Shown here: positions 1-42,857 of the stretch, piece by piece
Numbering within the stretch: the stretch's first letter is position 1
Layout of the letters: every line of letters begins with the position of its first letter
Source of the DNA: an uncultured Eubacteriales bacterium
GTDB taxonomy: Bacteria; Bacillota; Clostridia; Christensenellales; Aristaeellaceae
Direction of reading: 5' to 3'
DNA length: 42,857 nucleotides
Assembly: GCA_900317565.1 (NCBI GenBank)
Contig: ONHI01000010.1
Location: 1 to 42,857, forward strand
Translations under genes and position numbers: made by a program
The notes under the pieces: model-generated
Told to the model about the DNA's origin: nothing
What the model saw: only the letters and a program-made list of their open reading frames with translations
Databases searched by the model: none

Positions 1-330
1 CCAAAAGGCTCCCTCTCTGAGGGAGCTGGCATGCGGAGCGTGGCTGAGGGAGTGCAGACAATTCCCCTGAAATCCGTGAAAGACGCCCCAAAAGGCTCCC
101 TCTCTGAGGGAGCTGGCATGCGGAGCGTGGCTGAGGGAGTACAGGCGATTCCTCTGAAATCCGTAAACGGCACCCCAAAAGGCTCCCTCCCAGAGGGAGC
201 TGGCACGCGAAGCGTGGCTGAGGGAGTGCAGGCGATTCCCCTGAAATCCGTAAAAGACGCCCCCAAAGGCTTCCCCTTGAGGGGAAGCTGGATGGCCGAA
301 GGCCAGACTGATGAGGTGGCCCCCTCCGCT
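1..330. repeat. Tandem 87-bp REP-like palindromic repeats (three copies plus a diverged fourth)
   Basis: Near-identical 87-bp units begin at 1, 88 and 175. A diverged unit follows from about 262. Each has a first hairpin (GGCTCCCTC / GAGGGAGC), a short second palindrome (CATGC..GCGTG) and the tail GCTGAGGGAGT. Related modules recur at about 19637-19890. The unit is 29 codons long and has no stop in the plus-strand frame of the next gene, so that reading frame runs open through all copies to the window edge. This class of element is common between genes in gut Clostridia. The array probably continues to the left of the window. Confidence 0.9.
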
Positions 331-972
331 GCGGGACCTAACCCCGCCAAAACCAAGTCGCGCCTCAATCATCCCAGGCACGCCACCACCCCGCGCCTGC
401 CGAAGCCCCGGCCCAGCCGCGCGGACCGTCTGCTGCGCAACAGCGCCATCGCCTGCGCGGTGCTGCTGGGCGTGCTGGCGCTGGGCAACATCCGCCAGCC
501 CTGGGCCGAGAAGGCCTCGGAGGGCATCGAGAAGGCGCTGAGCATGCGCATCGACCTGGACGACTCCATCGGCGAACTGACCTTCGTGCGCCAGCTCATG
601 CCGGAATCGGCGCTGGTGTTCCTGAACGTCTCCGGCGGCGCGGCGCTGACGCCCCCGGTGGACGGCGCGATCAGCCATCCCTGGAGCAATTTGCAGCCCT
701 GGATGATGTTCGAGGGGCAGGACAGGCCCGTGAGCGCTGCGGCGTCGGGCACGGTCACGGCCATAAGCCCGCTGTCGGACGGGCGCTGGGGGCTTTTGAT
801 CGACCACGGCGAGGGCGAGGAGAGCGTGTACGCGGGGCTGTCGGAATGCGCGGTGGCATCCGGCGCGCTCGTCGCCCGGGGCCAGCAACTGGGCGTCTGC
901 GGCGACGGGCTGTACTTCGAGCTGCGCCGGGACGGCGAATCCGTGGACCCCACCGGTGCGCTGGGGCTGTGA
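292..972 (+). CDS. SpoIVFA-like membrane protein with degenerate M23/LytM domain
   Basis: This 226-residue protein has a basic, Pro-rich N-terminus, one membrane segment (about residues 48-66, SAIACAVLLGVLALGN) and a C-terminal M23-like beta domain (about 120-225). The usual HxH metal motif of active M23 peptidases is degraded: the end reads GDGLYFELRRDG where an active enzyme has HLHFE. That fits SpoIVFA, the non-catalytic partner that holds the intramembrane protease SpoIVFB during sporulation. The next gene is an SpoIVFB-like protease, and its ATG overlaps this stop codon (TGATG), so the two are translationally coupled. The start is uncertain. I chose the ATG after AGGGGAAGCTGG, where the repeat hairpin arm acts as a Shine-Dalgarno-like sequence. 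The frame stays open upstream through the 87-bp repeats. Confidence 0.72.
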   Translation: MAEGQTDEVAPSAAGPNPAKTKSRLNHPRHATTPRLPKPRPSRADRLLRNSAIACAVLLGVLALGNIRQPWAEKASEGIEKALSMRIDLDDSIGELTFVRQLMPESALVFLNVSGGAALTPPVDGAISHPWSNLQPWMMFEGQDRPVSAAASGTVTAISPLSDGRWGLLIDHGEGEESVYAGLSECAVASGALVARGQQLGVCGDGLYFELRRDGESVDPTGALGL

Positions 973-1835
973 TGGCGCTGACGCTGGGCCGAACGCGGGT
1001 GCGCGCCCATCCGCTGGCGCTGATGTACCCGGCCATGGCGGCCATGCTGGGCGGGCGTTTGGACGCTGCGGCGCTGCTGATGGGGCTGGCGGTCCACGAG
1101 GGAGCGCACCTGCTGGCGGCGCGAGGCCTGGGCGTGGATGTCTCCCAGCTGCGGCTGATGCCCTTCGGCGGCGCGATCACGCTGGAAAACCCCTACGCCC
1201 TCTCCCCCGCCCGGCTGCTGGCCGTGGCCGCCGCGGGGCCGCTGGGCAACGGCCTGGCACTGTTCGTCGGCGCGGCGCTGGCCCACTGGCGGCTGATCTC
1301 CCCCACCCTCGCGCTGGCGCTGTTGCGGGTGAACCTGGTGCTGCTCGTATTCAACCTGCTGCCCGCGCTGCCGCTGGACGGCGGCCGGATGCTCTACGCG
1401 CTGCTGTTTCCGGCCCTCGGCAGGGATCGGGCGGCCTCCGTCGGCATTTGGGCGGGGCGGACCGTCGCCGGGCTGCTGCTGGCGCTGGCGCTGGCCTCGC
1501 TGCTGGCGGTGGGGCGCTTCAACCTGCCCTGTGCCGTCGCGGCGGTGTTCCTGCTGGCCTCCGGGCCGGACGAGCGCCGGGCGCTGTCGGAGGTCCGCGC
1601 CCGGACCGTGCTCAGCGAACTCCGTCCCATACTGCGACCCGTTCCCGCCCGCATATGGGGCGTGGGCGGGGATTGCCGCGTCCGGGACGCCCTGCGGGCC
1701 GCGCGGCCCGACGCGCTGACGCTGTACGCCGTATACAAGGACAGCCGCCTGGCGTCCGTGACGGACGACAGGCGGCTGCTGGAAGCGGCCCTGAAGGAGG
1801 GTCTTGAGGCTACACTCGGCGAAGTGTTGGGATGA
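972..1835 (+). CDS. SpoIVFB-like M50 intramembrane metalloprotease
   Basis: The protein is 287 residues and strongly hydrophobic, with several membrane segments. The zinc motif HEGAH lies at residues 42-46 inside a membrane helix. The second M50 motif, LDGG, at about 135-138 supplies the third ligand (Asp) next to a Pro-rich stretch. The last 80 residues are soluble and may be a CBS-like sensing domain, as in SpoIVFB. In spore formers this family cleaves pro-sigmaK in the mother cell. Coupling to the SpoIVFA-like gene supports that role, although a general site-2 protease is possible. An in-frame GTG-type extension upstream would overlap the previous gene and is unlikely. It converges on the minus-strand ACT gene with only 6 bp between the stops. 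Confidence 0.85.
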   Translation: MALTLGRTRVRAHPLALMYPAMAAMLGGRLDAAALLMGLAVHEGAHLLAARGLGVDVSQLRLMPFGGAITLENPYALSPARLLAVAAAGPLGNGLALFVGAALAHWRLISPTLALALLRVNLVLLVFNLLPALPLDGGRMLYALLFPALGRDRAASVGIWAGRTVAGLLLALALASLLAVGRFNLPCAVAAVFLLASGPDERRALSEVRARTVLSELRPILRPVPARIWGVGGDCRVRDALRAARPDALTLYAVYKDSRLASVTDDRRLLEAALKEGLEATLGEVLG

Positions 1836-1841
1836 GCGGAG

Positions 1842-2282
1842 TTACAGCGCGTCCACCTCGTCCTGGCTCATCATCTTCACGTCGTGCATCTGGAACAGCT
1901 GGGCGGCCTTTTCGCCGTTGGACAGCCGCAGTATCATGTGCGCCTCGCCCTTTTGTGAGGCGCGCAGGAAGGAATACATGTACTCGACCGACAGCTCGGC
2001 CTTCTCCACCAGGCCCAGCAGCTCGCACAGGCCCAGGGGGCGATCCGGCACCTCGGCGCAGATCACGTGATTGACCTTGGCCACATAGCCGTTGTCCCGC
2101 AGCAGCTTCACCGAGGAATCGGTGGACGCGCTGTCCACGATCACGCGGATGATGCCGAAGTTCTGGGTGTCCGCCACGGAGAGGGCCAGCAGGTCCACGC
2201 CGGCCTTGCCCAGCAGCTCGGTCATCTCCCGCAGCGCGCCGGGATGGTTCTCGAGGAATACGGAAATCTGTTTGATGAACAT
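1842..2282 (-). CDS. Tandem ACT-domain protein
   Basis: This 146-residue protein consists of two ACT domains (about residues 3-68 and 72-140) and nothing else. It begins with the classic ACT strand/turn FLENHPGALREMTELL. ACT pairs bind small ligands, usually amino acids, and act as regulatory domains. In many anaerobes such a stand-alone protein sits just after a phenylacetate-CoA ligase, as here (18 bp downstream of the ligase stop), so it probably senses an aromatic amino acid or its oxo-acid. No catalytic domain is present. The ligand cannot be read from the sequence. Confidence 0.85.
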   Translation of the reverse strand: MFIKQISVFLENHPGALREMTELLGKAGVDLLALSVADTQNFGIIRVIVDSASTDSSVKLLRDNGYVAKVNHVICAEVPDRPLGLCELLGLVEKAELSVEYMYSFLRASQKGEAHMILRLSNGEKAAQLFQMHDVKMMSQDEVDAL

Positions 2283-2300
2283 CGCTCCTGCCTCCCTTTC

Positions 2301-3620
2301 TCAAAGCTTGCGGTTGTCGATCACGCGCTTGGCCTTGCCCTCGCTGCGCGGGATGGACTTGGGCGCGACCAGCTTGACCTTGGAGGCGATGCCCACCACG
2401 GACTTGATCTGGTCGATGATGTACTTGCGCACGGATTCGATGTGGGACACGGTGTCGCCGAACATGTCCTCGGTCATCTCCACCTGCACCTCCAGGGTGT
2501 CGGAGGAGTTCACGCGGTCCACGATCAGCATGTAGTGCGGCGCGACGCCGTCGGCGCGCACCAGCACGGATTCGATCTGGCTGGGGAACACGTTCACGCC
2601 GCGGATGACCAGCATGTCGTCGGTGCGGCCGGTGATGCGGCCCATGCGGGCGAAGGTGCGTCCGCAGCCGCACTTGTCGATGGTCAGCGTGCAGATGTCG
2701 TGGGTGCGATAGCGCAGCATGGGCATGCCGGTCTTGGTGATCGTGGTGAACACCAGCTCGCCGTGCATGCCGTAGGGCAGCTGCTCGCCGGTGGCGGGAT
2801 TGATGATCTCGGCGATCACGTGGTCCTCGTTGATGTGCATGCCGTTCTTCTCCAGGCACTCAAAGGCCACGCCGGGGCCAGAGATCTCGGTCAGGCCGTA
2901 GATGTCGCAGGCGTCGATGCACAGCAGGCCCTCGATGCGCTGGCGCATCTCCTCGGTCCAGGGCTCCGCGCCGAAGCAGCCCGCCTTCAGCTTCAGGTCC
3001 TTCTGGGGGTCGATGCCCATCTCCCGGATGGTCTCGCCCAGGTAGGTGGCGTAGGAGGGCGTGCAGCAGAGGATCGTGGTGCCCAGGTCCTTCATCATGG
3101 TGATCTGGCGCTGGGTGTTGCCGCTGGACATGGGGATGACCATGGCGCCGATCCTGTCCGCGCCTTGATACGCGCCGAAGCCGCCGGTGAACAGGCCCAG
3201 GCCGTAGGTGACCTGCACGATGTCCTCGTCGGTCGCGCCCGCGGCGGTCAGCGTGCGGGCCATCATCTCGCTCCAATTGTCGATGTCGCCCCGGGTGTAT
3301 CCGGCGACGATGGGCTTGCCGGTGGTGCCGGAGGAACCCTGTATGCGCACGATGTCCTTCTTGGGGGACGCCAGCAGGTCGAAGGGATAGTAGTCGCGCA
3401 GGTCGGTCTTTTCCATGAAGGGCAGGTATTTCAGGTCGTCCAGCCCGCGAATGTCCTCGGGCTTGACCCCCGCGGCGTCCATGCGGGCGCGGTACATCGG
3501 CACATTTTCGTATTCCCGCTTCACGGTGGCCACCAACCGCTCGCCCTGCAGCTTGCGCAGCTGCTCGCGGTCCATGCACTCCATGGCGGGATTGTAGATT
3601 CTGTGTTCTCTCTGGCTCAT
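2301..3620 (-). CDS. paaK: Phenylacetate-CoA ligase (AMP-forming)
   Basis: This 439-residue adenylate-forming enzyme converts an aryl acetate plus ATP and CoA to the aryl-acetyl-CoA. The P-loop SSGTTGKP is near residue 95, the aryl-binding and A5-like segment YGLTEISGPG is near 240, and the C-terminal AMP-binding_C_2 domain (about 340-435) ends with the conserved basic tail SEGKAKRVIDNR. Length and order match PaaK. The start is preceded by AAAGGG at 10 bp. It lies in a minus-strand group with another acyl-CoA synthetase upstream and the ACT protein downstream. In anaerobes lacking aerobic phenylacetate breakdown, such ligases often work with indolepyruvate:ferredoxin oxidoreductase in aromatic amino acid metabolism. 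That partner is not in this window. Confidence 0.93.
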   Translation of the reverse strand: MSQREHRIYNPAMECMDREQLRKLQGERLVATVKREYENVPMYRARMDAAGVKPEDIRGLDDLKYLPFMEKTDLRDYYPFDLLASPKKDIVRIQGSSGTTGKPIVAGYTRGDIDNWSEMMARTLTAAGATDEDIVQVTYGLGLFTGGFGAYQGADRIGAMVIPMSSGNTQRQITMMKDLGTTILCCTPSYATYLGETIREMGIDPQKDLKLKAGCFGAEPWTEEMRQRIEGLLCIDACDIYGLTEISGPGVAFECLEKNGMHINEDHVIAEIINPATGEQLPYGMHGELVFTTITKTGMPMLRYRTHDICTLTIDKCGCGRTFARMGRITGRTDDMLVIRGVNVFPSQIESVLVRADGVAPHYMLIVDRVNSSDTLEVQVEMTEDMFGDTVSHIESVRKYIIDQIKSVVGIASKVKLVAPKSIPRSEGKAKRVIDNRKL

Positions 3621-3683
3621 TTCGATCAGACCCTTTCGATAGAATATCCGAGCGGCGCAACCTTCATCCCATTGAAACCTGTT

Positions 3684-5318
3684 TTACCGCTCCACCTGCT
3701 CGGCGACCAGCTGCTTCGCGCCGTAGATCTCCCGCAGCCTGGGCTTTTCGATCTTGCCCGTGGGGTTGCGGGGCACGTCCGCAAATATGATCTTGCGGGG
3801 GCGCTTGTAGCGGGGCAGCGCCTGGCAGAAGGCGTCGATATCCGCCTCGGTGGTGGTCGCGCCGGGCTTGAGCTCTATGATCGCCGCGGCGATCTCGCCC
3901 AGCCTCGGATGCGGCAGGCCGATGACGGCCACATCCTTGATGTCGTTGTGGGCGCGCAGGAAATCCTCGATCTGCACCGGGTACAGGTTCTCGCCGCCGG
4001 TGATGATGACGTCCTTCTTGCGGTCCACCAGATAGATGAAGCCCTCCTCGTCCCGCATGGCCATGTCGCCGGTCCACAGCCAGCCGTCGTGCAGCACGTC
4101 CGCCGTGGCCTTCGGGTCCTTGTAATAGCAGGTCATGACGCCGGGGCCCTTCACGGCCAGCTCGCCCACCTCGCCCTGGGGCACGTCGTTGCCCTGCTCG
4201 TCGATGATGCGCGCCTGCCAGCCGTAGCCGGGGATGCCGATGGCGCCGACCTTGTCGATGTTCTCGACGCCCAGGTGCACGCAGCCCGGGCCGATGGATT
4301 CGGACAGGCCGTAGTTGGTGTCGTACTGGTGGTTCGGGAATTTTTCCTTCCAGCGCTTGATCAGGCTGCGCGGCACGGGCTGCGCGCCGATGTGCATCAG
4401 CCGCCAGGCAGACAGATCGTAGGCGTTCAGGTCGATCTCGCCCCGGTCGATGGCGTCCAGTATGTCCTGGGCCCAGGGCACCAGCAGCCACACGATGCTG
4501 CACTTCTCCTCGGCGGCGGTCTTGATGATGGTCAGGGGCTTCACGCCCTTGAGCAGCACGGCCCTGCCGCCCACCAGGAACGAGCCGAACCAGTGCATCT
4601 TCGCACCGGTGTGGTACAGCGGCGGTATGCACAAAAACACGTCCTTGTGGGTCTGGCCGTGGTGCTTCTGCTCGGTCTTGCAGGCGTGCATAAGACTTTC
4701 GTGATTGTGCAGGATCGCCTTGGGGAAGCCCGTGGTGCCCGAGGAGAAGTAGATGGCCGCGTCGTCCTCGTCCTCCAGGTCGATGTTGGGGGCGGCGCTG
4801 GACTGGTTCGCCGCCAGGTGCAGGTAATTCTCCGCGAAGGTCGGGCAGTTGTCACCCACGTAGAACAGCAGCTTCACGCGGGGCATCCTGTCGATGCTCT
4901 CCTCCACGCGGCCGATGAACTCCGGCCCGAAGAACATGGCGTCCACGTCGGCCAGATCCGCGCAATACTGGATCTCGTCGGCGGAATAGCGATAGTTCAT
5001 CGGCACCACCAGCGCGCCGGTCTTGAGGATACCGAAGTACAGGGGCAGCCACTCCAGGCAGTTCATCAGCAGTATGGCGACCTTGTCGCCCTTCTTGATG
5101 CCCCGGCTCAGCAGCAGGTTCGCGCAGCGGTTCGCCTTTTCGTCGAACACGCCCCAGGTGATCTCCCGGCGGAACTCCTCGGAAGCGCCGCGCTCGATCA
5201 GCTCGTACTCCTTCCAGGTCACGCGACGGTCCTCGCGCACCTCGGGGTTGATCTCCACCAGCGCGATCTCAGGGCCGTACTTCCTGGCGTTTTTTTCAAG
5301 AATCTCGGTAATTGGCAT
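3684..5318 (-). CDS. AMP-forming acyl-CoA synthetase
   Basis: This is an ANL-superfamily ligase of about 544 residues, acting on a fatty or aromatic carboxylate, ATP and CoA. The P-loop YFSSGTTGFPKA lies near residue 190, the A5 motif YGLSE near 335, GWLWTGDMA (A7) near 410, DRKKDVIITGGENLYP (A8) near 430, and the catalytic A10 lysine region NPTGKIEKPRLRE near the C-terminus. Two ATGs are possible. The second (5318) sits 9 bp after GGAGG and is preferred; the first (5324) leaves only 3 bp. It is the first gene of the minus-strand group with paaK and the ACT protein. Substrate specificity cannot be told from sequence alone. Confidence 0.9.
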   Translation of the reverse strand: MPITEILEKNARKYGPEIALVEINPEVREDRRVTWKEYELIERGASEEFRREITWGVFDEKANRCANLLLSRGIKKGDKVAILLMNCLEWLPLYFGILKTGALVVPMNYRYSADEIQYCADLADVDAMFFGPEFIGRVEESIDRMPRVKLLFYVGDNCPTFAENYLHLAANQSSAAPNIDLEDEDDAAIYFSSGTTGFPKAILHNHESLMHACKTEQKHHGQTHKDVFLCIPPLYHTGAKMHWFGSFLVGGRAVLLKGVKPLTIIKTAAEEKCSIVWLLVPWAQDILDAIDRGEIDLNAYDLSAWRLMHIGAQPVPRSLIKRWKEKFPNHQYDTNYGLSESIGPGCVHLGVENIDKVGAIGIPGYGWQARIIDEQGNDVPQGEVGELAVKGPGVMTCYYKDPKATADVLHDGWLWTGDMAMRDEEGFIYLVDRKKDVIITGGENLYPVQIEDFLRAHNDIKDVAVIGLPHPRLGEIAAAIIELKPGATTTEADIDAFCQALPRYKRPRKIIFADVPRNPTGKIEKPRLREIYGAKQLVAEQVER

Positions 5319-5356
5319 GGTCATCGGCCTCCAAAAGTATTGTTACAAATACATAA

Positions 5357-5385
5357 AGTGTAATCACCCGACGCGGGCGCGTCAA
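5357..5385 (-). promoter_or_regulatory. Sigma-A type promoter for the acyl-CoA synthetase group
   Basis: On the minus strand, TTGACG (5380-5385) is followed after exactly 17 bp by TACACT (5357-5362), about 35 bp upstream of the synthetase start. It is a reasonable housekeeping promoter, judged by pattern only. Confidence 0.6.
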
Positions 5386-5397
5386 GTTAATTCGCTG

Positions 5398-5754
5398 TTA
5401 GTTGTGCTCCTCGAAGCTCTCCTGGTTCGTGCCGTCCTGCCAGAGGCGCTCGATGTTGTAATACTGGCGCTCCTCCGGGTGGAAGATGTGCACGATCACG
5501 TGGGCGTAGTCCAGCACGATCCAGCGCGCGCCGTTCTTGCCCTCCTTGCGGCGGGGCAGCACGTCCTCCTCGGCCAGCTTGTCCTCCAGATCCTCGGCCA
5601 GCGTGTGCACAGACTGCACGTTGCGGCCGCTGGCGACGACGAAGAAATCGGTGATGGAGGTCATGTGTCCGACCTCGAGGATTTGGATGTCGGTCGCGCC
5701 CTTGTTGTCCAGTATCCCGGCGATTTTGGTCGCCAATGCCTTGGAATCCATCAT
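5398..5754 (-). CDS. rsfS: Ribosomal silencing factor RsfS
   Basis: This 118-residue Iojap/DUF143 protein binds ribosomal protein uL14 and blocks joining of the 50S and 30S subunits in starvation. Family marks are the N-terminal VVASGRNVQSVHTLAEDLED segment, followed by ARWIVLDYAHVIVHIFHPEERQYY, which is split over residues about 75-100 and ends in the conserved YNIERLW. Length is typical. The start has GGAGG 9 bp upstream. It follows nadD-yqeK by 43 bp on the same strand, the usual order nadD - yqeK - rsfS in Bacillota. Confidence 0.96.
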   Translation of the reverse strand: MMDSKALATKIAGILDNKGATDIQILEVGHMTSITDFFVVASGRNVQSVHTLAEDLEDKLAEEDVLPRRKEGKNGARWIVLDYAHVIVHIFHPEERQYYNIERLWQDGTNQESFEEHN

Positions 5755-5797
5755 GTTGCAATACCTCCTTGTTGTGATCGGGGGTGCGTTACGCTCT

Positions 5798-6955
5798 CTA
5801 TGCCGGGTAGGCCTTCAGCAGCTCCAGCGTGCGGGGATGGATGGCCTGGCCCCGGGATTTCAGGTGCTTCGCCGTCAGCTCCGCGCAGCAGTGCATGGCC
5901 TGGTAGATGTCCATCTCCGCCAGCCGGCGGGCCTTCTCCAGCCCCGGGAAGGGCTCCCGCCCGGGCTCGATGAAGTCCGACACGTAGATCAGCGCATCCA
6001 TCGGAGACATGTGCCCGTCCCCCACGGTGTGCTTGCGGATGGCGCTCAAGATGTTGGGGTCGCGCACGCCGTACAGGTCCCGCGCCATCAGCATGCCCGC
6101 GGGGGCGTGGAGTATCGCCCGGGTGTTCAGCTCGACCTCGTCCAGGTCCGGCATGTTCCGGCTGACCAGGTCGCGCATCTCCTCCAGCGGCATGGACTTC
6201 GCGCAATCGTGCAGCAGCCCCGCCAGCCGCGCCCGCCGGGCGTCGACCCCGCACTTCGGCGCGAGGCGCTCGGCGGTCTTCGCCACGCCCAGCGTGTGCT
6301 CGTAGCGGTGGTCGGTCAGCATGTTCCTGAGGCGCTCCAGGATCTGTTCCTCGCTGTAGGCGCACAGGTACAGACCCTTTTCGCGGATGTAGGCGGCCAC
6401 CTCGGGGGGCACGCAATCGTCGATGTCCAGCCCCTCGGCCACCCGGCGGCGCACCGCCGTGGAGGACAGCGCCGGGCCGCTGACGGGCAGCAGGTCCACC
6501 CGGGTGTGATAGCAGGTGCTGATCGCCCGCGCCCGCATGCGGGCCAGGTCCTCGTCGCAGCCCGGGCGGCTGACGCCCGCGAAGGCGCACAACCGGGCGA
6601 TGCGCGGGAATTCCCGCCAGCTGTCCAGCTTGTTCAGCGCATCCGCGCCGAGGATGTAGGTCCACTCTACATCCGGGCGCTCCACCGCCAGGTTGGACAG
6701 CGTGTCCACGGTGTAGGTGGTGCCGGTGCGGCGGATCTCCCGGTCGCTGGCATAGAGCCCGGGATGGGCCTGGGCGGCGATCTGCGCCATGCGCAGCCGG
6801 TCCCATTTATCGGTGGCGCGGCTCTTGTGGGGCGGGTCGCCGGAGGGCATCAGCGCCACCCGGTCCAGCCCCAGCGCCGCCATCGCCGCCAGGGCGATCT
6901 CGATGTGGCCGTTGTGGATGGGGTCGAACGTGCCGCCCAGGATGCCTATCTTCAT
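5798..6955 (-). CDS. nadD-yqeK: Fused nicotinate-nucleotide adenylyltransferase / YqeK HD phosphohydrolase
   Basis: This 385-residue two-domain protein has NadD at residues 1 to about 195: nucleotide-binding GGTFDPIHNGH at 7-17, PSGDPPHK, and the C-terminal LSSTAVRRRV motif that matches the family ISSTxIR. It makes nicotinate adenine dinucleotide from NaMN and ATP. Residues about 203-385 form a YqeK-type HD domain (YEHTLGV, GLLHDCAK, later RKHTVG and DALIYVSDFIEP); YqeK proteins hydrolyse diadenosine tetraphosphate. The two are separate adjacent genes in Bacillus, so here they are one chain. GGAGG lies 8 bp before the ATG. It forms an operon with rsfS. The stop is TAG. Confidence 0.94.
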   Translation of the reverse strand: MKIGILGGTFDPIHNGHIEIALAAMAALGLDRVALMPSGDPPHKSRATDKWDRLRMAQIAAQAHPGLYASDREIRRTGTTYTVDTLSNLAVERPDVEWTYILGADALNKLDSWREFPRIARLCAFAGVSRPGCDEDLARMRARAISTCYHTRVDLLPVSGPALSSTAVRRRVAEGLDIDDCVPPEVAAYIREKGLYLCAYSEEQILERLRNMLTDHRYEHTLGVAKTAERLAPKCGVDARRARLAGLLHDCAKSMPLEEMRDLVSRNMPDLDEVELNTRAILHAPAGMLMARDLYGVRDPNILSAIRKHTVGDGHMSPMDALIYVSDFIEPGREPFPGLEKARRLAEMDIYQAMHCCAELTAKHLKSRGQAIHPRTLELLKAYPA

Positions 6956-7002
6956 GCGCGTGCCTCCGAGCCGATATCACCGATATCACTTTAGTATAGT
7001 AT

Positions 7003-7031
7003 ATTATAGCACATCTTTCCCCCATTATCTA
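7003..7031 (-). promoter_or_regulatory. Promoter of the nadD-yqeK / rsfS operon
   Basis: On the minus strand TATAAT (7003-7008) has a weak -35 TAGATA (7026-7031) at 17 bp. The leader between it and the start contains two abutting 9-bp repeats CGATATCAC (reading plus, 6972-6989), each with a GATATC palindrome. Confidence 0.5.
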
Positions 7032-7061
7032 CCTCCCGGGCGAATTTTTATACAAAGTTGA

Positions 7062-7090
7062 TTGAAGCGGGGCCGCGAAGCCCTTATAAT
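7062..7090 (+). promoter_or_regulatory. Promoter of the methyltransferase operon
   Basis: TTGAAG (7062-7067), a 17-bp spacer and a perfect TATAAT (7085-7090) predict transcription from about 7097. The upstream in-frame TTG and ATG codons at 7062 and 7089 fall inside the promoter, which supports the ATG at 7113 as the real start of the next gene. Confidence 0.75.
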
Positions 7091-7112
7091 GTACAATAGT
7101 GAGGTGTATGCG

Positions 7113-7976
7113 ATGTACATTGCGTCTGATTGGAAGGACTACGAGGTGATCGACACCGGCGACGGCGAAAAGCTGGAGCGCTGGGATGACGTGATATTGC
7201 GCCGCCCGGACCCCCAGGCCATCTGGCCGAAGCAGGACCCGGCGCTGTGGGCGCACCCCCACGCCTGGTACCACCGCAGCCAGAAGGGCGGCGGCGAATG
7301 GGAATTCTTCAAAAAGCTGCCGGAGCGCTGGAGCGTGCGCTACGGCGATTTGCAGTTCTACGTGCGGCCCACCGGCTTCAAGCACACGGGGCTGTTCCCG
7401 GAGCAGGCCGTGAACTGGGACTGGATGGCGGGGCTGATCCGCGGGGCGAAGCGGCCCATACGGGTGCTGAACCTGTTCGGCTACACCGGCGGGGCGACCT
7501 GCGCCTGCGCGCTGGCCGGGGCGAAGGTGACCCACGTGGACGCCGCCAAGGGCATGGTGCAGTGGGCCGGGGAGAACCGCCGGCTGTGCGGCATCGACGA
7601 GACCAGCGTGCGCTGGATCATCGACGACGCGCTGAAGTTCGTGCAGCGGGAGGCCCGGCGGGGCAACGCCTACGAAGGCATACTGATGGACCCACCCAGC
7701 TATGGCCGCGGCCCCGGCGGCGAGGTCTGGAAGCTGGAGAACGAGCTGTACGGCCTGGTGGACGCCTGTGAAAAGGTGCTGGCGAAGGACGCGCTGTTCA
7801 TGCTGATCAACAGCTACACCACCGGCCTGCAGCCCGCGGTGCTGAACAACATGCTGACCATGACCGTCGCGCGCACCCGGGGCGGCGGCGTGTCCGCGGA
7901 CGAGATCGTGCTGCCCGTGACCGCCGGGGGCGTGCTGCCCTGCGGGGCGTCCGGCAGGTGGAGCCATGAATCATAA
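7113..7976 (+). CDS. Class I SAM-dependent methyltransferase (RlmI/PF10672-like)
   Basis: This 287-residue protein has the SAM-binding motif NLFGYTGGATC, the acidic loop HVDAAKGMVQWA and the catalytic-type motif DPPSYGRGP, as in 23S rRNA cytosine methyltransferases of the RlmI/RlmK group. It lacks a PUA domain, so the RNA target is not certain. The start is ATG with GAGGTG 6 bp upstream, just downstream of a strong promoter. The 3' end overlaps the next start by 11 bp, giving a three-gene plus-strand operon with the DUF3267 and ABC-F genes; a ribosome-related role would fit with ABC-F. Confidence 0.85.
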   Translation: MYIASDWKDYEVIDTGDGEKLERWDDVILRRPDPQAIWPKQDPALWAHPHAWYHRSQKGGGEWEFFKKLPERWSVRYGDLQFYVRPTGFKHTGLFPEQAVNWDWMAGLIRGAKRPIRVLNLFGYTGGATCACALAGAKVTHVDAAKGMVQWAGENRRLCGIDETSVRWIIDDALKFVQREARRGNAYEGILMDPPSYGRGPGGEVWKLENELYGLVDACEKVLAKDALFMLINSYTTGLQPAVLNNMLTMTVARTRGGGVSADEIVLPVTAGGVLPCGASGRWSHES

Positions 7977-8556
7977 GACCCTCCCCCGGGGCTATCGCTA
8001 TGCGGGCACGATGGACTTCATGCGCAACCGGAAGCAGATCAAGGCGATGCTGGCGCTGTCGGTGGCGCTGGTCGTGCTCCCCGCGCTGATCCCCCTGCCC
8101 TTCGTGCCCGTCGGCCCGGCCTGGGCGGCGATGAATTCCCGCTGGTGGCCGTGGTTCGCGCTGGCCGGGGCGCTGATACTCTACATCCCCCTGCACGAGC
8201 TGACCCACGGCGTCGCGATGTTCGCCCTGTCCGGCGTGAGGCCGAAGTACGGGCTGAAGCTGCCCTACGCCTACGCGGGCAGCACGGTGTGGTTCGACCG
8301 AAGCTCCCACATCATCACGGCGCTGGCCCCGGTGGCGCTCTGGGGGATCGCCCTTACATGGGCCGCGCTGGCGCTGCCCCGGGAATGGTTCTGGCCGGTC
8401 TGGATCGTGCAGATCTCAAACCTCTCCGGCTCGGCGGGCGACATCTACTGCGTGTGGGCGCTGGCGCGGATGAAGGGCGACATCCTGATCCAGGACGACG
8501 GCGTGCGCATGCGCATCGTAAGGAAACTACCTGTTGTTGAGGAAGACGTGAAATGA
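7966..8556 (+). CDS. DUF3267 putative membrane metalloprotease
   Basis: This 196-residue protein has about four membrane segments. The zinc-binding motif HELTHG (about residues 77-82) lies at the start of a helix, and the DUF3267 family is described as putative zincin peptidases on this motif. The second half keeps the family's membrane helices and a short charged tail. The substrate is unknown. It overlaps the methyltransferase by 11 bp and the ABC-F gene by 4 bp (ATGA), so it is translationally coupled to both. Confidence 0.85.
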   Translation: MNHKTLPRGYRYAGTMDFMRNRKQIKAMLALSVALVVLPALIPLPFVPVGPAWAAMNSRWWPWFALAGALILYIPLHELTHGVAMFALSGVRPKYGLKLPYAYAGSTVWFDRSSHIITALAPVALWGIALTWAALALPREWFWPVWIVQISNLSGSAGDIYCVWALARMKGDILIQDDGVRMRIVRKLPVVEEDVK

Positions 8557-10475
8557 TACTGCTCACCCTGCAAAACGTGAACAAGGCCTTCGTGATGAAC
8601 GAGGTGCTGAAGGACATCAACCTGACCCTGCAGGCCGGACAGCGCATGGGCCTAGTGGGCGTGAACGGCAGCGGCAAATCCACGCTGTTCAAGATCATCA
8701 GCGGCGCGATGGAGCCGGATTCCGGCACGGTATCGCTGGTGAAGGGCACCCGCGTGGGCGTGCTGACCCAGGACGCGGACATCCAGAGCGAGCTGACCAT
8801 CCAGCAGGAGCTGGAGCGGGTGTTCGAGCCGGTGCGCCAGATGGAGGCGCGGATGCGGGACATGGAGCACGAGATGGCCGAGAAGCACGGGGACGCCTGG
8901 GCCTTCGAGCAGCTCTCCCACGCCTATTCCCGGCTGGTGGACCGGTTTGAGGACGCGGGCGGATACGAGTGGCCCAGCCGCATACAGGGCGTGCTGGCGG
9001 GCCTGGGCTTCGCCCGGGGCCGGGAGACCCAGCCCGCGAACCTGCTCTCCGGCGGCGAAAAGACCCGGCTGTGCCTGGCGCGGCTGCTGCTGACCCAGCC
9101 GGACCTGCTGATGCTGGACGAGCCCACCAACCACCTGGACCTGGCCAGCACCCAGTGGCTGGAGGAGACGCTGAAGAAATACCGCGGCACGGTGCTGGTC
9201 ATCAGCCACGACCGCTACTTCCTGAACGCGGTATGCGATTGCATGGCGGAGATATCGATGAAGCGGCTCAGCCAGTACAGCGGCAATTACGACCGCTTCG
9301 CCGTGCAGCGCCAGGCGAACCTGGAGCGCCAGTTGAAGGAATACAAGCTGCAGCAGGCCGAGATCGCCCGGCAGGAGGCCATCATCGCCCGCTATCGCAT
9401 GTACAACCGGGAGAAGTCCATCAAGCTGGCGGAGAGCCGGGAGAAGCGGCTGGAGAAGCTGGAGCGGGTCGAGAAGCCCCAGAGCGAGCAGAAGGTGCGC
9501 TTCAACTTCACCGCCCGGCGGCGCACCGGCGACGACGTGCTGCGGGTGAAGGGCCTGGCGAAGGGCTTCGACGGGCGCACGCTGTTCGAGCACTTCGACC
9601 TGCACCTGCGCGCGGGCGACCGCGTGGCCATCATCGGCCCCAACGGCGTGGGCAAGACCACGCTTTTGAACATCATCGCGGGCAAGCTGGCCGCGGACGC
9701 GGGCACGGTGGCGTTCGGCAGCAACGTGGACCTGGGCTACTACGACCAGCAGCAGGCCCAGCTGCACCCGGAGAAGGACGTCATGAGCGAGGTGTGGGAC
9801 GACTTCCCCCGCCTGGAGCCGGACCGGGTGCGCGGGGTGCTGGCGCTGTTCCTGCTCACCGGCGAGGACGTGTTCCAGCCCGTGGGCACGCTGTCCGGCG
9901 GCGAGCGCGGGCGTGTGGCGCTGGCGAAGCTGATGCTGAAGCAGGACAACCTGCTGCTGCTGGACGAGCCCACCAACCACCTGGACATGGACAGCCGGGA
10001 GGTGCTGGAGGCCGCGCTGGACGACTTCGAGGGCACGATCCTCACCGTCAGCCACGACCGCTATTTCATCAACAAGGTCGCCACCAAGGTGATCGAGATG
10101 AGCCCCGACGGCGCGGTGGAATACCTGGGCAACTACGACGATTACCTGGAGAAGAAGCGCATCCAGGAGGCCGGCGAGGAGGAGATCCTCTCCGGCAGCG
10201 CGACCCGCACCCAGCAGGACAAGGAGAAGCGCCGGGCGCGGCTGGCCAAGGAATCGGCCAAGGCGCTGCAGCAGCGGCTGAAGAAGGCCGAGGCCGACAT
10301 CGCCGCCACGGAGCAGGCCATCGCCGAACTGGAGGCGCAGATGGGCCTTCCCGAGGTCTACGCCAATCCCGCGGAATCCGCCCGGGTCGCCCGGGAGCAC
10401 CGGGAGGCCCAGGAGCGCCTGGACGGGCTGTATGAGCTGTGGGAGGCATTGAGCGAGGCCGCCGCGGAAGAATAG
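8553..10475 (+). CDS. ABC-F family ATP-binding protein
   Basis: This 640-residue soluble protein has two ABC cassettes and no membrane segment. First cassette: GVNGSGKST (about 36-44), LSGGEKTRL, LLMLDEPTNHLD. It is followed by a long charged linker (P-site tRNA interaction motif region, about 245-315). Second cassette: GPNGVGKTT (about 362-370), LSGGERGRV, LLLLDEPTNHLD. A C-terminal coiled coil (about 545-640) follows. ABC-F proteins act on the ribosome in translation or antibiotic protection. The sequence does not decide between a YdiF/Uup-like translation factor and a resistance type. The stop is TAG, and a long perfect hairpin follows. Confidence 0.93.
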   Translation: MILLTLQNVNKAFVMNEVLKDINLTLQAGQRMGLVGVNGSGKSTLFKIISGAMEPDSGTVSLVKGTRVGVLTQDADIQSELTIQQELERVFEPVRQMEARMRDMEHEMAEKHGDAWAFEQLSHAYSRLVDRFEDAGGYEWPSRIQGVLAGLGFARGRETQPANLLSGGEKTRLCLARLLLTQPDLLMLDEPTNHLDLASTQWLEETLKKYRGTVLVISHDRYFLNAVCDCMAEISMKRLSQYSGNYDRFAVQRQANLERQLKEYKLQQAEIARQEAIIARYRMYNREKSIKLAESREKRLEKLERVEKPQSEQKVRFNFTARRRTGDDVLRVKGLAKGFDGRTLFEHFDLHLRAGDRVAIIGPNGVGKTTLLNIIAGKLAADAGTVAFGSNVDLGYYDQQQAQLHPEKDVMSEVWDDFPRLEPDRVRGVLALFLLTGEDVFQPVGTLSGGERGRVALAKLMLKQDNLLLLDEPTNHLDMDSREVLEAALDDFEGTILTVSHDRYFINKVATKVIEMSPDGAVEYLGNYDDYLEKKRIQEAGEEEILSGSATRTQQDKEKRRARLAKESAKALQQRLKKAEADIAATEQAIAELEAQMGLPEVYANPAESARVAREHREAQERLDGLYELWEALSEAAAEE

Positions 10476-10501
10476 AAGGCATGAATTGAGTGTCAAAAAC
10501 A

Positions 10502-10544
10502 TATGAATCACGACCACCGGATTGACCGGTGGTCGTGATTCATA
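10502..10544. terminator. Perfect 19-bp inverted repeat, probable bidirectional terminator
   Basis: A 19-bp perfect stem with the 5-nt loop ATTGA lies between the convergent ABC-F and APH genes. Neither strand shows a long U run after the stem, so termination is inferred from position and stability. Confidence 0.6.
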
Positions 10545-10596
10545 CATGCGATGCGGTTTCAGAGGTGGTTCTGGGCGGAGCGTTTCAGCTTGAGCT

Positions 10597-11565
10597 TTAT
10601 GGGTGGATCAGGCGTTCCGCAGCGTCCCCGATGTCCTCCCAATCCACGTCCTCGCCTTCCCTGGCGCAGCATTCCAGCTCGTCCACGATGTTTTCGATCA
10701 GCACCATGTCGATGAACAGCGGCAGCTTTTCCAGCATGTCCTCCGGAAGGTCCGTTTCAGTCTTGTAGCCCTGCAATTGAATATCGAAGCACTGCCTCAT
10801 CAGCGCAAGGCGCTTGCCGGGGTCGGTCTCCCGCCGCGTCCAGCCCTCGTTGTGGATCCAGAGGTTGGCCAGATCGAACATATACCAGCAGTTCATGCAG
10901 TTGTCGAAATCGAACACCGTGATCGCGCCGGTATCCATGTCGATGTGGTAGTTGCCGTCGCTGAAATCGAAATGGACCAGGCCGTAGCAGCCCTCGTCCG
11001 TCGGCAGCGCGCGGAAGGCCTCCAGGCGACTGGCGACGGCGGCTTCCAGTTCGCCGTATTCCTCCGGGATCAGGCGGCCCAGGTATTCCATGTTGTACTT
11101 GTCGAAGTAGTCCGGGCGGCGATGGATGGGCGCATACGCCCTGGACAGCCTGTGGATCGCGCCCAGGGCCTTGCCGGTGTTGTAGAAGTATTCGCTCAGC
11201 GGCGCGCCTTCCCGGTAGCGGTAGCCGTTGTCCGCAATCAGCATGCCTTTGGCATAGGCAAACAGGCTGACGTAGACCGCCTTGCCGTCCGCTTCCACGG
11301 TCTCCACCAGCCTGCCTTGCACGGACGGTATCACATCCGCCACAGGCGCGCCGTTCTCCGCCAGGAAGCGGATGAACTCTGTTTCGGCGAGATAATCATT
11401 CTCGCTCCGATCACCGAGGTCGGAGATGCGAAGGACGTATTTGTTTTCACCGTTCCGGCTGACGATCGCGATCCGGTTCCGCCCGCCCTCGTGGCCGGAC
11501 ACAGGAGTGAAGGCGCAGCCCTCAAGGGCATAAAGGCGTTTTGCCTGTTCAAGGACACTCTTCAA
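10597..11565 (-). CDS. APH-family phosphotransferase
   Basis: This 322-residue protein has the aminoglycoside phosphotransferase / choline kinase fold. An N-lobe with ENKYVLRISDLG holds the ATP lysine region. The catalytic loop is HFDFSDGNYHID (about residues 204-215), and the metal-binding motif VFDFDN follows about 9 residues later. The start is TTG with GGGAGG 7 bp upstream. It is the last gene of a four-gene minus-strand operon (GNAT, deaminase, kinase, this), 27 bp after the kinase. The family covers antibiotic kinases, homoserine kinase-like and fructosamine kinase-like enzymes, and I cannot assign a substrate. Confidence 0.85.
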   Translation of the reverse strand: MKSVLEQAKRLYALEGCAFTPVSGHEGGRNRIAIVSRNGENKYVLRISDLGDRSENDYLAETEFIRFLAENGAPVADVIPSVQGRLVETVEADGKAVYVSLFAYAKGMLIADNGYRYREGAPLSEYFYNTGKALGAIHRLSRAYAPIHRRPDYFDKYNMEYLGRLIPEEYGELEAAVASRLEAFRALPTDEGCYGLVHFDFSDGNYHIDMDTGAITVFDFDNCMNCWYMFDLANLWIHNEGWTRRETDPGKRLALMRQCFDIQLQGYKTETDLPEDMLEKLPLFIDMVLIENIVDELECCAREGEDVDWEDIGDAAERLIHP

Positions 11566-11592
11566 GAAGCTACCTCCCGTCCATGCTTGGAT

Positions 11593-12087
11593 TCATGCGC
11601 TCACAGAATCGATCTGCCTCTTCATCTCTCTGACGACCTCCCGGATGGTCTTGTCGTCTGTATCGACTACGATATCCCCCGGGCAGGGCGGAAGATGCAG
11701 CCAGAAATAGTTCGTCTCGCCTTTGTCGCCGCGCCTGTCGTGCCGCTTTTTCAGCGTTTCCTCCGAGCAGGTGAGCGTGAAGGCGACGGTCTCGTAATCC
11801 TTCGCCGTGATCCCCTTTAGAATGTTCCCTCTGATTTGGGGGTCTGTCAGCACGACAGAGGTGAAAAACACATACGCAAAACCAGAATCCAGGTAGTTGG
11901 AAAGTATGAAGGACATGCTTCTGTCCCCGTTGCGGAGTCGACCGTCCGTGACTGAAAAGGGATGCACACACCAGCACCAGTCCCCGTCCAGATACGCGCT
12001 GTTGTCATAGGATTCAAACAATCTTTCGCCGACGGCAGACTTGCCCACACAGGGGGAACCGCTGATGAGGATCAGCTTCTTATTCAT
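11593..12087 (-). CDS. P-loop nucleotide/small-molecule kinase
   Basis: This 164-residue protein opens with a Walker A motif GSPCVGKS (residues 10-17) and has the layout of small adenylate-kinase-like or shikimate-kinase-like enzymes: a LDGDW acidic motif near 34 and a lid-like segment KKRHDRRGDKG near 115. A C-terminal DDKTIREVVREM helix follows. The substrate is unknown. The start overlaps the deaminase stop by 8 bp, so the products are likely made together. Such kinases often modify nucleosides or antibiotics, but that is inference. Confidence 0.8.
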   Translation of the reverse strand: MNKKLILISGSPCVGKSAVGERLFESYDNSAYLDGDWCWCVHPFSVTDGRLRNGDRSMSFILSNYLDSGFAYVFFTSVVLTDPQIRGNILKGITAKDYETVAFTLTCSEETLKKRHDRRGDKGETNYFWLHLPPCPGDIVVDTDDKTIREVVREMKRQIDSVSA

Positions 12088-12616
12088 ACATATCCCTCTG
12101 TTTCTGCTTCTTTTTCACTTCATCCATTTCCGCGATGAGTTCCTCCAGCGGTCGATATTCACCGCCCCACCATTCAAACACGTGCATCCCTTCCTCTTCG
12201 AGCACGGATTCCGTGAGCGTCATCTGAATGCCCAACTGCCTGAGCAGCCCTTCGCGATCCACTGCCTGATAATCAAAGGGCAGCAGCTTGCAGAACGCTT
12301 TGTAGGACACGCCGCACACGATCTGATGCACTCCCAGAGACGCGATGGCTGCCAGACACCGCTCGCAGGGAGCACAGCTGGTATATACGACAGCGTGTTC
12401 CAGGATTTCATCGGAATACTTGTTGGCGCATTTGTGCACCAGATTGAATTCCGCGTGCCCGAAGATCCTGTGGGCATAGTCTGCCGTGTTTTCCGCTTCC
12501 TCCAGGATCTCCCCGTCATGCACAAGCACCGCACCAAAGGAATCATAGCCCTTTTTCCCGGCGCTGATGGCCAGCTCGTAGCAGCGCTTCATGTATTTCA
12601 CATACTTGTCATTCAC
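12080..12616 (-). CDS. Zinc-dependent nucleoside/cytidine-type deaminase
   Basis: This 178-residue protein has both zinc signatures of the CDA/TadA fold: HAE (about residues 54-56, catalytic Glu) and the cysteine pair in TSCAPCERCLAA (about 79-90). The general layout matches the guanine deaminase / TadA-like nucleoside deaminase group more than dCMP deaminase. A charged C-terminal tail (KKKQKQRD) is extra. The start is GTG with AGGAGG 9 bp upstream, overlapping the GNAT stop by 8 bp. The target could be a base, a nucleoside or a nucleoside antibiotic. A tRNA role is less likely, given the operon with GNAT, kinase and APH genes. Confidence 0.85.
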   Translation of the reverse strand: MNDKYVKYMKRCYELAISAGKKGYDSFGAVLVHDGEILEEAENTADYAHRIFGHAEFNLVHKCANKYSDEILEHAVVYTSCAPCERCLAAIASLGVHQIVCGVSYKAFCKLLPFDYQAVDREGLLRQLGIQMTLTESVLEEEGMHVFEWWGGEYRPLEELIAEMDEVKKKQKQRDMYE

Positions 12617-13127
12617 AGGTATTTTCCTCCTGACGGGATTCGTTGTTTGCGCAGAACCTGAACAGCGGGTCGCCGTTTTCTTCTGTGCCGTACTGTTTCA
12701 TGCCACCCTTTTCCATGGCCCGGGCGGAGGCGATATTTTCTTTGGCACAGCCGCCGTGCACGCCGGGAAGGGCGTAGTCCTCAGCGGCAATCCGAAGCAG
12801 CTCTTTTATGCACAGCGTGCCATAGCCTTTGCCGCGGTATGGTTCATCCAACAGGATGAAGATTTCAGGCTCCGCCGAATTGCGGCTGCCGTCCAGACCG
12901 CACCAGCCCATGATGGTGTGAGGATTGTCTGCGCAGCAGACAGCGAGGCACAGATGACAGATACAGCCCTTCGCATTCCTTGCGTAATTCCCGCGCATAT
13001 GGGCAATGGCTTCCTGCGCCTCCGCGTCAGAAAGCGGATGATGATCAGCAGGCCAGGTCCGGGCGACCTCGGCCAAGTCGTCTTCCGTCACATAATGAAG
13101 GATCAGGTTTTCTGTGCGATAATCCAT
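12609..13127 (-). CDS. GNAT family N-acetyltransferase
   Basis: This is a GNAT-fold protein of about 172 residues. The acetyl-CoA pyrophosphate loop is YRGKGYGTLCIKEL (about 98-111), and the later NIASARAMEKGGM matches motif B of RimJ/RimL-type acetyltransferases. The ATG at 13127 lies 6 bp after GGAGG and is preferred to the in-frame ATG at 13133, which directly abuts GGAGG. It is the first gene of the GNAT - deaminase - kinase - APH operon and sits about 95 bp downstream of a consensus promoter. The substrate is unknown. Confidence 0.87.
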   Translation of the reverse strand: MDYRTENLILHYVTEDDLAEVARTWPADHHPLSDAEAQEAIAHMRGNYARNAKGCICHLCLAVCCADNPHTIMGWCGLDGSRNSAEPEIFILLDEPYRGKGYGTLCIKELLRIAAEDYALPGVHGGCAKENIASARAMEKGGMKQYGTEENGDPLFRFCANNESRQEENTCE

Positions 13128-13228
13128 AAGCATCCTCCGATATCTGTATCCGTCCGGGATTCTGACATATCCCCCTGCCTCTGCGCCATGAACGAATATG
13201 TCATCAGCATCTGTAACTATTGCGACAC

Positions 13229-13257
13229 ATTATAAGGTCAAAGGTCTGCTGTGTCAA
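13229..13257 (-). promoter_or_regulatory. Consensus promoter of the GNAT-deaminase-kinase-APH operon
   Basis: Minus-strand TTGACA (13252-13257), 17-bp spacer, TATAAT (13229-13234): a perfect sigma-A consensus. It predicts strong constitutive expression with a leader of about 95 nt. The rest of the gap up to 13425 shows no gene I can support. Confidence 0.85.
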
Positions 13258-13425
13258 TAGAGCAATTCCCGGTGGGAAAAATATGATTCCCTGGATCACA
13301 CGCCGCACACGCGGTACGCGATAAATCCGGGGAAAACCACGGGAAGCATATTCATGCCCCGCATCGAAGGCGTCCGACAACCCATATGGCCGCCTTCTTC
13401 ATACAGGGCAGATCGCGGCAGGCGG

Positions 13426-14862
13426 CTAAGCCCGGACCGCCAGCGTGGTCTCAGACGCGCCGAGGCCGTCGGCGGTCACGCGCAGGCGGACCTCGCCGGC
13501 TTCGCAGCCCGCCCGCAGCACGGCCAGCGCCGTACCGCGATAGCTGGTGAACGCGCCGCGGGTGTAGTTTTCAGAGGTGACGGGGTTGCCGCTGCCGAAG
13601 CCCAGCAGCGACGCCGCGCCCTCCGCCTCCGCGGTCAGGGCGACCCCGGCGTCCGGCACCACCGCGCCGCTTGCATCCACCAGCTCCACGCGGACGTAGG
13701 CCAGGGACGCGCCGTCCGCCCGCAGGTCCTCGGACTCCGGGACCAGCCGCACGCCCACGGGCGCGCCCGCCGTGCTCAATTGGGCCCGGGAGACCTCCGC
13801 GCCGCCGCGATAGCTCACCGCCTCCAGCGTGCCCGGCGCGTAGGTGGCGTGGAACAGGAAGGTCAGCGGCATGTCGTGGACCGTCGCCTCGCCCGCCTTT
13901 TTGCGGCCCAGGCTTTCGCCGTTCACGCGCAGCTCCACCTCCTCCGCGGCGCTGATCACCAGCACGTCCACGGGTTTACCCTCCCGCCCGCGCCAGGTCC
14001 AGCTGTCCCACACGCCCGGAAAGCCCCAGGGCGTCAGCACCTCGGCCTTGCCGAAGTTCGCCGGGTCGTAGCTGAAAAGGCCGGTCTCGTCGCTGCCGAA
14101 CACGATGCGGCGGTACACGCCCTGGGGCCGTATCGCGCCGGTTACGTCGAAGTCGGAATCGTTGGCCGTGCGCCACGGGAAGGGCGAGCCGCCCAGCCAG
14201 GGGCTGGCCCCCTCCTTCATCTTCGGGTCGCCCGACTCGTAGAACGTGGCCTTGCCGTTGCCGTTGGGGTCCTGGGTCTTCACCTTCATCAGGAAATCGT
14301 ACAGCTCGTCGGTGGTCTCGGGCAGCTTGCCGTCGTTCAGCAGGTCCACCCAGGGCTGGTAGATCCACATGCGGGCCTGGTGGCTGCAGTGGAAGCACTC
14401 GTTGTCGTCGCCGTAGGTGTAGATGTTGCCGTCGCTCATGGTCAGATCGCCCAGGCGCGCGGGGCTCAGCTCATTCAGCTTGTTCCAGTTGGGGGCGTCC
14501 GCCAGATATTCGTTCAGCGGGATCACCAGGCCCTCCTGGCCGTAGAGCATGCACTCCGCCTTGCTCCAGCGGGTATTGATGAATACGTCCGGCAGCTTCT
14601 CGCCGCTGTAGAGCATCAGGTTCAGCTTGGTCTTGCCGTCCTCGCCGCTGCCGGCGTAGATGAAGTCCAGGTTGATGTTGGCCTTTTCCTTCAGCCATTG
14701 CACGGGATAGCTGCTCTCGTAGTTCACGCCGCCCTCCATGCCCAGCACCACGGCGGTCAGCGTCACTTCCTCGTCCAGCGGGAAGGTGACCTCGGCCATC
14801 GCCGGAAGGGCCACCGCCAGCGCCAGCATCAGGGCCAGCAGGCAAACCAGTAAGCGTTTCAT
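13426..14862 (-). CDS. Chimera: extracellular solute-binding protein N-part fused to GH2 beta-galactosidase C-part
   Basis: The frame codes for 478 residues. Residues 1-24 are a Sec signal peptide ending AMA. Residues about 25-204 match the N-terminal lobe of CUT1/LipO-type sugar-binding proteins (WLKEKANINLDF, LMLYSGEKLPDV, TTDELYDFLMKVKTQDPNGN). From about residue 205 the sequence becomes the C-terminal part of a GH2 beta-galactosidase: PFPWRTANDSDFDVTG, IRPQGVYRRIVFG, then a DUF4982-type segment (VELRVNGESLGRKKAG) and an Ig-like domain (LRADGASLAYVRVELVDASG). Neither half is complete: the binding protein lacks its second lobe and the GH2 lacks its catalytic barrel. The junction is near 14245 and in frame. 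Causes could be a deletion between neighbouring genes or an assembly error. GGAGG precedes the ATG. It is the third gene after the two permeases. Confidence 0.8.
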   Translation of the reverse strand: MKRLLVCLLALMLALAVALPAMAEVTFPLDEEVTLTAVVLGMEGGVNYESSYPVQWLKEKANINLDFIYAGSGEDGKTKLNLMLYSGEKLPDVFINTRWSKAECMLYGQEGLVIPLNEYLADAPNWNKLNELSPARLGDLTMSDGNIYTYGDDNECFHCSHQARMWIYQPWVDLLNDGKLPETTDELYDFLMKVKTQDPNGNGKATFYESGDPKMKEGASPWLGGSPFPWRTANDSDFDVTGAIRPQGVYRRIVFGSDETGLFSYDPANFGKAEVLTPWGFPGVWDSWTWRGREGKPVDVLVISAAEEVELRVNGESLGRKKAGEATVHDMPLTFLFHATYAPGTLEAVSYRGGAEVSRAQLSTAGAPVGVRLVPESEDLRADGASLAYVRVELVDASGAVVPDAGVALTAEAEGAASLLGFGSGNPVTSENYTRGAFTSYRGTALAVLRAGCEAGEVRLRVTADGLGASETTLAVRA

Positions 14863-14924
14863 TGTGTTTCCTCCTTGTCGTTCTATATTGCATGCGGCAC
14901 ACGCCGCCTGCGTACCATTGGGGA

Positions 14925-15824
14925 TCAGCCCTTCACCGAGCCGATCATGACGCCCTTCACGAAGTATTTCTGGATGAAGGGATACAGTACCATCAGCGGC
15001 AGCGCGCTGATGATGATGGTGCCGTAGCGCAGTATCTCGCTGAGCTGCTGGTTGCGGTAGTACAGCTCCGGGTTGGAGGCCGCCTTGGTGAAATCCACGT
15101 TCGCCATCAGCAGTATCTCCCGCAGCACCAGCTGCAGCGGGAACTTGGCCTTGTCGTTCAGGTAGATCATCGGATTGAAATAGCCGTTCCACAGCCCGAT
15201 GGCGATCCACAGCACCAGCACCGCCAGTATGGCCTTGGACAGGGGCAGCACGATGGAGACCAGATAGCGGAACTCCCCGCAGCCGTCCAGCTCCGCCGAT
15301 TCGTGCAGCTCCTCCGGGATGGAGGTCATGAAGAAGGTGCGGGTCACGATCACGTTGTAGGCGCTCAGCGCCGTGGGCAGTATGATGGCCCAGATCGTGT
15401 TCAGCAGCTTCAGCTTCATGATGAGCATGTAATTGGGCACCAGGCCGCCGTTGAACAGCATCGTGAACAGGAACAGCATCATGATGGGCTTCCTGCCCGC
15501 CAGCGACTTGCGCGACAGCGGATAGGCCGCCAGGATCGTCAGCACCAGGCCGATCAGCGTGCCCGACACGGTATACAGGAATGAATTGGCAAAGCCGGTC
15601 CAGATGTCCCTGTACTCCATGATGGCCTGGTAGCCCTCCAGCGTGAATTCCACCGGCAGCAGCACCACCTTGCCGGAGATCAGCGCCTGGCCGGAGCTGA
15701 AGGAGCAGCTGACGATATACAGGAAGGGATAGGTCACGATCACCAGGAACAGCGCCAGCAGCACCGCGTTGACCCGATAGCACACCCGGTCCACCGCGCA
15801 ATCCCGGATAGAGCGCTTATGCAT
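14925..15824 (-). CDS. CUT1 sugar ABC transporter permease, YtcP/AraQ-like
   Basis: This 299-residue protein has six membrane segments and the MalG-type layout. The EAA loop that docks on the ATPase reads EELHESAELDGCGEFRYLV (about residues 183-201). The C-terminus keeps the family end QKYFVKGVMIGSVKG. It is the second permease, 33 bp downstream of the LplB-like gene. It imports an oligosaccharide together with a binding protein, and the ATPase (usually a shared MsmX) is not in the window. Confidence 0.93.
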   Translation of the reverse strand: MHKRSIRDCAVDRVCYRVNAVLLALFLVIVTYPFLYIVSCSFSSGQALISGKVVLLPVEFTLEGYQAIMEYRDIWTGFANSFLYTVSGTLIGLVLTILAAYPLSRKSLAGRKPIMMLFLFTMLFNGGLVPNYMLIMKLKLLNTIWAIILPTALSAYNVIVTRTFFMTSIPEELHESAELDGCGEFRYLVSIVLPLSKAILAVLVLWIAIGLWNGYFNPMIYLNDKAKFPLQLVLREILLMANVDFTKAASNPELYYRNQQLSEILRYGTIIISALPLMVLYPFIQKYFVKGVMIGSVKG

Positions 15825-15857
15825 TGTTTCTCCCCCTCTCAGGCAGGTCCGGGCGGC

Positions 15858-16790
15858 TCACCAGAAGCCGTTGCCGGTCAGCTTGTTGGCCGCCGTGTTG
15901 GATATCATCACCAGCACCAGGCCCACCACCGACTGGAACAGGCCGATGGCCGTGCCGTAGGAAAAGTCCGGCATCGAGGCCGCCAGCGACACCTTGTAGG
16001 AATAGGTGGAGATCACCTCGGCCATCTCCAGGTTGTTCTGGTTCTGCATGGCCAGCACCTTCTCATAGCCCACGCCCAGTATGCTGCCCATGTTCAGTAT
16101 CAGCATGATGGTGACCATCGGGGCGATGGTGGGCAGGTCGATGTGCCAGATGCGCTGCAGCACGTTCGCGCCGTCGATGGTGGCCGCCTCGTGCAGCTGG
16201 GGATCCACGCCGGAGAGCGCCGCCAGATAGATGATGGCCCCGAACCCGACGCCCTGCCAGACGCCCGACCACACGTACAGGTGCGGGAACATCTTCGGGT
16301 CCGCCAGTATGTTGGAGGCGGTCACCGCGTAGTAAATCCGCCCCAGCACGCCCGTGCGGGTGTTGAACAGCATGTTCACCATGCTGGCGATGACGATGGT
16401 GGAGATGAAATACGGGAAGTAGGAGACCATCTGCACCGTCTTCTTGAACGCCGTCCTGCGCACGTAATTCAGGCTGATCGCCAGGAACACCGCCGTGGGG
16501 ATGTTCACCAGCAGGCTGTACACGCTCAGCACCAGCGTGTTGCGCAGCGTGGAGATGAAATTATAGTTGGAAAAGAAGCGGATGAAGTTCGCCATGCCGT
16601 CGTTGGCGGCCCAGGGGCTGCCGAAGATGCCCTTGCGCAGCTTGAAGTCCTTGAAGGCCATCACCACGCCGCCCATGGGGATATAGTTGAAAACGATGAT
16701 GAACGCCACCGGCAGCACGAGCATGGCGTACAGCTCCCAGTGCCGCTTGAGATAGCGGCTGCGCATGCCCCGCTTGGTATCCTGCTGCAT
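15858..16790 (-). CDS. CUT1 sugar ABC transporter permease, LplB-like
   Basis: This 310-residue protein has six membrane segments and the N-terminal LplB mark FNYIPMGGVVMAFKDF. The EAA loop reads LHEAATIDGANVLQRIWHID. The start is ATG with GGAGG 8 bp upstream; longer open frame upstream is not coding-like. It is the first gene of the sugar uptake operon (LplB, YtcP, chimeric binding protein), divergent from the AraC-type sensor that probably controls it. Confidence 0.93.
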   Translation of the reverse strand: MQQDTKRGMRSRYLKRHWELYAMLVLPVAFIIVFNYIPMGGVVMAFKDFKLRKGIFGSPWAANDGMANFIRFFSNYNFISTLRNTLVLSVYSLLVNIPTAVFLAISLNYVRRTAFKKTVQMVSYFPYFISTIVIASMVNMLFNTRTGVLGRIYYAVTASNILADPKMFPHLYVWSGVWQGVGFGAIIYLAALSGVDPQLHEAATIDGANVLQRIWHIDLPTIAPMVTIMLILNMGSILGVGYEKVLAMQNQNNLEMAEVISTYSYKVSLAASMPDFSYGTAIGLFQSVVGLVLVMISNTAANKLTGNGFW

Positions 16791-16838
16791 CAATCCCACC
16801 TCCCGGTCGGTCCGTGTCCGGTTCTTTCCGTCACGGCC

Positions 16839-16868
16839 AGCATAGCACCGTTCGGGCCCCGTTGTCCA
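16839..16868 (-). promoter_or_regulatory. Probable promoter of the sugar ABC operon
   Basis: Minus-strand TGGACA (16863-16868), 18-bp spacer, TATGCT (16839-16844). A GTGCAAA motif (minus-strand, 16890-16896) lies about 20-28 bp upstream of the -35, where an activator would bind. Two more GTGCAAA copies read plus at 16944-16950 and 17028-17034. Confidence 0.45.
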
Positions 16869-16910
16869 TCCACAATCCTTTATTTGGCGTTTGCACTTTC
16901 CCATCCCGCA

Positions 16911-16933
16911 AAAAAAGCGGCGATAAACGCCGC
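16911..16933 (-). terminator. Intrinsic terminator in the divergent intergenic region
   Basis: Read on the minus strand, GCGGCG - TTTAT - CGCCGC is followed by seven U residues, a textbook intrinsic terminator. It sits upstream of the proposed LplB promoter, so it would stop any longer leader transcript or insulate the operon. Confidence 0.7.
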
Positions 16934-17016
16934 ATTTTGCGATGTGCAAAAAATTGTCAACGCCCAAAACCCGCCTGTGACGGCGCTTTTGGCCGCCGCC
17001 GCATTTGTGCCGGATA

Positions 17017-17045
17017 TAGGCAAAACCGTGCAAATGTGATATACT
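17017..17045 (+). promoter_or_regulatory. Possible promoter of the AraC-type sensor gene
   Basis: TAGGCA (17017-17022), 17 bp, TATACT (17040-17045), about 57 bp upstream of the ATG. The -35 is weak. Confidence 0.4.
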
Positions 17046-17101
17046 GTATATTGATAGGATCGATGACCCACACAATATCACGACCATCCGGGAGGTTCGG
17101 C

Positions 17102-19438
17102 ATGAACACACAGACGGCGCGCAGGACCAAGGGCGCGGCACTCCAGAATCGAAGGCTGCTGCTTTCCTATCTGCGCTCCTATGCCATCGTGCTGGTCATA
17201 CCCTTTTTGCTGAGCCTGCTGTTCTACTTCTTCTCGCTGAACCAGGCCCGCCGCGCGGCCATCCGCCAGAACGACCAGGTGCTGGCCACCGCCGCCGCCC
17301 AGGTGGACATCCACCTCCAGGAGGTGGAGAGCATCGCCCGGGAGATCATCTCCAACCCCGCCGTCCGCGCCTATCAGTGGAAGGCCACCGGGTTCGACTA
17401 TCCCAACGCCTATCGCATGATCGAGGTGCGCAATTCCCTGGGGAACTACACGCTGACCCAGGGCTTCATCAGCCAGTATTTCCTGCTGTTCAACGATTCC
17501 CGGATCGCCCTGAGCAACAGCTTCATCTATACCTACGACGACTTCTTCAAGAACTACCTCCGCCTGCCCGACGGCGAGCGGGAGGCCTTCCTGGAGGGGC
17601 TCGAGGCCCGGGAGCTTCCCGTCGGGCTGCAGCCCGCCCGGCCGATGCGCCTGCTCAGCCAGGAGGAGCGGCGGTACCTGATGCTGATCGAGCCGCTGGT
17701 CGACCTGGGGAACGGCTACGTCTGCATGCTGATCGACGAGGCGAACATCACCTCGTTCTTCCGGAGCATCAACCTCGGCGCGTCGGGCTGCGCCTACGTC
17801 ATGAGCGACGCGGACAACGTGATCGCCAGCCTGACCGGGGACCAGTGCGACTTCGACGGCGCCCACGGCGCGGTGCTGGAGCGCATACAGTCCGAGCCGG
17901 AGCACTCCGGCTTCACGCTGTCGCTGTCCGGCAGCCCCATGCTGGTGAACCGCACCTTTGCCGGGGACAGCGCCATGACCTATGTCTCGGTGCAGCCGCT
18001 GGATATCATATTCAGCCAGGTCTACCACACCCGCAACCTGATGCTGGCCTTCTTCGCCGTGGCGCTGCTGCTGGGCGCGGCCCTGTGCCTGCAACAGGCC
18101 AGCCACGCCGCCACGCCCCTGGGGGCGCTGATGGAGGCCGTGGGCTTCTACTCAGGCGATTCCGCCGAGGCGCTGGGGGTCGTGCGGGACATCGTGTCGG
18201 ACCTCCAGGCGGACAACGACGATCTGCAGCGCATCGCGGGCGAGCACAAGCTGCTGCTGCGCTCCTCCTTCACCGGCCGCCTGCTGCGCGGCTCCTTCTC
18301 CAGCGACGCCGAAGCGAACCGCCTGGCCCAGATCGTCATTCCCGAATACGCCGATTTCAGCGCAGTCCGGGTGCTGCTGTTCCACCTGGCGCCCCAGGTG
18401 GAGGACGGCGGCGAGGACATCCGCCTGAAGCTGGCGGGCTCGATGAAGGTCGCCCTGAGGGACAAGATGGACAGGGAGATCGACACCTCGCTGACCTACG
18501 ACATCGACGAGGAGACCCTGGCACTGGTGGTGTTCAACCAGGATCATCCCGGCATAGAGGCCTTCTACGCCCGGCTGCGCGAGGAGCTTCCCCAGGCCAT
18601 CCGGGACAGCCTGACCGTCTACGGCGGCATCAGCTGCCCGCCGCCGCTGGTGCACGTGGCCCGCTCCTTTGAGTCCGCCCGCGTGACGATGGCCACCTAT
18701 CTGCTCAGCGGGGAGGCGAAGCCCAACGCCATCGCCTGGTCGGACCACCACGTCAGCGCGACCCAGTATTTCCTGCCGCCGGACATGCGCTACCAGCTGA
18801 CCGAGGCGGTGGTGCACGGCATGCAGGAGGACGTGGAGGCCCTGCTGAGCAGCCTCATACAGGCCAACCTGGTGGACCGGCCGCTGAAGCCCACCATCTT
18901 CCGCCTGTTCATCAGCGACCTGGTGAGCACCGGCGTCAGCTGCCTGCCCCTCCTGCCCAATCCGCCGGAGGACGACGGCGTCAGCGAGATGATCGACGGC
19001 ATATCCAAGGCCTCCCTGCGCCGCCAGCCCGAGCTGATCCTGGCGTTCTTCCGCACGCTGACGGCCTGCGCCGAGGCCGCCGACGGCGAATTCAAGCTGC
19101 TCGTGCGGCAGGTGATGGACTACATCGCCGCCAACTATGCCGACAGCAGCCTCTCCCTCACCTCCATCGCGGAGGCCTTCTCGATGAATCCCTCGGTGCT
19201 GTCCACCACCTTCAAGCAGCAGACGGGCAAGAACCTGTCCGCCTGGCTGGAGGACGTGCGCATCAAGGAGGCCCAGCGGCTGCTGCGCACCACGGACTGG
19301 ACGATCAACCGCATCTCCGAGGAGGTGGGCTACCTCTCCGCCAGCACCTTCTGCCGCGCCTTCCGGCGCAACACCGGCAAGAACACCTCCACCTACAAGG
19401 CCCAGACCGACCTGAACCCGAAGGAGCTGCGGACATGA
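17102..19438 (+). CDS. Membrane-anchored AraC-family regulator (YesN/extracellular sensor type)
   Basis: This 778-residue protein has a first membrane helix at about residues 25-46, an extracellular sensing domain at about 47-310 (dCache-like, HLQEVESIAREIISNPAVRAYQ) and a second membrane helix at about 312-331. A cytoplasmic linker and the AraC/XylS double helix-turn-helix follow at about 675-775: LTSIAEAFSMNPSVLSTTFKQ, then WTINRISEEVGY and FCRAFRRNTG. It likely senses a sugar outside the cell and activates the divergent ABC operon directly, without a kinase. The ATG has GGGAGG 6 bp upstream; in-frame codons further upstream are not coding-like. The stop is followed after about 100 bp by a strong terminator. 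Confidence 0.92.
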   Translation: MNTQTARRTKGAALQNRRLLLSYLRSYAIVLVIPFLLSLLFYFFSLNQARRAAIRQNDQVLATAAAQVDIHLQEVESIAREIISNPAVRAYQWKATGFDYPNAYRMIEVRNSLGNYTLTQGFISQYFLLFNDSRIALSNSFIYTYDDFFKNYLRLPDGEREAFLEGLEARELPVGLQPARPMRLLSQEERRYLMLIEPLVDLGNGYVCMLIDEANITSFFRSINLGASGCAYVMSDADNVIASLTGDQCDFDGAHGAVLERIQSEPEHSGFTLSLSGSPMLVNRTFAGDSAMTYVSVQPLDIIFSQVYHTRNLMLAFFAVALLLGAALCLQQASHAATPLGALMEAVGFYSGDSAEALGVVRDIVSDLQADNDDLQRIAGEHKLLLRSSFTGRLLRGSFSSDAEANRLAQIVIPEYADFSAVRVLLFHLAPQVEDGGEDIRLKLAGSMKVALRDKMDREIDTSLTYDIDEETLALVVFNQDHPGIEAFYARLREELPQAIRDSLTVYGGISCPPPLVHVARSFESARVTMATYLLSGEAKPNAIAWSDHHVSATQYFLPPDMRYQLTEAVVHGMQEDVEALLSSLIQANLVDRPLKPTIFRLFISDLVSTGVSCLPLLPNPPEDDGVSEMIDGISKASLRRQPELILAFFRTLTACAEAADGEFKLLVRQVMDYIAANYADSSLSLTSIAEAFSMNPSVLSTTFKQQTGKNLSAWLEDVRIKEAQRLLRTTDWTINRISEEVGYLSASTFCRAFRRNTGKNTSTYKAQTDLNPKELRT

Positions 19439-19476
19439 GCGCGCAAACCCATAGCCAGCCAAGGGGGTGAGCCGGG

Positions 19477-19530
19477 ATGCGCTTTGAATATGACGCGATA
19501 CACGTCGTCATTGACGCGGATTCAAGGTGA
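19477..19530 (+). other. 17-codon minigene or gene remnant after the AraC gene
   Basis: An ATG 10 bp after the strong ribosome-binding sequence AAGGGGGTGAG opens only MRFEYDAIHVVIDADSR before a stop. The strong site with such a short frame suggests the start of a gene lost by deletion or a minor leader peptide. I do not recognise it. Confidence 0.3.
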
Positions 19531-19543
19531 TTAAGAAAATAGA

Positions 19544-19600
19544 AGTCACGGGAAGGCATATGCGAGCGCGATGCTCGCAATGCCCTCCCGTGACTGTTTT
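19544..19600 (+). terminator. Long compound intrinsic terminator
   Basis: A 16-bp outer stem with one mismatch (AGTCACGGGA.. / ..TCCCGTGACT) carries a second 7-bp hairpin (TGCGAGC / GCTCGCA) at its tip and is followed by GTTTTTGG. It terminates the AraC transcript. Confidence 0.85.
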
Positions 19601-19636
19601 TGGGTTCTTCACGGAAAAGTGGAGAATGTGAACACC

Positions 19637-19890
19637 TCATCCGCCCCTAACGGGGCACCTTCCTCTCAAGGGACAGGTGGCCGAGCGATGCGAGGTCGGA
19701 AGAGGTCCTATTACGATTAATCCCGCGCCTCTGTTGTGATTCAGGCGCGGAACGCAATCGCAGGGGATCTCTTCCGCCCCTTCGGGGCACCTTCCCCATA
19801 GGGGAAGGCTTGTCTCTGAAAGGCTTCCCCCTGGGGGGGAAGCTGTCACGCAAAGCGTGACTGGCGTTAGCCCAGCGAAGCGTCTGAGGC
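19637..19890. repeat. Mosaic of REP-like palindromes related to the array at 1-330
   Basis: The region is a string of short hairpins: CCCCTAACGGGG, CCCCTTCGGGG, CCTTCCCC/GGGGAAGG, GGCTTCCCCC/GGGGGGAAGC and GTCACGC AAA GCGTGAC, then AGCGAAGCGTCTGAGGCG. The last three share layout with the 87-bp units at the window start. The approximately 600 bp between the AraC gene and tetR hold only the minigene, the terminator, this repeat and the tetR promoter. Confidence 0.8.
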
Positions 19891-19971
19891 GAAATACGCA
19901 CTAACTTTCCGTGATGTGCCATTAAATTTATGTAAATTACAAAAGGTTATGTTCGATAAAATACAGAAAGA

Positions 19972-20001
19972 TGGACGTGTGCTGGGTTTATCCATTATAA
20001 T
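19972..20001 (+). promoter_or_regulatory. Possible promoter of tetR
   Basis: TGGACG (19972-19977), 18 bp, perfect TATAAT (19996-20001), about 65 bp before the chosen tetR start. Confidence 0.5.
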
Positions 20002-20066
20002 ATGTATTGGGTATTGGCGGAATCGACACTGGCAGGCGGATGCGGAAAGGATATCGGTGCGACAGC

Positions 20067-20630
20067 ATGCGGACGGACAGGCGGGTACAAAAGACGCACG
20101 CCGCGATCATGCAGGCGTTTGAAAAGCTGCTGATGAAGAAGAGCTACGACGATATCACGATACAGGATATCATCGACGAGGCGAACATCGGCCGCAGCAC
20201 CTTCTATGCCCATTTCGAGACCAAGGACAGCCTGCTGGAGGCGATCTGCAGCGGCCTTTTCGACCACATATTCGCCGAGCACCTGAACGCGGAGCCGGGG
20301 CACGACTTCTCCGGCAGCGAGGAGGACGTGGCGGCGAAGATCATCCACACGCTGTACCACCTCCAGGAGGACCGCAAGCGGCTGTCCCGCATATTCTCCT
20401 GCGAGAGCGCGGGGCTGTTCTGGGAATACTTCCAGCTGCCCTTTTCCACCTTCATCCAGCGGGAGATCGTGCCCGCGCTGACGGCGGACATCGTGGATGT
20501 GCCAAGGGATTACGTGGTGGATTTCATCTGCAACGCCTTCACGTCCACGGTGAAGTGGTGGTTCTACCAGGGGTTGAAGGCGACGCCGGAGGAAGTGAGC
20601 GGGTATTTCCTGCGCATGACGCTGCGGTAG
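20067..20630 (+). CDS. TetR/AcrR family transcriptional regulator
   Basis: This 187-residue protein has the N-terminal TetR helix-turn-helix with recognition region ITIQDIIDEANIGRSTFYAHF (about residues 30-50) and a C-terminal helical ligand domain ending FICNAFTSTVKWWFYQG, typical of the C-terminal TetR_C-type (DhaS-like) group. Two starts are possible, 20040 and 20067. I chose 20067 because MRTDRRVQKTHAAI is the usual family opening. The stop is TAG. It precedes the bioY/tetrapyrrole operon but is separated from it by a stable hairpin, so control of that operon is possible but unproven. Confidence 0.88.
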   Translation: MRTDRRVQKTHAAIMQAFEKLLMKKSYDDITIQDIIDEANIGRSTFYAHFETKDSLLEAICSGLFDHIFAEHLNAEPGHDFSGSEEDVAAKIIHTLYHLQEDRKRLSRIFSCESAGLFWEYFQLPFSTFIQREIVPALTADIVDVPRDYVVDFICNAFTSTVKWWFYQGLKATPEEVSGYFLRMTLR

Positions 20631-20648
20631 ATCGACAGTGCAGCTGAA

Positions 20649-20684
20649 CATGGCGGCGCGCTTCGGCGCTGCCGCCATGGCTTT
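20649..20684 (+). terminator. UUCG-capped hairpin between tetR and bioY
   Basis: A 9-bp stem (CATGGCGGC / GCCGCCATG) continues past a one-base bulge into 4 more pairs closed by a C(UUCG)G tetraloop, then GCTTTTG. It terminates tetR or attenuates read-through into bioY. Confidence 0.65.
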
Positions 20685-20718
20685 TGTATGCAGAGAACAA
20701 GCAGAAGGAGCATTTAAT

Positions 20719-21312
20719 ATGACGCAGACCAGGAACAGGAAGATGCGCACCATCGACATCGTGCTGTGCGGCCTCTTCGCGGCGCTCATCGCCGTGGGGG
20801 CATTCATCAGGATCACCATCCCCACCGAGCCCTATCCGTTCACATTTTCGCTGCAGTGGCTGTTCGTGCTGCTGGCCGGGCTGCTGCTGGGCGCGAAGAT
20901 GGGCGCCATGAGCGTGGCGGCCTATGTCATCATCGGCCTGGCCGGCGTGCCGGTGTTCGTGCACGGCGGCGGCCCGCAGTACGTCTTCCGGGCGGGCTTC
21001 GGCTTTCTGCTGGGGTTCATACTGGCGGCCTTCGTCATCGGCCTGCTGGCCGGAGGGACCCGGCAGAAGGCCGGCGCGGCGCTCCTCCGGCTGATGCTCG
21101 CGGCGCTGGCGGGCCTGGTGGTCTACTATTTCATCGGCATCGCGTACTATTACTTCATGTATTCCTGTGTGCTGGAGACGCCCGCGGAATGGGGCCTGGG
21201 CATCGCCATCGTCGGCTGCATGAGCACCTTCCTGCCAGATCTGGGGCTCTGCCTGGTGGCTGCGCTGCTGTCCCTGCGGCTGCGCCCGGCCCTGGAGCGC
21301 GCGCGGATATGA
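20719..21312 (+). CDS. bioY: Biotin transporter S component BioY
   Basis: This 197-residue protein has six membrane segments and the BioY family marks: RITIPTEPYPFTFSLQWLFVLLAG near the N-terminus, then GLLLGAKMGAMSVAAYVIIGLAGVPVF, with FVHGGGPQYVFRAGFGFLLGF as the biotin-pocket region. It is the substrate-binding unit of an ECF transporter; the EcfA/T energizing module is not here. AAGGAG lies 8-9 bp before the ATG. hemC begins 13 bp downstream, so a biotin importer is transcribed with tetrapyrrole genes. No biotin-repressor palindrome is obvious upstream. Confidence 0.9.
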   Translation: MTQTRNRKMRTIDIVLCGLFAALIAVGAFIRITIPTEPYPFTFSLQWLFVLLAGLLLGAKMGAMSVAAYVIIGLAGVPVFVHGGGPQYVFRAGFGFLLGFILAAFVIGLLAGGTRQKAGAALLRLMLAALAGLVVYYFIGIAYYYFMYSCVLETPAEWGLGIAIVGCMSTFLPDLGLCLVAALLSLRLRPALERARI

Positions 21313-21325
21313 CGGAGCGGCTATT

Positions 21326-22210
21326 ATGAAGAAGAAGATGATCGTGGGCAGCCGCGAGAGCCAGCTCGCGGTGGTGCAGAGCATGACGCTGGTGGCGCAT
21401 CTCAGATCGGCGCACCCGGAAACTGAAGCGGAGCTCTTGACGATGAAGACCACCGGCGATAAGATATTGGACAGGACGCTGGACAAGGTGGGCGGCAAGG
21501 GGCTGTTCGTGAAGGAGCTGGACATCGCCCTGCGGGAGCGCCGGGCGGACGTGACCGTGCACAGCCTGAAGGACATGCCCATGCAGACGCCGGAAGACCT
21601 GCCGATACTGTGCTGCTCCCGCCGGGAGGACCCCCGGGACGCACTGGTGCTGCGGGCGGGCGTCGGCATGAAGCCAAATCTCATCATCGGCTCCTCCAGC
21701 CTGCGGCGGGCCCTTCAATTGAAGGCGCTCTTCCCGGAATGCGAGGTCAGGCCGGTGCGGGGCAACCTGCAGACCCGGCTTCGCAAGCTGGACGAGGGGC
21801 AGTTCGACGCGCTGGCGCTGGCGGCGGCGGGTTTGAAGCGCATGGGGCTGGAGGGCCGCATCAGCCGGTATTTCAGCGTGGACGAGATCATCCCCGCCGC
21901 GGGCCAGGGCATACTGGCCGTGCAGGGGCGGGCGGACTTCGACCGGACGCTGCTGGAGGGCTACGCCGACGCCGACGCCTGGTGCGCCGCGACGGCGGAG
22001 CGTGCCTTTGTGCGGGCGCTGGATGGCGGCTGCACGTCGCCGGTGTGCGCCCACGGGGCGCTGGAGGGCGACAGTATCCACCTGACCGGGTTGTATTACG
22101 ACGCATCGAACGGCAGCTGGCGCAAGGGCTCCGTCGACGGTCCCCGGGGTGAGGCCGAACGGCTGGGCATACAGCTCGCGCGGGCGCTGCGGGACGGAAG
22201 GGAGGCGTGA
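21326..22210 (+). CDS. hemC: Hydroxymethylbilane synthase (porphobilinogen deaminase)
   Basis: This 294-residue enzyme joins four porphobilinogens into hydroxymethylbilane on a dipyrromethane cofactor. Visible marks are the N-terminal VGSRESQLAVVQ, VHSLKDMPM with the catalytic Asp region, GSSSLRRALQL, VRPVRGNLQTRLRKLD, IIPAAGQGILAVQ and the cofactor cysteine in LDGGCTSPV (about residue 237). All key parts are present. It is the second gene of the operon, ending 3 bp before the cobA-hemD start. Confidence 0.96.
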   Translation: MKKKMIVGSRESQLAVVQSMTLVAHLRSAHPETEAELLTMKTTGDKILDRTLDKVGGKGLFVKELDIALRERRADVTVHSLKDMPMQTPEDLPILCCSRREDPRDALVLRAGVGMKPNLIIGSSSLRRALQLKALFPECEVRPVRGNLQTRLRKLDEGQFDALALAAAGLKRMGLEGRISRYFSVDEIIPAAGQGILAVQGRADFDRTLLEGYADADAWCAATAERAFVRALDGGCTSPVCAHGALEGDSIHLTGLYYDASNGSWRKGSVDGPRGEAERLGIQLARALRDGREA

Positions 22211-22213
22211 ACC

Positions 22214-23728
22214 ATGGCAGGCAAGGTTTGGCTGGTCGGGGCAGGTCCCGGCGACGCGGGGCTGATGACCCTCAAGGGCCGGGAGGTGCTAAGGCAGGCC
22301 GAGGTCGTGGTCTACGACGCCCTGGTGTCCGGCGGCGTGCTGGCCATGATCCCCGAGGGTGCGAAGCGGATCTACGCTGGCAAGCGCTCCGGCAACCACT
22401 TCCTCCGGCAGGAGGAGACCAATAAGGTGCTGCTGGAGGAGGCGCTGGCGGGCAGGCGCGTGGTGCGCCTGAAGGGCGGCGACCCCTTCGTGTTCGGGCG
22501 CGGCGGCGAGGAGCTGGAGCTGCTGGTGGAGCACGGCGTGCCCTTTGAGATCGTGCCGGGCGTCACCAGCGCCTTCGCGGTGCCGGCCTACAGCGGCATC
22601 CCCGTGACCCACCGGGATTACTGCGCCTCGGTGCACATCATCACCGGGCACCGCCGGGCGGACCACAGCTACGACATCGACTTCGACGCGCTGGTGCGCA
22701 CAAGGGGGACGCTGGTGTTCCTGATGGGCATCGCCGCGCTGCCGGACCTGATGAACGGCCTGCTGGCGGCGGGCATGGACCCGGATATGCCCGCGGCGGT
22801 GCTGGAGCGCGGCACCACGTCGAGGCAGCGCCGGGTGAGCGCCACGGTGGGCACACTGGAGCGGGTGTGCGCGCAGAGGGTCATACAGACCCCGGCGATC
22901 ATCGTCGTGGGAAGGGTGTGCGCCCTCGCCGACAGCTTCGGCTGGGCGGAGAAGCGGCCCCTGGCGGGCGTGCGGGTGCTGGTCACCCGGCCCCGGGAGC
23001 TGGTCTCCACGCTGTCGGACATGCTGCGGGAGAGAGGCGCGGAGGTGGTGGAGCTGCCCGCCATCCGCACCGTGCCGGTGCGGGACATGACGAATGTGGA
23101 CGCGGCCATCCAGCGCCTTTCCAGGGGCGGCTACGACTGGCTGGCGTTCACCAGCCCCAGCGGCGTGGGCATATTCTTCGACCGGCTGATCGCGCTGCGC
23201 GACCTGCGGGCGCTTCATGGCGTGAAGCTCGCCGCCATCGGCCAGGGCACGCAGAAGGCACTGCTCAAATACGGCTTGCGGGCGGACTTCCTGCCGTCCG
23301 TGTACGACGGCGAGACGCTGGGCCGGGAGCTGCGGGACGTCTGCGCGCCGGGCTCCCGCATACTCATCCCCCGGGCCGCCATCGGCAATCCCGAGCTGAT
23401 CGCGGAACTGGAGCAGGGCGAGCAGCTGAGCGTCGACGACGTCGCCACCTACGACACGGAATACGCCGTCGCCCCGGACGCCGAGGGCCTGTTGTTGGCC
23501 GATGTGGACTTCGCTGTGTTCACCAGCGCCTCCACGGTGCGGGGTTTTGCCGCCGCCGTGCCGGACGCGGATCTCTCGAAGGTCAACGCCGTCTGCATCG
23601 GCAGGCAGACCGCCGCCGAGGCGCAGAAGCGCGGCATGCGGACGTGGATCGCGGAAAAGGCGACGCTGGAGGCGCTTGTAAAACAGGTAGAGGAAGCGGC
23701 GAAGGAAATATGCATTAATGAGGAATGA
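22214..23728 (+). CDS. cobA-hemD: Fused uroporphyrinogen-III C-methyltransferase / uroporphyrinogen-III synthase
   Basis: This 504-residue two-enzyme chain has residues 1 to about 245 as the SAM-dependent methyltransferase: GAGPGDAGLMTLKG, VVRLKGGDPFVFGRGGEE, VPGVTSAFAVPAYSGIPVTHR. It adds methyls at C2 and C7 of uroporphyrinogen III to give precorrin-2. Residues about 255-500 are the synthase that closes hydroxymethylbilane to uroporphyrinogen III (VLVTRPRE, WLAFTSPSGVGIFF, AAIGQGTQKAL, FTSASTVRGF). This fusion is common in Clostridia and channels the product of hemC straight to precorrin-2. Confidence 0.96.
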   Translation: MAGKVWLVGAGPGDAGLMTLKGREVLRQAEVVVYDALVSGGVLAMIPEGAKRIYAGKRSGNHFLRQEETNKVLLEEALAGRRVVRLKGGDPFVFGRGGEELELLVEHGVPFEIVPGVTSAFAVPAYSGIPVTHRDYCASVHIITGHRRADHSYDIDFDALVRTRGTLVFLMGIAALPDLMNGLLAAGMDPDMPAAVLERGTTSRQRRVSATVGTLERVCAQRVIQTPAIIVVGRVCALADSFGWAEKRPLAGVRVLVTRPRELVSTLSDMLRERGAEVVELPAIRTVPVRDMTNVDAAIQRLSRGGYDWLAFTSPSGVGIFFDRLIALRDLRALHGVKLAAIGQGTQKALLKYGLRADFLPSVYDGETLGRELRDVCAPGSRILIPRAAIGNPELIAELEQGEQLSVDDVATYDTEYAVAPDAEGLLLADVDFAVFTSASTVRGFAAAVPDADLSKVNAVCIGRQTAAEAQKRGMRTWIAEKATLEALVKQVEEAAKEICINEE

Positions 23729-23776
23729 GGAACACACTCTAATTTAAGTATAACGACTGTGAGAGGAAGCGAGATC

Positions 23777-24469
23777 ATGAAACGCGGTATCGCATACGGC
23801 GTGGGCGTCGGCCCGGGCGACCCGGAGCTGATGACCTACAGGGCGGCGCGGCTGATCCGGGAGAACGACGTGATCGCCGTGCCCGGCAGGGACCCGAAGG
23901 AGGCCGTGGCCTACAGGATCGCGGCGGGCGTGGTGCCGGAGATCGCGGAGAAGCAGCTGGTGCCCATCCACATGCCCATGGTCAAGGACCGGGAGCTGAT
24001 CGACCGGGAGCACCGGAAGGCCGCGAAGCTGGTGGAGGACATACTGGATACGGGCAAGAACCTGGTGTACATCACCCTGGGCGACCCGACGATCTACTGC
24101 ACCTTCAGCTACATCCAGCACTACCTGGAGGCGGACGGCTACCAAGTGGAGCTGGTGCCGGGCATCAGTTCCTTCTGCGCCGCGGCGGCGCGGCTGAACC
24201 TGCCGCTGGTGGAGTGGGACGAGCAGCTGCACGTGGTGCCCGCGGTCCACAGGCTGGACCACGCGCTGGAGCAGCCGGGCACCTATGTGCTGATGAAGTC
24301 CGCCAGCCAGATGGCCGCCGTGAAGGAGATGCTCAGGAAGAGCGGGCGGGATGTCCAAATGGTGGAGAATTGCAGCATGGAGAACGAGAAGCTGTACCGG
24401 AGCCTGGACGAGATCCCCGACGACGCGGGCTACTTCTCGCTGATCATAGCCAAGGAAGATCATGATTGA
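23777..24469 (+). CDS. cobI: Precorrin-2 C20-methyltransferase (CobI/CbiL)
   Basis: This 230-residue tetrapyrrole methylase has the family N-terminus YGVGVGPGDPELMTYRA, then the SAM-site YITLGDPTIYCTFSYI and VPGISSFCAAAA. GDPTIYST-like plus the long middle region match CobI/CbiL, which methylates C20 of precorrin-2 (or Co-factor II) in B12 ring synthesis, rather than CobM/CbiF. The start is ATG; an in-frame GTG 18 bp upstream lacks a better site. The end overlaps the ABC ATPase start by 8 bp. No other corrin-ring enzyme is in the window. Confidence 0.92.
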   Translation: MKRGIAYGVGVGPGDPELMTYRAARLIRENDVIAVPGRDPKEAVAYRIAAGVVPEIAEKQLVPIHMPMVKDRELIDREHRKAAKLVEDILDTGKNLVYITLGDPTIYCTFSYIQHYLEADGYQVELVPGISSFCAAAARLNLPLVEWDEQLHVVPAVHRLDHALEQPGTYVLMKSASQMAAVKEMLRKSGRDVQMVENCSMENEKLYRSLDEIPDDAGYFSLIIAKEDHD

Positions 24470-25295
24470 GCTAAAAAACCTGACCAAGAAGTTCGACGAC
24501 TTCACCGCGGTGGATCACCTGAGCCTGCGCATCGAAACCGGGGAGTTCTTCGGGCTCCTGGGCCCAAACGGCGCGGGCAAGACCACCACCATCTCCATGA
24601 TGTCCACGGTGCTGCTGCCCACGGAGGGCGAAATATGGATCGACGGGCAGAGGCTGGACCGCAAGGCCAGCGCGCAGAAGCGCAAGCTGTCGGTCATCAC
24701 CCAGGAATACTCCATGCGGCAGGACATGAACATGGACGAGGTCATGGAGTATCAGGGGCGGCTGTACTTCCTGCCCCGGAAGGTCATCAAACAAAGGACC
24801 GACGAGCTGCTGGCGTTCGCCGGCCTGATCGAATATCGCCGCCGCACGGTGCGGCACCTGTCCGGCGGCATGAAGCGCAAGCTGATGATCTGCCGGGCGC
24901 TGATGATCGAGCCGGAGATACTGCTGCTGGACGAGCCCACGGCGGGCATGGACGCGCTGTCAAGGCGGCAGATGTGGAATCTGCTGCGGCGCGTGAACGG
25001 CGATAAGATGACCATCGTGCTGACCACCCACTACATCGAGGAGGCCCAGGCGCTTTGCGGCCGCGTGGCGCTGATCAACCAGGGGCGGCTGCAAAAGCTG
25101 GACAGCCCTGAAAACCTGATCCACGAGCTGGGCGCGTTCGCCGTGGACGAGACCTCGAACGACAGCCTCGTCAGCCGGTATTTCCACGACCGGGACGACG
25201 CCATCGCCTACCTTGCAAGGGCGGGCAGGGACGCGGCGCTGCGGGCCACGACGCTGGAGGACGTGTTCGTGGATGTGGCGGGGAGGAAGCTCTGA
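24462..25295 (+). CDS. ABC transporter ATP-binding protein (DrrA/NodI-like)
   Basis: This 277-residue protein has Walker A GPNGAGKTT (about 36-44), signature LSGGMKRKL (about 135-143), Walker B LLLDEPTAGMD (about 153-163), the switch histidine in TTHYIEEAQ and a C-terminal dimerization tail ending TTLEDVFVDVAGRKL. This C-terminal form is typical of ABC-2 exporters. It overlaps cobI by 8 bp, so it is coupled to tetrapyrrole synthesis, and it is followed after a hairpin by its permease. Confidence 0.93.
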   Translation: MIELKNLTKKFDDFTAVDHLSLRIETGEFFGLLGPNGAGKTTTISMMSTVLLPTEGEIWIDGQRLDRKASAQKRKLSVITQEYSMRQDMNMDEVMEYQGRLYFLPRKVIKQRTDELLAFAGLIEYRRRTVRHLSGGMKRKLMICRALMIEPEILLLDEPTAGMDALSRRQMWNLLRRVNGDKMTIVLTTHYIEEAQALCGRVALINQGRLQKLDSPENLIHELGAFAVDETSNDSLVSRYFHDRDDAIAYLARAGRDAALRATTLEDVFVDVAGRKL

Positions 25296-25305
25296 GCATT
25301 ATGGA

Positions 25306-25325
25306 CGGGGGAGCAAGCTCCCCCG
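25306..25325 (+). promoter_or_regulatory. Intra-operon GC hairpin between ABC ATPase and permease
   Basis: CGGGGGAGC and GCTCCCCCG form a 9-bp perfect stem with a 2-nt loop directly after the ATPase stop, with no U run. It is likely an mRNA processing or stability element that sets different subunit levels. Confidence 0.5.
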
Positions 25326-25393
25326 CCATTGCCACCCCCGCCGCGCATGTCGCCGGGACCGATTAAAGCAACGATCGACAGGTATGTGAGATT

Positions 25394-26125
25394 ATGGGCA
25401 TCATAACCGTTCTTTGGGAAAAATGGGTGGAGTTCAAGCGGGACTTCTTCAAGATCACCGTCGCGGCGATGATCTCCCCGCTGATGTACCTCATCATATT
25501 CGGCATGGGCATACAGACCACGTCCCACGGGGAGCCCTACCTGCACTTCCTGATCCCGGGCATCGTGGCCATGGCGACCATGACGGGCTCCTTTTCCGCC
25601 ATCGCCCAGAACATGAGCGTGCAGCGGCTGTATGAAAAGGCGCTGGACCAGATCATGGTGTCGCCCACGCCGCTGTGGCAGTTCATACTGGGCCAGGTGA
25701 TCGGCGGCAGCCTGCGGGGCATGTACGCGGGCGGCATCATACTGCTGCTGACCTCCCCCATCCGCACGGGCCTGATCTTCAACGGCGTGTCGGTGCTCAT
25801 CATGTTCCTGAACGGCACGGTGTTTTCCACCATCGCGCTGGTGATGTCCTTCCTGGCCAAGAGCTACACCGACGCGCCGCGCTTCACCTCCTACATCATC
25901 ATGCCGATGTCGTTTCTGTGCAACACCTTCTTCTCCACCGACCAGATGCCCGCCGGGTTCAGGCAGGTGATCGCGCTGCTGCCCCTCTCCCAGGCCAGCG
26001 GCATGATCCGCGCCATATCCAACGGCGAAGCGCCGGGGTGGTTCGGCTTCGCGGTGCTGCTGGCCTACCTGATCGCGTTCGGCGCGATATCGGTCATATT
26101 CATCTACCGCAAGAAGAATCTTTGA
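25394..26125 (+). CDS. ABC-2 type transporter permease (DrrB/NodJ-like)
   Basis: This 243-residue protein has six membrane segments. The ABC-2 pattern is visible: an amphipathic N-terminus (EKWVEFKRDFFKI), then PLMYLIIFGMGI, the middle cytosolic helix region QRLYEKALDQIMVSPTP and the late loop STDQMPAGFRQVIALLPLSQA that marks NodJ/DrrB permeases. It pairs with the upstream ATPase. Most homologues export small hydrophobic molecules, polysaccharides or lipids. Given the neighbours, a tetrapyrrole or metal-linked cargo is conceivable but not shown. The ribosome site is weak (GTGAG). Confidence 0.9.
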   Translation: MGIITVLWEKWVEFKRDFFKITVAAMISPLMYLIIFGMGIQTTSHGEPYLHFLIPGIVAMATMTGSFSAIAQNMSVQRLYEKALDQIMVSPTPLWQFILGQVIGGSLRGMYAGGIILLLTSPIRTGLIFNGVSVLIMFLNGTVFSTIALVMSFLAKSYTDAPRFTSYIIMPMSFLCNTFFSTDQMPAGFRQVIALLPLSQASGMIRAISNGEAPGWFGFAVLLAYLIAFGAISVIFIYRKKNL

Positions 26126-26137
26126 TGAGGTGCCGGG

Positions 26138-27220
26138 ATGAAGCGATTTGCGTTATTGACGGGGATCCTGCTGGCGGTCGCACTGCTGTGCCAGTGCGCG
26201 TCGGCGGTGACGGTGCTCACGCCGACGCGGGAGGACTATGCCGACCGGCTCGCGAAGGCCCGGAGGGCCATCCGGAACGAGAAGGTCGGCCGCTACGGCA
26301 TGGCGCCCATCTACGGCAGGGACATTGCGGACGGCGATTACCCCGTGCAGGTGCAGTCCAGCTCGCCGTTCTTCAAGATCGTCGAGGCGGAGTTGACCGT
26401 GCGGGGCGACGACATGACGGCCAGCATCACCATCGGCAGTCGCAGCTACCTGTACGTCTATATGGGCTCGGCGGAGCAGGCGGGCAGCGCCCCGGAGGGA
26501 GACTGGATCCCCGGGGACGAGGGACAGCGCTTCACGGCGTTCACCATTCCCGTCCCGGCGCTCAACGCGCCCTTTGAATGCGCGGCCTACAGCAAAAACC
26601 GGCAGATCTGGTACGACCGACAGCTGCTGATCGACGCCTCGGCGCTGCCGGAGGGCGCGCTGGCCTTCGAGCTGCCCGACTATGATCTTGTGGAAAAGGC
26701 CGTCATAGACTTTGAACCGAACGGCTTGGCGGCGCTGGACGACGATGAGGCGGAAGATTCCAAGCCCGTGGAATTGGAGCCGGTCTCCCTGCCGCGCTCC
26801 GACGGGGAGTATTCCATAGAGGTCAACCTGGCGGGCGGCAGCGGCAGGGCGAACGTCAGCTCCCCCACGCTGCTGATCGTGCGGGACGGCAGGGCCTGGG
26901 CCCGCCTGTTGTGGAGCAGCCCCTACTACGATTACATGGTCATCGGCGACACCGTCTATGAAAACCTGACCACGGACGGCGGCAATTCCACCTTCGAGAT
27001 CCCCGTCACCGCGATGGACGCGCCGATGGAGGTCATCGCGGACACCACCGCCATGGGCGATCCCATCGAGATCGAATACACGCTGACCTTCTATACCGAG
27101 TCCCTGGGCGACAAGAGCCAGATCCCCCAGGAGGCCGCGAAGAAGGTGCTGTATATCTCGCTGGCGATCATCGTCGCGGGCGGCGCGCTGAACCATTTTG
27201 TGAAAAAGAAGAGGAAGTAA
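26138..27220 (+). CDS. Exported membrane-anchored protein with two NEAT-like repeats
   Basis: This 360-residue protein has a signal peptide (1-23, ending ASA). The first beta-rich repeat (about 66-170) opens DGDYPVQVQSSSPFFKIVEAEL. The second (about 222-325) opens DGEYSIEVNLAGGSGRANV and continues LIVRDGRAWARLLWSSPYYDYM and IEIEYTLTFY. A membrane helix (about 335-352) with a KKKRK tail anchors it to the outside. The pattern of opening strand, V-x-DG-x-A, and a closing strand of Tyr/Phe resembles heme-binding NEAT domains, but the YxxxY heme motif is not clear. It sits between an ABC permease and a siroheme enzyme, so surface binding of heme, a corrinoid or a metal is a reasonable guess only. 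Confidence 0.7.
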   Translation: MKRFALLTGILLAVALLCQCASAVTVLTPTREDYADRLAKARRAIRNEKVGRYGMAPIYGRDIADGDYPVQVQSSSPFFKIVEAELTVRGDDMTASITIGSRSYLYVYMGSAEQAGSAPEGDWIPGDEGQRFTAFTIPVPALNAPFECAAYSKNRQIWYDRQLLIDASALPEGALAFELPDYDLVEKAVIDFEPNGLAALDDDEAEDSKPVELEPVSLPRSDGEYSIEVNLAGGSGRANVSSPTLLIVRDGRAWARLLWSSPYYDYMVIGDTVYENLTTDGGNSTFEIPVTAMDAPMEVIADTTAMGDPIEIEYTLTFYTESLGDKSQIPQEAAKKVLYISLAIIVAGGALNHFVKKKRK

Positions 27221-27222
27221 TC

Positions 27223-27696
27223 ATGGCGGAGTATCCCCGTTTTCCGATGTTCGTCGACCTCTCCGCGAAGCATGTGGTCGTGGTCGGCGCGGGCAAGATC
27301 GCCGCCCGCCGCGTGGCCGTGCTGGCGCAGTTTACGCCCCGCATCACCGTCATCGCGCCAAAGGTCCACGCAGATATCGAAGCGCTGGCCGCCGAGGGCA
27401 GGGTGTGCCTCGTCCGAAGGGCCTATGATATGACGGACATCAGCGGCGCGGACATCGTGCTCGCCGCCACCGACGACGCCGAGCTGAACGCCACCATCTG
27501 CGACGATTGCCGGCTTCGCAACATCCCCGTGAACGTTTCAAGCGACAGGACGCTGTGCGATTTTTACTTCCCGGGCATCGTCCGGGAGGGCGATCTCGTG
27601 GTCGGCGTGACCGCCGGCGGCGAGGACCACACACGTGCCAGGCACGTCACCGGGCAGATCAGGAATGTCCTGAGCGAGGATAGGGAAACAGTATAA
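27223..27696 (+). CDS. Precorrin-2 dehydrogenase (CysG N-domain/Met8-like)
   Basis: This 157-residue protein has an NAD-binding Rossmann fold with GAGKIAARR (about 23-31) and the family segment DIVLAATDDAELNATI, then NVSSDRTLCDFYFPGIVREGDLVVGV. It oxidizes precorrin-2 to sirohydrochlorin. It is shorter than the roughly 200-residue forms: the C-terminal part of CysG-B/SirC is nearly absent, so ferrochelatase activity is doubtful. It starts 2 bp after the preceding stop and is the last gene of the operon before a strong terminator. Confidence 0.92.
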   Translation: MAEYPRFPMFVDLSAKHVVVVGAGKIAARRVAVLAQFTPRITVIAPKVHADIEALAAEGRVCLVRRAYDMTDISGADIVLAATDDAELNATICDDCRLRNIPVNVSSDRTLCDFYFPGIVREGDLVVGVTAGGEDHTRARHVTGQIRNVLSEDRETV

Positions 27697-27730
27697 ACTA
27701 AACCTCTATCCCGGGATGGCACAAGTGCCG

Positions 27731-27778
27731 CCCGACTACTTGGAAGAAAAATCCAATCAGTCGGGTCTTTTCTTTTTG
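27731..27778 (+). terminator. Intrinsic terminator of the tetrapyrrole operon
   Basis: Outer stem CCCGACT / AGTCGGG, inner stem TTGGA / TCCAA, then TCTTTTCTTTTT. Confidence 0.9.
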
Positions 27779-27807
27779 GCTGATGACTGACGTGAATTAT
27801 ATTCCTG

Positions 27808-28029
27808 TCAGTCGATCAGCCTTTGCCGCATACCCATTTCCCGCTCTGGCTGAGAATCAAAGAGCCGACAACGCTTGGGTGTATACGCAAGGCTTTCAAT
27901 GGCGTCAGCGATGCGGTTATACTGCCCCAAGGCCGTATCAGGAACCTGGAGATCGAGAGCAATGTAATTGTAGATGCCCTCCATATCGTCCAGTGCCTTG
28001 TCGGTGATTTTCACGCTGTATTGATTCAT
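27808..28029 (-). pseudogene. ParE/RelE-type toxin, C-terminally truncated
   Basis: The frame codes for 73 residues of the RelE/ParE fold: MNQYSVKITDKALDDMEGIY start, YNRIADAIESL helix, FDSQPEREMGMRQRLID. Family members run on for about 25-30 residues after this point, with a strand pair (VFYIV.., VVRVLYSRRD-like) that carries active-site and core residues. Here TGA follows RLID at once, and the sequence beyond runs into the operon terminator. The gene is therefore probably inactive or a shortened variant. It overlaps the antitoxin by 4 bp (ATGA), the usual antitoxin-first order. Confidence 0.8.
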
Positions 28030-28331
28030 GAATGTTGGCTCCTGAATCTTTCAAATGCAGCAGAGGCGTCCTGGACATTGCCTCTCACCATATCATCATA
28101 TCCCGCCTGTAATTCGGCGCGCAGTTGATCCGTGGTCATTGCGTCTGCGTTGATGGACGCAGGGGCCTTGGGAAGCGCAACAGAAAAGGGGATACCACCA
28201 GTCAGGGATATCTGTCGGAGGTACATATCAATCGCCGTGGCCATAGGAATGCCCAGTTGTTTAAGCACATCCTCCGCCTGCTTTTTCACGGAAGGATTCA
28301 CGCGAAGATTCATGGTTACGGATTTTTCCAT
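28026..28331 (-). CDS. RelB/DinJ family antitoxin
   Basis: This 101-residue protein has the N-terminal ribbon-helix-helix VTMNLRVNPSVKKQAEDVLKQ, then the DinJ box IPMATAIDMYLRQI and GGIPFSVALP. The C-terminal helix that wraps the toxin (about 65-101) is present. AGGAG precedes the ATG. Its promoter overlaps an inverted repeat, so it probably represses itself. With the toxin truncated, it may be a leftover of a decayed module. Confidence 0.88.
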   Translation of the reverse strand: MEKSVTMNLRVNPSVKKQAEDVLKQLGIPMATAIDMYLRQISLTGGIPFSVALPKAPASINADAMTTDQLRAELQAGYDDMVRGNVQDASAAFERFRSQHS

Positions 28332-28352
28332 GCGATCATCTCCTTTTGGCTA

Positions 28353-28381
28353 ATTGTAACGCAAATGTCGTTACTTGTCAA
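28353..28381 (-). promoter_or_regulatory. Consensus promoter with operator palindrome for the toxin-antitoxin genes
   Basis: Minus-strand TTGACA (28376-28381), 17 bp, TACAAT (28353-28358). The inverted repeat GTAACG-7-CGTTAC (28356-28374) fills the spacer, where antitoxin binding would block RNA polymerase. Confidence 0.8.
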
Positions 28382-28602
28382 CACGTAATAATCACCAAGA
28401 ATAAAGCACGATACCAAAAGGTCGCAAAGCCAAAAAGCAAGATATACTGTTCGATCTTGCATAAATATCCATATATTGTGGATGCCGAAAAGCCGCCCAG
28501 TTGCAATGGGGTGCAAATGCGTTGCAAAGTGGGAACCCAGTATTTGTAAAGATTGTTATGGCATAGAAATGATTGTAAATTCATATTATTATATATACAA
28601 GA

Positions 28603-28638
28603 AAAATCTGTGAGATTTATTCAATCCTCACAGATTTT
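28603..28638 (-). terminator. Terminator hairpin just beyond the tRNA 3' end
   Basis: A 12-bp perfect stem AAAATCTGTGAG / CTCACAGATTTT with a 12-nt loop ends in a T run on the minus strand. It lies 1 bp past the CCA of the tRNA fragment, as a tRNA terminator would. Confidence 0.75.
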
Positions 28639-28639
28639 G

Positions 28640-28680
28640 TGGTCGAGGTGACAGGATTTGAACCTGCGACCTTTTGGTCT
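28640..28680 (-). other. tRNA 3' fragment (probable integration attachment-site scar)
   Basis: On the minus strand the segment reads variable loop AAAAGGTC, a T arm (GCAGG TTCAAAT CCTGT), acceptor 3' strand CACCTCG and ACCA. No matching D arm or 5' acceptor strand (CGAGGTG) can be found upstream, so it is only the 3' part of a tRNA. Integrating elements leave exactly this piece as attL/attR. The amino acid cannot be told because the anticodon is lost. No integrase gene is in the window. Confidence 0.75.
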
Positions 28681-28914
28681 CGAAATCCGAACAAATGTTC
28701 GCTCTTGTCAGCTCCAGACAGGAAAAGGCAGGCTTTTTCCTCGCTTTTTTGTCCCAGACGGACAGGGGGTGACAGATTCGGTTGCAGGATAGTTGCAATC
28801 CGTATGAGGATGCAACCGGGCATTTTTGCAAGAACTATTTGGTGATTATGCAGCACAGATCAGCATTTGCAACAGGCTATTACAACCGGATTGCAATCTG
28901 GCAGCGCATACGAA

Positions 28915-29100
28915 TCAGGTGTTAGTCTCACCCTTAGCCTTATACTTTTTATCCAGATATCGCTTCAAGTCTTCGGTTGTTGCCTTTCCCTGCTTTTCCA
29001 GTTCGATGTATTTTTTGAAATCCTCTGTCGGCTCCAAGCCGGCCACTTTGATGAGGCCGATAGCATAAGCCCATGCTTTGGTAACAAACATTTCGTTCAT
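28915..29100 (-). CDS. Small protein resembling VbhA-type antitoxin
   Basis: This 61-residue protein has the pattern A-x-A..GLEPTEDFKKYIELEKQGKATTED (split over about residues 10-45), similar to the short antitoxins paired with Fic AMPylating toxins. The ATG has AAGGTG 6 bp upstream; a GTG 9 bp earlier overlaps that site. A Fic gene would be expected just downstream on the minus strand, but that side holds the tRNA scar. So it is an orphan if the family guess is right. The (S/T)xxxE(G/N) inhibitory motif is not clearly visible. Confidence 0.55.
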   Translation of the reverse strand: MNEMFVTKAWAYAIGLIKVAGLEPTEDFKKYIELEKQGKATTEDLKRYLDKKYKAKGETNT

Positions 29101-29201
29101 TTCAATCACCTTCTGTTATTATTCCCATTTTACCACAGAAAGTAATGGAGGGCGAATCGGTTTGATAATAGTATTTCTTCAAATCATGACCACGAGAAAC
29201 A

Positions 29202-29921
29202 TCAATCAAAGGGATATTTGATTATATGTTTACCATCCGAACTAATATGTATAATGCGTTGCTTTCCATTTCTCATTATTTGAGTAAACTCATACATATA
29301 AACCCCGAGTTTGGCATTATGAATTCTTTTATCCTCTGAAAGATTATACTCAAAGCTACCTAAATATTCGCAATCAGCTTCTACTATTTCACGAAGATGC
29401 TCCAGCTTCTCAATATGATGTTTTTTATTTATGTACTGTTCAAACCTGTCAATATTATCCATCAAAAAACCAAGAGCAGTTAGTGTAAAACCCCATATGT
29501 CTAAACCAATTCCTCCGTTTGGCTCGGGATACTCTCGTTTCCACTGGATTCCTTCAATCTCTTTACATTTTTCATCGTATTCGCGCAATAATTGATCGCT
29601 ATTGATGTATTCTCCATCGATTTCGTCATCTTCAATATTGATAACGAAAGGAGCATTTAAAACAGGCTCATCAAAGCATGGTATATTAGCAGGCTCTACA
29701 GCAAAGCTTTTGCCTATTGCTTGCATAAACGAATCTAAGCCATCTATATGGTCTACTGAAGTAAATCTAATGTGAATATAGTATTTATCTTCTTTTCTTA
29801 AGCCACCCCATCCCCAATAGTAGCTATGTTGAAAAGGTGGGAATAATGCTTGTAACTGGTCCAACTTCAAGAAAAACTGATCAATATCATTGATGTATAC
29901 ATAATTGTAAGTAACTCGCAT
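29202..29921 (-). CDS. Hypothetical protein, AT-rich
   Basis: This 239-residue protein is acidic and aromatic, has no membrane segment and belongs to no family I recognise. Features are the N-terminal YNYVYINDIDQFFLKLDQLQ, an aromatic run SYYWGWGG at about 33-40, and a C-terminal beta section ending QRIIHISSDGKHIIKYPFD. Codons are far more AT-rich than in neighbours, suggesting recent transfer. No clear ribosome site precedes the ATG. It lies within the accessory patch next to the tRNA scar; it could be a phage, defence or immunity-type protein, but nothing proves this. Confidence 0.6.
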   Translation of the reverse strand: MRVTYNYVYINDIDQFFLKLDQLQALFPPFQHSYYWGWGGLRKEDKYYIHIRFTSVDHIDGLDSFMQAIGKSFAVEPANIPCFDEPVLNAPFVINIEDDEIDGEYINSDQLLREYDEKCKEIEGIQWKREYPEPNGGIGLDIWGFTLTALGFLMDNIDRFEQYINKKHHIEKLEHLREIVEADCEYLGSFEYNLSEDKRIHNAKLGVYMYEFTQIMRNGKQRIIHISSDGKHIIKYPFD

Positions 29922-30061
29922 ACATATATATCATATTTGGCGGCATTATATCATACAATCGATTCCTTGTCAAAAGGCGATTGGGCAATTGCCACCGAGC
30001 GAAAACATGCTTCAATCGCTTTGCTGGCTATCAACACATGGGGTACAGTATAAATTCTATC

Positions 30062-30106
30062 ATTACACGTCTTACACGCATTACACGGATTACACGCAGT
30101 ACACGA
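30062..30106. repeat. Five tandem 9-bp repeats, consensus ATTACACGN
   Basis: Units read ATTACACGT, CTTACACGC, ATTACACGG, ATTACACGC, AGTACACGA. No gene I trust covers it (gap 29922-30161). It could be an iteron-like protein-binding array or slippage. Confidence 0.75.
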
Positions 30107-30161
30107 TGAACCCGAGGGAAATCTCGGGAAATCGAATCCCGGCATGGCAAACCCGAAAGAT

Positions 30162-30860
30162 TCACAAACGAACCCGGCCCATGATGCAGGCCCAACCGTG
30201 TATTCCTGCGGAATACGGGGGATAAGGGCGGCAGAGGGCCGGGTTTTGCATAAAGAAAAGCGAACCCATCATTTCTGATTCCTTCCGATCGGCATCGATC
30301 TCAACGATTGTCCCATCCTCAGTCCTGGCGAAGTGCCTGAGGAAGTCCCATGCGTATCGCGCATTGCAGCTGTGGGGAAGCCCCTGTTCATACAGCTGGG
30401 CAAGCTCGTATCCGGCATCGATGACGCCGGTTGCGGATTTGTTTTCCGACGCGGCAATGGAGGTGAAATACTCAGCTGCTTTCTTGTAATCCTGCTCTAC
30501 GTCAAGCCCCTGCTTGTAGAGAAGGCCAAGGTAGTAACCGCTGGTCAGGTCCCCGGCACTGACGCCCTTTTCATACCAGAACGCCGCCTGCGCATAATCC
30601 TGTTCCACGCCCAGGCCATGCTCGTACAAAAGACCCACATACCTCGCCGCCTTTTTGTTCCCGGCCTCGTCCGCAGCCAGGAAGCGCTGCATCGCCGCGT
30701 CGTAGTCCTGCGCGACACCGTCGCCGTTCATGAGTGCGATGCCCTCGTTCAGCAGGTTCATGGAGCCGTTGTCCCTGCCGCCCTAGTGTTCACCCTCGGC
30801 CATACCCGCAGTGGCGCAGATCAACAGCGCCAGTATGATCATCAATACGTGCTTCATCAT
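30162..30860 (-). pseudogene. Exported Sel1-repeat protein interrupted by an amber codon
   Basis: The frame starts at 30860 (ATGATGAAGCAC, overlapping the esterase stop as ATGA) and codes a signal peptide MKHVLMIILALLICATAGMA plus EGEH. Then comes TAG at 30783-30785, then in frame GGRDNGS and a 199-residue Sel1/TPR-like body: repeats QDYDAAMQRFLAADEAGNKKA, QDYAQAAFWYEKG, QDYKKAAEYFTSIA. Without the TAG it would be about 232 residues of secreted scaffold. Translation may restart at 30761 (MNLLNEG), giving a non-exported protein. A G-to-A change from TGG would explain the stop. Confidence 0.78.
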
Positions 30861-31822
30861 GCCTTCACCTGCTCAAACAGCCAGTCTCGCACAGCCTCCA
30901 GCTTATAGGCGTAGTTGAAGGAAGCCATGTGCTCCATGCCGATCTGGCCCTCTTTGAACACGGTGCCGGTCTCAAAGCGGATCATGTTGGCGTCCAGTCC
31001 CTCTTGAAGCTGCGCTTCCACCGCAGCATTCTGAGCCTCCGCACCGTCCTGGGCGCTCCAAGTTCCGTAGCTGTAGGCGACGCCGTCCACGTCGAACATG
31101 GCCATGACCTCGTCCTGTCCGCCAGAGGCCTTTTCGTCGCCGCCCGCCGTCACGTAGAAGAACTTCTGGTTCTCCATGCCGGACAGCACTGAAATATCCC
31201 ACTGACCGGAGACGTACAGGCTGGCCGCGAACAGGTCGGGATATTTGCTGTTCAGGTACAGCGAGGACATGCAGCCCATGGACTGACCCGTGGTGTACAG
31301 GCGGTTTTCATCTATAGAGTATTCGCCCGACAGCTGCGCGATCAGCTTCACCGTCGCGTCGATCTGGGGATCGGCCTCCCAGTTGTCCGTGGTGACCGTG
31401 CCGGTAAACGCGGGCACCAGTACGAATGAGGCGTGCTTAGCCTGCTCCTCGTCGGTGACCCACACCGTTGCGCCGTAGTATTGCTCGACGATCTCCGCAG
31501 CGCTCTTGCCCGCGCCGGTGGAATCCGGGATGAACATGACCAGCGGGTAGGACTGGGAGGCGTCGTAATCCTCCGGGACGTACAGGCTGTATTCGAAGGT
31601 GATGCCCGTCTCCTCGTCAGTAAAGATGAACTGCTGGAACTTCGATGCGTTTTGATCCAGCACCGCCTGGACCGCCTCGTCATTCTGCATCATGCCACCG
31701 TCCATCCTGCCACCGGGACCACCCATGCCTCCGCCGCGAGGGCCGCCTATGCCGCGCTCCGCCAGCGCACCAATCGAAAACACCATCATCAAACAAATCA
31801 TCATCGCAACAATCCTCTTCAT
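30857..31822 (-). CDS. Secreted alpha/beta-hydrolase (esterase, PHB-depolymerase-like)
   Basis: This 321-residue protein has a signal peptide at 1-22 (ending ALA), followed by a Gly-rich stretch GGPRGGGMGGPGG. The hydrolase fold starts with YSLYVPEDYDASQSYPLVMF. The nucleophile elbow is TTGQSMGCMSS (Ser about 186), a late Asp lies in the GGDEKASGG region and the catalytic His in GMEHMASF (about 297). Substrates of this esterase group are polyester or acylated polysaccharides. The start MKRIVAMM was chosen for the signal peptide; the ribosome site is weak. It overlaps the Sel1 gene as ATGA, forming a small operon. Confidence 0.85.
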   Translation of the reverse strand: MKRIVAMMICLMMVFSIGALAERGIGGPRGGGMGGPGGRMDGGMMQNDEAVQAVLDQNASKFQQFIFTDEETGITFEYSLYVPEDYDASQSYPLVMFIPDSTGAGKSAAEIVEQYYGATVWVTDEEQAKHASFVLVPAFTGTVTTDNWEADPQIDATVKLIAQLSGEYSIDENRLYTTGQSMGCMSSLYLNSKYPDLFAASLYVSGQWDISVLSGMENQKFFYVTAGGDEKASGGQDEVMAMFDVDGVAYSYGTWSAQDGAEAQNAAVEAQLQEGLDANMIRFETGTVFKEGQIGMEHMASFNYAYKLEAVRDWLFEQVKA

Positions 31823-31844
31823 GGAAATCTCTACTTTCATAGCA

Positions 31845-31882
31845 GAGAGGCGCAAGCCCATTTATCTGGACTTACGCCTCTC
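31845..31882 (-). promoter_or_regulatory. Leader hairpin upstream of the esterase gene
   Basis: GAGAGGCGTAAGTCCA and TGGGCTTGCGCCTCTC (minus strand) form a 16-bp stem whose two mismatches become G-U pairs in the minus RNA. It ends about 20 bp before the start codon. TATAAT lies upstream near 31900-31906 (minus). No U run follows, so it is a leader structure and not a terminator. Confidence 0.5.
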
Positions 31883-31999
31883 AGCTGCTCGATGATTCCA
31901 TTATACCCGAAAACCTTAAGCAAAGCTTGAAGGATTCGAGAATTCTGCGTTCATTCCTGTACGAGGATGCCTGGTTGGAAGACGCCCTGTCAAAACAGC

Positions 32000-32389
32000 T
32001 TACTGCTCGATCGTCGCGTCGGCAGCCGTGTACTCTTCCAGGGAATTCGCCCTGACCTGGATGCAGATGTAGCTGATCGCGGAATCCGCCGCCGCGGAGA
32101 TGTAGCTGATCGCGGAATCCGCCGCCGCGGAGAACTGCCGGCGGGTCTCCGGCGCGATGCGCAGCCAGTCGCCCGCGTTCAGCGCAACGGTTTCGCTGTC
32201 CAGAACGGCCTGGCCCCTGCCGGAGAGGATCATATAGATCTCCTCGTTCTTGTGATGGTAGTGGACAAAGGGGACACCCGCGCCGGCGGGCAGGTTGTTG
32301 ACGCTGATCTCCGCGCCGGTCAGGCCCAGCTGATGGTGAAGCTCCGTGCGTGCGTCCTGGCCAACGCTGATCTTGGTGTAATTCTTCAT
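32000..32389 (-). CDS. Cupin domain protein with an internal duplication
   Basis: This 129-residue single-cupin protein has motif 1 around VPFVHYHHKNEEIYMILSG (metal-type His residues) and a later GDWLRIAPETRRQFSA. An exact 33-bp duplication inserts a second SAAADSAISYI before the last strand, which must disturb the barrel or loop. The second ATG (32389) is 8 bp after GGAGG and is preferred to 32395. The Rrf2 regulator is encoded just upstream, and inverted repeats flank the cupin promoter. Function is likely sugar or small-molecule related; unknown. Confidence 0.85.
   Translation of the reverse strand: MKNYTKISVGQDARTELHHQLGLTGAEISVNNLPAGAGVPFVHYHHKNEEIYMILSGRGQAVLDSETVALNAGDWLRIAPETRRQFSAAADSAISYISAAADSAISYICIQVRANSLEEYTAADATIEQ
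32068..32133. repeat. Perfect 33-bp tandem duplication inside the cupin gene
   Basis: Two adjacent identical 33-bp units (32068-32100, 32101-32133) keep the frame and add 11 residues. The perfect identity means it is recent. Confidence 0.95.
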
Positions 32390-32434
32390 TTTCATGCCCT
32401 CCAGTATCGTTGTAATCTTCTTTGATACATCTAT

Positions 32435-32463
32435 ATTATAGAAGGCATGCGTCGTAATGTCAA
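32435..32463 (-). promoter_or_regulatory. Cupin promoter with likely Rrf2 operators
   Basis: Minus-strand TTGACA (32458-32463), 17 bp, TATAAT (32435-32440). GTAATG-5-CATTAC (32454-32470) covers the -35, and an 11-bp inverted pair, ATCGTTGTAAT (32406-32416) and ATTACAACGAT (32466-32476), brackets the whole promoter. Confidence 0.75.
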
Positions 32464-32479
32464 GCATTACAACGATATT

Positions 32480-32914
32480 TTACAATTCCAGCAGCCGGTT
32501 CGCGTCCTCCATGATTTCACTGAGCGTCATGGCGCGCATTTTTTCCTCCATGGCGGTCTGGATCTCCTGAAGGCGGCTGTCCATGATGGCGTGGATGTTC
32601 CGCCCCACGGGGCAGAGCTGGTTCGGGTTCTCATGAAAGTGGAACAGAACGCCGTTGTCCACGCTCTCCACGGCGTTGTAGACATCCAGCAGGGTGATCT
32701 CATCCAGCGGCCTGGCAATATCCGCGCCGCCGCTGCCGCGCTTCACTTCGACGATGCCCGCCTTTTTCAGCTGCTGCAACAGCCTGCGGATCACCACGGG
32801 ATTGACGTTGACACTCGACGCGATGAACTCACTGGTGACCTTGTGCGTATCCTTAAAGGCCTCAATGCATATGATCATATGCACCGCGATGGTGAATCTG
32901 CTGGAAATCTGCAT
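32480..32914 (-). CDS. Rrf2 family transcriptional regulator
   Basis: This 144-residue protein opens MQISSRFTIAVHMI with a winged helix-turn-helix (SEFIASSVNVNPVVIRRLL, then GIVEVKRGSGG as the wing). It has one cysteine (NQLCPVG), so it lacks the three-Cys cluster of iron-sulfur IscR/NsrR types. It is closer to YwnA/BadM-like forms sensing organic signals. GGGGGAGG precedes the ATG by 6 bp. A consensus promoter with the palindrome GATACA-5-TGTATC lies directly upstream, implying autoregulation. The cupin downstream is the obvious target. Confidence 0.9.
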   Translation of the reverse strand: MQISSRFTIAVHMIICIEAFKDTHKVTSEFIASSVNVNPVVIRRLLQQLKKAGIVEVKRGSGGADIARPLDEITLLDVYNAVESVDNGVLFHFHENPNQLCPVGRNIHAIMDSRLQEIQTAMEEKMRAMTLSEIMEDANRLLEL

Positions 32915-32945
32915 TTCGACCCTCCCCCTGAATGTCGATACAGGA

Positions 32946-32974
32946 ATTGTATCACAACGGCCGCGGGCTGTCCA
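32946..32974 (-). promoter_or_regulatory. Rrf2 gene promoter with palindrome
   Basis: Minus-strand TGGACA (32969-32974), 17 bp, TACAAT (32946-32951), inside the end of the DUF2200 gene. GATACAGGAATTGTATC is palindromic over the -10. Confidence 0.65.
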
Positions 32975-33305
32975 GACTGGCAAATGTGACCTTTTCCATC
33001 GGCCACCCCTTTGCCAGCTCATCCACCAGCTTGTCCAGTTGGCGCAGTTTCTTCATGCGCGGGTCGGCGATGGTCTCCACCTGAATGCCGCACACCTTGC
33101 CGGTGATGAATTCGGCTCGGGGATTCCATTCCGGCGCGCCGTCGATGAACGCGCCGTAGCTGACGTTGCTGATGGCTTCAACGGTCGGGTAGCCCGTCAG
33201 CCATGTGATGATTCTGTCCACCTCATCCTTTGTTCGGCCCTTGCGCTCGGCCTTCTGCACCAGACAGGCATACACCTTTGAAAACGGCATGTCAAATACG
33301 TTCAT
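32952..33305 (-). CDS. DUF2200 family protein
   Basis: This 117-residue protein has the family marks KAERKGRTKDEVDRIITWLTGY (split at Y39) and KVCGIQVETIADPRMKKLRQLDKLVDELAKG. The function of DUF2200 is unknown. The start overlaps the previous gene's stop by 4 bp, in a minus-strand run with DUF1801 and YdeI-like genes. Confidence 0.9.
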   Translation of the reverse strand: MNVFDMPFSKVYACLVQKAERKGRTKDEVDRIITWLTGYPTVEAISNVSYGAFIDGAPEWNPRAEFITGKVCGIQVETIADPRMKKLRQLDKLVDELAKGWPMEKVTFASLDSPRPL

Positions 33306-33706
33306 TTTCGATACTCCTCATAGCACCACCGGGCGATTTCCCGGATCAGCGTCTCAGGCAGCGCACGATTCCAGGGAATGCGGATGGTGCCCTTGCTCAC
33401 ATCGAAATCCTTGAGCGCTTCCGCGAACACCCTGGTCGCCTCGTCGCCCGGGTACAGGCCAAGATGCTTCTTCGACGCAGCGAAGTGGATGAGGTTCCTG
33501 CCCTTCCAGAAGGTGGGCATAGACCAGGATATGCGCTCTTCCGCTTCCGGGATGGCGGAATGGATTATGCCGCGCACCTCCCGCAGCCGGGGTTGAACGG
33601 CCTCATCCTGCATGGCAATGTATTCATCAATGGTTTGCGGTTTCATACAGTAATGATCCTGGCCCTGCCTGCTGAACTCCCGGCCGCATTTGGGACATTT
33701 CCACAT
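33302..33706 (-). CDS. Zinc-ribbon DUF1801 (YdhG-like) protein
   Basis: This 134-residue protein begins with a CxxC pair (CPKCGREFSRQGQDHYC) typical of a zinc ribbon, then a DUF1801 fold: LREVRGIIHSAIPEAEERISW, FWKGRNLIHFAASKKHLGLYPG. Roles of such YdhG/Fra-like proteins are poorly known. It is coupled (ATGA) to DUF2200 and follows the YdeI-like gene by 17 bp. Confidence 0.85.
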   Translation of the reverse strand: MWKCPKCGREFSRQGQDHYCMKPQTIDEYIAMQDEAVQPRLREVRGIIHSAIPEAEERISWSMPTFWKGRNLIHFAASKKHLGLYPGDEATRVFAEALKDFDVSKGTIRIPWNRALPETLIREIARWCYEEYRK

Positions 33707-33723
33707 GAAGAACGCCTCCCCGT

Positions 33724-34296
33724 TCAGTCATCGGGCAGCCGCCCGTAGTCGTTCCATTCGCCGAACATCCTGCCCCGCTTCGTCTCCTCGATCAGATGGG
33801 CCAGGGCCTTTTGATAGATCTCCGGGGCGCGGTTTTTGTAGAAGGCGACATTATACGCCCGCACCCGCTGGTACAGCGGTGGGAATGACCTGAACTTCGA
33901 CCATACGCGCGCCGCCTTCATGGCGGCTTCGACTTCCCTGTCCACGCGGAAGCTGCGCGGTCCCATCGCGGGCAGCACCGCGCGCCCGGCATCGGTCATC
34001 CTGCCCAGGCTTTCCAACCGTCGGACCCGCGCCTTGTTGAGCTCCGTCCACGGGCTGTTGCTCTTGCGTGGTGAAAAACGCTGCATCCGCTTTCCATCGA
34101 TCAGCTTCTGCACGCTGTCCACCCAGCCGAAGCACAGCGCCTCCTCCACTGCGTCGAGATAGTAGAAGGTCTCCGGGGCGCTCGGCCTGCCGCGCTTCAC
34201 CGCCACCCAGCACTCCGTCTCAGCAGATGCATGCGCCTCAAGCCACGCCCGGAATTCCCACCGATTTGCGACATTCAGTATGTTTTGCTCGTTCAT
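33724..34296 (-). CDS. YdeI/OmpD-associated family protein
   Basis: This 190-residue protein has an N-terminal YdeI/OmdA domain (EFRAWLEAHASAETECWVAV, YYLDAVEEALCFGWVDS), then FSPRKSNSPWTELNKARVRRL and a C-terminal helical part with KFRSFPPLYQR. The family is linked to envelope or peptide protection in some bacteria, but the role in Clostridia is unknown. It is on the minus strand, first of the YdeI - DUF1801 - DUF2200 group. Confidence 0.88.
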   Translation of the reverse strand: MNEQNILNVANRWEFRAWLEAHASAETECWVAVKRGRPSAPETFYYLDAVEEALCFGWVDSVQKLIDGKRMQRFSPRKSNSPWTELNKARVRRLESLGRMTDAGRAVLPAMGPRSFRVDREVEAAMKAARVWSKFRSFPPLYQRVRAYNVAFYKNRAPEIYQKALAHLIEETKRGRMFGEWNDYGRLPDD

Positions 34297-34317
34297 AGCC
34301 TTTATCCCAGGGTGCCG

Positions 34318-34731
34318 TCACAGCGCCATCACCAGCGTCCCTGCCCCGATCAGCAGGCAGCCCGCCAGCGATTTCAAGGTGAACTGCTCGTGCAGGAAGA
34401 TGAACGCCAGCGCCAGCGTGACGAGCACCGACAGCTTGTCGATGGGCACGACCTTCGAGACCTCGCCCAGCTGCAGCGCCCGATAGTAGCACAGCCACGA
34501 AGCGCCTGTAGCCAACCCTGACAGGATCAAAAACAGCCAGCTCCTCCGGCTGATGCCAGACAGCCCATCCTGGGCGTGGGTCAGGAACACCATACCCCAA
34601 GCCATGGCCACGACCACCATCGTCCGGATCGCCGTAGCCAGATTGGAATTGACGCCCTCAATGCCGATCTTCGCCAGTATCGACGTCAGCGCCGCAAACA
34701 CCGCGGACCCCATCGCAAACAGCCACCACAT
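34318..34731 (-). CDS. EamA-family transporter, single four-helix unit
   Basis: This 137-residue protein has four membrane segments and one EamA domain (half of the usual ten-helix DMT). It opens MWWLFAMGSAVFAALTSILAKIG. Half-size EamA proteins work as dimers. GTG at 34740 overlaps the preceding stop, but GGGGAG spacing favours ATG at 34731. The substrate is unknown. Confidence 0.87.
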   Translation of the reverse strand: MWWLFAMGSAVFAALTSILAKIGIEGVNSNLATAIRTMVVVAMAWGMVFLTHAQDGLSGISRRSWLFLILSGLATGASWLCYYRALQLGEVSKVVPIDKLSVLVTLALAFIFLHEQFTLKSLAGCLLIGAGTLVMAL

Positions 34732-34736
34732 CGCGC

Positions 34737-34940
34737 TCACTCTCCCCGTTGGCCGATCAGGCCGTATTGCCTGTTCAGCGCAAACAACTGATTGTAGAAC
34801 AGGCGGTTGCCCAGATACTGCCGATAGGTCGCTGATTTTTCCCTGCCCTGCGCCTTCAGCGACTCCATCTTCTGCCGCTCCGCTTCGGACTGCTCCAGCG
34901 CTGCCTTCAGCATGGCCTCAAAGGCCTCAATGCGTTCCAT
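34737..34940 (-). CDS. Small hypothetical helical protein
   Basis: This 67-residue protein has a charged N-terminal coiled coil (FEAMLKAALEQSEAERQKMESLKAQG) and an aromatic-basic second half (TYRQYLGNRLFYNQLFALNRQYGL). It is coupled to the EamA gene and resembles small DUF proteins common in Clostridia, but I do not recognise it for sure. Confidence 0.7.
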   Translation of the reverse strand: MERIEAFEAMLKAALEQSEAERQKMESLKAQGREKSATYRQYLGNRLFYNQLFALNRQYGLIGQRGE

Positions 34941-34968
34941 GATATCCGCACCTCTGTTTTATGGAGAT

Positions 34969-35514
34969 TCACTTTGCGGGTTCATATCCGATTTCACGGA
35001 TGATTGGGTCCAGACTGCTTAAGTCAACAAAATCCACACGCTTACCGTATGTATCGATCATCGCCCTGACTTCCGCAGTCTTCTTTTCTTCCGGCAGTCC
35101 TTTGGCCTTTCTGTACAACAGAGCCATCATCGTCCTGTGCTTCAGATTGAGACACGAGTAATCTATCCCGCCTCTCAAATGAAAGATGCTCGCGTGATTG
35201 CAGATATTCTCAGGAAGCTGTTTCTTCAGGCCGTTTCGAATGGTTTCTGTGTTTTCCCTGTCATTGGGGTCCGCCAGGCCAACTGTCGCAATTACGATCT
35301 TTTTGTTTTGAAGATCATGTATTCCGGATAAGGTCTTTTTCAGTCCCAGCACGCCTCCGGCATACAATGCGCCTATAAAGACGATGTTATCATAGACATC
35401 CAAATCCTTCAGGTCTTCGCAACTTCTGATTTCAGATCCCGTTCTTCCGGCAAGCGCCTCGGCATATCGTTTCGCGGTTCCATATTGTGAGCCGTAGACA
35501 ATGACTGTTCTCAT
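34969..35514 (-). CDS. Flavodoxin-domain protein (HemG-like)
   Basis: This 181-residue protein has a flavodoxin fold with FMN phosphate loop YGSQYGTAKRYAEAL at 8-22, the later loop VFIGALYAGGVLGLKKTL, and a helical C-terminus. The layout is that of flavodoxin_5/HemG-type proteins, which handle protoporphyrinogen or other redox partners. It may serve anaerobic redox metabolism. The ATG has no strong ribosome site. Confidence 0.85.
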   Translation of the reverse strand: MRTVIVYGSQYGTAKRYAEALAGRTGSEIRSCEDLKDLDVYDNIVFIGALYAGGVLGLKKTLSGIHDLQNKKIVIATVGLADPNDRENTETIRNGLKKQLPENICNHASIFHLRGGIDYSCLNLKHRTMMALLYRKAKGLPEEKKTAEVRAMIDTYGKRVDFVDLSSLDPIIREIGYEPAK

Positions 35515-35520
35515 AATTCT

Positions 35521-35634
35521 CTACTCTCTATCCTCAGTGCATCCATATGAGAGGGACGGGAAGCCTGTCCCATCGAATGTCAGCTTAAAGCTATCCGCCC
35601 TGTTCTCCCTGATCCATTTCCACAGCGGTTCATA
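35521..35634 (-). pseudogene. Remnant of a small protein gene
   Basis: The frame begins right after a TAA and codes YEPLWKWIRENRADSFKLTF, then a frame-degraded tail to a TAG. The opening resembles a small helical protein common in Clostridia, but only its first third survives and no start codon is in place. It is a decayed copy. Confidence 0.4.
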
Positions 35635-35700
35635 TTAACTTATTATAATCCTCCCGGCAAAGGTTGCCGCAATGTCAACAGCCCTTTCAAATCGGCGTCT

Positions 35701-36603
35701 TTAGTCCCATCCCTTTTGTCCCGTTGCCTGCCAGGCGTAATCCAGAAGTGCCGGAATGCTGAAGGGACACTCAAGTGCCGCGTCGCCCTCGGCGCGCACA
35801 GAGAGACTCTCACCCGAAGCATAGCGGATGAAGAGCGCGTAGTCGTCCCGATCGACATTATTCGCCCTGTAATAGCCGTTGAGACGAGGGATTTCTTCGC
35901 GGACGATCAGATCGGCCAGGCCTTTGACATACTCGTCACTCACGGCTTCGCGATAATCCATCACAATATAGGAATCACCCATGATGCGAAAACCCATCTG
36001 ATATCCGCCGGCATCGTTCCTTTCGATCATCCAGCTGTAGCGGCCGGATGCCCAATCCGAGTCCAGCCCATAGCTGCCGATGCCGTTGCTGAATACCAAG
36101 CTGAAGCTCCTGATCTCGCGGGAATCAATCGACTTCGGCGCCTCCTTCGAGAGATCCCGTATTTCCTTCTCGCCTGCCAGTCTTTCCTCACGGACGAAGC
36201 GAAACTGCCGGGACGGGCCGTCCAGTATCATCTCATAGGCCGTAAGACTTCCGTCCGCATTGACCGAAAGGTCCCCCATGAGCCCAAAATCGCCTGTCTT
36301 CGCCCTGATCGTCACCGAATAATCGGTCTTTTCCAAGTGGACCGGATATACGTCTGTCCAGGAACCCGTGCGGACGGTCATTTGATCCGCTTCGAATGCA
36401 AGCGTCGTATCGCTGTTCACGTCCAGCCAGCGCCCATTCAGTGCTTCAAGCTCCACGCCAAACACATCGAATGTCTCCGCTCCATACCCGAACCCCGCGT
36501 TTCCCTGCGCTCCGGCACCCATGCAAAGCGCTCCCGAGGCAAGCAGCACCGCACCCAGCATGGCAAGCGGCCTTGCCAACCGTGCGAGGCGATTCATATT
36601 CAT
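35701..36603 (-). CDS. Exported hypothetical protein
   Basis: This 300-residue protein has a signal peptide (about 1-32, MNRLARLARPLAMLGAVLLA then GAGAQG). The mature part is mostly beta: NGRWLDVNSDTTLAFEADQM (lipocalin-like or CpaB-like opening), SVTIRAKTGDFGLMGDLSVN, then a helical end. I do not recognise the family. The ATG has GGGGGG upstream. It starts 26 bp after the DUF2804 remnant. Confidence 0.75.
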   Translation of the reverse strand: MNMNRLARLARPLAMLGAVLLASGALCMGAGAQGNAGFGYGAETFDVFGVELEALNGRWLDVNSDTTLAFEADQMTVRTGSWTDVYPVHLEKTDYSVTIRAKTGDFGLMGDLSVNADGSLTAYEMILDGPSRQFRFVREERLAGEKEIRDLSKEAPKSIDSREIRSFSLVFSNGIGSYGLDSDWASGRYSWMIERNDAGGYQMGFRIMGDSYIVMDYREAVSDEYVKGLADLIVREEIPRLNGYYRANNVDRDDYALFIRYASGESLSVRAEGDAALECPFSIPALLDYAWQATGQKGWD

Positions 36604-36629
36604 CTGCGATTCCCCCCCTCTTTCATCGC

Positions 36630-37652
36630 TCAATACCGGTTGTGCACCTTCTCCGCGAAGCAGAGAACGTCTCTGATCTCAATCGGTGTGCCGTCGTCCA
36701 GGATCGCCCGACCGCTCATCCGGCCGAACACCTGGTGCTGGTCCGACACCAGCAGCTTGAAGTCGATCTTTGCCGCCCGATCCAGGATGGGCTTGAATTC
36801 CATCTCGAACCGCCCGTCCGAGGAGGAGAAGGTCCAGAGGTCCATATATCCGCTCTCGGGAATGTGGAAGGTCACGTCGTCCAGCTTGTGGGCCACACCG
36901 TTGTAGAACAGCACGTTCTCCGTGGCTGCCTTGGTGTTGCCGAAACCATAGCCGATGTTGAAGCCGAAGGCGTTGCCGCCGATGTCCGCGTTGCCGGAGC
37001 CCCAGTACCAGGTGTTGTCATAGGTCTACACGCCCCGGACCCAGTCCAGCGTGCCAAAGTCCGTCGCGGGGTCGAAGGTATAGCGAACGCCGTCATACTC
37101 CATCCAACCGGAGGCCCGCATGCAGTTGATCTTCTGGTTATAGTAGAAGTGTTTCTCCTTGTCCCAGGGCGTGGCGATGACCATGCTGTCCATGTCTGGC
37201 TGGGCAAGCGCGATGTCACAGTCGAAGGGCTTGTCCTTCCAAAACTTCTCGAAATGGCAGGTGATGCGCCGCACGCCGTCCTTCACTGAAAACCGCATCT
37301 GCAGACGCTTGTCCCCGTAGGTGGTGTCTCCCGACGACGAATCCGGCGGCAGCTTCAGCCTGCCCATTGGGAAAAGGTTCAGCACTGTTTCGGTGTGCTC
37401 CCAGGGCTTCTCACCGAGGCCCAGCAGCGACACCGACTGCAGGCCGATGTAGCCGTCGTCCGAGATGGTGAACGCCCCGGCGAAGTCCCGCCCCACAATC
37501 AGGTAGTAGTCCCATTCCTTGATCCGCCACCCGGGCGCCTTGATCTGACTGCGATCATATTTCTGCACAAGGCGCCTCGACCAGCCGGGGTCCACAAGGT
37601 TGCCCCGACCGTCCAGCAGTGCCTGCATCCGGGTTACTTCATGATTGCGCAT
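36630..37652 (-). pseudogene. DUF2804 family gene broken by an amber codon
   Basis: The full frame (37652 to 36630) is about 340 codons and reads as one DUF2804 protein: QALLDGRGNLVDPGWSRRLV, GFNIGYGFGNTKAATEN, FYNGVAHKLDDVTFHIPE, FSSSDGRFEMEFKPILDR. A TAG at 37026-37028 sits between RGV and TYDNTWYWGSG, where relatives carry Trp, so TGG to TAG is the likely change. The 5' part codes 208 residues; the 3' part has no good start. GAGGGGG precedes the ATG. Confidence 0.85.
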
Positions 37653-37657
37653 ATTGT

Positions 37658-38146
37658 TTACCCCCTCTGCCGTCCGTCCCGAATCTCCTTCGCATGGGCC
37701 AAGTGGATTCCGATGTGGCCGATCCCGAGGATAAACGTCGAGACAATCATCGGGATGTTCCGCCCGTAGATGCCCAGCAGGAAGAATGCCGCGACCGGCA
37801 GCGTCGCCCCGGCCACCGGGATTCCCACAAGGCCGCTGTAAAAATCAGCCATGGTCTTTTTGCTCCGGAAATACCGGATCCAGAAGACCTCATACAGGAT
37901 CATGAGGATGAAAGAAACCACCAGCCACACGGACCAGACCGTCCTGGGACGCAGGTTGAAGTCCGCGAAGATGAGCGCAACGGTGCTGACGAGCACTTCG
38001 CCCGTCCTTTCAAACGCCAGAAGTACTTTGCTCTCGTTCGCGACGTATCGGTCGTAATCCCGGGGCTTGTTCCTGGTCCACATCAGATTCGGCGCCATCA
38101 GCATGACCAGATAGATGAGTCCAACATATGAAAAACCAAAGCGCAT
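37658..38146 (-). CDS. Hypothetical membrane protein
   Basis: This 162-residue protein has four or five membrane segments (SYVGLIYLVMLM, SVWLVVSFILMILYEV, GIPVAGATLPVAAFFLLG, IPMIVSTFILGIGHIGIHL). Charged loops include a KPRDYDRYVANESK stretch. No family recognised. The GGGGAGG site is 9 bp before the ATG and the gene follows yaiI directly. Confidence 0.78.
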   Translation of the reverse strand: MRFGFSYVGLIYLVMLMAPNLMWTRNKPRDYDRYVANESKVLLAFERTGEVLVSTVALIFADFNLRPRTVWSVWLVVSFILMILYEVFWIRYFRSKKTMADFYSGLVGIPVAGATLPVAAFFLLGIYGRNIPMIVSTFILGIGHIGIHLAHAKEIRDGRQRG

Positions 38147-38150
38147 TCTG

Positions 38151-38600
38151 TCATGCCTCCCCGTTGACCACCTGTAAAAGCCTTCGGAAGCTCTCCTCAA
38201 ACCGCCGGTCATCCTCGTCGGTCCGCTTGGCTGGTCCTTTCAGGTGGTTCTTGCTCTTGTGCCGTGCAACCTTCGCCATATGGCGCTCCATCAATAAGCC
38301 ATCTATATTCTCATCCGTGTACCATCGTCCGCTCTGATGGATGGCTTTCGCGCCCTTCCCCAGCGCCAACGCCGCAATGCCGTAATCCTGCGTAACCACG
38401 ATGTCTCCCCGCTGACAGAGATTGATCAGCGCGATGTCCACTGCTTCCGCCCCAGCACCAATTACACGGATTTCGCTATAATCCGAGTTTAGCACATGGT
38501 TCGTGTCGCACAGCAGCACCACGGGGATGCCGTGCTCCTTTGCCACCTGTTCGGCGATTCGCGTCACCGGGCAGGCATCCGCATCAACGTAGATCTTCAT
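38151..38600 (-). CDS. YaiI/YqxD (DUF188) family protein
   Basis: This 149-residue PIN-like protein opens MKIYVDADACPVTRIAEQVA and has GDIVVTQDYGIAALAL with conserved acidic residues, and LLMERHMAKVARHKSK near the end. Function unknown, possibly a nuclease-like fold. It overlaps the upstream small gene by 4 bp (ATGA). Confidence 0.92.
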   Translation of the reverse strand: MKIYVDADACPVTRIAEQVAKEHGIPVVLLCDTNHVLNSDYSEIRVIGAGAEAVDIALINLCQRGDIVVTQDYGIAALALGKGAKAIHQSGRWYTDENIDGLLMERHMAKVARHKSKNHLKGPAKRTDEDDRRFEESFRRLLQVVNGEA

Positions 38601-38764
38601 AGGATTTCATACTGCAGGAACTCATACTTCAGCTTCGTCCCCTCGTCGATCTCCTCCGGCAGCAGCGCCCGGGCAACGAGAAGAGGTTCTTCTTCTTTAT
38701 CAGTTCTGTTCAACCAGGCATAGTCCCCATCAATGCGAGCGACAATGTAATACTTTGTCTCCAT
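38597..38764 (-). CDS. Small (55-residue) DUF3006-like protein
   Basis: A short frame codes METKYYIVARIDGDYAWLNR, an acidic run DKEEE, then VARALLPEEIDEGTKLKYEF. The layout (short beta protein with an LPEEIDEG-type turn) is like DUF3006. It ends ATGA into yaiI, which supports it being real. AAGGG is 8 bp upstream. Confidence 0.65.
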   Translation of the reverse strand: METKYYIVARIDGDYAWLNRTDKEEEPLLVARALLPEEIDEGTKLKYEFLQYEIL

Positions 38765-38809
38765 ACTTCATTCCCTTCGCTTTCCTTGCGTCTGTTCTCT
38801 ATGTGCAAA

Positions 38810-39277
38810 CTATTTATTGACTCTTATGCTGTGCAGCGCTCGGATGGCATCCACTGCATGCTGGCCCCAGTGATTGTCTACGCCGAATTTCCAATCCCAA
38901 ATGGCGTTATTCTTTCTGCCAGCCTCATATTCCCTTATTCCTGTGCGCAGATCATCATAGATATCCTGCAGGTCGTCGCGCAAATCCCCGCATACCGGTT
39001 CTTCAAATTCAAACGGATCGAACACTTCCCAATAGTCACTACGGCATTTGATAACAGGCTGTGGGATAGCGTTCTTTTTCCTTGAGATTGAATCATCGTC
39101 AGGCTCAATCTCCGGAAGTCTCATGGCGCCGACATACAGTTCCATGAGCAGGGCGAGCCATTCCTCCGCATTCTCCGCGGAAACTTCCTTTGTGTTGACA
39201 GCATCGCAAAAACGCATGGATAAGCAATAAATGCTATGCGCCGCACCATCAATGGTTGTCATCTCATGCTGTTCCAT
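38810..39277 (-). CDS. DUF5063 family protein
   Basis: This 155-residue acidic helical protein has the family marks DYWEVFDPFEF, CGDLRDDLQDIYDDLRTG and NHWGQHAVDAIRALH. The role is unknown. The ATG follows an AAAGG site. Confidence 0.85.
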   Translation of the reverse strand: MEQHEMTTIDGAAHSIYCLSMRFCDAVNTKEVSAENAEEWLALLMELYVGAMRLPEIEPDDDSISRKKNAIPQPVIKCRSDYWEVFDPFEFEEPVCGDLRDDLQDIYDDLRTGIREYEAGRKNNAIWDWKFGVDNHWGQHAVDAIRALHSIRVNK

Positions 39278-39302
39278 CTTTGCGCCTTTCTCGTATAGAA
39301 TC

Positions 39303-39593
39303 TTATCGATACAACCAATACGCCCCCACTGCCAGCACCACAACCTGCATCACCAGCGACACAGAGAAAAACACCTTGAAATACCAGTGCTGCGTCTTGT
39401 GATGGAACACCTTCATCCCCAGCACGCCGCCCAGTCCTCCGAAGCAAGCTGTCACCAGGAACAGCCGTTTCTCAGGCACACGCCACTTCCCTTGGCGGGC
39501 ACAGCGCTTGTCGTGTCCCATCAGTGCAAAGGAGGCGATGTTCATTATTGCTATGATGGCCAGAGCCACGAGAATAATCATTTTCTTATCCAT
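39303..39593 (-). CDS. DUF1294 membrane protein
   Basis: This 96-residue protein has an N-terminal membrane helix, the DUF1294 core GHDKRCARQGKWRVPEKRL, then GGLGGVLGMKVFHHKTQH and a last helix. Function unknown. The -10 TATAAT lies only 6 bp before the ATG, so the mRNA may be leaderless; an ATG at 39581 is the alternative start. Confidence 0.88.
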   Translation of the reverse strand: MDKKMIILVALAIIAIMNIASFALMGHDKRCARQGKWRVPEKRLFLVTACFGGLGGVLGMKVFHHKTQHWYFKVFFSVSLVMQVVVLAVGAYWLYR

Positions 39594-39599
39594 AATAAC

Positions 39600-39605
39600 A
39601 TTATA
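39600..39605 (-). promoter_or_regulatory. Extended -10 promoter directly at the DUF1294 start
   Basis: Minus-strand TGGTATAAT with no good -35. Confidence 0.5.
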
Positions 39606-39635
39606 CCACATAATCAGGCAGTTGTATTGGCATTA

Positions 39636-39678
39636 TTTTCACCAGCAAATCCAGTAATCGTGGATTATTCGGTGAAAA
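39636..39678. other. Two-level stem-loop in the intergenic region
   Basis: Outer stem TTTTCACC / GGTGAAAA and inner stem AATCCA / TGGATT. It may end the AAA remnant transcript. Confidence 0.45.
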
Positions 39679-39771
39679 CAGGCTGATTCTTCCATGTATG
39701 ACTTGGGACGGATCGTCCTGATCCGCCCCTATGCCCCATTCTGTCTTATCGTCAGTCATGCCTGTTACCCT

Positions 39772-40263
39772 TCAGTCCTCCGCTCCATTGAACAGCTTGT
39801 TCAGCAGGCTCTCCCGCTGCTCCAGGAACAGCTTCGTGATCTGGTAGCTCTCCGTCTCCTCGTAGCGGATGGAGCGGATACCCTCTTCCGTGAAGCTCAG
39901 GATCCGCGCCTCGGGCATGCCCAGCAGGATGGGCGAGTGCGTGGCGATGATGAACTGCGACCCCTCCAGCGCCATGCTGTGGATATGGAGCATCAGGGTC
40001 AGCTGCCGCTGGGGCGACAGCGCCGCCTCCGGTTCGTCCATCAGATACACGCCCTCCCGGGCCTCATCCTGCAAAAAGGACAGAAAGCTCTCCCCGTGGA
40101 ACTGGGCGTGGTAATCCGGCAGGCGTCCGTCGTCATTGTATTGCAAATTGGTGACCGTTGCGACATTGAAGAAACTCTCTGCACGGAAGAAGTAGCCCGA
40201 GTTCCGCTTGCGATACCCCTTGACTAGGCGGATGGCTTCCTCCAGCTCTGAAACGTCATGATA
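39772..40263 (-). pseudogene. AAA/ABC-type ATPase, N-terminally truncated
   Basis: The open frame (163 codons) has no start codon and begins after a TGA. It codes the end of an AAA_21/OLD-like ATPase: RKRNSGYFFRAESFFN, then VYLMDEPEAALSPQRQL (Walker B with signature-like region), FIIATHSPILLG and a helical end. The Walker A part is gone, so it cannot bind ATP as a full enzyme. Full-length members are about 240 residues. Confidence 0.8.
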
Positions 40264-40290
40264 TCATAGGAATATTCCGAAAACAAGAAG

Positions 40291-40316
40291 AATCCCAGGC
40301 CTTTCGACCTGGGATT
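40291..40316 (-). terminator. Terminator of the amylase gene
   Basis: AATCCCAGG / CCTGGGATT 9-bp stem followed on the minus strand by CTTCTTGTTTT. Confidence 0.8.
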
Positions 40317-40395
40317 GTGGTCAGACTGTCCGAAAAAGGGGAGGCAAAGAAAAAAGCAAGAGAGCCAAAAGGAAAATGAGCCTCCATGCATCGGG

Positions 40396-41862
40396 TCATT
40401 CGTTGATAATCAGATCCTCGAAGGCGTTGCGGGGCACCCAGACGGACACGTTCCGGGCGTCAGTGAAGAATTCACCCACGCCGTCATCGCCGATCTGCAC
40501 GGGCTGGGTGCACTTGCCGAGCACGTCGTAGAACAGCTGGCCCGCGAACGCTGTGCCGACCTCCATGCGCTTGCTGCCGGGCTGGTCGTCGCTCATGACC
40601 ACGGCCATGCCGGAGCCCTCGTGTTCGATGTCGCCCTTGCGCACCCAGCCGATGATGTGGTCGTCGTCGAAGTAATCCACCTGTTCCCCGTAGGCGTACC
40701 AGCGGCGGGCCTTGATAAGCTTGCCTAAGTTGGGCACCAGCGGCCGTCCCTGCGCCGGGTTGCCGTAATAATCGGAATAGAACACGCAGGGCACACTGTC
40801 CTGCCGCAGCAGGATCAGTGCGTAGGCCAGGGGCTTGAACCAGTCCTCGACGAAGGACTGAAGGCTTTGGCCATACTGGGTATCGTGGTTGTCCACGAAG
40901 GTTACCGCGTTGCCCGGGCGCTTCTCCACCAAGGAATTGTCGAAGATGTGTCTGAGAGAACAGCGGTTCTGAGAGGCATTGAAGAAGTTGTAGTGCAGCG
41001 CCACGTCGAAAAGCGACATCTGATTGTCTACCATGTCCAGATAGTGGATCAAGCGCTCCAGCTCGCCGCTCCAGTATTCGCCTACGGCGGGCATCTCCAG
41101 ACCTGTGGCCTCGCGTATGTAGGCGAGCAGCTTGCCGTAGAAGGGGAAGCTGATGTGCTTCACCGCGTCCAGCCGCAGCCCGTCGATGTGGGTCTCTTTG
41201 ATGTACCACTCCAGCCACTTCTGGGTCTCGCGTACGACCACGGGGTTGTCCATGTCCACGTTCATGCCCATCAGGTAGTCGAAGTTGCCCTTCTCCGGGT
41301 CCACGTTCGGGTCCCACTTCTTCCCAGTGAAGCGGTATATGCGGTCCCTGGACTGGCTGTTTTCGTCCCAGTCTGTGCCGGTGAAGTGGGTGTGATTCCA
41401 CTTGAAGGAGCTGTATTTGCCATCTCGGCCGGGGAAGTTGAATATGGACCAGACCTTGATGCGCTGCTCCCCGTCGATCTGTTCGTTGCGGTTTATCGGG
41501 GAGTCGCTGACGGCGATGACGTCCTCTGTCGCGTCGCCGCCCATTCGGTGATCCAGTACGATGTCGGCGAACACCTGGATGCCGGCCTTGTGGAAAGCGT
41601 TGATGGCTCCAAGGTATTCCTCCTTGGTGCCGTATTTGGTTCGGACGGTGCCCTTCTGGTCGAACTCGCCCAAATCGTACATATCGTAGACGCCATAGCC
41701 CACGTCCGCCTGGCTGGTGCCCTTGTAGGCGGGTGGCAGCCAAACCTGGGTGATGCCCAGGTCGCGCAGATTGGCCGCCTTGGCTGCGCAGCGCCGCCAC
41801 CACAGGCCGTCGTTGGGCAGGTACCATTCAAAGTATTGCATCATTGTATTGTTAATCAACAT
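40396..41862 (-). CDS. Cytoplasmic alpha-amylase (GH13)
   Basis: This 488-residue protein has no signal peptide. It carries the GH13 core: ADIVLDHRMGGD (region I), GLRLDAVKH with the nucleophile Asp (about 233), a general-acid Glu in VGEYWSGE and TFVDNHDTQ with the third Asp. A C-terminal beta domain follows. MQYFEWYLPNDGLWW is the usual opening of intracellular Bacillus-type alpha-amylases. It hydrolyses internal alpha-1,4-glucans or maltodextrins in the cell. The ATG at 41862 is 9 bp after AGGAAG; GTG at 41871 is too close. Confidence 0.95.
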   Translation of the reverse strand: MLINNTMMQYFEWYLPNDGLWWRRCAAKAANLRDLGITQVWLPPAYKGTSQADVGYGVYDMYDLGEFDQKGTVRTKYGTKEEYLGAINAFHKAGIQVFADIVLDHRMGGDATEDVIAVSDSPINRNEQIDGEQRIKVWSIFNFPGRDGKYSSFKWNHTHFTGTDWDENSQSRDRIYRFTGKKWDPNVDPEKGNFDYLMGMNVDMDNPVVVRETQKWLEWYIKETHIDGLRLDAVKHISFPFYGKLLAYIREATGLEMPAVGEYWSGELERLIHYLDMVDNQMSLFDVALHYNFFNASQNRCSLRHIFDNSLVEKRPGNAVTFVDNHDTQYGQSLQSFVEDWFKPLAYALILLRQDSVPCVFYSDYYGNPAQGRPLVPNLGKLIKARRWYAYGEQVDYFDDDHIIGWVRKGDIEHEGSGMAVVMSDDQPGSKRMEVGTAFAGQLFYDVLGKCTQPVQIGDDGVGEFFTDARNVSVWVPRNAFEDLIINE

Positions 41863-41887
41863 ATATCTCACTTCCTGTCATTCCGGC

Positions 41888-41951
41888 GCGCGGCTTCGCG
41901 CAAAGCCGGAGAGAAGGCTGCGCGGCTTCGCGCAAAGCCGGAGAGAAGGCT
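41888..41951. repeat. Two perfect 32-bp tandem repeats before the amylase gene
   Basis: Each unit carries GGCTT-6-AAGCC as a small hairpin. They lie 26-89 bp before the amylase ATG, in its leader or promoter. Confidence 0.9.
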
Positions 41952-42245
41952 TTTGTATGATAAACCTGAGGTTTCCCCCTCGGGTCTTACTATTATACTC
42001 AAATAAATGGCTCTTTCAAGCGTTTTTCGCGGTCAGACATGACGGGGAGGTTGAGAATTGTTTCATTCTTTGCAAAAACCAGAAACTTACGCAAAGTATC
42101 ATAATTAGATGCGTCGGCATAATCCAAGTCCAACTGGCAGCCCAGGATGACTACCGAGGGCAAAATGCGTCGGATTATACTGTACATCCTGCAGTAAGAG
42201 GGAAAGTATCGTGCCCCCATGTTTTATATGTTTACGTTACATACA
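41952..42245. other. Intergenic stretch without a supported gene
   Basis: A minus-strand frame of 73 codons (42220-41999) has no ribosome site and no recognised family. TATAAT-like boxes occur, but no clear gene is present. Confidence 0.5.
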
Positions 42246-42273
42246 TTGTCTTTCAATCGGTTTTGGGTATAAT
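42246..42273 (+). promoter_or_regulatory. Promoter of the flavodoxin gene
   Basis: TTGTCT (42246-42251), 16 bp, perfect TATAAT (42268-42273), about 90 bp before the ATG. Confidence 0.55.
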
Positions 42274-42364
42274 AAAATGGGATGATGGAATCCTAAATGA
42301 CTTGGGTACGGCAAGCATTAGGTGCCTCAATCATATGAGTCGGACTTCACAAGAGGGAACATCA

Positions 42365-42802
42365 ATGAGAACAACCATTGTTTATTATTCCAAGCACCAT
42401 GGAAATACGAAAAGACTGCTGGATGCTATTGCGGCTACAGAAAAAGTAACGCTGATCGATGTGACAGAGCACCCGGATGCTGACTTGGCGTCGTTTGATC
42501 GTATCGGTTTTGCTTCCGGTATCTACTTCAGCAGTTTTGCCAAACAGATTCTGTCCTTTGCTGCTGAGTATCTGCCAGAGAACAGGGATGTGTTCTATAT
42601 ATACACTCATGGGGCACCGGTCGGCGGATTCCTGAAAAGCATTCGTGAGATCGCAGAGAAGAAGCACTGCCATGAGTTGGGAGCATACCACTGCCTGGGT
42701 TTCGACACCTTCGGTCCATTCAAACTCGTAGGTGGTATTGCCAAGGGCCATCCGACAAAAGAAGAGATCGCCGGTGCGACAAAGTTCTACCGGGAACTGT
42801 GA
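42365..42802 (+). CDS. Flavodoxin
   Basis: This 145-residue protein is a short flavodoxin: FMN loop YYSKHHGNTKRLLDAI at 7-22, the 50s-loop FASGIYFSSF and a third loop at THGAPVGGFLKSI. The ATG follows GAGGGA by 8 bp. It probably transfers electrons in anaerobic metabolism. Confidence 0.9.
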   Translation: MRTTIVYYSKHHGNTKRLLDAIAATEKVTLIDVTEHPDADLASFDRIGFASGIYFSSFAKQILSFAAEYLPENRDVFYIYTHGAPVGGFLKSIREIAEKKHCHELGAYHCLGFDTFGPFKLVGGIAKGHPTKEEIAGATKFYREL

Positions 42803-42857
42803 GTCCTTTAGCAGAGAAGGGTGTCCCAAACACGAAGAGCAATCCTTCTTGAATCCG

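Follow-up and report, generated by a model that had tools for sequence, protein, structure and literature searches.

From a comparison with related genomes it seems that B12 rings are handled while still unfinished on the outside of cells, and are perhaps loaded with cobalt and traded there. Our preferred reading, to which we give a probability of roughly 45%, is that an operon in the window (the whole 42,857-nucleotide stretch analysed here) is the maker side of a system whose surface module takes up tetrapyrroles derived from precorrin-2, cobalt insertion taking place outside the cell. The products of hemC, cobA-hemD, the precorrin-2 dehydrogenase gene and cobI/cbiL would yield sirohydrochlorin or factor III, the front half of the anaerobic B12 pathway, and an ABC-2 pair would probably move the methylated isobacteriochlorin outward to an anchored protein with two NEAT domains. 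Cobalt would be inserted outside the cell by an exported CbiK, whose gene lies with those of NEAT proteins at other places in sister genomes, and the cobalt complex would come back to the Cbi enzymes through a NEAT-FecB/FecCD/FecE importer. Relatives without hemC and cobA appear to keep the uptake half only and would therefore take precursors from others. The genomes themselves provide gene content, linkage, a predicted NEAT fold, signal peptides and these takers without hemC and cobA; ligand, outside cobalt insertion, direction of export and trade are what we infer from them.

The operon is real. On the plus strand, a BioY-family ECF S component (20719..21312; PF02632, 108 bits) is followed by hemC, encoding hydroxymethylbilane synthase (21326..22210; TIGR00212, 285.7 bits, over cut-off), a cobA-hemD fusion for uroporphyrinogen-III C-methyltransferase/synthase (22214..23728; TIGR01469, 305 bits, over cut-off; PF02602) and the C20-methyltransferase gene cobI/cbiL (23777..24469; TIGR01467, 206 bits, over cut-off). 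Next come a DrrA/NodI-like ABC ATPase (24462..25295; PF00005), an ABC-2 permease (25394..26125; PF01061), a surface protein of 360 amino acids with a leader, two NEAT-fold domains and a C-terminal membrane anchor (26138..27220), and a precorrin-2 dehydrogenase of the CysG N-terminal type (27223..27696; TIGR01470, 114.5 bits, over cut-off), all on the same strand. Frames and family matches agree with the tight gene order described in an earlier, sequence-only reading, including the 8 bp shared by the cobI and ATPase genes; the single loose junction is the 98 nt between the ATPase and permease genes. Since the gene order is seen again in relatives, the arrangement in the window is not due to chance. 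The closing terminator noted in that reading corresponds to an intrinsic terminator-like hairpin with a T-run at about 27730..27777 (plus strand; -21 kcal/mol, z -2.9), which 3 of 200 shuffled sequences equalled in stability and which a terminator consensus scan of the stretch did not list. A TetR-family gene directly upstream (20007..20630, plus strand; PF00440) is a possible regulator of the operon. No cobalamin riboswitch reached the gathering threshold in the window or in the first 20 kb of contig C194 of the same genome.

The open reading frames of the stretch are consistent with the claim that it holds no further corrin enzyme. A search of the rest of the genome (89.8% complete) located cbiF, cbiG, cbiH, cbiJ-E-T, cbiC and cbiD, the last as two overlapping frames, on C194. 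Other corrin-ring genes lie on another contig, which makes the window operon one half of a divided B12 locus as well; the alternative that the sequence-only reading had allowed for, an ordinary B12 locus in two parts, is true as far as ring enzymes go. One CbiK was found in this genome, a cytosolic one on contig C264, where an MmeI-like gene adjoins it; no exported CbiK was found. A FecB protein carrying a NEAT domain is encoded elsewhere in the genome, with no FecCD or CbiK match in the 16 kb retrieved (locus L049). The named relatives of the organism are mostly from the ruminant gut.

We compared 14 loci (the window, L009-L018, L060, L063 and L117). Close orthologues of the permease (E<1e-100) occur in 4 of 391 genomes of the class, the window's included, and in 10 named loci. 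The ABC pair lies at most one gene from a surface NEAT-family protein in all 14 loci and at most one gene from cobI in 12. Locus L063 reads hemB, hemL-like, hemC, cobA-hemD, cobI, ATPase, permease, CbiK, NEAT and cysG-N. The sequence-only reading had named, as evidence against itself, a complete B12 pathway elsewhere with the ABC pair unlinked in relatives, or a surface protein without a NEAT-like fold; the pair remains linked across the 14 loci, and the transporter, judged by this conservation with tetrapyrrole enzymes, is no passenger in the operon. The inclusion of bioY was correct for the window itself, but as a conserved core member we rejected it, because it is linked in only 4 of 14 loci (the window, L011, L060 and L117; the sequence of L010 ends too near upstream to be judged). 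The bioY-linked loci span two families, that of the window and that of L060 and L117.

The ATPase and permease belong to ABC-2 families (PF00005 and PF01061), and DrrAB/NodIJ-type transporters export; TIGR01188, TIGR01247 and TIGR01291 match but score below their curated cut-offs. The ABC-2/NEAT pair could instead serve uptake, importing outside tetrapyrroles or clearing them from the membrane with no export of the cell's own product. This would agree with the NEAT partner being kept in every locus, and with L017 and L018, where the pair adjoins a cysG-N-like gene and genes for FecB, FecCD and FecE, and where neither hemC nor cobA was detected in the genome. Two genomes of unknown completeness (G398 and G399) hold ABC-2/NEAT genes with no detectable hemC or cobA, a gene content that suits a pure exporter badly and that we count against our own reading. 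However, 12 of the 14 loci are biosynthetic clusters, and together with the exporting relatives this makes a role in uptake rather improbable. This pump is not common to all makers, since no permease match (E<=1e-30) was obtained in four of the eight class genomes that combine NEAT, cbiD and hemC (G113, G250, G295 and G313).

The claimed likeness of the surface protein to NEAT repeats was borne out by predicted structures. Two NEAT-fold domains were modelled at residues ~49-175 and ~213-328, between a leader and a C-terminal anchor assigned by eye. Confidence was 65 (pLDDT) for the whole chain, mostly above 80 for domain 1, and 78 for domain 2 when modelled alone. For both domains, the best Foldseek matches were the NEAT structures of IsdH, IsdB and IsdX1 (probability 1.00), with single-domain TM values of ~0.6 for these predicted models, which are not crystals. 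Sequence searches gave nothing against Pfam at E<=1 or NCBIfam at E<=0.001, and a profile search of PDB sequences returned no NEAT protein at E<=10. Both repeats are predicted to have the NEAT fold. In an alignment made without L011, which has a stop codon in this stretch, domain 1 carries a WY[DN][RH] motif and domain 2 of most taker proteins carries PHxI[DE]Y, with Ile in the His position in the window protein. We take these motifs to be possible counterparts of the haem motif YxxxY.

Of the 391 genomes of the class, 22 hold relatives of these NEAT domains. A strong cbiD was present in 20 of the 22, versus 103 of 391 overall, a count that excludes 5 of 108 matches (E 1e-34 to 1e-45) taken as paralogues. 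Corrin-pathway genes occur in 15 of the 20 NEAT neighbourhoods retrieved, commonly along with CbiK and a FecB/FecCD/FecE importer, and this lends support to the proposed link with surface handling of tetrapyrroles. The same genes could be explained by an ordinary split B12 locus beside a transporter and NEAT proteins that acquire haem or iron, with the exported CbiK removing the iron of haem, a role that has been proposed for IhtB. Most NEAT structures in the PDB bind haem or haemoglobin, two FecB-type relatives match IsdE weakly (3.4e-08 and 1.1e-04, far below cut-off), and the Iht system of Porphyromonas offers a precedent in the portion of the source cited (PMC10913741). We nevertheless consider acquisition of haem unlikely, since cbi genes adjoin the clusters in those 15 neighbourhoods, genomes negative for hemC and cobA would carry cbi genes without a substrate, and CbiK that is only exported associates with the absence of hemC.

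This last association was seen in several counts, all of which ignore kinship. CbiK with a signal peptide was encoded in 26 of 31 NEAT-positive genomes versus 5 of 60 NEAT-negative genomes examined (60 of the 85 in which some CbiK match occurred; in the other 25, left out, the match was short, weak, incomplete or interrupted by a stop); the likely leaders in L071 and L084 were assigned by eye, the script having chosen an upstream start, and L072 (G295, C16), with an upstream in-frame hydrophobic stretch and no signal-like start, was scored cytosolic. hemC was absent from 16 of the 31 NEAT-positive genomes, an association that is weaker at genus level (p 0.017), and in the 29-genome NEAT-positive set hemC and cobA were missing from the identical 15. 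Among cbiD-positive genomes (5 of 103, <90% complete, left out), 14 of 16 with exported CbiK only were hemC-negative, versus 6 of 58 with cytosolic CbiK, genomes with both types being grouped with the latter; neither type was found in the hemC-negative, cbiD-positive genomes G001, G081 and G361, and these three, like the six with cytosolic CbiK, count against our preferred reading. A separate CbiX as a hidden cytosolic chelatase was rejected, as every match in 29 of 29 genomes fell inside CbiK frames. CbiL over cut-off was absent from 9 of the 15 hemC-negative NEAT-positive genomes, which would therefore need a post-CbiL product of the kind that the window operon could supply. Exported CbiK and a FecBCD-type importer occur together in taker loci (for example L062 and L064).

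Also counted against our preferred reading, CbiM matches occur in the genome of the window, where the one CbiK found is cytosolic, and the ABC-linked copies of CbiK have no signal peptide (L011, L018, L060, L063 and L117; truncated in L010). CbiM was unmatched in 21 of 29 NEAT-positive genomes, which we count in favour of that reading but which would also suit another. The NEAT proteins and transporter might import Co(II) without any tetrapyrrole, as the BtuF-like cobalt ABC importer CbtJKL is described to do (PMC7689651, in part). We regard this as very improbable: it leaves both the exported chelatase and the genomes without hemC and cobA unexplained, and the genome that holds the window operon does have CbiM matches. 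A stronger form of our preferred reading, which we hold to be doubtful, is that the sirohydrochlorin or factor III of makers is released as a metallophore that captures cobalt, with surface CbiK loading the metal outside the cell and NEAT/FecBCD proteins importing the complex, and that bacteria lacking hemC, cobA and often cbiL depend on precursors from other cells as public goods within the B12 pathway.

Why a corrin pathway is kept without precorrin-2 synthesis is a standing puzzle, both for Porphyromonas gingivalis and for the tetrapyrrole precursor salvagers of Shelton et al. (PMC6461909, as excerpted). The clusters supply candidates for the genes that capture the missing ring at the surface, load it with cobalt, import it and, in makers, export it, and the question thus becomes testable gene by gene. 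If the preferred reading is true, B12 cross-feeding extends to half-built rings and cobalt insertion is possible outside the cytoplasm. Among the open-access titles and abstract openings listed, none suggested a cobalamin-linked NEAT, exported CbiK or sirohydrochlorin-metallophore system.

The nearest precedent is Iht of Porphyromonas. In P. gingivalis, reported to be without precorrin-2 synthesis (PMC10913741, PMC6461909), the cited extracts describe a TonB receptor IhtA, a CbiK-like lipoprotein IhtB and an ABC importer IhtCDE, with a proposed role in obtaining iron from haem, and mention neither NEAT domains nor an ABC-2 pump nor any link with cbi genes (PMC10913741). The taker loci resemble Iht in that an exported homologue of CbiK goes with an ABC importer of the binding-protein type. 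Unlike them, Iht has an outer-membrane receptor; a TonB-dependent receptor is not expected in a Gram-positive lineage. With Isd/NEAT haem uptake the system shares the predicted NEAT fold, membrane or lipoprotein anchors and, in taker loci, a FecB/FecCD-type importer, but the sequence is too distant for Pfam or PDB-sequence profile searches and the genes adjoin cobalamin genes. CbtJKL, a binding-protein ABC importer likewise tied to B12 synthesis, moves Co(II) and is described, in the text cited, with no NEAT protein and no exported chelatase (PMC7689651). The salvagers, mostly host-associated Firmicutes with ALA dependence as the verified phenotype, are described in the cited sections with no importer named for later precursors (PMC6461909); like the takers, they carry corrin genes without early tetrapyrrole genes.

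An operon at 20719–27696 on the plus strand of the window comprises bioY, hemC, cobA-hemD, cobI/cbiL, an ABC ATPase, an ABC-2 permease, a surface protein of 360 residues and a precorrin-2 dehydrogenase (cysG-N). The end of cobI and the start of the ATPase gene share 8 bp, a hairpin with a T-run marks the 3' end of the operon, and a RelB/DinJ-family antitoxin is encoded downstream (28026–28331, minus strand). By established pathways, the enzymes should yield sirohydrochlorin or a form of it methylated at C20; an excerpt of PMC7242693 sets out the sequence of steps in the anaerobic pathway.

Inspection by eye gives the surface protein a leader followed by two repeats, with an anchor at its C-terminus. 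It matched neither Pfam (E≤1) nor NCBIfam (E≤0.001), and a profile built from ten sequences did not find NEAT sequences in the PDB. The predicted model of the whole protein had a mean pLDDT of 65 (domain 1 mostly >80), and all 12 of its structural matches at E≤0.001 were NEAT proteins, with IsdH, IsdB and IsdX1 among the best matches. Domain 2 modelled alone (pLDDT 78) was closest to NEAT domains of IsdX1, IsdX2 and Hbp2. Sequence identities were low (≤17%). Structure prediction of both domains thus supports the NEAT-like fold that the sequence-only reading had proposed. The motif WY[DN][RH] occurred in 35 of 36 domain-1 segments and WYQH in the remaining one, a count that is not independent because the segments were gathered by motif search; the protein of locus L109 has WYPR, which this motif does not cover. 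At the site of PIEIEY in the window's domain 2, many relatives carry PHxI[DE]Y. The positions of both motifs may correspond to the haem-ligating YxxxY motif.

Scanning for window-type loci in one genome per species gave ten loci in nine genomes. These are MAGs from the RUG and RGIG series with Clostridiales, Clostridia or Bacillota in their titles, and three titles mention the gut of sheep, goat or buffalo. Judged by its named relatives, the bacterium of the window probably inhabits the gut as well. With the window and loci L060, L063 and L117, this made 14 loci with the ABC pair (ATPase and permease). In all 14, a NEAT protein adjoins the pair or lies one gene (CbiK) off, although in L060 and L117 its gene is on the other strand. 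cobI is adjacent to the pair or one gene off in 12 (exceptions L017 and L018), and bioY is present in four. The gene order is thus conserved in other genomes. Even in L017 and L018, ATPase and permease are 80–82% identical (NEAT protein 55%). A hemL-like gene lies directly 5' of hemC in L009 and L016. In L063, CbiK is part of the run, with hemB and a hemL-like gene upstream.

Some neighbours vary. L060 and L117, which belong to a family other than the window's, hold a BioY-like gene in one run with cysG-N and hemC (in L060 also cobO), and its product may have a substrate other than biotin. Downstream of the ABC/NEAT group in L017, L018 and L063, a CsoR-like gene and a copper-type P-ATPase (by eye, phmmer match) suggest a tie to copper stress. 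One MAG, G392, has two operon versions (L010 and L013), with a truncated CbiK inserted in one alone, reflecting either duplication or a mixed bin.

Contig C194 of the window's genome (G000; 3.55 Mb, 89.8% complete) carries cbiF, cbiG, cbiH, a cbiJ-E-T fusion, cbiC and cbiD. The latter (L007:8109–9252, minus strand) is spread over two overlapping frames, apparently by frameshift or assembly error. Because C194 carries these genes, the alternative that the operon is one part of a divided B12 locus holds for the ring enzymes. C264 encodes one CbiK (cobalt chelatase) without signal peptide, and CbiM matches lie on C129 and C232.

The NEAT alignment matched 22 of 391 genomes of the class, G000 included. 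We fetched 20 neighbourhoods from 18 of these (none from G001, G232, G250 and G377), of which 15 contain corrin-pathway genes and five (L049, L054, L057, L066, L068) just CbiK, FecB-, FecCD- or FecE-like partners. A typical order, in L062, is CbiK, NEAT 1, NEAT 2, FecB, FecCD, FecE, CbiA, cbiC, D, F, G, H and J-E-T. Fusions of NEAT with CbiK occur in L058, L059 and L066. Fusions with a FecB-type protein were assigned by Pfam in L049 and L058, and by similarity in L055 and L056.

CbiK with a predicted signal peptide was found in 26 of 31 NEAT-positive genomes (25 by script, one of these 25 being cut at a contig end, and G399 by eye), but not in G000, G001, G215, G250 and G377. A lipobox was present in 16 of the 25, and the leaders of seven (G097 and six window-type relatives) resemble plain Sec leaders. 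Among NEAT-negative genomes, signal-peptide CbiK occurred in five of the 60 examined (85 with some CbiK match in the same sample). All 24 complete script-detected exported CbiK of NEAT-positive genomes contain GHG and GDHA motifs, presumably the His pair of class II chelatases. That class II chelatases use such a pair is stated in an excerpt of PMC7689651. CbiX matches outside CbiK frames were absent from 29/29 genomes. The window-type relatives G391–G397 each have an exported CbiK and a second without signal, the former lying beside a NEAT gene in the six with fetched regions (L109–L114). Three genomes negative for both NEAT and hemC (G022, G096, G360; loci L133, L130, L152) also have exported CbiK and may use some other receptor.

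hemC was not detected in 15 of 29 NEAT-positive genomes (16 of 31 with G001 and G250). CobA over the cut-off was missing from exactly these 15, and nine of them had no CbiL over it. Strong cbiD occurred in 103 genomes of the class sample, 98 of them tested for hemC. Here, 12 of 20 NEAT-positive versus 11 of 78 NEAT-negative genomes were hemC-negative (Fisher p 7e-5, or 0.017 when counted by genus; phylogeny ignored). The same held for 14 of 16 genomes with exported-only CbiK (exceptions G255 and G313) versus six of 58 with cytosolic CbiK (p 8e-9, phylogeny ignored), and for three of the 24 in which neither type was seen.

These takers thus combine later corrin-step enzymes and an exported cobalt chelatase with no detected route to precorrin-2, and chelatase, NEAT proteins and importer commonly share one gene run. 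The simplest account of this gene content is that a methylated tetrapyrrole would be captured from outside, cobalt inserted into the ring at the cell surface, and the complex imported. We read the window operon as the maker side, because its enzymes produce rings of this kind and its other genes link that synthesis to an ABC pair of exporter type and to a NEAT protein; its rings would then be exported. Against this mechanism, hemC was not detected in G398 and G399 although they carry the ABC pair, a permease of this type is missing from four of the eight class genomes that contain NEAT, cbiD and hemC, the CbiK within the ABC-pair run has no signal peptide, and G000 has CbiM and no exported CbiK found.

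No prior account of the present system was found among the titles and abstract openings listed in the open-access literature searched. Roper et al. 2000 reportedly described an 'enigma' of B12 in P. gingivalis, and Lobo et al. 2008 are said to have described two CbiK of Desulfovibrio. Salvagers of tetrapyrrole precursors without the early steps are already known, with ALA dependence verified (excerpt of PMC6461909). In P. gingivalis, Iht comprises a CbiK-like lipoprotein and an ABC importer, and its proposed role is to take iron from haem (excerpts of PMC10913741 and PMC13227078). Like the taker loci, Iht places a CbiK-type exported protein alongside an ABC importer.
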